A stretch of 40,407 bases of DNA from Nitrospinota bacterium (GTDB lineage Bacteria; Nitrospinota_A; UBA7883; JACRGQ01), in NCBI GenBank assembly GCA_016200345.1, contig JACQEX010000021.1, positions 1 to 40,407 of the forward strand, given 5' to 3'. The first letter of the stretch is position 1. Every line of letters starts with the position of its first letter. The notes beneath the pieces are model-generated. The model had not been told where the DNA came from and made no database searches. It saw nothing but the letters and a program-made list of their open reading frames with translations. The position numbers and the translations under genes were made by a program. This document shows, piece by piece, positions 1 to 40,407 of the stretch.

Positions 1-26
1 CGGCGTGCAGAAGGAGGGAGAACACG

Positions 27-92
27 ATGAAACGCCCGATTTTCCATTGTCCCGCCATCCGCCAAGTCTACCCCTCTTTAACCACGGAATAA
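27..92 (+). CDS. possible 21-residue peptide or truncated gene start
   Basis: An ATG follows a very strong Shine-Dalgarno (AAGGAGG, 9 nt upstream) and reads 21 codons to TAA. No family can be recognised in so short a product. It may be a real small protein, or the 5' end of a gene cut off by the repeats that follow. The strong ribosome site is the only support. Confidence 0.2.
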   Translation: MKRPIFHCPAIRQVYPSLTTE

Positions 93-172
93 AGCGGCGG
101 ATACGCCGGCGTTCGCCCTTGGACTAGCGTGGTGTCCCAGTAAAATAATTACGTTATGGTAGCTTTCGTCTA

Positions 173-291
173 CCTTTATCAAGTTGCCTGCTTTATCTCT
201 CTGACCTGTAACATACAAGCGTAAAGCGTTTACTGCGGCGGGCTTTTTTCGGCAACCTTTATCAAGTGACATGCTTTATCTCTCTGACTTG
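173..291. repeat. two copies of a 36-bp direct repeat
   Basis: Positions 173-208 and 256-291 share about 31 of 36 bases (CCTTTATCAAGT, a variable trinucleotide, then a shared stretch ending in CTCTCTGAC), offset by 83 bp. The shorter word YTTTACTGC follows at about 229, 311 and 352. No gene is evident in 93-486. The region looks like decayed repeat sequence. Confidence 0.7.
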
Positions 292-440
292 GAGCGCACA
301 AGAAAATAAATGTTTACTGCTCGCTCTGATTCACATTTTAAAGTCTCAACCATTTACTGCGGGCGCAGAAACAGGATGAATCCCGTTGCTACCAATTTGG
401 CTTCTCACAACAGTCCGATAATCGGACAAAACATATTAAT

Positions 441-491
441 GTTTGGCCTTGACATTGCAGGGGGGGTATAAAATTAACCCATATTTTTAAA
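441..491 (+). promoter_or_regulatory. orphan copy of the poly-G promoter repeat
   Basis: This 51-bp segment is nearly identical to 1132-1184 upstream of the WK/EAK-repeat gene. It has TTGGCC at 443-448, TTGACA at 449-454, a run of seven G at 460-466, TATAAA at 467-472 and an ATTTTTAAA tail. It points at the 3' end of the oppositely oriented antitoxin gene, so it has no obvious target. The simplest reading is that the TA pair now lies between two copies of what was one promoter, or that this is a dispersed element. Confidence 0.6.
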
Positions 492-756
492 CATGCAATG
501 CCTCGGGATGGCGGCGGGCCACCATCAGAAGTTTCAGCGCCGCGCCAGTCGGTTTGCACCGCCCCTGCTCCCATTCCTGCAATGTCCGCTTGCTCACCCC
601 GAGCAGTTCGGCGAATTCAGCCTGGCTTGCGTCCATCTTTTCCCTGATGGCCCTTATTTCCCCCGGAACGCTCACCACGGTCCTACGGACGGCCCCGCCT
701 GATTTAATTTCCCGAATACTTTCCAAAACTTCATGTCCGATGTTCCGTTTTTTCAT
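487..756 (-). CDS. HTH antitoxin of a HigB/RelE-type TA pair
   Basis: An 89-residue protein with a single XRE-type helix-turn-helix around residues 38-85 (the ASQAEFAELLGVSKRTLQEWEQG stretch). This matches small antitoxins that neutralise RelE/HigB-type toxins and repress their own promoter. Its ATG overlaps the stop of the toxin gene by four bases (ATGA, 753-756), so the two are translationally coupled, toxin first. The gene ends inside the orphan poly-G promoter repeat at 441-491. Family and pairing are clear; target specificity cannot be read from the sequence. Confidence 0.85.
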   Translation of the reverse strand: MKKRNIGHEVLESIREIKSGGAVRRTVVSVPGEIRAIREKMDASQAEFAELLGVSKRTLQEWEQGRCKPTGAALKLLMVARRHPEALHV

Positions 757-1061
757 GATTCAATCTCCTGTTTCCATCTTTTTAAGATTGCCGCGGATAT
801 GTTTTCCGTTTCGTTTTTCGCATACATCGTAAGTAGCCATATCTGCTCCGGTCTGCTCCGATAAAAATAAATAACGCGATAACCGCCGCGCTTTCCGCGT
901 CCACGACCCCTCCAGCGTAGTTTGCGGCATCCGCCGCTGGCTGGAACAACTACGCCGGCTTCCGGGTTCATGGCCAAAACCAGCCTTAGTTCCCGCAATT
1001 CCTCGACATCAAGGTAATCATCGGCGAGTTTTGCGAACTTCGCCGACTCCAGTATTTCCAT
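753..1061 (-). CDS. RelE/ParE-superfamily (HigB-like) toxin
   Basis: A 102-residue basic protein. Its core (GGCRKLRWRGRGRGKRGGYRVIYF, then IWLLTMYAKNE) has the pattern of RelE/ParE-fold mRNA interferases, which inhibit translation. An upstream in-frame start at 1112 is rejected because a consensus promoter lies inside that extension; the ATG at 1061 is 7 nt past the -10 box. There is no Shine-Dalgarno, so the mRNA is probably leaderless. The next gene is the HTH antitoxin (four-base overlap). The whole pair sits between two copies of a poly-G promoter repeat. Confidence 0.85.
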   Translation of the reverse strand: MEILESAKFAKLADDYLDVEELRELRLVLAMNPEAGVVVPASGGCRKLRWRGRGRGKRGGYRVIYFYRSRPEQIWLLTMYAKNETENISAAILKRWKQEIES

Positions 1062-1067
1062 CGGCCC

Positions 1068-1096
1068 ATTATACGTTCCCAACGTACACATGTCAA
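1068..1096 (-). promoter_or_regulatory. consensus sigma-70 promoter with operator for the TA pair
   Basis: Reading the minus strand: TTGACA (1096-1091), exactly 17 bp, then TATAAT (1073-1068), followed 7 nt later by the toxin ATG. A 15-bp inverted repeat, TACGTTCCCAACGTA (1072-1086), overlaps the spacer and the edge of the -10, where an autoregulating antitoxin would bind. Both hexamers match the consensus perfectly. Confidence 0.85.
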
Positions 1097-1131
1097 AATC
1101 GCCCAATCTCATTGGTTGGAAACAAATCCGT

Positions 1132-1184
1132 GTTTGGCCTTGACTTTGCGGGGGGGGGTATAAAATGCACCCATAATTTTTAAA
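1132..1184 (+). promoter_or_regulatory. poly-G promoter of the secreted repeat protein
   Basis: TTGGCC (1134-1139) and TTGACT (1140-1145) are followed by nine G (1150-1158) and TATAAA (1159-1164). From TTGACT the spacer is 13 bp, too short; from TTGGCC it is 19 bp. The G run is seven long in the copy at 441-491, as expected of slipped-strand mispairing. A second reading is a sigma-54 element: GG-N10-GC in TGGCCTTGACTTTGC has the right -24/-12 spacing. A Shine-Dalgarno (GGGAG, 1186-1190) and the ATG at 1196 follow. Confidence 0.55.
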
Positions 1185-1195
1185 TGGGAGATTAT

Positions 1196-1891
1196 ATGAC
1201 GTTAAAGAAAATTCTTATAGGCTGTCTGCTTTTAATTTCTATCACGACGTCTCATTATGGTCTTGCTTGGGCGGATGAATGGGAAGATCATGGATTTAGA
1301 GGGAGCGAAGCCGAAGCGTGGAAGAGCGCCGAATTTGCGCCTGAGCACGCCAAAGCGTGGAAGAGCGAAGGATTTACGCCTGAGGAAGCCAAACCGTGGA
1401 AGAGCGCTGGATTTACGCCTCAGGAAGCCAAAGCGTGGCGGCGGCATAAATCTGTATGGGAGAATGAATTTACGCCTGAGGAAGCCAAACCGTGGAAGGA
1501 TGCAGGAATTACGCCTGGCCAAGCCAAACCGTTGAATTTTTATGGGGGATTAACCGCAAATGAGGTAAAACCATTTATCGCGAAATATTGTAAAAATGGA
1601 GTTGTCGAAAACTGGCCTCCGGCAAATCCCAACGACGAGGATGGCGCACATTGCTACCCATTCGACGGCACGGCATTTCAAGTTCTGGGAGAATTCGAGG
1701 CGCTTTATAAGAACGGCGACGGCATATATCATATTTCGTTCGGAAAAGGGGGAAAGGCCGTTTCAGTAATAGAAGCCGTTGTAACCGTCAGGGGAAGCTA
1801 CAAATACCAGTCAATGGGCGGTTTAAAAATCGTCCCTGACCTGAAAGTCCTTAGGACAAAACCAGCAAACAAGGAAGGGAGCCAAAAATGA
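1196..1891 (+). CDS. secreted protein with tandem WK/EAK 13-residue repeats
   Basis: A 231-residue protein of no family I recognise. The ATG at 1196 is preferred over 1184 because GGGAG lies 5 nt upstream. Residues 1-26 form a signal peptide (two Lys, hydrophobic core, cleavage after LAWA). Residues about 33-125 are seven degenerate 13-residue units with the consensus GFTPEEAKPWKSA, visible at DNA level as repeated GCGTGGAAGAGCG-like words; they should form short helices with a regular Trp. The C-terminal part has two Cys and a beta-rich stretch. The stop overlaps the next ATG by four bases, so it is coupled to the PD-(D/E)XK-like gene. Its promoter carries a G9 tract. Function is unknown; export to the periplasm or beyond is likely. 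Confidence 0.8.
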   Translation: MTLKKILIGCLLLISITTSHYGLAWADEWEDHGFRGSEAEAWKSAEFAPEHAKAWKSEGFTPEEAKPWKSAGFTPQEAKAWRRHKSVWENEFTPEEAKPWKDAGITPGQAKPLNFYGGLTANEVKPFIAKYCKNGVVENWPPANPNDEDGAHCYPFDGTAFQVLGEFEALYKNGDGIYHISFGKGGKAVSVIEAVVTVRGSYKYQSMGGLKIVPDLKVLRTKPANKEGSQK

Positions 1892-2499
1892 AAGCCGATG
1901 AAATAAATGAACTGGTTGGGAAGGCTTTGGCAACGGCCCCTTGCTTATTTGAAGCTGTGGTAAATTGCTCAATGGAAGTTCCAAAAATTATGTCGGATAG
2001 AATGCCCGAGAGTTGGATGCAGGCTGTTCTTATGCGGGAAGTCTTCAAGCACGGACTTTGGGGTTTCCCGGAAGTGCGCATTAACCACGACCTTGGGTAC
2101 TTTGAGTCCGGTGGGAAAAAATTGGCCCCAGAATTTTTCCCGAGTTTAAAGAACAAAAAAATTGATTTGTTCATTGGAGATGCATCCTCATCTTTGCCGG
2201 GACATATGAGACTGAGAGCGATAGTCGAACTCAAAGGGCATAACTGTACATGGGATTCAATTCGCTCGGACATTGAAAGGCTCCGTGCGCTTAAAAGCAA
2301 GATAAATGGCGCCGACCAAACTGTTATATTTGCCTATGCGAGCGAGCCTCTTACCAAGAAGGAGAAAGAAGATCACGACAGTAAGGTCGCTAAAAATACA
2401 AAAACTAGCATCTCTGATTTTGAGATTTTTCCGGCTGGCAAGAATAGTCTTGTCGAAGACAACGGGCGAGCTTACATCTACTTATACGTTGTGAAATAA
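1888..2499 (+). CDS. PD-(D/E)XK-fold-like protein, unknown function
   Basis: A 203-residue protein translated from an ATGA overlap with the upstream secreted repeat gene. The pattern KIDLFIGD (Asp93), then AIVELKG (Glu114, Lys116), with an upstream helix containing Glu51, matches the PD-(D/E)XK nuclease core: a metal-binding Asp about 20 residues before an E-x-K strand. Many proteins of this fold are nucleases and some are inactive binders. No signal peptide or membrane segment is visible, so it is probably cytoplasmic, unlike its partner. Base composition is lower in GC (about 40-47% in sampled lines) than the core genes, suggesting acquisition with its neighbour. The fold assignment rests on motif spacing only. 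Confidence 0.65.
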   Translation: MKADEINELVGKALATAPCLFEAVVNCSMEVPKIMSDRMPESWMQAVLMREVFKHGLWGFPEVRINHDLGYFESGGKKLAPEFFPSLKNKKIDLFIGDASSSLPGHMRLRAIVELKGHNCTWDSIRSDIERLRALKSKINGADQTVIFAYASEPLTKKEKEDHDSKVAKNTKTSISDFEIFPAGKNSLVEDNGRAYIYLYVVK

Positions 2500-2523
2500 A
2501 TTCGCACCTACTCAAAAAGAGGC

Positions 2524-2553
2524 CAAAGTACACGCTAAAGCGTGTACCCACCG
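2524..2553. repeat. dispersed GTAC-type palindrome
   Basis: GTACACGCT-AA-AGCGTGTAC (2528-2547), flanked by CCAA and CCACC. The identical palindrome occurs at 19102-19121, and relatives occur near 27185, 34567 and several times in 40121-40380. It lies in the short gap upstream of tatC. No transposase is associated. Confidence 0.75.
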
Positions 2554-2604
2554 CCTCCCCATTTGTTCGCGGAATAAAAGCGGTTGGGGTAGAATAGCGC
2601 GGAT

Positions 2605-3339
2605 ATGGTTAAAAAAATCGGGCGGGAAGAGAAGCTCTCATTCCTTCAACATCTGGAGGAATTAAGGAAGCGAATAATCCGCATCGTCCTTTTTCTCATC
2701 GTTGCCTTTACCGTCACCTGGAACTTTTCGGAAAAGTTGATTCTCCCCTTTTCAAAACTGCTCGGCGCCAAATTGGTTTTCCTCACCCCCATGGAGGCGT
2801 TGATGGCCTACATGACCATCGCCTTCTATGCGGCGCTGTTTTTAACCGTGCCGTACCTTGCCTACCACGTCTGGGCGTTCGTCTCGCCCGGCCTGCGCGA
2901 AAAGGAGAAAAAATACGCGGTTGTCGTTGTGTCGTCAGCCAGCGGCCTTTTTTTCGCCGGGCTTGTTTTCTGCTGGTACCTCGTCCTGCCGTTCATGATT
3001 GGCTTCCTTATGAGCTACGGCGGCGACGTAATGACGCCGATGATATCCGTAAAGGCCTACATGAGCTTCTGCCTTTCGATACTCCTAATCTTCGGCGCGA
3101 TATTCGAGCTTCCGCTCGTGGTGGTGATTATTCATTCCATCGGCCTCGTCTCGCTGGCGGCGCTCAAGGATTTTCGCAGGTATTGGATAGTGGCCGCATT
3201 CGTCATCGCCGCAATCATAACCCCCACGCCGGACGTGTTTAACCAGACCATAACCGCGATACCGATGATTGTACTTTACGAGCTGAGCCTCGTGTGGATT
3301 TACCTGTTTGGAAGGAAGAAGCCGGTTGAAAACAATTAA
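2605..3339 (+). CDS. tatC: Sec-independent protein translocase subunit TatC
   Basis: A 244-residue, six-helix membrane protein and core receptor of the twin-arginine pathway, which exports folded proteins. Family hallmarks are the N-terminal LQHLEELRKRI with its conserved Glu, FLTPMEALMAYM after the first helix, FVSPGLREKEKKY in the first cytoplasmic loop and PTPDVFNQ in the last periplasmic loop. Length is normal. No tatA or tatB is in the window. The -10-like TAGAAT (2590-2595) ends 9 nt before the ATG and there is no Shine-Dalgarno, so the mRNA is probably nearly leaderless. The gene overlaps pyrF by 14 bp at its 3' end and starts a tatC-pyrF-acyP operon. Confidence 0.95.
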   Translation: MVKKIGREEKLSFLQHLEELRKRIIRIVLFLIVAFTVTWNFSEKLILPFSKLLGAKLVFLTPMEALMAYMTIAFYAALFLTVPYLAYHVWAFVSPGLREKEKKYAVVVVSSASGLFFAGLVFCWYLVLPFMIGFLMSYGGDVMTPMISVKAYMSFCLSILLIFGAIFELPLVVVIIHSIGLVSLAALKDFRRYWIVAAFVIAAIITPTPDVFNQTITAIPMIVLYELSLVWIYLFGRKKPVENN

Positions 3340-4030
3340 GCCCAAAGACCGACTGATTGTCGCGCTCGACGTCCCCTCCCCCGCCGAGGCCAAGAAATGG
3401 GCGAAAAAGCTTTCGCCGACCGTCGGCTTTTTTAAGGTGGGGCTGGAGCTTTTTACCGCCGGCGGCCCGGAGACGGTGGCGGGAATACGCGCGCTGGGGG
3501 CGGACGTTTTTCTTGACCTGAAGTTTTTCGACATCCCCAACACCATGGCCGGGGCGTTGAAATCCGCCGCCAAGCTAAAACCCTCGCTGGTGAACGTTCA
3601 CGCGCTGGCGGGGCCGGAGGCGCTTGCCAAATGCGCCGAGACGCTAAAGCAGTTGAAAAATCCGCCAAAACTTCTGGCCGTCACAATCCTCACCTCGTTC
3701 TCGAACGAGGAGCTGAAAAAAACGGGCGTTAAACACGGCTCCGCGAAAATGGTCTCGCACCTATGCCGAATGGCGTTGGACGCCGGGGCGGACGGCGTTG
3801 TGGCCTCGCCGCTGGAGACAAAAAAATTACGCGACGAGTTTGGGGAAAAATTTTTAATCGTCACCCCCGGCGTGCGCCCGGAATGGTCGGCAAAGAACGA
3901 CCAAAAACGCGTAGCCACCCCACGCGAGGCGATTGACGACGGCGCGGACTACATCGTCGTCGGAAGACCGATACTATCCTCGCCGAATCCGCTGGAGGCG
4001 GCAAAGAAGGTCGTAGAGGAGATTTCTTGA
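3326..4030 (+). CDS. pyrF: orotidine 5'-phosphate decarboxylase
   Basis: Decarboxylates OMP to UMP in the last step of pyrimidine synthesis. The 234-residue sequence has RLIVALDVPS on the first beta strand, the catalytic DLKFFDIPNT (Asp-x-Lys-x-x-Asp), GADGVVASP and the phosphate-binding VTPGVRP and YIVVGRPI. A TTG at 3326 is chosen as start because GGAAGGAAG lies just upstream and the protein then begins MKTIKPKDRLIVALD, as in homologues; another TTG lies at 3308. The start overlaps the tatC 3' end. acyP begins directly after the stop. Confidence 0.93.
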   Translation: MKTIKPKDRLIVALDVPSPAEAKKWAKKLSPTVGFFKVGLELFTAGGPETVAGIRALGADVFLDLKFFDIPNTMAGALKSAAKLKPSLVNVHALAGPEALAKCAETLKQLKNPPKLLAVTILTSFSNEELKKTGVKHGSAKMVSHLCRMALDAGADGVVASPLETKKLRDEFGEKFLIVTPGVRPEWSAKNDQKRVATPREAIDDGADYIVVGRPILSSPNPLEAAKKVVEEIS

Positions 4031-4312
4031 ATGAAGGAACCGGCTCGGGTTCATCTGACAATCAAGGGGAGAGTGCAGGGTGTATCGTACCGCGCCTACA
4101 CCGTCGAGACGGCCAATAAACTCGGCCTCAAGGGGTGGGTTAAAAACACTCCCGACGGCGGGGTGGAGGCTGTCGCCGAGGGGGAGAAAGGCGCGCTTGA
4201 AAAACTTGCCGAGTGGTGCAAGGAAGGGCCACAGCTTGCGAACGTCAAATCGGTGCTGGTCAACTGGGAGCCTTTCGTAGGCGAGTTCGACGACTTCGAC
4301 ATCGCGTACTAG
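4031..4312 (+). CDS. acyP: acylphosphatase
   Basis: A 93-residue cytoplasmic enzyme hydrolysing acyl phosphates. The signature [12 protein letters not shown] holds the conserved Arg of the phosphate cradle, and [17 protein letters not shown] holds the catalytic Asn. Length matches the family. The ATG immediately follows the pyrF TGA, so it is the last gene of the tatC-pyrF-acyP operon. A dispersed palindromic repeat starts 13 bp after its stop codon. Confidence 0.93.
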
Positions 4313-4324
4313 TAGAAACAAAAA

Positions 4325-4410
4325 AAACCACGAAATACACGAAAGAACACGAAAGGGAAAAGGGCCGTTTCCTCCCCCATTTCGTGCCTTTTCGTGATTT
4401 TCGTGGTTTT
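4325..4410. repeat. CACGAAA-family palindromic repeat, copy A
   Basis: The left arm (4325-4355) carries spaced CACGAAA words; the right arm (4380-4410) carries the complementary TTTCGTG words, with a loop of about 24 nt. It ends 4 bp from the stop codon of the convergent SUMF1-domain gene. The same design recurs at 5096-5185, 14407-14501 and, partly, 24212-24244. Confidence 0.85.
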
Positions 4411-4413
4411 ATT

Positions 4414-5151
4414 CTATTTGGCGCAACGGAAGCAGACGTTCATGAGCCCCCTGTCCGGCGCGAAGTCCGAGCGAATGGTGGTGCGAACGTCGTCAACGTT
4501 GTTTGTGTACGAGCCTCCGCGCAACGATCTGGTGGCCCCTTTTTCCAGCCCCTTTGGGTTATCCTTGGGGCTGTGCTCGTAATATCGCTTGTCGTAAAAG
4601 TCGCTCATCCACTCCCACACGTTGCCGGACATGTCGTACAGGCCGAGTCGGTTCGGGTTCTTCGTCCCAATCTCCACGGTGGTGGTGGCATTCGAGAAAA
4701 ACCACGCGTATTCGGTGACCTTTTTTTCGTCCTCTATGCCGGCGAATTTTTCCCTTTTCCCTCCGCTTCGCGCCGCGTATTCCCACTCGGCCTCGGTTGG
4801 AAGGCGCTTGCCTAGCCCGGCGCAGTATTTAGCCGCGTCGTCCCACGTAATCGTCTCCACCGGACACTTTGGGCAGTCGGAAAAATTGGAGGGGTTTGTA
4901 CCGGTTTTGGATTTGTAAATCTTTTGGGAGACCAGATATTTATCAATGAAAAAATCGTTTACGCAGACCTCGTGCTGAGGTTTTTCGTTTGCGTGGCCGC
5001 CGCCAAAGACGTCGCCCATCGAGTAACAGCCCCCTTTGACGTAGGCCATCCCCTCCGGGGCGTCGGCCCCGAACGCGGAATTCGAAAGAAATAACACAAA
5101 CCACGAAAAACACGAAAAGGCACGAAAAACTACGGAGTTAGTCAACCGCAT
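4414..5151 (-). CDS. exported SUMF1-domain (formylglycine-generating-enzyme-like) protein
   Basis: A 245-residue protein whose mature part (from about residue 30) is a complete SUMF1/FGE-sulfatase domain: MAYVKGGCYSMGD at the start, RLPTEAEWEYAARSG, GLYDMSGNVWEWMSDFY, SLRGGSY, and the closing CFRCAK. Authentic FGE enzymes have a Cys pair shortly before GFRCA; here that stretch reads RTTIRSDFAPDRG without Cys, so sulfatase activation is unlikely and another role is expected. The ATG at 5151 starts a signal peptide whose hydrophobic core (FRAFSCFSWFVLFL) is encoded by the left arm of a CACGAAA repeat. The gene lies between two such repeats, downstream of the radical SAM gene on the same strand. 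Confidence 0.85.
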   Translation of the reverse strand: MRLTNSVVFRAFSCFSWFVLFLSNSAFGADAPEGMAYVKGGCYSMGDVFGGGHANEKPQHEVCVNDFFIDKYLVSQKIYKSKTGTNPSNFSDCPKCPVETITWDDAAKYCAGLGKRLPTEAEWEYAARSGGKREKFAGIEDEKKVTEYAWFFSNATTTVEIGTKNPNRLGLYDMSGNVWEWMSDFYDKRYYEHSPKDNPKGLEKGATRSLRGGSYTNNVDDVRTTIRSDFAPDRGLMNVCFRCAK

Positions 5152-5185
5152 GTCCGCCGCCACTTTTCGTGCATTTCGTGGTTTG
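5096..5185. repeat. CACGAAA-family palindromic repeat, copy B
   Basis: Arms at 5096-5129 and 5162-5185 with three and two CACGAAA/TTTCGTG words. The loop contains the start codon (5149-5151) of the SUMF1-domain gene, and the left arm encodes its signal-peptide core. The right arm ends 4 bp before the stop of the radical SAM gene (5190-5192). Confidence 0.85.
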
Positions 5186-5189
5186 TTTT

Positions 5190-6950
5190 CTACTTCGTCT
5201 CGCTGTGGGAAAGCGCGTCCGCCGGTCGTTTGTGCTCCCTGTGCCGCACCCACCTGTTGTGCTCGGACGATTTTTGAACCGTCCCTTTTCTGTCGGGATA
5301 TGTCTGGCGAATCGTGAACGGCTGTCGCATGACGACGCCGTATTTCTTCAACTTTCTGTTTTCATTCCAGGCCAATATCCGAACGAACGGGGCCAGCAAT
5401 TTTTCAGACAACGGCACGGGGCCGAACGTCTCCAAGAATTTTTCCCTTATCATGCGGGCCTTCTGCGCGGACTCCCAGTTGGGCGCGTAAATCTCCGCCG
5501 GCTTCAATATCGGCCTAAACTCCAGGGCGCTTGTCTTCATCGCCTCGAGCCTCAGCCGCATGTACTCGTCCCTGACCGGCTTGTCGGACTTCACGTAGCC
5601 GAGTTCCTTGGAGTCCCAAACCATCCCGGCCTTTTCGCGCTCCTCGATTTCGCGCTTCACCGTCAGGTAGCCCTTCAAATAGGTGTGGGCCATGTTCAAA
5701 ACCCCCGGCCCGTGGGTGTGGTATTTCTTGATGAACGCCTGCCTCGTAATCTCGCGCGTCTCGTCCAGCGTGAAGTGGGGATGGTTGAACCAAATCTCGC
5801 TCTGCCCGTGCTGTTCCGGCCACGGCTTCCCTTTTATCAGTTTTCCCTCGGCGAGGTACTCCTTGAAAAGCCTCGTGCCGGGAATCGGCCCGAACTGCAT
5901 GAACTGCAGGAGGTCGGACTCCACCCCGATGGCCCAGTCAATGTCCTCGTTTATCGTCTCTTTGTCGTGGTGCTCCATGAAAAGGATTGCGGAGGCCAAA
6001 ACTGTGACGCCGTGGTTTTGCAGGTCGGCGATGAGCGCGTTCAAATCCACGCCGACAGTCTTTTCAAAAACGTTCGCCTTGGACTCTATTCCTATCCAGA
6101 GGAACTTCACGCCCATCCTGACGAAGAAGTCCACCCCGAGTTTGCCGATTGTCTCCGCCGACGAGAAGGTGGAGAATGTGTAGGCCTTTCCGGCCTTTTC
6201 CATCTCCGCCAAAAGCTCGCGCGCCCTTTTCGGGCTTTTGCCGAAGTTTTCGTCCATTATAGCGAAATCGGTGACCTTCAGCGCCTTTCCGGTTTTTTCG
6301 CACGCGTCGAAGACGTCTTTCCCGCTTGAAAGAAACGCGGTGTACTGCTTTTCAAATTTGTGCGTCGTGGCGCAAAAGCGGCAGGTGTTCTGGCATCCCA
6401 CGCCGGAGACGAGTATCCCGGCCTCGCTTATTATGGGCGCGCCGTAGACGTATTTCCTGATGCCTGAAGCCACGACGGGATGAATGATGGGCTTGTCCAC
6501 GTCCTCGCCGAAATATTTTCTAAGCCAAGTGACGCCCTCGCCCCTGCAAAGCTCGTCGTAATCCACTATTTCGTCCAGTTCCGGAATCGCCGCGCCGTGG
6601 CCGCCGAGCATGATGACCGTCTCGGAGTTGTTTTTTCGCACGTACTCGGCCATTCTTTTTGCCTTCAGCACGTTCGGGGCAATGAACGATATACCGACGT
6701 GGGTGTAGCCTCCCTTGTCAACTTCCTTTGCGAACTCCTCCCAACTCGGGAAATCCAGCACCGTGGCCGGAACCTCCACGTTTTCGGCCATAAGGTATAG
6801 TCCGAAGCTGGGATTGTTGGATCTTGGTGAATGAACGCCCTGTTCGCGCGTAACCTGGTTGTTCAGCAATTCCATGGTGCACAGGGCCTCGCCATACTCG
6901 TCGTCCACGCCGAACGGCTTAAAAACCCCGGCCAATAATAATTTACTCAT
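5190..6950 (-). CDS. B12-binding-domain radical SAM protein
   Basis: A 586-residue enzyme of the cobalamin-binding radical SAM class. Residues about 1-160 form a B12-binding Rossmann-like domain without the canonical DxHxxG (VGISFIAPNVLKAKRMAEYV, MLGGHGA). The [4Fe-4S] cluster motif GCQNTCRFC gives Cys186, Cys190 and Cys193 (Cx3Cx2C). The GIESKANVFEKT region follows, with a Lys/Arg-rich C-terminal extension. ATG at 6950 with GGAAGGAAG upstream. The substrate cannot be inferred; relatives include methyltransferases and ring-forming enzymes. The only neighbour on the same strand downstream is the SUMF1-domain gene, across a palindromic repeat. Confidence 0.85.
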   Translation of the reverse strand: MSKLLLAGVFKPFGVDDEYGEALCTMELLNNQVTREQGVHSPRSNNPSFGLYLMAENVEVPATVLDFPSWEEFAKEVDKGGYTHVGISFIAPNVLKAKRMAEYVRKNNSETVIMLGGHGAAIPELDEIVDYDELCRGEGVTWLRKYFGEDVDKPIIHPVVASGIRKYVYGAPIISEAGILVSGVGCQNTCRFCATTHKFEKQYTAFLSSGKDVFDACEKTGKALKVTDFAIMDENFGKSPKRARELLAEMEKAGKAYTFSTFSSAETIGKLGVDFFVRMGVKFLWIGIESKANVFEKTVGVDLNALIADLQNHGVTVLASAILFMEHHDKETINEDIDWAIGVESDLLQFMQFGPIPGTRLFKEYLAEGKLIKGKPWPEQHGQSEIWFNHPHFTLDETREITRQAFIKKYHTHGPGVLNMAHTYLKGYLTVKREIEEREKAGMVWDSKELGYVKSDKPVRDEYMRLRLEAMKTSALEFRPILKPAEIYAPNWESAQKARMIREKFLETFGPVPLSEKLLAPFVRILAWNENRKLKKYGVVMRQPFTIRQTYPDRKGTVQKSSEHNRWVRHREHKRPADALSHSETK

Positions 6951-7130
6951 TGTGTTTTACTTCCTTCCGGGGCCAACGCCCCAACTAATTTCAAACCCCC
7001 TTGACTGTCCTCCCCGCGTAGTTATCCACAAGGATGACCGCCTGAATTCTAACACGTTTTAACGGTTAGTCTATTACTTTTGTCATACTTCCAATCTCCT
7101 GATGAGAAGTCTGAAAGGCGTTTTTGCTCG

Positions 7131-7171
7131 TAAAAAAAAAAGAAGCCCCGTGGGGTGTCACGCCCCGGGGC
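7131..7171 (-). terminator. rho-independent terminator after the cytochrome-porin gene
   Basis: On the minus strand a GC-rich stem (7171-7145, outer GCCCCG/CGGGGC plus inner GGG/CCC around CGTGACA) is followed by a run of T (7144-7131, interrupted by one C). It lies about 37 bp beyond the stop codon at 7208. Confidence 0.9.
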
Positions 7172-7207
7172 CGAGGGATGGAATTGGGTATTTTTGGAGA
7201 GGAGGAG

Positions 7208-8668
7208 TCAGATAGCCCAATCCCATAGGAGGACAAATTTATTTTGCAGGACGTATTGGTTGCCATAAACGTCGGTGCGGGCCCGCAAGTTGGACGTATC
7301 GAGAAGCCATTCAAGCGACAGCTTCGCGTTTTGTACGGGAGCAATCTCGAACTTTAACTCGTACTGCGACGCGGAGGAACTCGGGACAAAAAATGTGCCT
7401 CCGCTCTGGCCGGTGTACGTCTCCGAATAGCCCGGAACGTTGGAAAAACCGTACCGAGCGCCAAGGGCCACGCGGGAGCTGAATTTATAAATCCAACCCA
7501 GGCTTCCGCCCACGCGCCGCACCCCGTCCCTCGAGTAGGTGTTGCCGTTCAAGTCCGACCTGGGGGCGACGAAAAAATCGTTCCACAAATATACGAGGTC
7601 CACCTGCGCCCGCTCGGTTTTGTAGTCAAGCGAGAAAATAAAATCCTGCGTGACTTCGTCCGGATTGCCCGACTGGCCCGGGGGGGCGATGCAGGCGGGG
7701 CCCAGATTGGCGCAATTGGCGGTCGAAGTGCCGAAATTTAGGAACCCGGAGTTTTTTCCAGGGTTTGAGAAATAGTACGACGCCGTCTTGGCGTTCCAAT
7801 ACCTAAACGACCCCGCCACGTCCCCCACGTCCACCCTTCCCATCGCCCCAAAGGCGCTCCCTCGCTGGGACACAGCCGAAGTGGTTGTGTTTGTGCCGGT
7901 GGCAAGCAGTACGTCGTAGGTGAAGTGCCCGTAGTCCGGATTTCCAAATAATCTCAGCGCGGTGTCTGAATACCCTATCGAACGGCCCTGGTCCCCGCCA
8001 CCGGTGTTGGTGGTTCCAAAATAGGCGACGTTCGGGGAGCCAAACCACTCCCTGTTCGGCGACACTGCGTCGGCGTCGGCGGTGTACATGGCGCCCAAGT
8101 CGACCCCCACATACCCTTGGCCGAGAAAGTTTGCGATTCTTACAAACCCCTGTTCGAGGGAAGGGTTCCCAATTTTGTAGGAGATAAAATAGCCCATGTC
8201 CTCGTCCACAGTTCCGCCGACATAAAGCTTTGCGGTGTTCCCCTCGGTGCAACACGGGTAGTTATTTGGAAGGGAGCCCGTAGTGTTTGACGGCGTGGAC
8301 GGGCCGGAATTCGGTTGCAACAAATCCAGACCTCCGCTTAGGCGAAAGCTGATGGGGTTGACCCCTTTGTTGCCGTCCAAGTGGAGGTCGAACGAGGGGC
8401 TAACTTTTCCCGCCTCCGCCCCGTCCTTGGTGTCCGACATCTGGAACCCGTTCAATTTGAACTTCACACCCGCCTCATTCAGCAGAGGCCAGGTGGAATG
8501 GCAAAGCGTGCAAGGCGCGGAATATTTTTTTGCGAAGGCAGGAATGGCCTCGGCATTTTTCACGCCGGCTCCCAAAAAGCAGAATAGGGCGAGGAATAGG
8601 CCAAACCCATTGAAAACATACCGCTTAATTGGCGGATTGTTGACCGGCAAAACGCTAAACCTCCTCAT
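7208..8668 (-). CDS. Cyc2-like fused monoheme cytochrome c-porin
   Basis: A 486-residue outer-membrane protein. A signal peptide runs to about residue 41 (AEA-IP). It is followed at once by a small cytochrome domain with one heme site (Cys53, Cys56, His57) in the context IPAFAKKYSAPCTLCHSTWP and LNEAGVKFKLNGF. The remaining about 400 residues are Gly/aromatic-rich alternating strands typical of a porin barrel. This order and length match Cyc2, the outer-membrane iron oxidase, and related cytochrome-porins; the family is broader than proven iron oxidases, so electron transfer across the outer membrane is the safe claim. The last residue is Ile rather than the usual Phe. Single-gene unit with its own promoter and terminator; the ATG at 8668 is probably leaderless. 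Confidence 0.8.
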   Translation of the reverse strand: MRRFSVLPVNNPPIKRYVFNGFGLFLALFCFLGAGVKNAEAIPAFAKKYSAPCTLCHSTWPLLNEAGVKFKLNGFQMSDTKDGAEAGKVSPSFDLHLDGNKGVNPISFRLSGGLDLLQPNSGPSTPSNTTGSLPNNYPCCTEGNTAKLYVGGTVDEDMGYFISYKIGNPSLEQGFVRIANFLGQGYVGVDLGAMYTADADAVSPNREWFGSPNVAYFGTTNTGGGDQGRSIGYSDTALRLFGNPDYGHFTYDVLLATGTNTTTSAVSQRGSAFGAMGRVDVGDVAGSFRYWNAKTASYYFSNPGKNSGFLNFGTSTANCANLGPACIAPPGQSGNPDEVTQDFIFSLDYKTERAQVDLVYLWNDFFVAPRSDLNGNTYSRDGVRRVGGSLGWIYKFSSRVALGARYGFSNVPGYSETYTGQSGGTFFVPSSSASQYELKFEIAPVQNAKLSLEWLLDTSNLRARTDVYGNQYVLQNKFVLLWDWAI

Positions 8669-8675
8669 CGCCAAA

Positions 8676-8704
8676 AATATACTTTAAACAAGAATAGAAG
8701 TCAA
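8676..8704 (-). promoter_or_regulatory. sigma-70 promoter of the cytochrome-porin gene
   Basis: Minus strand: TTGACT (8704-8699), 17 bp, TATATT (8681-8676), then 7 nt to the ATG at 8668. Transcription should begin at or one base before the start codon. No Shine-Dalgarno is present. Confidence 0.8.
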
Positions 8705-8884
8705 GGTATTTCTTTCAAATATTTTTATGCTATGTTTTGTCAAACCACTTGGCGAGGGTGGTAAAAACACCGGCTCCTCTTGACTCATCTAAATTTAGAC
8801 GACCACCGCAAAAAAGGCGGTTCAAAATGCAAAAAGTGTCCTTCGGTGTTATAATCGGGAAAAATTAGCTGTAATAGGGGAAAT

Positions 8885-11800
8885 GTGGACATCACCGATT
8901 TTTCGACTTTCATTAACGAGTTTCTAGAGGAGACGGACGAGCACATCCAAACCCTCAACTCCACCCTTTTGGAATTCGAAAAGGGACTTGCCGACGGCTC
9001 CGCCAAAAAAGAGAAGGTGGACTCCCTCTTCAGGGCCGCCCACACCGTAAAGGGCCTTGCCGGGATGATGGATTTCGAAAACGTCGAGAAGGTCTGCCAC
9101 AAGATGGAGGACATTTTTAGCGACCTCAGGCGCGACGCAATCCAGCTTACACCGCCGATATTGGACTCGCTTTTTACCGCGCTGGACGTCCTCACAAAAT
9201 TGGTGGAGGAGATTCGGCGCAACAAGACCGACAAGGGAATTGACGTCGGCCCCTCCATAATTTCACTGGAACGGTCACACGCCGGGGGGGATGATTCGGC
9301 TGAAAACGAACCGCAAAAGCCGAAGCCTGCGCCAACCGCCGTGGCGGAGGCCCCGGCGGAAAAGGGCGCGCCGCAGACCGCCGTCAAAAAGCAATCGGCC
9401 AATTTTGCGTCCGTCCATTTTGCCGACCCGGAGTTCGACATATTTGGGTTCAATCTGGACGAAAAGGAAACGGCCGTCTTATTGGACATGGTCATGGCGG
9501 GACTGTGGATATACGAGACCTCCAAGGAGATTTCCGGCGGCATGGCGCAGGCGAAATTGGACAACCTTCCGATTCTAAAACAGGTGGACTCCACCGGGAT
9601 GTTCATCGCCGCGACCCCCCGCCTCGAAAACATAACCATCATGGAAAACGCGATGGTCAGTTGCAGGATTCTTTTCGGGTCCGAGAAAAAGCCCGCCGAG
9701 GTGCGGGAAGATTTTATGGATCCCGTAAGGGTCGTCGTCCAGGGAGGCGCCCCCGTCGACGCGGCGGCGGACGTCCTAAAAACAAAGGCGGTTGTGCGCT
9801 CCGACGGCAAAACAATCGAGGAGGTGGTCTCCTCCACTGATCCGTCATTGGTTTACGAGTTTGTTAGAAACGCATTGTCCTCCGTTGAAACGGCGGAAAC
9901 GGCCCTAAAAAAACTTGCGCAAAACCCTGGCGACCCGGAGCCGCTTTCAGAACTGCACGACCAGGTTCGGTCGCTAAAAGGAACCGCCGTCATTTTCGGC
10001 TTCGTAAAAATAGGGCTGGTGTCCGGCAGGCTGGAGGCACTTTTAGATTCCGACATGCCGTTAAAGGATGCCGCGGCCTTCGAGCGCGTCGCCGCCGAAT
10101 GCCTCGGCCTGTTAAGGCTCCTGGCTGACGAGCCGAGGCTTGGGAAGGACACCGGGGTGAACGCAAAAGGCTTGATCGCCCAGATGGATAAAATCCTAGG
10201 GCTGTCGGAAATCGCCCAGACGGCGCTGGCCGACTTCGGCATCGAGGAAAACGAGCCTGCCCTGCAGGGCCTCAGCCCCGAGGAGAAATCCATACTCGCC
10301 GACGAACTGCAAAAATCCACCTCAATTTTCGAGGTTCACATCGGCATGGACGGGAACGCGCTGGAGATGGGCTACGACCCGATTTCAATCGTTCCCATGC
10401 TCGAAAACATCGGGAACATCGTCGCGCGCGTGCCGCAAATAGAGGGCGTACCGGAGATAGCGGATTTCGACGTCAACAAATTCACGCTGGGCTTTCGGTT
10501 CCTTCTTTCGTCAAAAATGACCTTGGAGGAAATAAACGGAAGGCTGGAGAAAACGCCGAATTTCATAACCCACACGGTTACAAAACTTTTTGTCAAAACA
10601 GCCAAGTCGGCTCCAAAAGAAACTCCGCGCCCGGCCCAGGTCGCCGAGCCGTCCACGCCAATCCAACAGGCAGAAAGACCGGCGAGGGTCGCGGTCAGGC
10701 CGCCCGCGACCGCCGAGTCTGCGGCGACAAAGGCGCCCGCGGAGGGCGAAAAGAGGCAGGAGGACAAATCGTCCGGCACCATAAGGGTGAACACGGAGAG
10801 GGTGGACAAGCTTTTGAACCTCGTCGGGGAAATCGTCATAGACCGCACAAGGCTGGACCAGATCGGCGCGGAGATAAGAAAAACCCAGCCGCGAAGCAAA
10901 ATTTCGGAGCAGATAACCCACACCACCCAGCTTTTCAACAGGCACATGAACGAGATACAGGAGATGGTGATGGCCATGCGGATGGTGCAGGTTGGAACCG
11001 TCTTCAACAAGTTCCCGCGCATAGTGCGCGACCTCTCCAAAACGCTCGGCAAAAATATAAACCTCGTCCTGACCGGGGAGAAGACTGAGTTGGACAAAAC
11101 CTTAATCGAGGAGATTGGCGACCCGCTGGTCCACCTCGTCCGCAACGCCGTGGACCACGGGCTGGAGACGCCGAAGGAGCGCATCGCCGCCGGCAAGGCG
11201 GGCATCGGGACCATCGAGCTAAAGGCCTCGCACGAGGGGGACAGCATCATCCTTGAGGTGTCGGACGACGGCCGAGGAATGAACCCGGAAAAAATTCGCG
11301 CCAAGGCGATAGAGCGCGGGCTTCTTAATCCCGCCGACGCGGAATTAAGCGACAAGGACGTGCTGAGATTTATTTTCGAGCCGGGATTCTCCACCGCCGA
11401 GGCGACCACGCTCGTCTCCGGCAGGGGGGTCGGCATGGACGTGGTGAAAAGAAACATCACGAGGCTGAAGGGAATAATAGACATCCGCTCCGAACTAGGG
11501 GCCGGCTCCAGAATCATCATAAGGCTCCCTCTGACGCTTGCGATAGTGCCGACGCTCGTCGTGAGGTCGCGGGACGAAAGGTTCGCCATTCCGCTAGCCT
11601 CCGTCGTGGAGTCCATTCGAATCGCCCCGAACGAAATCCGCGAGATTCAGGGAAGGGAGATGATAACCCTTCGAAATTCGGTTCTTTCGCTCTCAAGGCT
11701 CGACAGGATTTTTAATCTGGACAGGATGAAAAAGAAACGGCTCCCGCGCCAGTTGACGAACTATCGAATGGACGGGATGGATTTTGCCCGCGACGGGGAA

Positions 11801-12061
11801 CGCGAGAATTCGGCGCTTGGCTGGATGTACGTCGTGGTCGTGGGTCTGGCCGAAAAGAGGCTTGGGCTGGTGGTGGACAAACTGGAAAGCCAGCAGGAGG
11901 TGGTGATAAAAACGATGGGAACGATGCTAAGGGATGTGCCCGGCATATCGGGCGCCACGATAATGGGGGACGGCAAGGTTGCGCTGATACTCGACACCGG
12001 CCACCTGATAGAGGAAAGCCTTAAAAGGGAGAACCGCGCCCCCGCCCCTGCGGCCTCCTAA
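8885..12061 (+). CDS. cheA: CheA-type chemotaxis histidine kinase with duplicated input domains
   Basis: A 1058-residue cytoplasmic kinase (E. coli CheA has 654). Order: HPt domain with phospho-acceptor His53 (RAAHTVKGLAG); an alpha/beta domain about 178-280; a second HPt-like bundle about 318-410 in which the His is Arg362 (QVRSLKG); a second alpha/beta domain about 465-590; a Pro/Ala linker; P3 dimerisation (SGTIRVNTERVDKLLNLVGE); ATPase with N box (LVHLVRNAVDHG, about 747-758), SDDGRGM and GRGVGMDVV; and a CheW-like domain from about 885. GTG start with AGGGGA upstream; TATAAT at about 8850. It likely phosphorylates a CheY- or CheB-like partner not in the window; a chemoreceptor lies at 27.4 kb. 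Confidence 0.93.
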   Translation: MDITDFSTFINEFLEETDEHIQTLNSTLLEFEKGLADGSAKKEKVDSLFRAAHTVKGLAGMMDFENVEKVCHKMEDIFSDLRRDAIQLTPPILDSLFTALDVLTKLVEEIRRNKTDKGIDVGPSIISLERSHAGGDDSAENEPQKPKPAPTAVAEAPAEKGAPQTAVKKQSANFASVHFADPEFDIFGFNLDEKETAVLLDMVMAGLWIYETSKEISGGMAQAKLDNLPILKQVDSTGMFIAATPRLENITIMENAMVSCRILFGSEKKPAEVREDFMDPVRVVVQGGAPVDAAADVLKTKAVVRSDGKTIEEVVSSTDPSLVYEFVRNALSSVETAETALKKLAQNPGDPEPLSELHDQVRSLKGTAVIFGFVKIGLVSGRLEALLDSDMPLKDAAAFERVAAECLGLLRLLADEPRLGKDTGVNAKGLIAQMDKILGLSEIAQTALADFGIEENEPALQGLSPEEKSILADELQKSTSIFEVHIGMDGNALEMGYDPISIVPMLENIGNIVARVPQIEGVPEIADFDVNKFTLGFRFLLSSKMTLEEINGRLEKTPNFITHTVTKLFVKTAKSAPKETPRPAQVAEPSTPIQQAERPARVAVRPPATAESAATKAPAEGEKRQEDKSSGTIRVNTERVDKLLNLVGEIVIDRTRLDQIGAEIRKTQPRSKISEQITHTTQLFNRHMNEIQEMVMAMRMVQVGTVFNKFPRIVRDLSKTLGKNINLVLTGEKTELDKTLIEEIGDPLVHLVRNAVDHGLETPKERIAAGKAGIGTIELKASHEGDSIILEVSDDGRGMNPEKIRAKAIERGLLNPADAELSDKDVLRFIFEPGFSTAEATTLVSGRGVGMDVVKRNITRLKGIIDIRSELGAGSRIIIRLPLTLAIVPTLVVRSRDERFAIPLASVVESIRIAPNEIREIQGREMITLRNSVLSLSRLDRIFNLDRMKKKRLPRQLTNYRMDGMDFARDGERENSALGWMYVVVVGLAEKRLGLVVDKLESQQEVVIKTMGTMLRDVPGISGATIMGDGKVALILDTGHLIEESLKRENRAPAPAAS

Positions 12062-12081
12062 TACCGAAATTAGAAGTATGG

Positions 12082-12423
12082 TTAAAAACGCGCGATGTCG
12101 GAGACGATGCGAAGAAGGGCTTTTCGTTTCTTTTCCGGAAGGGTTTCGATGTAATCCAAAATTTTCTCTTTAATTATCGCCTTATTTTCAACACTGGCGT
12201 CCCTACTGTCCAGGTGAAAAAGGAACAGCCTAAATGGCTCCACCTTTAACCCTTTTGCGACTTTTTCAATGTTATCAATCGTCAGGTTCCTCCTGCCCCT
12301 TTCAACGTCCCCGAGATAGGCGGCGTCAAGGCCCGACTTTTCCGCAAGTTTTTCCTGCGTCAGCCCCGAGGCTTTTCTAAGGTTCTTAATTTTTGCGCCA
12401 AAGTTTTCACGTAGTTTCCCCAT
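12082..12423 (-). CDS. XRE-family HTH regulator
   Basis: A 113-residue protein with an N-terminal helix-turn-helix at residues about 9-62 (KIKNLRKASGLTQEKLAEKSGLD, YLGDVERGRRNLTIDNIEKVAKGL) and a charged C-terminal helical tail (ENKAIIKEKILDYIETLPEKKRKALLRIV) that probably mediates dimerisation. This resembles small autonomous repressors of phage and accessory elements. It is convergent with cheA and divergent from a 57-residue gene; the shared intergenic region holds a direct repeat that is a plausible operator. Confidence 0.85.
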   Translation of the reverse strand: MGKLRENFGAKIKNLRKASGLTQEKLAEKSGLDAAYLGDVERGRRNLTIDNIEKVAKGLKVEPFRLFLFHLDSRDASVENKAIIKEKILDYIETLPEKKRKALLRIVSDIARF

Positions 12424-12470
12424 AACTGCAATCCAACTTATCAGTTTTAACCGCCGTTCCGGTACTATGT

Positions 12471-12513
12471 ATAAGCATTATTTGACTTTACAATAGTGCC
12501 GATAAGCATTATT
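12471..12513. promoter_or_regulatory. paired direct-repeat operator, HTH gene / 57-aa gene
   Basis: ATAAGCATTATT occurs at 12471-12482 and again at 12502-12513, 31 bp apart (about three helical turns), between two divergent genes. TTGACT at 12482-12487 lies between the copies. The repeat sits where a product of the adjacent XRE gene would control both directions. Confidence 0.5.
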
Positions 12514-12612
12514 ATGCGCTGTGGGAGAGTAGATAAAAGGCATCGGCGCGAAACTAGCAATTGAGACAACACCTTTGGGCAATTTTTAGGCATATAGGTA
12601 TAAAGGGAGATT

Positions 12613-12786
12613 ATGCTGGACGCATTTGGGTTTGAAAAATTAAAAGCTCTCGTGCTTGCCGTCGAAGAAAATAAAATTCTCCGTCCGCATGAAATTTTAC
12701 AGCGCGAAATATGGGAAGCCAATGCATCCGAAGAGCAAGCTAAAGAAATACGCGAGTTAACGCGCATCCACAAAGCCAAACTTTAG
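12613..12786 (+). CDS. 57-residue hypothetical protein
   Basis: A short frame with a strong Shine-Dalgarno (AGGGAG, 5 nt before the ATG) encoding a charged, helix-forming protein (begins MLDAFGFEKLKALVLAVEEN, ends IRELTRIHKAKL). No family is recognised. It is divergent from an XRE repressor gene and shares its regulatory region, an arrangement common for small effectors kept under repression. The next feature is tRNA-Cys on the other strand. Confidence 0.6.
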   Translation: MLDAFGFEKLKALVLAVEENKILRPHEILQREIWEANASEEQAKEIRELTRIHKAKL

Positions 12787-12850
12787 GCGTTTTTGTTCGG
12801 CAGTCATTTTCGTGGTTGCCATCGTTTACTTTTATTCAGAACGCTGAAAT

Positions 12851-12924
<74 letters not shown>

Positions 12925-13058
12925 ATCTCCTTGAAGTCCAGTATTGTAACCCGCTTCCCACTCGTAACAAAGCCGGAAAACGGGAGCAAGGCTCCTCCTC
13001 ATAAGCGGACCGGGTTGTTTAAAAAGCCGTAAGTTTGCGTCGAGAACGCGACGGCGAC

Positions 13059-13108
13059 GCATTTTTCGACGGAAACATACGTTTGGGTATGTTGACGGAG
13101 AAAAATGC
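13059..13108. other. two-step hairpin upstream of the AmpG-like gene
   Basis: Outer arms GCATTTTTC (13059-13067) and GAAAAATGC (13100-13108) enclose inner arms AACATAC (13074-13080) and GTATGTT (13087-13093) with a 6-nt loop. Both arms pair perfectly and GACG flanks them. It lies 55 bp before the ATG at 13164, so it could be a leader structure or operator. No T run follows. Confidence 0.5.
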
Positions 13109-13163
13109 CAGACGGTGCGTATATCGGCGCAAAATCGCGGCTTTTTCGGTGGTAGGATTGCGC

Positions 13164-14408
13164 ATGGACTTCTCTACCTACAAAAAGGCGCTGTTAAACA
13201 AAAAAATCGCCTCAATGCTTTTTCTCGGCTTCTCGTCCGGTCTGCCCCTCGCCCTTACCGCCGGCACCCTCTCAGCCTGGATGTCGGTCGAAAAAATTGA
13301 CGTCAAAACCATCGGCCTCTTCGCGCTGGTCGGCGCGCCATACACGCTGAAATTCCTCTGGGCTCCGGCTATGGACAGGTTTGTCCTCCCGTTCCTCGGC
13401 AGGCGGCGCGGCTGGATGCTCATAGCACAGGTCGCGCTGATAGCCTCAATCTCCGCGATGGCGTTCGTCTCCCCGCAGTCGGCCCCTCTCCTGCTCGGCG
13501 CGCTTGCCGTCGTCACGTCGTTCCTCTCCGCGTCGCAGGACGTGGTGATAGACGCGTACAGAACCGACGTCCTCGGCGAGGAGGAACGGGGCGAGGGGGT
13601 CGCGGTGTTCGTCGCGGGTTACAGAATCGCCATGCTCGTATCCGGCGCGGCGGCGCTCGTCCTTTCCGACCACATAGGCTGGCAGGCGACCTATCTGGCA
13701 ATGGCCTGTTTGATGACGGTCGGAATAGCCACCACTCTGGTTTGCCCAGAGCCGCCGGACAGGGCAAACGCTCCGCGCACAATCGCCGACGCCGCCGTCC
13801 TACCGCTGAGGGATTTTTTCTCGCGCCGATCCGCTATGGTTTTGTTACTGCTAATCGTGCTTTTCAAACTGCCGGACGCGTACGCCGGGGTCATGACCAC
13901 CCCGTTTTTGATACGCGGCATGGGCTTCTCGCCGTCCGACGTGGGGCTGGTGAACAAGGGGTTTGGTCTGGTTGCGATGATTGCCGGCGCGATGCTCGGC
14001 GGAGCGATGATGGTGAGGCTCGGCCTTTTTCGCTCGCTGGTTTTGTTCGGCTTTTTACAGGCCGGCTCCTGCCTCGCCTTTTCGTTGCTGGCGGGAGTCG
14101 GCAAAATTTATCCCGTGATGGTTTTTGCGGTGGGGGTGGAAAATTTTTGCGGAGGGATGGGAACATCCGCGTTTGTCGCCCTCTTGATGGCTCTTTGCAA
14201 CCCGGCGTACAGCGCAACGCAATTCGCGCTGTTGTCGTCACTTTCGTCGCTCGGGAGGGTGTTCATCTCCCCCACGGCGGGGTTTGCGGTGGCGCAGTTC
14301 GGGTGGGTGAATTTTTTCGCCCTCTCGGCGCTCGTCGGCGCACCGGGACTTTTGCTATTATGGTTCCTGAAAAAAAACGTCCAAGAATTGGAAAAAAACA
14401 AAGAATAA
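13164..14408 (+). CDS. AmpG-like MFS permease
   Basis: A 414-residue, twelve-helix inner-membrane transporter. Features shared with AmpG muropeptide permeases are LGFSSGLPLALTAGTLSAWM in helix 1, PYTLKFLWAPAMDRF before helix 3, RRRGWM in the 2-3 loop, and SQDVVIDAYRTDVLGEEERG before helix 5. AmpG imports anhydro-muropeptides for recycling; whether this copy does is inferred from family only. The ATG at 13164 is chosen over a longer frame from 13035, because the extra 43 residues are unlike the family and overlap a hairpin. The stop codon is embedded in a CACGAAA repeat. Confidence 0.82.
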   Translation: MDFSTYKKALLNKKIASMLFLGFSSGLPLALTAGTLSAWMSVEKIDVKTIGLFALVGAPYTLKFLWAPAMDRFVLPFLGRRRGWMLIAQVALIASISAMAFVSPQSAPLLLGALAVVTSFLSASQDVVIDAYRTDVLGEEERGEGVAVFVAGYRIAMLVSGAAALVLSDHIGWQATYLAMACLMTVGIATTLVCPEPPDRANAPRTIADAAVLPLRDFFSRRSAMVLLLLIVLFKLPDAYAGVMTTPFLIRGMGFSPSDVGLVNKGFGLVAMIAGAMLGGAMMVRLGLFRSLVLFGFLQAGSCLAFSLLAGVGKIYPVMVFAVGVENFCGGMGTSAFVALLMALCNPAYSATQFALLSSLSSLGRVFISPTAGFAVAQFGWVNFFALSALVGAPGLLLLWFLKKNVQELEKNKE

Positions 14409-14530
14409 ACCACGAAATGCACGAAAAACACGAAAGGGTCTGTTTTTATTTACCAATAAGCTCCTCCGCATTTTCGTGCCTTTTTGTGTTTTTCGTGGCT
14501 TGCATTCGCGTTCTTCGCGCCTTCGCGTGA
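14407..14530. repeat. CACGAAA-family palindromic repeat, copy C, with a TTCGCG arm
   Basis: Arms at 14407-14438 and 14471-14501 repeat the CACGAAA/TTTCGTG pattern. A second word family (ATTCGCGTTCTTCGCG, CCTTCGCGTGAG) follows at 14504-14530, the same as at 24252-24278. The element begins inside the stop codon of the AmpG-like gene (14406-14408). Confidence 0.8.
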
Positions 14531-14566
14531 GAAATCGTTCTTGGCTATTAGGATGATTGAGGGAAT

Positions 14567-15019
14567 ATGATTTTTGACAGGATTGAGAACTCGGGGCTTT
14601 ATTTTCCCTCGGGCACTCTCTTTTCAGTTGGGTTCGATTTTATTAAATCCGCCATGCGCGACCTTCCGCCGGACGGAAAACACGAGTTGAAGGGGGGCGC
14701 ATACGCCATGATTCAAACGTACCAGACCGCCCCGGCCCCGGATAAAAAACCGGAGTCCCATAAAAAATTCGCCGACATCCAAGCGCTTCTTTCGGGCCGC
14801 GAGGTTGTCGGTTTTCAGCCGACGAACGGGCTTGAAACGGCTGTGGAATATAGGGAAGATAACGACGTCTGTTTTTACAAAAATTCGCCCGAGGAAAATT
14901 ATCTGCTGTTGCAATCCGGCCTTTTCGCGGTTTTCTTCCCCGTGGACGCGCACAAGCCCGGTTGCTGCGTCGCCGCGCCGGATGAGGTTCGCAAACTCGT
15001 CGTCAAAATCCCCGTTTAA
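14567..15019 (+). CDS. YhcH/YjgK/YiaL family protein (DUF386)
   Basis: A 150-residue protein of the YhcH/EbgC beta-sandwich family. Conserved features are KGGAYAMIQTYQT, the ESHKKFADIQALLSGREVVGF block (Glu/His putative ligands), EDNDVCFYKN and the closing GLFAVFFPVDAHKPG with metal-type His. Members occur with sialic-acid and sugar catabolism, but no sugar genes are near, so the substrate is open. ATG at 14567 with GAGGGA upstream. Convergent with the giant lipoprotein gene. Confidence 0.85.
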   Translation: MIFDRIENSGLYFPSGTLFSVGFDFIKSAMRDLPPDGKHELKGGAYAMIQTYQTAPAPDKKPESHKKFADIQALLSGREVVGFQPTNGLETAVEYREDNDVCFYKNSPEENYLLLQSGLFAVFFPVDAHKPGCCVAAPDEVRKLVVKIPV

Positions 15020-15095
15020 CAAAGAAGCGGATTCATCCGCGGATTTCGCGGATAAGAAATTTGGATCCCCGCCCCCAGGTCTGCGCACGGAGAAT

Positions 15096-15127
15096 AAAAA
15101 AAAAGGGCGGGGCTTTTGGCCCCGCCC
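15096..15127 (-). terminator. rho-independent terminator of the giant lipoprotein gene
   Basis: Stem GGGCGGGG (15105-15112) and CCCCGCCC (15120-15127) with a 7-nt loop. On the minus strand it is followed by nine T (15104-15096). It lies 29 bp past the stop at 15157. The opposite orientation lacks a T tract. Confidence 0.9.
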
Positions 15128-15156
15128 TAAGCTTTGCGGTTATACCGCCTAGGCTT

Positions 15157-18100
15157 TTAGTTCAGAGTAATACCGGACGGGCTGACCGTCGTAGAAGACG
15201 AACCGCCGACCGAATGGGTAAGGGAGAGCGAGTATATCGCATTACCGAACCCGTTTACCGCCGTGTCAGACGCAAAGCTGGCCTGATCGCCGCCGCCGGT
15301 TCCGAGGAACGGCGTGTTGAGCGCCGTGCCGGAGATGCCTGCCGCGTACGCCGCAGATGACTGCGTAACGATCGAGGCGGTGGACACCGCACCTGTGGCC
15401 GGAACGACCGCGCTAACCATGATTTGGAGCCCCAAACCGGTGCCGGAGTCAACCACGTTTAGGAGGTCGCCAACGTGGTATTTCGTTCCGCCGTTGGATA
15501 TGGAAATCGTCTGGGCGCCTACCGCGCCGCCTACGGTGACCTGGCATGCTGAGCCAACGTCAACCGGGGCCGCGTAGAAAGTACCAGAGGTGTAGCCGAC
15601 GCCCGCAGTCGCCGCCGTGAGGCTGACTCCTGTTATGGCTCCGCCGCCGCTAACGCTGGTCACCTGTACCTGCGCCGGCACGAAGTTGGAGCTACTGCCG
15701 GTGTAGCCGGTGGTGGCTCCGGAAGTGGAGACTAGGCTGAGGTTAAGCAGCTCGCCTACGTCGTAGCCCCATCCGCCGGCGACAACCGCCACACCAGAAG
15801 CCGAGGTACCGGTACCTGTCAGGCTGATTTGTGCAATCTGGGGATTGCCAGCCACTTTGACGGTGGTACCAGAGACCCAGCCGGTGCTCGATGACATGAC
15901 CTTGAGAGTTACAGGCGCGCCACTAGTAGTTACCGTGCTAACCATTACCAACGCCGTGGCGCCGGTGGTGGTCTGCGTAACTTTTAGGACGTTGCCCGGG
16001 GCGAATCCATAACCCGAGGCTGTGGCCGGGGAACCTATGGCCGTAAGTGAGCCGCTTACGATGGTTATGTCCTTCGCGGTCGTGCCCGTCCAAATGGCGC
16101 CCGAGCCTGTGGTAGATCCGATGTTGTAGCCCGAGGCCGTGCCGGCGCCGCCTATCGTACAGCCTGCGCCCGCGGTAATCTGCTGGCCCGTAAGCACAAC
16201 ACCGGTTGCGGTGACGGATGTTACAACCACCAACGGTGAAGTGGAGCAACCATAATTCACTTGGAGTATGTTGCCGACATTATATGCCGCGCCGCCAGTG
16301 GCCGTTATGGCTCCGCCGGTGGCCGTCTGGGTCGTGATGTTAACGCCAGAACCGGTGAAGGCCGGGAGGCCCGGGCCGTCTTGCTGGATACCCCTGGCAA
16401 CAATGCTGACGGTAATGTCGCTGTTCCCCTGCGGGTTAGTCGCCGGCGGGGCATAGGTACCGTTCTGGTCAATCGTGCCGTAAGCCGACCCAACCGGGCA
16501 GGCGGAGGACCACGAGGTCAGACCGCAACTTGACGTGGTTTCCTGCGTACCGCTATAGAAGATAGACCATTCCAACCCGCCGCTAATGTCGCCGGTGGAA
16601 CCGGTGCCGGTTACCGCCGTCGGAAGCGCCACGGAACCGAGGACGCCGCTATTGTTATATGCGCCAATGGCAATCTTACCGGAGCCGTTTACGCCAATGG
16701 TGGCCTGGGCGCCGGCCGCAGTCACCCAGAAGTAGCTGACCGTCGGGTTGCTGGATGCGACCGTAGTGGCGAAGTTCGGGATGTTGCCGTACGTGCCGGT
16801 GTTCGCCGTAAAATACGTGGTGCTGTTGGTAAGCGTTACGCCCGTGGCCGTGATGGCCTTAACAACGTACGAGCTGTTCGGCCAAGTTACGGCACCGCTC
16901 GGCGCCGTATAGTAGCCCCATCCAGCTGTACTCAAAGTTGCAATGGCCGTGGCCGCGCCAGTGGTGGCGTTAATGCCAGACACTCCGGCGACGCCGGTGC
17001 CGCCTGATACGTTCAACAAGGCGCCGTTCGTATAACCATAGCCGCCGCCAGCCGCGTGCATGGACACCGAGGCAAGGGTCGTGGCGTTGGTGTTAAGGAC
17101 TCCATCTTCCGTCGCGCCGTATCCCGGAGGGGTGTTGCTATAGTAGACGTTGTAGTTGGCCGGAGCATTGCCGGTCGTGGGCGCCTTCCAAGAAACCGTC
17201 AAAGGCTGTTGGTTTGCGCTGCCGAACGCGACCGCGGGGGTGTTCGGAGCATAGCCGTTTATCGCCGCCGGAGTCACCATGACTACCGGGGAGGGGTTCT
17301 CAAGCCTACCGGGAATGTACGCCGTAACCGCAAATTGGTACGGGTGGCCGGTGGTGAGATTGATAACCGAACAGGTTAGGGCCGTCCAGCTGGTCACGTT
17401 TGAACAGGCGTTATATTTGGTGAAATTCGCGACAACGGAGCCGGAGCCGGTCACGCCATTTGCGCCCGACACATCGTAGTAGTACACGTTGTAATACACC
17501 GTGTTGCCAGTCGTGGTTGTAACGGCAGACCAGCTCAAGTTCACGCCCGTGCCTGACGCTGGGATAGCCGTAAACTGACCCGGCTGGCCCGCATAGGTGG
17601 TGCCTTCTGCCGCCGGGGTTCCGGTTACTGTCGCAAATACGATAGGGTAGGCAGATTCGTTTGCCGCCATAACCGCCGAATAGGGGACTGAATCCAACAA
17701 TATGCTTATTACGTTGGAACCGGTGTTGTTAGATGTGAAACCGCCCGCCACGTAGTACTGGGTGGCGCCATAGCCAACCAAATGGCCGACGCCGTCGCTC
17801 TTGGCGGTTGGCGTGGTCCACGCCCTAGAGGGGAGGTTGGTGGAGAATCCGTAACCCGTCAAGAGAGCAGACAAAGTCTGCGGCCCGAAGAAGTACGGGG
17901 AGGTGTAGTTGATGAACGAGGTTGCGTAGCTGGTCGTCATCCACGCCGATGCGAAGGTCGTGTCATAAGCCCTTGCCTCGAACCTCGGATTTGCGCCCAC
18001 GACAACCGTAACCGGAATGGTTACCACGCCGGAGGTGTTTCCGTTCGCGTAGTACGTTGTGGCCGGGAGACAGCTTGAGGACGAGACGGTGCAGTCCTGC

Positions 18101-18345
18101 GTGCCCGAGATGAAGTTGTTAGTCACGGTGACCGAAAAACCGTTTGAATATGTTAGCAACGAAGAGTTTTTTGTGGACGCAAACTGCGCCGATTTCCCGG
18201 ACGACCCGCCGTTCATGCTGACATTAACCTGGGTAGTCAGCGGAGTGCCGCCGTTCGAGCTATTGGACGCGGTGCTACCGCCCCCAGCGCCGCACGCGGC
18301 AAGAAAAAATGTTGCGGCCAAATAAAGGCCAAGTTTCTTATACAT
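15157..18345 (-). CDS. giant surface lipoprotein with FN3-like and Gly-Tyr-Gly repeat domains
   Basis: A 1062-residue protein with no family name I can give. The lipobox LAAC (Cys18) predicts a lipoprotein; a Gly/Ser/Asn linker follows. Residues about 240-410 contain two fibronectin type III-like units (VNLSWSAVTTTTGNTVYYNVYYY; LTVSWKAPTTGNAPANYNVYYS). From about 425 on, five or more degenerate beta repeats share the form (A/G)GxxYxVGxxLxV...TGA...ITxVSL.TAGxGYxxG (for example GGTKYHVGDLLNVVDSGTG near the C-terminus). Composition is very rich in Thr, Gly, Ser and Ala, typical of secreted adhesive proteins. GGAGG precedes the ATG. Single gene, with its own terminator. Confidence 0.82.
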   Translation of the reverse strand: MYKKLGLYLAATFFLAACGAGGGSTASNSSNGGTPLTTQVNVSMNGGSSGKSAQFASTKNSSLLTYSNGFSVTVTNNFISGTQDCTVSSSSCLPATTYYANGNTSGVVTIPVTVVVGANPRFEARAYDTTFASAWMTTSYATSFINYTSPYFFGPQTLSALLTGYGFSTNLPSRAWTTPTAKSDGVGHLVGYGATQYYVAGGFTSNNTGSNVISILLDSVPYSAVMAANESAYPIVFATVTGTPAAEGTTYAGQPGQFTAIPASGTGVNLSWSAVTTTTGNTVYYNVYYYDVSGANGVTGSGSVVANFTKYNACSNVTSWTALTCSVINLTTGHPYQFAVTAYIPGRLENPSPVVMVTPAAINGYAPNTPAVAFGSANQQPLTVSWKAPTTGNAPANYNVYYSNTPPGYGATEDGVLNTNATTLASVSMHAAGGGYGYTNGALLNVSGGTGVAGVSGINATTGAATAIATLSTAGWGYYTAPSGAVTWPNSSYVVKAITATGVTLTNSTTYFTANTGTYGNIPNFATTVASSNPTVSYFWVTAAGAQATIGVNGSGKIAIGAYNNSGVLGSVALPTAVTGTGSTGDISGGLEWSIFYSGTQETTSSCGLTSWSSACPVGSAYGTIDQNGTYAPPATNPQGNSDITVSIVARGIQQDGPGLPAFTGSGVNITTQTATGGAITATGGAAYNVGNILQVNYGCSTSPLVVVTSVTATGVVLTGQQITAGAGCTIGGAGTASGYNIGSTTGSGAIWTGTTAKDITIVSGSLTAIGSPATASGYGFAPGNVLKVTQTTTGATALVMVSTVTTSGAPVTLKVMSSSTGWVSGTTVKVAGNPQIAQISLTGTGTSASGVAVVAGGWGYDVGELLNLSLVSTSGATTGYTGSSSNFVPAQVQVTSVSGGGAITGVSLTAATAGVGYTSGTFYAAPVDVGSACQVTVGGAVGAQTISISNGGTKYHVGDLLNVVDSGTGLGLQIMVSAVVPATGAVSTASIVTQSSAAYAAGISGTALNTPFLGTGGGDQASFASDTAVNGFGNAIYSLSLTHSVGGSSSTTVSPSGITLN

Positions 18346-18469
18346 TTAAAAATCCTCCAAATAAATTAAAAAAATAATTAATGCCAATACGGCTAACACA
18401 CAATTTGGAAATATGGCGACTACCCCGAATATAAGATTTCAATTTTTCCCATACACTTTTCCCATACAC
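18338..18469 (-). CDS. possible 43-residue leader peptide before the lipoprotein
   Basis: A GTG at 18469, 7 nt after GGAGG, opens a 43-codon frame with a basic N-terminal half (GKSVWEKLKSYIRGSRH). Its stop lies 8 nt inside the lipoprotein gene, so the lipoprotein Shine-Dalgarno would be traversed by ribosomes. A direct repeat GTGTATGGGAAAA lies at its start. It may be a coupling leader or a chance frame. Confidence 0.25.
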   Translation of the reverse strand: MYGKSVWEKLKSYIRGSRHISKLCVSRIGINYFFNLFGGFLNV

Positions 18470-18527
18470 GACTCCGCCTCCAAAAAATTATTAAAAGTCA
18501 CAGCGCAAATGTCGCGTCATGCGACCA

Positions 18528-18656
18528 TCAGCGCAAAAGCACCTTGAGCAATTTCCGTGCCTCCGGATTTTTGACGCTTCCGGCATCCCCGGCAGGGATG
18601 CGACCGTCACCGCCCGCAACGAGATGGCACAAAATTGACGCCTCTTTCAAAGTCAT
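18528..18656 (-). CDS. possible 42-residue small protein
   Basis: An ATG-to-TGA frame with a plausible amphipathic composition (begins MTLKEASILCHLVAGGDGRI, ends PEARKLLKVLLR) in an otherwise gene-free stretch. It has no clear Shine-Dalgarno and no recognised family. It could equally be the decayed end of a longer gene. It lies directly downstream of the barrel-like fragment at 18681-18764. Confidence 0.3.
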   Translation of the reverse strand: MTLKEASILCHLVAGGDGRIPAGDAGSVKNPEARKLLKVLLR

Positions 18657-18680
18657 TTGGACTTTATCGGCTTCTCAAAA

Positions 18681-18764
18681 TTAATACTTAAGCCCAATGT
18701 TCATTGGGCGTATAACTCCTATAAACGGAGGCGGGTGAACCTCCACCTTATCTAGGGTTCTCAT
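18681..18764 (-). pseudogene. possible remnant of an outer-membrane protein C-terminus
   Basis: A 27-residue frame (in-frame codons continue 14 further upstream without a start) ending in IGVIRPMNIGLKY. Alternating hydrophobic residues and a terminal aromatic are typical of beta-barrel ends. It overlaps a perfect inverted repeat GCCCAATG-TT-CATTGGGC (18692-18709) and a GGAGG/CCTCC hairpin. Weak evidence; the remainder of 18361-19040 shows no convincing gene. Confidence 0.25.
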
Positions 18765-19039
18765 CGGTATCTTTAGGGAAAACTTTAGCGGATATTTATT
18801 TTTTAGAGATAATGCTTAATATTTCAGCTTGTTATGAATTGCAATATTTTGATGACAATGGCGTTTAAGGCGCTAAAAGGTGGGATTTTCCTATAAAATA
18901 TGTCATCCTAATTGTCGCCCCGGGCTTGACCCGGTGTGACAGGTGTTGGGGAAACATGGGTAGGTACGGGCTTTTCGGCGACCACCCTCCTCTTGCGGCA
19001 ATAATGCACGCTCTGACTTGGAGGGCGTAAGCATGTGGT

Positions 19040-19190
19040 CGTTTACTGTGGTAGGTACGGGTTTTAACCTGTACTCCTTCGGATTGGCGCTCCGCGCCAA
19101 AGTACACGCTAAAGCGTGTACCTACCAAGCGTGTACCTACCAAGCGTGTACCTACCAAGCGTGTACCCACCAAGCGTGTACCCACCGGAA
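19040..19190. repeat. GTAC-type palindromes with a 15-bp tandem array
   Basis: GGTACGGGTTTTAACCTGTAC and then GTACACGCT-AA-AGCGTGTAC (19102-19121) are followed by five tandem copies of AAGCGTGTACCTACC or its CCCACC variant (19112-19186). The array reiterates one half of the palindrome, as if by slippage or rolling amplification. The region downstream of the M23 peptidase gene holds nothing else that I can identify. Confidence 0.85.
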
Positions 19191-19225
19191 GAGGGGACAA
19201 GCCGCGCGGCCACGGGGGGTTTGGA

Positions 19226-20170
19226 TTAATCGGTGAGGATATAGCGGTACGGATTAACCGGAACGCCGTTTAGGCGAACCTCATAATGGACGTGGGGGCC
19301 GGTGCTTCTGCCGGTGCTTCCGACCCGGGCGATGACCTGGCCGCGTTTGACGTGCTCGCCGCGTTTGACAAGCACCTTTGAATTGTGGCCGAACCTTGTG
19401 ACTATCCCGTAGCCGTGGTCAATCTCGACCAAGTTTCCGTATCCGTTGTCGCGGCCCGTGTCCACCACAACGCCGTTGGCGGGAGATAAAACCGGGGCAC
19501 CCATCTGGGTTGAGATGTCGAGACCCTCGTGAAACTCCCTCATCCCGGTGAACGGGGAGACGCGATAGCCAAAACCGCTTGTAACCCATCCGCGCGTGGG
19601 CCAGATGGACGGGGTTGAGGTCAACAAGGTGGACTGATCCTTGAAGAAGCCGTCCAACTCGTGGAAGCTTATCTCCTGCTTTGCGGCCTTGGAGTCCATC
19701 TTGGCGATGTCATCGTCGAGCTGATTTAGAAGCCCCTCGGTATACTTCTCGGCCGAGGCCCCAAAATTATCCGTGGTGCTGGGGCCGCCGACGCCGAACG
19801 AGTCGTTTTTGCCGGCCACGCCGCTGTCCAACGCGGTTATGATGCGCAATTTTTTATCGAATTTTTCCAGCCTGTTCAACTGGTTTTGGAACTCCTCCAC
19901 CTTCAGGGCGAACCTCTGAATCTCCTGTTTTTGAATCATCGAGGTCTCGCGCATATGGTCCAAATCTTCCATATGGAGGTTAATCTTGAACATGTTGTAT
20001 GCAAAATAGCCCACGAAAATGGAGAATACGCCGATGACGGCGAACCCGGCCTTGACGATGTTTTTGGGTATGCTGAACCTCACCATGCGCCCGGCCAAAT
20101 CGGCCATCAATATAATGGTGTATTTCTCGGCCAGAAAACGCCGTATAGAAGCCATCATATTTTTAAACAC
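19226..20170 (-). CDS. membrane-anchored M23 (LytM-type) peptidase
   Basis: A 314-residue cell-wall peptidase. There is a short cytoplasmic N-terminus, one transmembrane segment (about 40-61), a coiled coil (about 64-110), a linker, and a complete M23 domain (about 190-305). Zinc site: His214 and Asp218 (FHEGLD) plus His295 of HVHYE; His262 and His293 are the catalytic histidines. All are present, so it should be an active endopeptidase cutting peptidoglycan cross-links, as in MepM-like proteins. A GTG at 20170 is the probable start, with GGAG about 10 nt upstream. No partner genes are near; division from purS is through a 300-bp spacer. Confidence 0.9.
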   Translation of the reverse strand: MFKNMMASIRRFLAEKYTIILMADLAGRMVRFSIPKNIVKAGFAVIGVFSIFVGYFAYNMFKINLHMEDLDHMRETSMIQKQEIQRFALKVEEFQNQLNRLEKFDKKLRIITALDSGVAGKNDSFGVGGPSTTDNFGASAEKYTEGLLNQLDDDIAKMDSKAAKQEISFHELDGFFKDQSTLLTSTPSIWPTRGWVTSGFGYRVSPFTGMREFHEGLDISTQMGAPVLSPANGVVVDTGRDNGYGNLVEIDHGYGIVTRFGHNSKVLVKRGEHVKRGQVIARVGSTGRSTGPHVHYEVRLNGVPVNPYRYILTD

Positions 20171-20467
20171 TAACCACTCACTCCAATCATGTCGCGACCA
20201 ATCCGCGCAAACAACCGCCCAAGCCCGAAAACGGGCAGAACCCTTCCATCGATGCCTTATAGCACAAAAATCCCCCGCTTGTCAACGACTATCCATGGGG
20301 AAGACTCCGCCCAAGGCTCTTCTCTGGCTCCCATACTACCAAGTGAATGCATGGTTTACAAGGTTTTTTGACCGGGTGGTCGTTGAGGGGGGGGCGTCAA
20401 AATTCCTCGCCTCAGGATTATGGATTCTGACTCCCGAATTCCGCGTTCTGGGATATAATACCCCCCC
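20171..20467. promoter_or_regulatory. spacer with the purS promoter
   Basis: This divergent spacer carries a small hairpin (GCCCG-AAAA-CGGGC near 20221), a run of eight G (20387-20394) and a consensus TATAAT at 20454-20459. Next come one A, seven C (20461-20467) and the purS ATG. There is no convincing -35 and no Shine-Dalgarno. Initiation would fall within the C tract. The rest of the spacer shows nothing recognisable. Confidence 0.5.
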
Positions 20468-20710
20468 ATGAAAACAAAAATCATAGTCACTTTAAAATCT
20501 GGGATACTCGACCCGCAGGGAAAGGCGGTTGAACACGCCCTGCACTCCCTCGGGTTCAACGGGGTGCGCGGCGTGAGAATAGGCAAGTTCATAGAGTTGG
20601 AGTTGGACGGGGACAATGCCGAAAAGGGGCGGATTGACGAAATGTGCAAAAAACTGCTCGCCAACCCCGTCACCGAGGACTATAAAATCGAGTCTCCCAC
20701 CGGTAAGTGA
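20468..20710 (+). CDS. purS: phosphoribosylformylglycinamidine synthase subunit PurS
   Basis: An 80-residue small subunit that bridges PurQ and PurL in the FGAM synthase complex. It matches the family in length and in the motifs [24 protein letters not shown] and [14 protein letters not shown]. The ATG lies directly behind a C7 run and 9 nt after TATAAT, with no ribosome site, so its mRNA is probably leaderless. purQ follows 4 bp after the stop; purL is not in the window. Confidence 0.92.
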
Positions 20711-20714
20711 GGAA

Positions 20715-21413
20715 ATGACGGGAGTGAAACAGGTGCGGTTCGGGGTGGTGGTGTTCCCGGGAAGCAACTGCGACAGGGACACAATTCGCTCCGCCTCGCA
20801 AGCATCCGGGGCGACGGTGCGGAGAATCTGGCACAAGGAGACCTCGCTTGGCGACGTTGACGTGGTTCTTCTTCCCGGCGGCTTTTCGTACGGCGACTAC
20901 CTTCGTTGCGGCGCGATTGCAAGGTTTTCCCCCGTCATGCGGGCCGTGACCGAATTCGCCGAACGGGGCGGCGTGGTTCTAGGGATATGCAACGGTTTCC
21001 AGATATTGGTGGAAAGCGGGCTTTTGCCCGGCGCGTTGCTACCCAACGTCTCGAGGAAATTCATCTGCAAGGACGTCCGCCTTCGGGTGGAGCGTGGCGA
21101 CCTACCGCACACTCGCGCGGTCAAGGCCGGAACGACGCTGAAAATGCCGATAGCCCACGGGGACGGCAACTATTTTGCCGACGCCGCTACGCTCGACAGG
21201 CTGGAAAAAAACGGACAGGTGGTGGTGCGATATTGCGACGAAAACGGGGAACCCACCCCGGAGTCCAACCCCAACGGCTCGCTTAACAACATCGCCGGAA
21301 TATGCAATGAAAAGGGGAACGTGTTCGGACTTATGCCGCACCCCGACCGATGTTCGGAGGCGGTGCTGGGGAACACCGACGGCCTGGCCGTCTTTAAATC
21401 CTTCGCGTTGTAA
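20715..21413 (+). CDS. purQ: phosphoribosylformylglycinamidine synthase subunit PurQ
   Basis: A 232-residue class I glutamine amidotransferase that supplies ammonia to PurL in step four of purine synthesis. It carries [29 protein letters not shown], the nucleophile elbow GICNGFQIL, and ANG-type ends. The catalytic His is in LMPHPDR; the usual Glu two residues later is Asp here, an unusual but conservative change. ATG at 20715 with GAGG upstream. Overlap-free with purS (4 bp). Confidence 0.92.
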
Positions 21414-21557
21414 AAAACGCCCCCCGACGGCCTTTGAGCCAAAGTCTTCTTAACTTTTTCGCCGAACCATCCGAAAGATAAAGAGCCGCTATTGTTTTCA
21501 AAACATCATGGTATTATATTGCGGCGGCGGCCGTTGTTAAATTTTAAGGAGAATTGG

Positions 21558-22523
21558 TTGAAGCGGAAAAATCTTGCCCTCTTTCTTGCGTTTTTGCTCG
21601 CCGTGACGCTTGCCGTTCCCTGCTTTGCGGAGGACGACGAGGACGACGAGGACGACTACGACGAGGACCAACAACACACCCTGACGGAGAAACTGGACCA
21701 CCTTTGGAGGGTGCAACAGAGAAAACGCGTCGAGGCCTGGAAAGAACAGGAGAAAAGACGCGAGGAGGAGCGGAATAAGCTGAGGCAGTTGAGGGAGAAA
21801 AACAAGCTCAAGCAACCCGGCAAGGAAAGCAAGGAGGGGATTTACGGCTTTGTCGGCGGCTCCGTGACAAAAGTTTCCACCGACTCCGGCGGATACGGCA
21901 TAGCGGCCTACTACATTGACGGCGGGCTAACATACAAGGACGAATCCCTGACAAACACCACCTTCATAGAGTCGGCCTTCGGCGACCTTCCCGGCACCGG
22001 CAACGCCGACAAAATGACCTTTTTCAACAGAACCGACAGGAACCCCACTCCCGACGTGCATATCGGCACATTCCCACTAATCCCGTTCTTCGACTTCACA
22101 TACTATAGAAACCCGCAGGAGGCGTACGTCTCCAGAATCTACGGCGGACCTGGGGTAGGGACGTATTTCATCAACAACAGCATTCTCAAATCGCGCGAGA
22201 ACATTTTTGTCTATCTGGACCAGGATCTCATTTCTCCGGCGTATTATTTCAGCCCCATTTTCACGCGAGGACTAATCGGCTGGCAGGCGGACGCGGATCT
22301 TGCAATCTCCAAAAAATTCAACTTCACCGGGTCTATCACCGCTTTTTACGGGGCGGACAACTATGTGGATTACAACGTGAACGTTCTTGCCGCGCTAAAC
22401 TGGGCGTTTTACGACCCGTTCAAAATTCAGTTTTTGTACGACCATAAATACCACAACCTCGTGCCGTTGGGCATCGCGCCGTACACGGACGGCTTTATAA
22501 TCCAACTTTTATACACGTTTTAG
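21558..22523 (+). CDS. outer-membrane beta-barrel protein with acidic linker
   Basis: A 321-residue exported protein. TTG start at 21558, 6 nt after AAGGAG. Signal peptide to about residue 24 (AVPCFA). Next is an Asp/Glu run (about 25-38) encoded by a GACGAG-type repeat, a basic/acidic coiled-coil (about 45-90), then about 230 residues of alternating aromatic strands ending in LLYTF. The terminal Phe and alternation are typical of a barrel recognised by Bam. The acidic stretch might bind cations. No family name can be given. Confidence 0.75.
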   Translation: MKRKNLALFLAFLLAVTLAVPCFAEDDEDDEDDYDEDQQHTLTEKLDHLWRVQQRKRVEAWKEQEKRREEERNKLRQLREKNKLKQPGKESKEGIYGFVGGSVTKVSTDSGGYGIAAYYIDGGLTYKDESLTNTTFIESAFGDLPGTGNADKMTFFNRTDRNPTPDVHIGTFPLIPFFDFTYYRNPQEAYVSRIYGGPGVGTYFINNSILKSRENIFVYLDQDLISPAYYFSPIFTRGLIGWQADADLAISKKFNFTGSITAFYGADNYVDYNVNVLAALNWAFYDPFKIQFLYDHKYHNLVPLGIAPYTDGFIIQLLYTF

Positions 22524-22570
22524 AAAACCGGACGAAAAACGCCATGCCGGGCATGACGCGCCGGGATTAA

Positions 22571-24022
22571 TTAGCCGACACTTTTTTCTAGCTTGAGGGC
22601 GAGAAGTTTCTGGGCCTCCACCGCAAACTCCAGCGGCAGTTGCTTGAACACGTCCTTGCAAAAACCGTTTAAAATCGTCCTTATCGCCTCCTCGCGCGAA
22701 ATGCCCCTTTGCTGAAAATACAGCAGTTGTTCCTCGCTTATCTTGGAGGTGCTGGCCTCGTGCTCCAGCTGGGCGGTGTCGTTGTCCGCCTCCACGTACG
22801 GGAAGGTGTGGGCCGAGCATTTGTCCCCCACCAGCATGCTGTCGCACTGGGTGTAGTTGCGAGCGTTCTCGGCGAGGCTGTTGACCCTTACGAGGCCCCT
22901 GTAGCTGTTGCTCGCCCCGTCCGCGGAAATCCCCTTCGAGATTATCACCGACCTCGTGTTCTTCCCGATGTGTATCATCTTCGACCCGGTGTCGGCCTGC
23001 TGAAGCCCGTTTGTGAGGGCCACGGAGTAAAACTCCCCCGACGAGCCGTCCCCCAAAAGTACGCAACCGGGATATTTCCATGTTATCGCCGAGCCGGTCT
23101 CAATCTGCGTCCACGAGATTTTGGAGTTTTTTCCGAGGCATTTCCCGCGCTTAACCACAAAATTAAAAATGCCCCCTTTGCCGGTAACGGGATCGCCGGC
23201 GTACCAGTTTTGCACGGTGCTGTATTTTATCTCGGCGTTGTCCAGCGCCACCAGCTCCACAATCGCCGCGTGAAGCTGGTTGGTGTCGAACTGCGGCGCC
23301 GTACACCCCTCTATGTAGGAGACGTAGCTGTTTTTATCCGCTATTATCAGCGTCCTCTCGAACTGCCCGGTCTCCTCCGTGTTTATCCTAAAATAAGTCG
23401 AAAGCTCCATCGGGCATTTCGTGTCGGGCGGGATGTAGACGAACGAGCCGTCTGTGAAAACCGCGCTGTTTAGCGCGGCGAAGAAGTTGTCCGTAATCGG
23501 CACCACGCTACCGAGATATTTTTTCACCAAATCGGGGTAGTCCCTTATCGCGTCCGAGATGGAGCAAAAAATGACGCCCTTCTCCTTCAGCTTCTTCTGG
23601 TGGGTTGTGGCTACGCTCACGCTGTCGAACACCGCGTCCACCGCCACGTTCGAGAGCCGCTTTTGCTCCGAAAGCGGTATGCCGAGCTTCTCAAAGGTCG
23701 AGAGAATTTCCGGGGAGACCTCGTCCAGACTATCCAGCTTTTTTTTGGTTCTCGGCGCGGAGTAGTAGGAGATGGATTGGTAGTCAATCGGCTCGAACTT
23801 GAGGTTGCCCCACCTTGGCTCTTTCTTGGTCAGCCAATGTTTGTAGGCGTTTAGGCGGAACTCCAGCATGAACTCCGGGTCGTTCCTTTTGGCCGATATG
23901 GCGCGTATCGTCCCCTCGTTCAGCCCTTTTGGGAGGACGTCGGTCTCCACGTCGGTCACGAAACCGTACTTGTATTCTTCCCTCCCGCCTATTTTCGGCG
24001 CGTCAGCATCCTTTTTATCCAT
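22571..24022 (-). CDS. sufB: Fe-S cluster assembly scaffold SufB
   Basis: A 483-residue protein of the SUF pathway that, with SufC and SufD, assembles iron-sulfur clusters under stress. Diagnostic stretches are [71 protein letters not shown] and [18 protein letters not shown]. Length is normal. No sufC, sufD or sufS lies in this window, so the operon is split or the other parts are elsewhere. The ATG lies 9 nt past TAGAAT (24036-24031) with no ribosome site, so it is probably leaderless. The downstream gene is a convergent barrel protein. Confidence 0.95.
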
Positions 24023-24064
24023 AGGCCCCCATTCTATCCCAAAACCACCGGTTTAGGGGCGAAG

Positions 24065-24278
24065 TTCTCACGCGAAGGCGCGAAAAACGCGAAGAAATGC
24101 GGGGAGAAGTTTTTGCGCCCCCGGCGAATTCCAGTTTGCATTTCCCGTGTCATCTCCGCCACAACTTGGGGGCGAGGGGACGAATTCGAATTTCCAGCGT
24201 TAGCCGGACAAAGTTTTCGTGTTTTTCGTGTCTTTCGTGGTTTTCATCCCCCTTCGCGTTCTTCGCGCCTTCGCGTGC
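24065..24278. repeat. composite TTCGCG / CACGAAA repeat between sufB and yajC
   Basis: A left arm at 24065-24097 (CACGCGAAGGCGCGAAAAACG words) pairs with a right arm at 24252-24278 (TTCGCG words); inside it, 24212-24244 is a single right arm of the CACGAAA family. The 24099-24210 middle shows nothing recognisable. The same two word families adjoin at 14471-14530. Confidence 0.75.
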
Positions 24279-24374
24279 GGCGCGTTCCCAAAATCGGGCT
24301 TGCACTTTGGGCCGTATTGATATTTAATTACGCCTTTAATCCACGCAGTGGGACTATACAGGAGGTATTTGGTA

Positions 24375-24698
24375 ATGTTTGTTGGAACGGCTTACGCCAT
24401 GGCCGCCCCTCCGGGCGCCGAGGTCACGACTTTTGACACGATAATGAGCTTTTTTCCGCTCATCATCCTCATGGGAATTTTTTACTTCTTCCTTTTCAGG
24501 CCCCAGCAGAAAAAACAAAAGGCCATTCGAGAGACGCTGGAGAGCCTAAAAGAAGGGGATTCCGTCATCACCCAAGGGGGCATTTTTGGCTCCATCGTAA
24601 AAATCAAGGACGACGTCGTCACGCTACAAATAGCCGAGGGGGTTAGAGTAAAGATAGGCAGAGGGTACATCGTGGGACTGAGGAGCGCAAATGAATAA
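24375..24698 (+). CDS. yajC: Sec translocon accessory subunit YajC
   Basis: A 107-residue single-span protein that forms the SecDF-YajC complex. The N-terminal helix IMSFFPLIILMGIFYFFLFRPQQKKQKAIR has the family hallmark FRPQQKK, followed by a KOW-like small domain (GDSVITQGGIFGSIVKIKDD). ATG at 24375 is favoured over 24348 because AGGAGG lies 10 nt upstream of it. Its last 8 bp overlap secD; the order yajC-secD-secF is the usual operon. Confidence 0.93.
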   Translation: MFVGTAYAMAAPPGAEVTTFDTIMSFFPLIILMGIFYFFLFRPQQKKQKAIRETLESLKEGDSVITQGGIFGSIVKIKDDVVTLQIAEGVRVKIGRGYIVGLRSANE

Positions 24699-26238
24699 AT
24701 CGCTCACCTGGCGTTTCGGCCTCATCGGCCTTGTGCTAATCGGCGCGCTGTTCGCCGCCTTCCCGCTGGACAAAAAGATAAAGCTCGGCCTTGACCTTCA
24801 GGGCGGAATGCACCTTGTCTACGAGGTGCAGGTGGAAAAGGCGATTGAGATAGCAATGGGCAGAACAGCCGAGGACATGCGCTCTGCCATGCAAAAGGCC
24901 GGTGTCGCCCCGGCCGCCGTCAACACGGACGGGCTTAGGATTGTGATTGACCTCCTAAAGCCGGAGGACGTGGAGGTGGCGAAAAAAGCCGCCAAGTCGT
25001 TTGGCGAAATGGAGGAACGGCCCGGAATCGCCATGGGCCTTAAGCTGGTATACGAGCTCTCGAAAGACAAGGCGACGTCCATACGCCAGCATTCGGTGGA
25101 CCAGGCGCTGGAAACCCTTAGGAACCGCATTGACCAGTTCGGAGTCTCCGAGCCGATAATCCAACGCCAGGGGGAAAATAGAATCCTCATCCAGCTTGCC
25201 GGCGTGAAAAACCCGGACAGGGCGAAAACGCTGATTCAAACGACGGCGCGGCTGGAGTTTAGGCTCGTGGACGAAAACGCCTCGGTGGAAAACGCCATCA
25301 AGGGGATGGTGCCGCCGTCCATGGAGCTTTTGTACGAATATAAAAAGGACGAGAAGGGAAACGCCACAGCCAGCATCCCGATGCTCGTGGAGAAAAGGCC
25401 GCTGATGGGCGGCGAGTCCATCTCCGACGCCGACGTAAAGATTGACCAGCAGTACAACGAGCCATACGTCTCGCTCGTGTTCGACAGCGAGGGGGCCAGA
25501 CGCTTTGCCGACATCACCGCCAAGAACGTAAAACGAAGGCTTGCGATAGTGCTGGACGGCAAGATTTACTCCGCGCCGGTGATAAGGGAAAAAATCGAGG
25601 GCGGAAACGCCCAGATAACCGGAAGCTTCTCCGCGGACGCGGCGCACGACCTGGCCATCGTGCTAAGGGCGGGCGCGCTTCCCGCGCCCCTCACGCTCGC
25701 CGAGGAGAGAACCGTCGGGCCGTCGCTCGGCGCAGACTCCGTAAGGGACGGAATAAAGGCGTGCATGATAGGCGCGCTTACCGTCATAGTGTTCATGCTG
25801 GCCTACTACCGCGTCGGCGGACTGATAGCCGACTTCGCGCTAATCCTAAACCTGATAATACTGGCCGGGATGATGGGGTACCTGCAGGCCACCCTCACGC
25901 TCCCCGGCATCGCCGGCATCGCGCTTACCATCGGCATAGCGGTGGACGCGAACGTGCTAATCTACGAGCGCATCAGGGAGGAGCTTGCGAACGGAAAGAC
26001 GGTTCGCGCCGCGGTGGACGCGGGCTTCAAACGCGCGCTCGTCACGATTATGGACTCGAACATAACCACGCTAATAGCGGCGGTTGTTCTTTTTCAATTC
26101 GGAACCGGCCCGCTTAAGGGCTTCGCGGTCACGTTGACCATCGGAATCTTGGCGTCGCTCTTCTCGGCGGTGTTCGTGTCGCGGGCGGTGTTCGACGCAA
26201 TTCTAACAAACAGAAAAGTGACGGGGATAAGCGTATAA
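24691..26238 (+). CDS. secD: protein translocase subunit SecD
   Basis: A 515-residue inner-membrane protein using the proton gradient to aid late steps of Sec export. One N-terminal helix, the DLQGGMHLVYEV motif, a periplasmic P1 domain (about 40-325) and five C-terminal helices with the conserved DANVLIYERIREEL. Length is within the family range. The 3' end overlaps secF by one base (TAATG), coupling the two. Confidence 0.95.
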   Translation: MNKSLTWRFGLIGLVLIGALFAAFPLDKKIKLGLDLQGGMHLVYEVQVEKAIEIAMGRTAEDMRSAMQKAGVAPAAVNTDGLRIVIDLLKPEDVEVAKKAAKSFGEMEERPGIAMGLKLVYELSKDKATSIRQHSVDQALETLRNRIDQFGVSEPIIQRQGENRILIQLAGVKNPDRAKTLIQTTARLEFRLVDENASVENAIKGMVPPSMELLYEYKKDEKGNATASIPMLVEKRPLMGGESISDADVKIDQQYNEPYVSLVFDSEGARRFADITAKNVKRRLAIVLDGKIYSAPVIREKIEGGNAQITGSFSADAAHDLAIVLRAGALPAPLTLAEERTVGPSLGADSVRDGIKACMIGALTVIVFMLAYYRVGGLIADFALILNLIILAGMMGYLQATLTLPGIAGIALTIGIAVDANVLIYERIREELANGKTVRAAVDAGFKRALVTIMDSNITTLIAAVVLFQFGTGPLKGFAVTLTIGILASLFSAVFVSRAVFDAILTNRKVTGISV

Positions 26239-27161
26239 TGAGAATATTTGCAACGAAACCAAACATCAACTGGCTGAAATACAAAAAGACCGGATACATC
26301 TTTTCCGGTGCGTTGACGGTTCTGACGATTCTCCTCCTAATCGTAAACGGGGGGCTGAAATACGGCATAGACTTCGCCGGCGGCACCCTTATACAGGTCA
26401 AGTACAAAACCGCCCCGCAGATTAGCGACGTAAGGGGCGCCGTGGAAAGCGTAGGGTTGGGCGGCGACATCCAGCAGTTCGGCGCGCCGGTGGACATCCT
26501 CATAAACATACACACAAAAAAGGGGGAGTCCGAGGAACAGGCGACCAAAACCGTGGTGGCCGCGCTTGAAACCAAGTTTGGCAAGGATTCGTTCACGGTG
26601 GAGCGCACCGAGATAGTCGGGCCGAAGGTCGGAAAAGACCTCGCCTCGAAGGCGCTTTTGGCGATTCTTTACTCGACCCTGGGGATATTGGCTTTCCTGG
26701 CGTTCCGGTTTGAGTTTCGGTTTGCAATCACCGCGATAATCGCGCTTCTGCACGACATTATCGTTACGGTAGGCGCCATAACAATAACCGGCAAGGAGTT
26801 CACCCTCCCCGTCCTGGCCGCCATCCTCACCGTCATAGGCTATTCGCTGAACGACCGCATAGTCGTGTCGGACAGGATTAGGGAAAACCTTCGCCTGAAA
26901 AGAAACTTGGAACTGCCCGTCCTTGTGAACGAAAGCGTGAACGAGACGATGAGCAGGACGATAATAACCGCCGGGCTGATGCTGGTGGTGGTGCTTGCGC
27001 TGTTCCTCTTCGGCGGCACCGTTTTGCACGATTTTGCCTTCGCCCTGCTTGTCGGGATAGGGTTCGGCACCTACTCGTCCATATTCGTCGCCAGCGCCCT
27101 TTTGATAGACTGGCCCGGAACGACGACGCAGACGCTCAGCCTTTCCATCCGAAAGTCTTAA
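26238..27161 (+). CDS. secF: protein translocase subunit SecF
   Basis: A 307-residue partner of SecD. The DFAGGTLIQV signature after the first helix, a small periplasmic P4-like domain and the helices with SLNDRIVVSDRIRENLRL match the family. Start is coupled to the secD stop by one base. No further gene follows in the operon; palindromic repeats lie just downstream. Confidence 0.95.
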   Translation: MRIFATKPNINWLKYKKTGYIFSGALTVLTILLLIVNGGLKYGIDFAGGTLIQVKYKTAPQISDVRGAVESVGLGGDIQQFGAPVDILINIHTKKGESEEQATKTVVAALETKFGKDSFTVERTEIVGPKVGKDLASKALLAILYSTLGILAFLAFRFEFRFAITAIIALLHDIIVTVGAITITGKEFTLPVLAAILTVIGYSLNDRIVVSDRIRENLRLKRNLELPVLVNESVNETMSRTIITAGLMLVVVLALFLFGGTVLHDFAFALLVGIGFGTYSSIFVASALLIDWPGTTTQTLSLSIRKS

Positions 27162-27170
27162 AGCCCATTT

Positions 27171-27256
27171 TGCGGTAGCGGTAGGTACAGGTTTTAACCT
27201 GTACGCCTTTGATGCACACCCTAAAGGGTGTACCCGCCAATGGGTGTGCCTACCGC
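27171..27256. repeat. GTAC-type palindromic repeats after secF
   Basis: GTACAGGTT-TT-AACCTGTAC (27185-27204) is followed by CACCCTAAAGGGTG and by TGGGTGTGCC, flanked by GCGGTAG and CTACCGC at the outer ends. It begins about 10 bp after the secF stop. Members of this family also occur near 2528, 19102, 34567 and 40121. Confidence 0.75.
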
Positions 27257-27396
27257 TGGATTGACCGCTACCTTCTTGACTTTCACCGCGAGGGCGCATA
27301 GGATTCTATCTGCTTGTGAAAAACACAAACGCATCGGGTGCTCTTCGAAACGGGGTTTAGAGGTACAAAAACGGATTTTAAAGGGTGGGTTGATTT

Positions 27397-28797
27397 ATGC
27401 CTAAACTAGTGGCGCACAATTCAAATTACGATTTGACGAGTTTCGAGACAAACGCGAGCGGCAACGGAAAACCGTACGGCTCCTCCGTGTACGCCAGATG
27501 GCTGTTGGCCGTGAAATTCGGCGGGTTCGTAGTCCTCATGCTCGTCCTGATAGGCGTCTTCGGCCTCAACTTTTTTTCCGACCATGTGATTTCGACGAGC
27601 CTTACAAAACAAAACGGATTCGTGGACATTGTGGCCGGCGAGGTGACGAGAGATTTGGCGGAGATCACGCCCAACCTTCCGCCCGAGGCGTTTCAAAAAA
27701 ACAAGGACATTTTACTTGGCGACGTGTCGGCCTTCCAAGCGCAGTTCGTCCCCGGCGGGGAGTACGGCGACGCCATCCGGCGCGAAATGCGGGCATTGAT
27801 AGCCAAATATTTCGCGGGCCTTTTGGTCGTTATATTCGTTTTGATTTTCGCCGGATTTTATTGGATGGTCACGCGCCCGAACAGGGTTGTCATAGGCCGC
27901 CTTAGGCAGATCGCCGAGGGGGACGGCGACCTTACGCAAAACATACCCGAGATAGGCACCCTGCCAAAACTCGGCAGGGACGAGATATCGCTGATGGCAA
28001 GCCTGACCAACCTTTTCATCAACAAAACCAGGGATTCGATAGCCCGCGCGCAGGAGGTTTTTTCGCACTCGTTCGAGATGGCCGGGGCGATGAGGGACAG
28101 GGCGACGGCCAGCGAACAGGCCACGCTAAAACAGACGCAGGCGGTGGAGGCGCTCGCCGCTTCCATGGAGGAACTTTCCGCGACCTCCCAAAACGTTCTT
28201 AACCTGGCGCAGACCATAAGCGCGGACAACGGGCGCGTGAGCGAGGCGACAAAGCAGGGGCTGGAGATGTGCGGCAACGCGCGCGACGCCGCGAAGTCGT
28301 CCAATAAAAAAGTGGGCGACATCGTGGAGGCGCTGACCACCATCAAGTCCATAGCCGAGGCCACAAGCAGGCTTTCGCTAAACGCCAACATCGAGGCGGC
28401 GCGGGCGGGGGAGCACGGCAAGGGGTTCGCCGTCGTCGCAAACGAGATTAGGGAACTGGCGCAACAGGTGGCAAAAAGCGTGAAGGTGATAGAGGGGAAC
28501 ATAACCGAGGCGCAGGGGGCCACCGAGGAGAACACCCGCATAATAGAAAACTTGGAGGTGCTTTTTCAGGAGGTCGCGCAAAAAATCGCGGCCGTGGCGC
28601 AAAACAACTTCGAGCTTGCCGAAAACGTCCGGACGCAGACCGCGTCCGTCGAGGGGAACAACAAGGACGTAACTACGCTTGCGATGCTAGCCACGGAGCT
28701 TTCGGAGGGGAACTCCAAGACCGTCAACCTGATAGAGGACATGAACGACAACATAAACAAGGCGAACCACGAGCTAAACCACTTCCAGGTGAATTAA
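27397..28797 (+). CDS. methyl-accepting chemotaxis protein
   Basis: A 466-residue inner-membrane chemoreceptor. TM1 about 36-60, a small periplasmic region about 61-137 (no named sensor fold visible), TM2 about 139-160, HAMP about 161-215, then the signalling bundle with the hairpin tip [40 protein letters not shown], which differs at few positions from canonical receptors. The likely partner is the CheA at 8.9-12 kb. No C-terminal pentapeptide for CheR. ATG preceded by AGGGTGGG. Ligand unknown. Confidence 0.93.
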
Positions 28798-28849
28798 CCG
28801 GCCTAGGAACGCGGGCATCCTGCCCGCAGAAATCGGGATCGGTGGCCGG
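28798..28849. other. hairpin after the chemoreceptor gene
   Basis: GCGGGCA-TCC-TGCCCGC (28811-28827) nested in outer CCGGCC (28798-28803) and GGCCGG (28844-28849), starting directly at the stop codon and followed by GCGAGTTTTTA. Could be a weak terminator. The rest of 28850-29006 holds nothing I can identify. Confidence 0.4.
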
Positions 28850-29006
28850 GCGAGTTTTTACGCTAGTTTTGCCTCAGTGTTAACAGGCACGTTACCCCTG
28901 TCAAACCAATCTGCGACTCCAACCTATAGCCGTAACATCAACAGTACGACTTTGGACATTGGAAAACGATATCTAAAATTCAATTTGGGACAACCTTACT
29001 TTTAAC

Positions 29007-29036
29007 TTGACCCAATAATAACGCATACGTTATATT
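29007..29036 (+). promoter_or_regulatory. promoter and operator of the second TA pair
   Basis: TTGACC (29007-29012), 18 bp, TATATT (29031-29036), then 6 nt to the GTG at 29043. An inverted repeat ATAACG-CATA-CGTTAT (29018-29033) covers the spacer and the start of the -10, as expected for an antitoxin-controlled promoter. No ribosome site: leaderless. Confidence 0.75.
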
Positions 29037-29042
29037 AGGTTC

Positions 29043-29387
29043 GTGTGGCGGGTGTTGATGTTCAGGAGCGAAAGTGGCAATGAACCCGTCGCGGACTTTT
29101 TGCCAACTTTGTCGGATAAAGACCGCGTAAAAGCCATGCAACAAATAATGTTGTTGACTGAGTTTGGCGTAATGCTCAAGGAGCCTTACTCCCGACAAGT
29201 TCAGGGAAAGATAAGGGAATTAAGGACAAGCGGCAAGGTCGGCGAAATAAGAATTTTGTATTTCCCGCACAAGGACAAGACGTTTGTGCTACTCAACGCC
29301 TTTGTGAAGAAAACCCCAAAAACGCCGCAAAAAGAAATTGAGACCGCAGTTAAGCGGATGCAAATATTAACTGATTCTGGAGATTGA
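29043..29387 (+). CDS. RelE/HigB-type toxin (Gp49-like)
   Basis: A 114-residue toxin of the phage Gp49/HigB family. It starts with a beta-strand WRVLMFRSESGNEPVADFL, typical of HigB-like proteins, and contains IRELRTSGKVGEIRILYF, VLLNAFVKKTPKTPQKEIETAVKRM. These proteins cleave ribosome-bound mRNA. The GTG at 29043 is chosen because it completes the first strand. The stop (29385-29387) is followed 2 bp later by the HTH antitoxin gene, toxin first. Confidence 0.9.
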   Translation: MWRVLMFRSESGNEPVADFLPTLSDKDRVKAMQQIMLLTEFGVMLKEPYSRQVQGKIRELRTSGKVGEIRILYFPHKDKTFVLLNAFVKKTPKTPQKEIETAVKRMQILTDSGD

Positions 29388-29389
29388 TT

Positions 29390-29704
29390 ATGAAAAATAG
29401 GCACATTGGACAAACGTTCGACAACTTTCTTGCCGACCAGATGAAACGGCCCGCCTTTAAAAAAGCATGGAAGGAGCAGGAGCCGGAATACGACCTTATG
29501 AAACAGCTTATCAAAGCCCGCGAGGGAAGCGGCGTGTCGCAGGCGGAACTGGCAAAACGCATCGGCACAAAACAACCGGCATTATCCCGCCTTGAAAAAG
29601 GAGCCTACAAAAAGGCGACGATGGAAACACTGGAAAAAGTGGCGGAGGCCCTGGGGCTGAGGCTGGTTTTTTCCTTGGAGCCAAAAAAAAGAAAGGCCGC
29701 CTAG
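29390..29704 (+). CDS. HTH antitoxin (HigA-like)
   Basis: A 104-residue XRE-type antitoxin: an N-terminal helical segment (about 1-40) that probably binds the toxin and a helix-turn-helix at about 42-92 (SGVSQAELAKRIGTKQPALSRLEKG). ATG at 29390 with GGAG 9 nt upstream, inside the toxin gene end. Ends in a Lys-rich tail. Pairs with the upstream toxin; expected to repress 29007-29036. Confidence 0.9.
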   Translation: MKNRHIGQTFDNFLADQMKRPAFKKAWKEQEPEYDLMKQLIKAREGSGVSQAELAKRIGTKQPALSRLEKGAYKKATMETLEKVAEALGLRLVFSLEPKKRKAA

Positions 29705-29869
29705 CTATTTGATTTTCGGCCCCCTAATCAAGACGACTATGGGCGTTAACGAGGGTCAAAATTTAGTCCGTGGTTCATGAGGCCAAAACCATTTAAAGAA
29801 AAACAAGTCCAATAAGTCTAGGCTGACCCCATCACATCCGAAGGTCGTAACGCGCGCCGACTGAAAAAC

Positions 29870-31078
29870 TTATTTCCGGCGTTCGTTGCGGGAGAGTTTG
29901 CCCCGTATCTTCAAGCGAAGGGCGTTGAGGCGTATGAACCCCGTGGCGTCCGCGTGGTCGTACATGCTTCCCCGCTCGAACGTGGAGATGTTCTCCGCGT
30001 AGAGCGAGTTGTTCGACTTTCGGCCCATAACCATCACGTTCCCCTTGTACAGCTTAAGCCGCACAACGCCATTTACCGCCGCCGCCGCCTCGTCGAAAAG
30101 CGACTGCAACAAAATCCTTTCCGGGGCGAACCAATAGCCGGCGTAAATCATGCGCGAATAACGCGGCATAAGCTCGCGCCTTATGTTCGCCACCTCCGCG
30201 TCGAGCGTTATGCTTTCCAGCGCAAGCCTCGCCTCGTGCAAAATCGTGCCGCCCGGAGTCTCGTAAACCCCGCGCGATTTCATGCCGGTAACGCGGTTCT
30301 CCACCACGTCGGCCCTTCCAACTCCGTTCCGTCCGCCGATTGCGTTTAGGCGGTCAATTATCTCGTAGGGGGAATATTTCTTGCCGTCCAAAGTTACTGG
30401 GTTGCCGGCCTTGAATCCTATCTCGATTACGGTCGGTTTGTTCGGCGCCTTTTCCGGCGAAACCGATATCAGGAACATATCCTCTTTGTACCCGTTCCAC
30501 GGGCTTTCCAAAACGCCCCCCTCGTAGGAGATGTGGAATAAGTTTCTGTCGCTTGAATACGGCTTTGCTGACGTGACCGGCGTGGGGATGCCGTGCTTTT
30601 TTGCGAACTGCAAAAGCTCCGCGCGGGAGCCCAAATCCCACTCGCGCCACGGGGCGATGACCCTCAACTCCGGAGCCAGCGCGGCGTATGTTAGCTCGAA
30701 CCGAACCTGGTCGTTCCCCTTCCCCGTCGCGCCGTGCGAAACGGCCTCGGCGTTTTCAGCCCTTGCGATGCGAACCTGCTCCTTGGCGATAAGCGGTCTT
30801 GCGATTGAGGTGCCCAGCAGATACCTATCCTCGTATATCGCGCCGGCGCGTAGCATCGGAAAAATAAAATCGCGCGCGAACTCCTCGCGCAAATCGCTGA
30901 CGACGCATTTTATGGCGCCGGTTTTTTTCGCCTTTCTCGGAAGGCCGCCAAGCTCCTCCTTCTGCCCTATGTCCGCCGCGAACGCGATGACGTTGCAGTC
31001 GCGCTCGGTTTGTAGCCACTTTAAAATAACGGAGGTGTCCAGACCCCCGGAGTAAGCCAATACGGTTTTTATTCCCAT
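29870..31078 (-). CDS. argG: argininosuccinate synthase
   Basis: A 402-residue cytoplasmic enzyme that joins citrulline and aspartate using ATP. The ATP loop AYSGGLDTS is at the N-terminus, followed by [39 protein letters not shown] and [16 protein letters not shown] at 31078 with GGGAGG upstream is favoured over an in-frame start at 31099. Its start overlaps the argF end by 10 bp. Last gene of argD-argF-argG; argH is not in the window. Confidence 0.95.
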
Positions 31079-31998
31079 TTTTTTCCGCCTCCCATGCACA
31101 TTTTCAAAATTGCCTTCTGCGCGTGCAATTTGTATTCCGCCTGGTCGAAAACTATCGACGCCGGGCAGTCCATCACCTCGGAGCTAATCTCCTCGCCCCT
31201 GTGGGCTGGGAGACAATGCATAACGCTACATCCCGGCTTTGCCTTTCTTAAAAGCTTTGCGTCCACCATGAACCCCGCAAAATCCTTTTTCCTTTTTTTA
31301 ATCTGCGACTCGTGCCCCATGCTGGCCCACACGTCGGTGTAAAGCGCGTCGGCGCCTTTAGCCGCATCCTCCGGGCTGTGTGTGAGGGTTATCTTTACGC
31401 CGGATTTTTTCGCCAGCCTTCGCGCCGTCTCCACCACGTCCTCCGGGGGCGCATAGCCCTTCGGCGTGGCGACCGCCACGTTCACGCCCAGCATCGCGCC
31501 GCCGAGCATGAGCGAGTTAGCCACGTTGTTGCCGTCCCCCACGTAGGCAAGGCGCAGTCCCTTAAGCCCCTTTTTCTTGTCCAGCAACACCGCGTAGTCG
31601 GCGACGGCCTGGCACGGATGATATTTGTCCGTCAGCGCGTTTATGACAGGGATGGAGGAAAACCCCGCAAATTCCTCAAGCTCCTCGTGCCCGTATGTCC
31701 TTACGATTAGCGCGTCCACGTAGCGGGAAAGAACCTTCGCCGTGTCGTGGTGCGACTCCCCCCTGCCGAGCTGTAGCTCGTCCTTGCGGAGCAACATGGA
31801 AAACCCGCCCATCTGGAAAATGCCGGCTTGAAACGCCACCCGCGTCCTCGTGGAGCTTTTCGCAAAATAGAGGGCCACGGTTTTCCCGGCGAGGGGTTTT
31901 GACTTGTCCCCCTTTTTCTTCAGCCGCACCGCCTCTTGCACGAGTTTTAAGAGAGCCTCCGGCGAGTGGTCGGATATTTTTAGGAAATGTTCTGGCAC
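31069..31998 (-). CDS. argF: ornithine carbamoyltransferase
   Basis: A 309-residue enzyme that makes citrulline from ornithine and carbamoyl phosphate. Carbamoyl-phosphate motif SSTRTRVAF, the second HPCQAVADY and the ornithine motif [10 protein letters not shown] rule out aspartate carbamoyltransferase. GTG start at 31998 with GGAGG 4 nt upstream. Overlaps argD by 19 bp upstream and argG by 10 bp downstream, so the three are translationally coupled. Confidence 0.95.
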
Positions 31999-33170
31999 AG
32001 AGCCTCCCGCAGAATCGAGACGCCTTTTTCAATCTCGCGCTTCGTCACGTTAAGGGCCGGAACCATCCGCAGAACCGTGTCGTGGGTGCAGTTGATGATA
32101 AGGCCCCGCTCCCGGCAGGCTGACACGTATCCGGCGCCCGGCCTGTCGAGCTGGATTCCAATCATCAGCCCGGTCTGCCGCACCTCGGTGATGAACGGAA
32201 ATTCCTTCCGAAGTTTTTCCACCAGTTTTTTCGCGTGCGCGCCTACGGTCTGCGCGTTTTTCAAAAGCTTTTTCTCCTTGATTGACTTAATCACCGCAAG
32301 CGCCGCCGAACAGGCGAGCGGGTTGCCGCCGAATGTGGATGCGTGCGTCCCCGGACCGAAGGAGTCCATCACCTCCGGCTTGGCTAGCATCGCGCCGATG
32401 GGGAATCCGCCGCCAAGCCCCTTGGCGAGCGTCATAATGTCCGGCACCACGCCGGAGTTTTGAAAGCCGAACCATTTGCCGATCCGCCCCATGCCGCACT
32501 GGACCTCGTCGAATATCAGCAAAATTCCGTTTTGGTCGCAAAGCTCGCGCACTTTTTTAAGGTAGTCGGCGGGGGCGATGTGCACGCCGCTCTCCCCTTG
32601 CACCGGCTCGATTAAAATTGCGCCGGTTTTGTCGGTGACGGCGTTTTTTAGGGCGTCGAAATCGGCGAAGGGAACGTGGCTCACGCCGGGCAAAAGCGGC
32701 TCGAACCCCTTGTGGTATTTTTTTTGCCCGGTGCAGGATAAGGCGCCGTACGTCCTTCCGTGGAAGGAGTCCTCCATGGCAATTATCTCGAACCTGCCGG
32801 TCTGTTTGTCGTGCTGGTATTTGCGAGCCAGCTTGATGGCCGACTCGATCGCCTCCGCGCCCGAATTGACGAAAAGCGCCTTGGATGGGAACGATATTTT
32901 TACGAGTTCCCGCGCCAACAGCCCCTGCGGTATGGTGTAAAAAATGTTGGAGGTGTGCATAAGGAGTGCCGCCTGTTTCAATGCGTTTACCACCGCCTTT
33001 GGCGAGTGTCCGATTGCGTTGACCGCTATCCCCTGCACCAAGTCGAGGTATTTTTTGCCGTCCGAGTCAACCGCTATGGAGCCGCTCCCTTTGACGAGCG
33101 CGAGCGGTTGCCGCCCATAGTTTTTGGCCACAAATTTTTCGTAAACGACCAGTATCTCTTTTGTTTTCAT
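31980..33170 (-). CDS. argD: acetylornithine aminotransferase
   Basis: A 396-residue class III PLP aminotransferase that converts N-acetylglutamate semialdehyde to N-acetylornithine. Motifs: FVNSGAEAIESAIKLAR, EDSFHGRTYGALS, LIFDEVQCGMGRIGKWF, and the PLP Lys in TLAKGLGGGFPIGAML. The ATG lies 9 nt past TAGGAT (33184-33179), without a ribosome site, so it should be leaderless. Perfect inverted repeat in the promoter (33185-33213). First gene of the arginine operon; argB, argC, argJ and argH are elsewhere. Confidence 0.93.
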   Translation of the reverse strand: MKTKEILVVYEKFVAKNYGRQPLALVKGSGSIAVDSDGKKYLDLVQGIAVNAIGHSPKAVVNALKQAALLMHTSNIFYTIPQGLLARELVKISFPSKALFVNSGAEAIESAIKLARKYQHDKQTGRFEIIAMEDSFHGRTYGALSCTGQKKYHKGFEPLLPGVSHVPFADFDALKNAVTDKTGAILIEPVQGESGVHIAPADYLKKVRELCDQNGILLIFDEVQCGMGRIGKWFGFQNSGVVPDIMTLAKGLGGGFPIGAMLAKPEVMDSFGPGTHASTFGGNPLACSAALAVIKSIKEKKLLKNAQTVGAHAKKLVEKLRKEFPFITEVRQTGLMIGIQLDRPGAGYVSACRERGLIINCTHDTVLRMVPALNVTKREIEKGVSILREALCQNIS

Positions 33171-33178
33171 AAGCGGAT

Positions 33179-33213
33179 ATCCTACCCCGCTTTACCATTC
33201 AAATAAAGCGGGG
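33179..33213 (-). promoter_or_regulatory. argDFG promoter with perfect inverted repeat
   Basis: -10-like TAGGAT (33184-33179) abuts CCCCGCTTTA (33185-33194), a 9-nt loop and TAAAGCGGGG (33204-33213), a perfect 10-bp inverted repeat. Inside it GCTTT-N11-AAAGC sits 4 bp from the -10, with the same spacing and distance as at the promoter at 40010-40040. It does not look like a classical Arg box. Confidence 0.6.
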
Positions 33214-33346
33214 AAATAACCGTACCATAAACCAGCTTTTCAGATTGGCAAGACCTCAAGCGACAACCATCATCATATACATGGGAATGCATCATTTGAC
33301 ATTTCTTACCGTGGAGCATATAGTCGCCCGAGGAGGTTTCAAAAAC

Positions 33347-33748
33347 TTGAACGTCTATATTATCCAAGGCCACGCAAATTCTGGGAAATCAAGCGCCGTC
33401 AGGGCATTGACCGGCCTCTACAGAGGTGACACAATTAGTTTCAAATTAGTTAACATCGATCAGCCTATGAGGCTTTATGTGTCTATCGGGTCTTTGCAAG
33501 AGAAAAAGATACAACCACTCGAATTTATAAACACCGTTAATGGTGCGGGAGTGAACAATGTATTGTTAACCCTCCGAATCGCCCCTGCCCGAGAATGTCC
33601 GAATGTCTTGGCCTACATAACGGCTTTTCAACAATCAGGATGGACAGTTATTCAACCCGTAATAGACTTGCCAATCCCAAATCCTTTACATAATGGCCCC
33701 AATTTACTTGTTAACGAGGTAGGGGCCCAAACTTATGGCCGAAAATAA
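33347..33748 (+). CDS. small P-loop protein
   Basis: A 133-residue protein of no family I recognise. TTG at 33347 is taken as start because GGAGG (33332-33336) precedes it by 10 nt, and the product then begins with a beta strand and Walker A, MNVYIIQGHANSGKSS (Gly8 to Ser15). A longer frame from 33245 lacks a ribosome site. A strand NVLLTLRI (about residue 75-82) is where Walker B would be, but it has no acidic residue, so hydrolysis is uncertain. The 3' end overlaps the next gene by 14 bp. The pair is much poorer in GC than its neighbours, suggesting transfer as a unit. It is divergent from argD. Confidence 0.7.
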   Translation: MNVYIIQGHANSGKSSAVRALTGLYRGDTISFKLVNIDQPMRLYVSIGSLQEKKIQPLEFINTVNGAGVNNVLLTLRIAPARECPNVLAYITAFQQSGWTVIQPVIDLPIPNPLHNGPNLLVNEVGAQTYGRK

Positions 33749-34508
33749 AACTAGGTATATCTGTTTTTTAGACGTTCTGGGCTTTTCTGAAATTATAAAC
33801 TCTGGTGGTTTTGAAAAGTTTAATAAATACATAAAAATTATTAATCGCACTATTGAATCCATAGACATAAACCAACAGTACATTGTCTTTTCCGACTCTA
33901 TTATCATTTTCTCTGAGGATGACAATGAGCAATCTTTCATTAACCTCGCCAGCATCGTGTCAGTAATATCTTATGAATTCCTCGTTAATGAAAATTTAGC
34001 TTTAAGGGGAAGCATTGCCCATGGGCTGGTGGAATTATTACAAGAGAAAACCAAAACTACCCTTGCCGGCAAACCGATAATAGAAGCCTATAAATTAGAA
34101 CAGTCCCAAAATTGGATTGGGGTAATCCTGGCCCGCAGTGTAATCGCAAGAGATCCATCGCTTGCCCTTAAGATTTTCGCAATTAACCCGGCTAATTTTA
34201 GTAATACGGAGTGTGTTTTAGATAATCTTCAATTATTTATCTCACTTTATCGTTACCCCAGAATACCATTCAAGAACGATGATGTTTATGAAGGCCTAGC
34301 AATTATCCCGCATAAATTATCTTCAACCCACCCAGAACATTTGGTCGAGGATTTAGCGGAATATTCAACTAAACTCTCAAATTTAGTCCTTTTAGGCCGA
34401 GAGCCTTCCGTTCAAAAAAAATACCAAAACACTTTGGATTATATTCGGTTAGTTAAGGGGGTCATGCCTGAAATATCCCGGAGCCCCTATTGGAGAAATA
34501 GGGTTTAG
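33735..34508 (+). CDS. class III nucleotidyl cyclase-like protein
   Basis: A 257-residue soluble protein. CFLDVLGFSEII (Asp13) and FSDSIIIFS (Asp54) match the two metal-binding aspartates of class III cyclases, with a 41-residue spacing close to the usual 40-44. ALRGSIAHG (Arg91) and AGKPIIEAYKLEQSQNWIG follow, a block seen in cyclase-homology proteins of defence loci such as the Pycsar cyclases. Whether it makes a cyclic nucleotide, and from which base, is not visible. No TIR, transmembrane or other Pycsar effector is adjacent; its only partner is the overlapping P-loop gene. Hand counts of three lines give 22-43% GC, against 60-77% in neighbours. Confidence 0.7.
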   Translation: MAENKTRYICFLDVLGFSEIINSGGFEKFNKYIKIINRTIESIDINQQYIVFSDSIIIFSEDDNEQSFINLASIVSVISYEFLVNENLALRGSIAHGLVELLQEKTKTTLAGKPIIEAYKLEQSQNWIGVILARSVIARDPSLALKIFAINPANFSNTECVLDNLQLFISLYRYPRIPFKNDDVYEGLAIIPHKLSSTHPEHLVEDLAEYSTKLSNLVLLGREPSVQKKYQNTLDYIRLVKGVMPEISRSPYWRNRV

Positions 34509-34566
34509 GTTAAAAATCTAACCGACCCTACAATTTCCGAACCGCCACCAAGAAGGTCAGCAACAA

Positions 34567-34591
34567 GTGCAGGCTGAAGCCCGCACCTACC
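34567..34591. repeat. GTGCAGGCT/AGCCCGCAC palindrome
   Basis: A copy of the GTAC/GTGC repeat family, GTGCAGGCT-GA-AGCCCGCAC followed by CTACC, between the cyclase-like gene and the convergent HTH gene. Nearly the same as the copy near 40200. Confidence 0.7.
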
Positions 34592-34616
34592 GAGAATAAG
34601 GAACCAAGTTGGGCGG

Positions 34617-34904
34617 TTAGGCGGCTTTTTTCTTTGAGAGCACAATGCCGACGTTGACGCCGGCGTGCGCGAGCATCGAAATAAGAGTGTCAACGGTGAA
34701 CATCTGGATTTTGCCCCTCATCAAATCGCTGATGCGCGGCTGTGCGACCCCAAAAAACCTTGCGGCTTTGGCCTGCGTCATTTTTTTGCCCTCGATGAAT
34801 TTGGTAATTTCCATCATTAGGTTCGAGCGTATCAAAAGGTTCGCCGACTCCTGTCCGTCAAATCCCAAATCTTGAAACAGGTTTTTAGCCCCGGCTTTTT
34901 TCAT
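34617..34904 (-). CDS. HTH protein without visible toxin partner
   Basis: A 95-residue XRE-like protein: an N-terminal segment MKKAGAKNLFQDLGFDGQE, then a helix-turn-helix about 45-80 (MTQAKAARFFGVAQPRISDLMRGK), like the antitoxins of HigBA/RelBE-type pairs (HTH_37 type). ATG at 34904 is chosen because a consensus promoter starts 10 nt upstream; the longer open frame to 35177 translates a dispersed repeat. No toxin gene adjoins upstream (repeats) or downstream (cyclase-like gene, convergent). It may be a remnant, or regulate the neighbouring pair. Confidence 0.8.
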   Translation of the reverse strand: MKKAGAKNLFQDLGFDGQESANLLIRSNLMMEITKFIEGKKMTQAKAARFFGVAQPRISDLMRGKIQMFTVDTLISMLAHAGVNVGIVLSKKKAA

Positions 34905-34914
34905 AGATGGAACT

Positions 34915-34943
34915 ATTACATACAAGTACTTGTATAATGTCAA
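34915..34943 (-). promoter_or_regulatory. promoter with 16-bp perfect palindrome for the HTH gene
   Basis: TTGACA (34943-34938), 17 bp, TGTAAT (34920-34915), then 10 nt to the ATG. The palindrome ATACAAGTACTTGTAT (34920-34935) lies in the spacer and touches the -10. This is an ideal site for autorepression by the dimeric HTH product. Confidence 0.8.
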
Positions 34944-34984
34944 GAATACGCAAACATGGCAGAAACCCAAAATCTCCGAATCAC

Positions 34985-35150
34985 CCTTATTGTCATACCC
35001 GCGAAGCCAGTCCCCGGCACCGAACGGGGAGCGGGCATCCAGACTCAATATAACGCTGGATTCCCCGACCCCGCCAAGGCTTGTCCCCGCGAAGGCGGGG
35101 ATGGGGCCGGGACGACGCCCGTTTTCACGGGAATGACAAATAGGGGGGGG
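34985..35150. repeat. dispersed CCCGCGAAGGCGGGG-type repeat
   Basis: Palindromic blocks CCCCGCGAAGGCGGGG and CCCGTTTTCACGGG with CATACCCGCGAAG. Their minus-strand translation (RPGPIPAFAGTS) is the spurious peptide typical of this widespread intergenic repeat class. A run of ten G lies at 35143-35152 and a perfect GGGCGAAT-AA-ATTCGCCC at 35190-35207. No gene lies between 34905 and 35293. Confidence 0.7.
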
Positions 35151-35293
35151 GGTGAAAGTGTGGCTCTGATGGCCCAAAACTTTGGGAATGGGCGAATAAA
35201 TTCGCCCCTACCATTCGGATAAACATTTCCCTTTTGGGGTTCCCCGTTCGGTGCCGGGGACAAGCCTTGGCGGCTAGGCGGTGGATGTTGTTT

Positions 35294-36139
35294 TTAAGCG
35301 GGGAGGGAGGAGAGGTAGTCGGCCAGGGCCTCGCGCCATGGACGCAGGGGGGAACCGGTTTTTTCCGCGTATCTGGAGCAGTCCAATCGGGAGTCGGCGG
35401 GCCGTTTTGCGGGGGCGTTAAATTCCGAGGAGCTTGTAGGCTCCAGAGGCGCGTTGATTCCCCTTATCTCCAACACCGCCTTGGCAAGCTCGTACCACGT
35501 GCAATGCCCGGAGTTGCAGACGTGGTAAATACCGGTGGCTTCCATTTCAACCAGCTTTAGCAACGCCTCGGCGAGGTCGGCGGAATAAGTGGGCGAACCT
35601 TTTTGGTCGTTCACCATCCGAATCACTTTTTTTGTTTTTGCCAGGCCGAGCACGGTGGCGGGAAAGCTTTTTCCATTTTTTCCATAGAGCCACGATGTGC
35701 GAACGACGAGAGAGCGATTCAACACGAGCATCGCCCTCTCCCCTTCCAGCTTTGTTTGACCGTAGACATTCAACGGGGCCGGGGTCGCGTCCTCTTGGTA
35801 CGGCGCGCCGGAGCCGTCAAAAACATAATCAGTGGAGACAAACACCATGCGCGCCCCGCATTTCTCCGCTGACCTCGCCACGGCGCGGGTGCCATCCACG
35901 TTTATACGCCGGGCCAGATCCGGTTCCGTCTCGCACCTTTCCACCGCGGTCATGGCTGAACAATGGATTATCACGTCCGGCGCAAGCGACGAAACCGCCT
36001 TTTCTGTAGCCACTGCGTCCGCCAAATCGGCCTCAGCGCGGGTTAAGCCGACACATTCCCACGATGGATAAAGCCTGGCGCACGCGGATATTATCGCGCC
36101 GCCAAGCCCGCCGTTCGCGCCGGTAACGACGATTTTCAT
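35294..36139 (-). CDS. RmlD-like dTDP-4-dehydrorhamnose reductase
   Basis: A 281-residue NAD(P)-binding sugar-nucleotide reductase. Rossmann motif VVTGANGGLGGAI, HCSAMTAVERCE, STDYVFDGSGAPY with the catalytic Thr/Asp pattern, YGQTKLEGE for the Tyr-x-x-x-Lys pair and RTSWLYG. It would reduce dTDP-4-keto-6-deoxy-L-mannose or a related sugar, but rmlA, rmlB and rmlC are absent, so the exact substrate is open. The start overlaps the SDR stop by four bases (ATGA, 36136-36139). Confidence 0.85.
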   Translation of the reverse strand: MKIVVTGANGGLGGAIISACARLYPSWECVGLTRAEADLADAVATEKAVSSLAPDVIIHCSAMTAVERCETEPDLARRINVDGTRAVARSAEKCGARMVFVSTDYVFDGSGAPYQEDATPAPLNVYGQTKLEGERAMLVLNRSLVVRTSWLYGKNGKSFPATVLGLAKTKKVIRMVNDQKGSPTYSADLAEALLKLVEMEATGIYHVCNSGHCTWYELAKAVLEIRGINAPLEPTSSSEFNAPAKRPADSRLDCSRYAEKTGSPLRPWREALADYLSSLPA

Positions 36140-36852
36140 TTTAACAAGTCGCTATACATTTCGGCGCAGGTTCCCGAGACACCGGATGATTTCGGCCCCG
36201 CGAGAAACAAAATCGTCTCCGCCACCTGCTCCGGTCGCAGTTTTGGGAAATCGCCGGGGAAGGCTTTTTTTAGCATCTCGGTGTCAACCGCGCCGGGGCA
36301 GACGGCGTTTACGCGTATCCCGCACTCCGCCCCCTCCACCGCCAAAACCTCGGTGAGGCCGACGACGCCGAACTTCGAGGCGCAATAGGCGCCGAACCCA
36401 GGAAACTTTTTTGCCCCCTTCACCCCGGAAAGGGACGAGACGTTGACTATCGAGCCGGAGACTTTGGGCCTCATCAGTTTGAACGCCTCCCTGCAACAGA
36501 GGAAAACGCCCCCGACGTTCACGGCAAGCAGGCGGTTAAATTCCTCTAGGGACGTCTCTTCCACTAGGCCCGATGAAAAAAGCCCGGCGTTGTTCACGAG
36601 TATGTCCAGCCCGCCGAAATTTTTCTTCACCTCCGCGAAGAGGGTGACGACGCTCTTCTCGTCCGAGACGTCGCACTCCAGCGCAAGCGAAACGCCCCCT
36701 TGCGAGCGAATCTCCCCGGCGGTCTCCTCCGCCTCGCGTATTGTTCTGGAGCAGACGACGACGGCGGCTCCGTTTTTCGCCAGCAGAATCGCGGTAGCCC
36801 GCCCTATCCCCTTACCCGCGCCCGTTACCAGCGCGGTTTTACCCTTTAACAT
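36136..36852 (-). CDS. FabG-like short-chain dehydrogenase/reductase
   Basis: A 238-residue classical SDR: TGAGKGIGRATA cofactor loop, NNAGLFSSG, the Ser of NVSSLSG and the Tyr/Lys of GAYCASKFG, VNAVCPGAVDTEM. The start at 36852 (after GAGG) shares one base with the glycosyltransferase stop. The position between two glycan genes suggests a sugar or lipid-linked substrate rather than fatty-acid synthesis. Confidence 0.88.
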   Translation of the reverse strand: MLKGKTALVTGAGKGIGRATAILLAKNGAAVVVCSRTIREAEETAGEIRSQGGVSLALECDVSDEKSVVTLFAEVKKNFGGLDILVNNAGLFSSGLVEETSLEEFNRLLAVNVGGVFLCCREAFKLMRPKVSGSIVNVSSLSGVKGAKKFPGFGAYCASKFGVVGLTEVLAVEGAECGIRVNAVCPGAVDTEMLKKAFPGDFPKLRPEQVAETILFLAGPKSSGVSGTCAEMYSDLLK

Positions 36853-37910
36853 CACCACCTCGAGATATACTCAACAAACCCGGCGGACGTCTTTTCCCAC
36901 AAAAAATCGCGCAAGACCCTTTCGCGTCCGGCGCGTCCCATTTTCTCACGCAACGCGCCGTCTTTTATCAACGAAATTAACGCTCCCGCCGCGTCCTTCT
37001 CGCTCGGCCCCGTAAGGAGTCCGTCCGTCTCGTGGCGCACCACCTCCGGCACGGCGGTGGCGTTTAACGCGACGATTGGCAGACCCGCTGACATCGCCTC
37101 CAAAAAGACAATCCCAAACGTCTCGTGCAAAGTGGGGAGGCAGAAGACGTCGGCCCCCGCGTAAAGGGCGGCCATTTTTTCCCTGTCCGGGACGTCCCCC
37201 AAAAAAGTTACATTTTTTTCTAGTTCAAGTTCTCGCGCAAGGTTTTTTAGGTTTTGGTATTCCAGCCCGTCCCCGGCAATTTGCAAGACCGCCTCCGGCT
37301 CACCGGCATGCACCAACTTCCACGCGCGCAAAAGCAGGTCCACCCCCTTGCGCCTGTAAAGTCTGGCGACGCACAAAACCACCGGCGGCCTGTTTTTTAT
37401 GCGGGGCGAAAACTCCGGCACATCGTTCTTAAAAACGCCGTTCGGCGCGACCTCGATTTTTCCTGGGCTGACACCGTACAGCTCTGAAATTTTATCCGCC
37501 GAGTACCGGCTCGGCGTAAACACCCTTTCCGCCTTGCGAACCGCGACTTGTTCAAGCGCCGCAAGCATGCGAACCGTCTGGCGCACCGGCACGGCCTCGA
37601 AACGCGCGACATCCGCCAAAACGCCCTGGTTGACGGAGACCCACCGCCTTTTTTTTGAAAACCAGAATCCGTCAAAATCAAACGCGATTGTCGGCTCGTC
37701 CGCGTCGGCAAGTTTGTTTAGGCCGAGGTTAAATTTAATTCTGCGAAGGCTCGTAAAAATGTAGCCGCCTGCCGGGTAGTCGGCGGAAATGACGCGGACT
37801 TTAAACTGGTTGTTGGAGAGGATTTTTTTTGTTGCGCGAACGACGTTCGCCGTTCCGCTCCCGATGGTGGAGTCCAGCGGCCACGACGAAATAACCTGGC
37901 ACGTTTTCAT
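36852..37910 (-). CDS. GT4-family glycosyltransferase
   Basis: A 352-residue two-domain (GT-B) retaining glycosyltransferase. N-terminal acceptor domain; C-terminal donor domain with LYRRKGVDLLLRAW, QIAGDGLEYQNL, VTFLGDVPDREKMAALYAGADVFCLPT and the E-x7-E motif HETFGIVFLEAMSAG. Likely transfers a sugar from a nucleotide sugar in surface glycan or glycolipid synthesis. First gene of the GT-SDR-rmlD-like unit; all three are coupled. Confidence 0.88.
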   Translation of the reverse strand: MKTCQVISSWPLDSTIGSGTANVVRATKKILSNNQFKVRVISADYPAGGYIFTSLRRIKFNLGLNKLADADEPTIAFDFDGFWFSKKRRWVSVNQGVLADVARFEAVPVRQTVRMLAALEQVAVRKAERVFTPSRYSADKISELYGVSPGKIEVAPNGVFKNDVPEFSPRIKNRPPVVLCVARLYRRKGVDLLLRAWKLVHAGEPEAVLQIAGDGLEYQNLKNLARELELEKNVTFLGDVPDREKMAALYAGADVFCLPTLHETFGIVFLEAMSAGLPIVALNATAVPEVVRHETDGLLTGPSEKDAAGALISLIKDGALREKMGRAGRERVLRDFLWEKTSAGFVEYISRW

Positions 37911-37938
37911 ATGTGCGGAAACCCCGCCAAGGCGCGGG

Positions 37939-38493
37939 TCAGCCTTTTTTTAAGAGGTCGTTAAAATAGTCAATTATGGTCTTGTCCGTCCAGCTTCTCG
38001 GGCCGTTGGCCTGAGAGACAATCTCCCCCCTGGGGTTGATGATGAACGTCGCCGGAATGTTGGACCCGCCGAATTTTGAGAGCGCCTCGCCGTCCGGGTC
38101 GTTGAAAACGTCAAAGGTGTATCCGTGGTTCTTGATGAAGGCCCTAATCCTCGCCGGGTCGTCCTTGTCCACCGACACGGCCAGCATGACCATGTTCTTG
38201 GCCTTGAATTTTTGGTAGAAAGTCTCCATCTCCGGCATTTCCGCGAGACAAGGGGGGCACCAAGTGGCCCAGAAGTTTAAGAAAACCCACTTTCCCTTGT
38301 AGTCGGCAAGGTGCAGTTTCTTTCCATCGAGCGTCACGAGCCTAATTTCCGGCGCTGGCTCCGGGGCGGCCGCCTCGACCGTGTCCGAATGACCATGGCC
38401 GAACGCGGCAACCCCCAAGGCGTAGCCAAAAATCAGGACTAGGGAATACAAAACCGCCCTCCTTAGGGAAGGGAGGCGTTTGACGATGCCCAT
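37939..38493 (-). CDS. membrane-anchored TlpA-like thioredoxin (first copy)
   Basis: A 184-residue periplasmic thioredoxin-fold protein with an N-terminal signal anchor (about 13-31), a short linker (about 32-47) and the domain with WATWCPPC (Cys79, Cys82) and the cis-Pro in NIPATFI. Such proteins reduce periplasmic disulfides, for example in cytochrome c maturation. The start overlaps the NifU-like stop by one base (TAATG), so it is coupled. Two TlpA proteins in this cluster differ at the active site (CPPC and CAPC). Confidence 0.88.
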   Translation of the reverse strand: MGIVKRLPSLRRAVLYSLVLIFGYALGVAAFGHGHSDTVEAAAPEPAPEIRLVTLDGKKLHLADYKGKWVFLNFWATWCPPCLAEMPEMETFYQKFKAKNMVMLAVSVDKDDPARIRAFIKNHGYTFDVFNDPDGEALSKFGGSNIPATFIINPRGEIVSQANGPRSWTDKTIIDYFNDLLKKG

Positions 38494-38747
38494 TAAAATA
38501 CCTGTTCGACTTCCTTAATTTCGGGAATTTTTTCGGTCAGAAGCCTTTCGATTCCCAACTTGAGGGTGTAGGTGGAGCTGGGGCACGAGCCGCACGCGCC
38601 CGTCAGTCTGACAAACGCCGTGCCGTCCTTGAATTCCACAAACTCGACGTCTCCGCCGTCCGCCTGAAGCGCGGGCCTTACGGTTTCCAAAACTTCCTCG
38701 ACTCTCTCGGGTGTCACGCCTGATGCAACGCTATTTTTCGATTCCAT
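38493..38747 (-). CDS. NifU C-terminal-domain Fe-S scaffold
   Basis: An 84-residue protein of the NifU/NfuA scaffold domain. RPALQADGGDVEFVEF and ACGSCPSSTYTL, with the CxxC that binds a [4Fe-4S] cluster, are diagnostic. ATG at 38747 with AAAGGAG 6 nt upstream is preferred to an open-frame start at 38801, which would begin upstream of the -10. Coupled to the TlpA-like gene. It may supply clusters to other proteins together with SufB. Confidence 0.92.
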   Translation of the reverse strand: MESKNSVASGVTPERVEEVLETVRPALQADGGDVEFVEFKDGTAFVRLTGACGSCPSSTYTLKLGIERLLTEKIPEIKEVEQVF

Positions 38748-38777
38748 TATTTCTCCTTTTGTTAAAGATGCGACTCC

Positions 38778-38806
38778 ATTGTAGCCACAATTACGGCCCA
38801 AATCAA
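38778..38806 (-). promoter_or_regulatory. sigma-70 promoter for the NifU-like/TlpA operon
   Basis: TTGATT (38806-38801), 17 bp, TACAAT (38783-38778), then a leader of about 24 nt with AAAGGAG. Unlike other promoters in this window, it has a conventional leader. Confidence 0.7.
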
Positions 38807-38824
38807 CAATCGGCCCTGATTAGG

Positions 38825-39466
38825 TTAGTTCTTTTTCTCTTTTTTGTCGGCGGACTGAATCATCCCTTTTAGGGCCTCCACAATCTCCGGCTTGTCCCAC
38901 TTGGACGGCCCGATAAGGTGGTGGATTATCGTCCCGTCCGCTATGACCAGGTACGTCTCCGGCACGCCGGTGATTTTATATTTTTTCGCCGTGTCGCTTT
39001 CCGGGTCAAAAAGAATGGGGAACGTAATTCCCAAATCCTTCACGAACGGGGCGACGCTAACCTCCTTGTCCTTGTCTATGCTGATGCCGATCATCTCGAA
39101 ATTCGGCCCATTTAACTGCTTATAGAGGTTTTGCATGGAGGGCATTTCCTCGCGGCACGGGGCGCACCAAGTGGCCCATATGTTTATGAACAGTAGTTTT
39201 CCCTTCAAATCGGCCAGTTTCATCCGCTTGCCGTCGAGGGTCGGCAGGTCAAAATCCGGGGCTTGTTTTCCTGCCATCGGGCCGGTGGGCGGCTCTTTTT
39301 GCGCCCTCTGCTCCTGCGGGGCGGACGTCTCGGCGGGCCTTATTTCCGGCCTCCCCGCGATGTCCGATTTTGAATAGGCGTACATTCCGACAAGAAGGAC
39401 GCAAAAAACTACGAACGGAACTAACGCGCTTTTGCGTTGCTCGTTATAGGATTGGGTGTTTTGCAT
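38825..39466 (-). CDS. membrane-anchored TlpA/ResA-like thioredoxin (second copy)
   Basis: A 213-residue anchored thioredoxin-fold protein: signal anchor about 15-32, a Pro/Glu-rich linker about 37-65, then the domain with IWATWCAPC (Cys101, Cys104) and the cis-Pro in GVPETYLV. Probably periplasmic reductase in cytochrome c or copper-site assembly. The gene overlaps the CYCXC-family gene by 23 bp upstream, so they are co-expressed. Confidence 0.88.
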   Translation of the reverse strand: MQNTQSYNEQRKSALVPFVVFCVLLVGMYAYSKSDIAGRPEIRPAETSAPQEQRAQKEPPTGPMAGKQAPDFDLPTLDGKRMKLADLKGKLLFINIWATWCAPCREEMPSMQNLYKQLNGPNFEMIGISIDKDKEVSVAPFVKDLGITFPILFDPESDTAKKYKITGVPETYLVIADGTIIHHLIGPSKWDKPEIVEALKGMIQSADKKEKKN

Positions 39467-40001
39467 AATAGTCGTCCACCGCCGTTCGTATCTCTTTCGG
39501 GGTTTTCCCGTCTTTGGTCATGTCCCACGCCATTTCCGCCTCGTGCATGCAGATGTCGCATTCGGCGGCGTGGTTGTTGGTAAAACAGGTCAAAAGCGTT
39601 TTATGCCTGAACATCGGGTTTTCCTTGCATTTGCAATAACAGTAAAGCCCGTCTATGGCTCCCGGTATTTGCGCCGCGAACCGATAGGTCTTGGCCGCCC
39701 TGCCTACGAAAAGCGCGTCGGACAAAACCGGCCTCGTCTCCTCCATCACCGAACCGCCCGGCACTTGCGGAACGGACGGCATTTTTGCTACGTCGTTTCG
39801 CACCCCGGCCTTGTTGTCGGAATATGTCAAATCGGCCCCGGACTGTCCCGGAGTCTCTTTCTTACCGTCGCCCGAAAGCAGAAGAAATACCGCCATCCCC
39901 GCGAAGGCGACAAGCCCCGCGATGAATATCCATTTGGATTTGCCGTCGTCTTTTTTGCCCATTTTATCCGCCTCGCCAATGTTGTTATTTTTTTTTGCCA
40001 T
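39444..40001 (-). CDS. CYCXC-family Cys-rich protein
   Basis: A 185-residue protein with an N-terminal membrane anchor (about 24-43) and the signature GLYCYCKC (Cys121, Cys123, Cys125), then HKTLLTCFTNNHAAECDICMHEA (His133, Cys139, Cys148, Cys151, His153). This matches the CYCXC family, some of whose members carry selenocysteine; no in-frame TGA is seen here. A metal- or redox-related role is likely but unproven. The gene overlaps a TlpA-like gene, which could reduce its cysteines. The ATG at 40001 lies 9 nt past TAGAAT and lacks a ribosome site, so it is probably leaderless. Confidence 0.82.
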   Translation of the reverse strand: MAKKNNNIGEADKMGKKDDGKSKWIFIAGLVAFAGMAVFLLLSGDGKKETPGQSGADLTYSDNKAGVRNDVAKMPSVPQVPGGSVMEETRPVLSDALFVGRAAKTYRFAAQIPGAIDGLYCYCKCKENPMFRHKTLLTCFTNNHAAECDICMHEAEMAWDMTKDGKTPKEIRTAVDDYYAKHPIL

Positions 40002-40009
40002 ATCCGTCC

Positions 40010-40040
40010 ATTCTACCGCGCTTTCCGCGCCAAATAAAGC
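40010..40040 (-). promoter_or_regulatory. promoter of the CYCXC/TlpA operon with shared operator
   Basis: TAGAAT (40015-40010) lies 4 bp from an inverted repeat GCTTT-N11-AAAGC (40020-40040), the same spacing and offset as in the argD promoter. Flanking sequence also agrees (TTTATTTG in the -35 position). Confidence 0.5.
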
Positions 40041-40120
40041 CTAAGAATGCTTATGGTGATGTATTAAATCTTGTGTCAGGGGGCGAAAGTGATGGAAGAA
40101 GGGGCGCCCCACCAAAAATT

Positions 40121-40380
40121 AACCCGGTAGGCACGGCCTTTAGGCTGTACTACATCGGCGCGGAGCGCCAACACTAAAACTATTGTCGCTTGCGCGACAA
40201 AGTGCAGGCTAAAGCCCGCACCTACCGAAAAACAGCACATGAACTTACGCACTCGGTAGGCACGGCCTTTAGGCTGTGCTACATCGGCCTGACAAGGCCG
40301 AAAAAATACCCCCGCCGGGGTGACAGAATGAGAGATTGGCGCTTCGCGCCAAGGTACAGGCTAAAGCCCGTACCTACCAA
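40121..40380. repeat. cluster of GTAC/GTGC-type palindromes
   Basis: Four palindromic copies, all built from GGTAGGCACGGCCTTTAGGC or GCAGGCTAAAGCCCGCACC/GTACAGGCTAAAGCCCGTACC words, with the linking word AACAGCACATGAACTT repeated twice (about 40235 and 40380). No gene is evident from 40041 to the window end. Confidence 0.8.
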
Positions 40381-40407
40381 AACAGCACATGAACTTCAGC
40401 ATTCCAA

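Follow-up and report, generated by a model that had tools for sequence, protein, structure and literature searches.

The SUMF1-domain gene and the palindrome at its 5' end

The window, a stretch of 40,407 nucleotides from a Nitrospinota bacterium (contig JACQEX010000021.1), carries on its minus strand, at 4414-5151, a gene coding for a protein of 245 residues with an SUMF1/FGE-sulfatase domain at residues 33-245, which matches PF03781 with 162.6 bits against a curated cut-off of 23.3. The frame is unbroken from an ATG at 5149-5151 to the stop codon at 4414, has a good coding score and codes for the full domain; its product starts with MRLTNSVVFRAFSCFSWFVLFLSNSAFGADAPEGMAYVKGG. On its upstream side lies the gene for a B12-binding radical SAM protein (5190-6950, minus strand), a neighbor that was found beside the SUMF1 gene in none of the relatives' loci examined. 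The stop codon of the radical SAM gene adjoins a copy of a dispersed palindrome, the CACGAAA repeat, and this copy (copy B, 5098-5184) overlaps the 5' end of the SUMF1 gene, where it is read in frame. Copy A (4325-4409) follows immediately downstream of the SUMF1 stop codon, copy C (14407-14501) is positioned at the stop codon of a further ORF, and a half copy is seen at 24185-24243. Dispersed palindromes of another set, tagged GGTAGGTAC...GTACCTACC, also occur in the window (2526-2557, 19050-19186, 34565-34596 and 40126-40383) and include a run of tandem 15-nt units at 19112-19186; in addition, 39-nt direct repeats inside an ORF at 1292-1536 code for a repetitive protein segment.

Copy B has arms of the AAACCACGAAA type, namely AAACCACGAAAnnCACGAAAnnnCACGAAA and its reverse complement, which are 89% complementary over 27 nt and enclose a loop of about 36 nt. 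The sequence-only reading had located the start codon of the SUMF1 gene in this loop (about 5128-5163, minus strand), and there it indeed lies, along with a possible ribosome site, GTGGCGGCGG, and the codons for residues 1-8, MRLTNSVV (5151-5128). The right arm (5098-5127, minus strand), comprising three units and matching the family consensus, is read in frame as residues 9-18, FRAFSCFSWF, and the upstream or left arm (5164-5184) has two CACGAAA units in place of the three that are usual in the alignment of full copies. Residues 19-29, VLFLSNSAFGA, are encoded by a unique flank outside the repeat family (5065-5097, minus strand), with the end of the core, VLFL, at 5097-5086 and SNSAFGA, which contributes to the cleavage region AFG|AD, at 5085-5065. 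The earlier attribution of FRAFSCFSWFVLFL to the arm was hence four residues too wide: FRAFSCFSWF stands, while VLFL belongs to the flank.

We scored N-termini by the hydropathy of 12 residues, the charge and the presence of small residues at positions -3 and -1. By these features the hybrid N-terminus resembles a normal signal peptide, with a core hydropathy of 2.07, a charge of +2 and the site AFG|AD; starts at GTG 5097 or ATG 5049 score 0.41 with no core, and neither would retain the signal. About a third of the predicted export signal thus seems to be coded by family-like repeat DNA, and the earlier claim that the repeat forms the hydrophobic core holds for the part FRAFSCFSWF, the remainder of the core and the cleavage region being non-repeat.

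The loop of copy B is unlike those of the remaining family members. When 25 loops were compared, most gave a mean-score z of 2 to 11 and several aberrant copies 1.2-2.0, but that of copy B gave 0.1 and alone showed no resemblance, by which it was rejected as a normal family loop. This would fit a different history, in which the loop (with the ribosome site, the ATG and the codons for MRLTNSVV) is native, the in-frame insertion of a 30-nt arm lengthened the native signal by exactly ten residues between MRLTNSVV and VLFLSNSAFGA, and the two-unit upstream arm came in by an event of its own or through local inverted duplication. The length of the arm, a multiple of three with its borders on codon borders, and the shorter than usual upstream arm agree with such a course. 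However, two events would have to hit one site and produce a palindrome that has its arms in the usual places, aberrant loops also occur in the several other copies just mentioned, and the native leader would have measured just 19 residues; we accordingly judge it unlikely.

Spread of the repeat and its insertion at other loci

The source genome (2.24 Mb in 113 contigs) has the CACGAAA repeat, a hairpin-forming palindrome of ~95 bp, at about 61 sites including half copies. The arm pattern matches 99 times, against 5 for a reversed control pattern, and a second form of the pattern 89 times against 0, which is far beyond chance and bears out the earlier description of a dispersed repeat. It has zero matches in the same-genus relative G001 and, at the family level, is found only in G004, with one match; its exact arm pattern is present in 4 of the 385 genomes searched. 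It therefore seems to have spread in the lineage of the source genome after the split from G001, or to have been lost in G001. In its size class (about 100-200 bp), many copies and long stem-loop the repeat corresponds to bacterial MITEs; no clear target-site duplication is visible by eye at copy B. As Rfam gave no match at the repeats, a known RNA family was rejected as their identity. At many copies the stop codon of a gene stands directly at the repeat (window 4410-4416, 5190-5192 and 14406-14408; loci L077, L090, L098, L105, L106 and L116), and some of these stops are formed by the repeat edge (TAA|ACC).

REP and REPIN elements are likewise dispersed multicopy palindromes, moved by RAYT transposases (PMC2817692, PMC8266576), and a Y1_Tnp search of the source genome recovered four genes of this type. 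At the one of these four loci that we examined (L101 2980-3480, contig C74) the RAYT-like gene, although near CACGAAA repeats, is flanked by GTAG-type palindromes, GGTAGAGGCGACA...TGTCGCCTCTACC, and not by these repeats. This locus thus links no transposase to the CACGAAA repeat, and on its evidence we rejected a RAYT as the mover of the repeat.

A survey of the other copies as sources of leaders for exported proteins, as the sequence-only reading had proposed, recovered no second homology-supported gene starting inside a copy at the about 61 sites of the source genome, and we rejected the idea that the repeat regularly serves as a leader. In purD and dcm the gene's own start comes after the repeat, as it does in two genes that we take, from recognition of their sequences, to be birA-like and endonuclease-IV-like. 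Repeats do nevertheless enter reading frames in this genome: a half copy lies in frame inside the protein encoded at L101 2734-1967 (contig C74), giving the stretch TTKDTKGHEKGDE, which is missing from its paralogue on contig C21 and resembles the insertion of a Rickettsia palindromic element (RPE). Following TTKDTKGHEKGDE, an apparent second repeat family is also read in frame in the same protein.

Insertion into a tight gene junction is illustrated by waaA and dcm, which overlap in G001 and have the repeat between them in the source genome; this indicates that events of the kind we propose for copy B do occur. The same locus bears on a further explanation, by which the SUMF1 gene would move as a single-gene cassette bounded by copies A and B. 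These two copies closely flank the gene, its neighbors differ in relatives, and the dcm-type methyltransferase gene (L111 3954-5064, contig C95) is laid out likewise between two closely flanking copies. Yet G001 has dcm beside waaA at a near-empty site without the repeat, so that the repeats came later there, which led us to reject a mobile cassette for dcm and argues against genes between two copies being cassettes in general. By our own estimate, moreover, about 60 sites in roughly 2000 gaps would yield about two adjacent pairs by chance, and we give a cassette origin of the SUMF1 gene hardly any credence.

Proposed origin of the leader and possible use of the loop ATG

The contig search recovered only distant homologues. 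The closest relatives of the protein, from the same family and class, have about 43-54% identity. The repeat-free homologues, too, carry N-termini that by simple features resemble signal peptides of the ordinary or lipoprotein kind and that are unrelated to the hybrid one, which answers the earlier call for a comparison of N-termini. Their leaders, similar in length to that of the hybrid, stop at the same point before a conserved (A)PEGM (G006, MKFPALVKIPLLLALSLPLAAASSELPTAPEGM; also G010, G009, G011 and G018) and have feature scores of 2.1-3.15 and charges of +1 to +4. On account of these different leaders the protein was probably exported before the repeat arrived, the repeat having replaced or lengthened the front of the signal. 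This counts against the earlier notion of a non-coding repeat that supplied a new export function, as does the finding that hydrophobic leaders are a by-product of repeat composition. The gene is absent from G001, in which the tail of contig C89 (L149) and the head of contig C112 (L136) both end at the equivalent of the SUMF1 insertion. The ends of these two contigs carry a similar sequence, GGTAGYGCCTYRGTTTGAAA, as would be expected if a different repeat had interrupted the assembly there.

How readily the arms yield leaders can be seen from the 31 full copies, read outwards on both strands in three frames: of the 186 readings, 54 stay open and contain an in-frame start, and 26 match or exceed the repeat-coded part of copy B in hydrophobicity; one or more hydrophobic open frames with a start exist in 22 of the 62 arms. 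The residues read from the arm TTTCGTGnnTTTCGTGG are F, V, S, C, W and L, and stops are rare. The repeat therefore comes near to having a leader-like peptide built in. What chance composition leaves unexplained is that this peptide is joined in frame, and with suitable spacing, to the rest of a signal before an export-type domain. Since the arms give cores in several frames and the loops often give starts, the repeat family might be regarded as a supplier of ready-made export signals, whose insertions beside genes repair or create signal peptides, but this broader proposition appears very improbable to us.

The loop ATG has a ribosome-site energy of -4.8, the median for the genome being -4.0, and the radical SAM stop at 5190 lies 39 nt upstream of it, such that coupled translation from that gene could help this start. 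The codon is, at the same time, covered by an RNA hairpin with a folding energy of -52.7 kcal/mol (z -7.8); among 198 starts compared, taken from simple first-ATG start calls, just two are less accessible. With the ATG buried in so strong a hairpin, it can be called only a putative start.

We consider a functional hybrid signal peptide on an exported protein to be the best reading of this locus, with a probability of about 0.55. The SUMF1-domain protein would already have been exported with an ordinary signal peptide when a MITE-like non-autonomous repeat landed in the very short gap behind the radical SAM gene, across the SUMF1 start. The present signal would then be a patch, of which the loop provides the start codon and n-region (MRLTNSVV), the arm the ten leading core residues (FRAFSCFSWF), and the original gene the remaining core and cleavage region (VLFLSNSAFG|AD), and it would act as a normal Sec signal peptide. 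We infer, then, that the gene had its original 5' end replaced, starts at the loop ATG and codes for an exported protein. This reading is favored by the open frame into a full FGE-sulfatase domain, by the leaders of the homologues and a feature score within their range, by the ribosome-site energy, and by the in-frame repeat of the L101 protein together with the repeat inserted in the waaA-dcm gap. It is weakened by the hairpin and the poor accessibility of the ATG, by the frequency with which arms give leaders through composition alone, which means that the peptide could be fortuitous, and by the joint occurrence of the SUMF1 gene and the repeat in one genome only. The term "exapted", used for the repeat in the sequence-only reading, is weakened by the leader-like nature of many arms, the lack of a second gene start inside a copy in the survey and the position of the ATG in the hairpin.

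The main rival, which we regard as possible though decidedly less probable, is that the peptide is fortuitous: the repeat would have destroyed the original start, the arm being merely open and hydrophobic, and the gene would be poorly translated, or translated without a signal from GTG 5097 or ATG 5049, and on its way to being lost. Besides the many open and hydrophobic readings and the hairpin over the loop ATG, this explanation can draw on ATG 5049, which has GGAGG two bases upstream and a ribosome-site energy of -5.4, and on the absence of the gene from G001. ATG 5049, however, is as inaccessible as the loop ATG and lies inside PEGM, which the homologues keep as protein after their signal peptides; the 245-codon frame has remained intact with a good coding score, and the cysteine-rich domain and the homologue leaders point to an exported protein.

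Relation to known palindromic elements

A signal peptide built in part from a repeat is already on record. In Yersinia YPO1552 the RU-2/YPAL element codes for residues 1-30 of a predicted signal peptide of 41 residues, with the rest of the signal and the cleavage site coming from the flank, and element-free homologues also have predicted signal peptides (Delihas 2007, PMC2759123; reviewed in PMC2229807). As in copy B, a palindromic element stands in frame at the 5' end of a gene and the flank supplies the cleavage site. RU-2/YPAL, on the other hand, is about 168 bp long with a different sequence, sits in a different protein and contributes the first 30 residues, in contrast to the ~95-bp CACGAAA repeat, whose family-like part codes for residues 9-18; and the YPO1552 locus is conserved between strains, whereas copy B and the SUMF1 gene are known together from one genome. 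The present case therefore differs in element and protein, not in kind. Rickettsia palindromic elements, the general precedent for palindromes that are read in protein genes (Ogata et al. 2000, reviewed in PMC2229807), are palindromes of similar size that likewise occur in frame within genes, and the L101 protein is RPE-like in this respect. Here, by contrast, nearly all copies are intergenic and the present case is N-terminal; the likeness is one of size and placement.

Copy B does not open a new mechanism. If its start is used, it would be a further independent case of a small mobile palindrome that replaced part of a signal peptide without loss of export, and would extend such cases from the enterobacteria and Rickettsia, where they were described, to a distant lineage. 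That the TTTCGTG arm reads as hydrophobic residues and rarely as a stop would explain why such a replacement works.

Follow-up and report, generated by a model that had tools for sequence, protein, structure and literature searches.

Does the AT-rich gene pair between argDFG and an HTH gene in the window (the whole 40,407-nucleotide stretch of DNA analysed here) form a two-gene nucleotide-signalling module, as a preliminary description proposed, and what kind of protein is its second product? The first gene (ORF 1; 33347-33748, forward strand) encodes the 133 aa protein P0001 from a TTG start preceded by a good Shine-Dalgarno sequence (CGAGGAGG). The second (ORF 2; 33735-34508, forward strand) encodes the 257 aa protein P0002 from an ATG start with a plausible ribosome-binding site (GAGGTAGGGG) upstream, and the two genes overlap by 14 bp (33735-33748), as had been reported. 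We regard both ORFs as real genes because homologues cover most of the length of each, and P0002 additionally because a pair of aspartates is invariant throughout its family. To the left of the pair lies argDFG on the reverse strand (argD at 31980-33170), and to the right an HTH_37 regulator gene, also on the reverse strand (34617-34904), which leaves P0001, argD and the HTH gene as the neighbours of P0002.

The low GC content noted in the preliminary description was borne out: the P0001 and P0002 genes have 43.8% and 37.5% GC, against 56-60% in argD, argF, argG, rfbD and their neighbours, and their GC3 values are 0.44 and 0.38, against 0.68-0.74 in the flanking genes. Neither gene of the pair was found upstream of argD in relatives that keep argD, most of which also keep argF. 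The DNA upstream of argD differs among these relatives, and therefore no clean empty site can be defined. On the strength of the low GC and GC3 and of the absence from this position in the relatives, horizontal transfer is the probable origin of the pair, which would have been inserted upstream of argD as a piece of AT-rich DNA.

Two further features lie to the right of the pair. The promoter region of the HTH_37 gene carries the palindrome already recorded there, a perfect 16-bp one (ATACAAGTACTTGTAT, 34920-34935) which is probably autoregulatory; no toxin gene neighbours this regulator. A non-coding stretch at 35010-35261 holds a pair of perfect 21-bp inverted repeats separated by 210 bp and a second pair of 19 bp, and short partial copies of it occur at other places in the genome. 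This stretch is perhaps a MITE-like or REP-type element.

On its own, P0002 retrieved no match in Pfam, NCBIfam or PADLOC, and the only catalogued family covering it is phrog_23933, which matches residues 3-126 (E 7.6e-12). An AlphaFold (AF2) model was generated from an alignment of 35 natural homologues, with the plasmid and phage-record rows left out, and reached a mean pLDDT of 85.7 and a pTM of 0.85. When this model was searched against the PDB with Foldseek, the top 50 matches were class III cyclases only, the best being 5o5l_A (E 1.8e-8, prob 1.00). The TM-scores to these cyclases are moderate, at about 0.5 by query length, in part because the C-terminal 100 residues of P0002 differ. Profile searches agreed with the model. 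The P0002 family profile, run against 177,635 PDB sequences, ranked adenylate and guanylate cyclases first (E 4e-4 to 1e-2), and hhalign against a set of 24 class III domains, drawn from related genomes, gave a collinear alignment over the domain at prob 89.6 (E 2.2e-7). PF00211 itself falls below detection across the 37 family members, with a best member E of 0.23. A GGDEF or diguanylate cyclase identity was ruled out (hhalign prob 0.03). Judged from the predicted structure and the profile alignments, P0002 is a true, stand-alone homologue of the class III cyclase fold, in agreement with the preliminary description, which had named both a missing cyclase fold and homologues lacking the metal aspartates as grounds for rejection; we encountered neither.

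The family to which P0002 belongs was recovered by iterating an alignment from the few detectable relatives, since single-protein scans returned one relative or none. Its profile matches in 27 of 385 genomes surveyed (about 6-7%), in a patchy distribution; two of the 27 (L033 and L034, among the weakest matches) are ordinary class III cyclases. Members are also present in 12 IMG/VR viral contigs, one phage record and one plasmid. No Pfam, NCBIfam or PADLOC model exists for the family, and literature searches returned no paper describing it. The P0002 proteins form an uncatalogued family with a class III cyclase fold, stand-alone and cytosolic, that circulates among phages and the accessory genomes of bacteria. 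One locus, L066 (G340:C443:7500-20000), encodes at 5891-6994 a 367 aa member with an N-terminal MNT-type nucleotidyltransferase motif, GSxxxGxxxxxSDxDLLV. A single member among the 37 matches NTP_transf_2 (E 2.1e-11); this is probably the L066 protein, which would then be a fusion of two nucleotidyl-transfer folds.

We counted active-site residues over 37 aligned members, which share 15-28% identity and whose register near residues 113-120 is somewhat uncertain. The two metal aspartates, which the preliminary description had placed 41 residues apart, are D13 at the end of beta-1 (codon 33771-33773, forward strand) and D54 in the beta-2/beta-3 turn (codon 33894-33896, forward strand), and both are invariant in 37/37 members. 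The transition-state Asn is found in none of the 37, with Ile or Val in its place in 30, and the transition-state Arg is kept in three; in the control columns from 24 class III domains, Asn and Arg are each present in 24/24. The base-specifying Lys/Asp (or Glu/Cys) pair is likewise not kept, being I50 and K113 in P0002 and variable in the family. Other residues are specific to the family, namely R91 (36/37), S53 (35/37), G112 (34/37) and K229 (34/37). Separately, the column of residue 129, which follows a conserved helix, holds Gly in 17 members (WIG) and Pro in 20 (YPR-type), a split which suggests two subfamilies.

The metal site thus looks functional while the remaining catalytic apparatus looks different. 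Because neither the Asn/Arg nor the Lys/Asp pair is kept, synthesis of a cyclic nucleotide by P0002 is hypothetical, and from these alignments ordinary cyclase activity of the family cannot be assumed. Class III-like proteins without the Asn have been published, with His in Rv1900c and with Ile in DUF2652 proteins, which keep the Arg (PMC4886424), so loss of the Asn alone does not exclude catalysis. Loss of both Asn and Arg, as in the P0002 family, is unusual.

The preliminary description had likened P0002 to cyclase-homology proteins of defence loci, and this likeness is upheld at other loci, where family genes lie beside anti-phage genes. In 5/25 genome loci the family gene has a recognised anti-phage gene as its immediate neighbour, in the same orientation. 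One of these is L061, where the member (G299:C6:137500-149500, 5234-6211) sits between BREX on one side and Gabija on the other in the order PglZ-BrxL-[family gene]-GajA-GajB. These genes share one strand, and the gaps measure 198 and 15 bp; the four flanking genes match their models at E 5.6e-280 (PglZ), 8.1e-294 (BrxL), 2.9e-187 (GajA) and 5.8e-144 (GajB). The other four adjoin a type III methyltransferase and restriction enzyme (REase_III; L072), a type I restriction enzyme (REase_I; L057), a type IV restriction-enzyme-like helicase (L053) and an AbiU/AIPR protein (L065). The remaining 20/25 genome loci have no recognised defence gene directly adjoining, and in several viral contigs the family gene stands amid phage-type genes with no recognised partner. 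The control set was small, consisting of 19 regions of the same genomes, picked arbitrarily, with 110 genes in all. Among the 25 of 49 PADLOC families listed for these controls there was no named defence system gene, only generic PDC, DinG and RtcR models; for the test loci the corresponding list comprised 25 of 124 families. A function of the P0002 family in defence or phage conflict is a reasonable inference from these neighbourhoods. The window itself adds nothing to it, as no recognised defence gene adjoins P0002 here.

We then considered P0001, which the preliminary description called a Walker A protein. The string GHANSGKSS is indeed present, and yet it is not conserved. P0001 retrieved no Pfam, NCBIfam, PADLOC or PHROG match above noise, and only two relatives were found, one on an Ideonella dechloratans plasmid and one in genome G191 (E 1.3e-27). 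The corresponding regions of these relatives read GNPNTRKST and GDRNTRKSA, so that instead of the Walker A pattern GxxxxGK[ST] both have GxxNTRKS and lack the second Walker glycine, and P-loop assignment of P0001 is therefore not secure. The motif shared by all three aligned proteins is GxxN(T/S)(R/G)KS plus LQE. A single-sequence structure model of P0001 was poor (pLDDT 57). The Ideonella relative is flanked by genes for an ABC transporter and an RNA methyltransferase. The G191 relative (L191, G191:C9:1-9500, 3002-3448) has IS21-like genes of the IstA/IstB type on one side and tyrosine recombinase fragments on the other, a mobile setting. A phage or viral context shared by the relatives was not supported.

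These comparisons bear directly on the proposal that the pair is a Pycsar-like module, in which P0002 would make a nucleotide signal and P0001 would be its cognate receptor, effector or regulator. The 14-bp overlap, the shared strand and the common low GC fit co-transcription and co-acquisition, and since family genes at L057 and L072 also overlap or abut varied partners, partner swapping is conceivable. Nevertheless, the P0001 profile found a P0001-like neighbour in 0/40 family loci besides the window itself, neither P0001 relative lies near a cyclase-like gene, and G191 contains no P0002 family member at all. The preliminary description had itself held that the pairing would fall if the two genes were not adjacent elsewhere, and adjacency proved not to be conserved. 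On this sequence comparison the two-gene module is largely refuted, and we consider it very unlikely. P0001 is, by the same comparison, a rare small P-loop-like protein that would be co-transcribed with P0002 here by chance and is not a conserved partner. It had also been suggested that a P-loop protein takes the place of the usual Pycsar effector; there is no CNBD effector beside P0002, but the replacement finds no comparative evidence. That P0002 is instead a divergent Pycsar cyclase (PycC) in its own right is more improbable still. The fold class is shared, the metal aspartates are 41 residues apart, near the 44 of EaPycC (D102/D146; PMC11224242), and relatives of P0002 occur in defence neighbourhoods. 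Against this, P0002 has no PADLOC match, no Pycsar model is among the PADLOC families listed for the 37 members, and neither beside P0002 nor, by inspection, among the neighbours of the family was a CNBD-TM or CNBD-TIR effector recognised.

The reading that we favour, with moderate confidence and from sequence and model, is that P0002 is an accessory metal-dependent cyclase-like enzyme, probably related to defence. D13 and D54 would hold two metal ions and thereby allow P0002 to bind an NTP, on which it may act by cyclisation or another nucleotidyl transfer. S53, R91, G112 and K229 may stand in for the missing Asn and Arg, and of these K229 and R91 are candidates for contacting a phosphate or the transition state. 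P0002 would most likely serve anti-phage defence, or phage competition, as an accessory enzyme. What speaks against an enzyme is the loss of Asn and Arg, as P0002 could be a pseudoenzyme. In that case it might serve as a non-cyclising nucleotide sensor whose aspartates bind NTP-Mg (or NDP) and which regulates a host or phage process through nucleotide-dependent binding. The absence of the Asn in 37/37 members and of the Arg in 34/37, the base-specifying Lys/Asp pair that is not kept, and the usual solitary position of the family gene, with neither receptor nor effector beside it, all agree with a sensor. However, both aspartates are strictly invariant at 15-28% identity, suggesting that metal chemistry is retained, and certain active class III enzymes do without the Asn, as the His of Rv1900c and the Ile of the DUF2652 proteins illustrate (PMC4886424). 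We therefore hold the sensor to be possible, and the less likely of the two.

A bolder form of the enzyme reading, which we put forward as speculative and rather unlikely, would make the family a new nucleotide-signalling enzyme of anti-phage defence or phage counter-defence. The two-Asp metal site and the R91/K229-type set would yield a non-canonical nucleotide product, and the gene would be a plug-in with interchangeable partners (BREX, Gabija, restriction, Abi and, here, the P-loop-like protein). The main outcome is a widespread class III-fold family, found in phages and in a BREX/Gabija island, whose metal site is intact and whose transition-state dyad is missing. If its members are active, anti-phage immunity would gain a further nucleotide-signalling enzyme; if they are not, the family would exemplify the reuse of a cyclase fold for sensing.

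Among known systems, the one catalogued family that covers P0002, phrog_23933 (PHROGs), comprises phage proteins only and has been assigned no function or fold. Pycsar PycC proteins resemble P0002 in their cyclase fold, their Asp pair and their occurrence beside defence genes; P0002, of 257 aa, shows none of the known features of PycC clades and has no CNBD effector gene nearby. DUF2652 proteins (PF10851; Ramakrishnan et al. 2016, PMC4886424) are similarly single-domain, cytosolic and about 250 aa long, with metal aspartates mostly kept and Asn replaced by Ile, but they keep the Arg. P0002 is not one of them, as none of the 37 members matches PF10851 and the hhalign probability is 8.9, versus 89.6 to class III. 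With the class III cyclases proper (PF00211), P0002 shares its fold, the order of strands and helices, a collinear profile alignment, and the placement of the two metal aspartates relative to beta-1 and the beta-2/beta-3 turn. In contrast to those enzymes, the P0002 family is without the Asn/Arg and Lys/Asp pairs and has S53, R91, K229 and a C-terminal part of about 100 residues, and P0002 itself stands alone, with no sensor domain.
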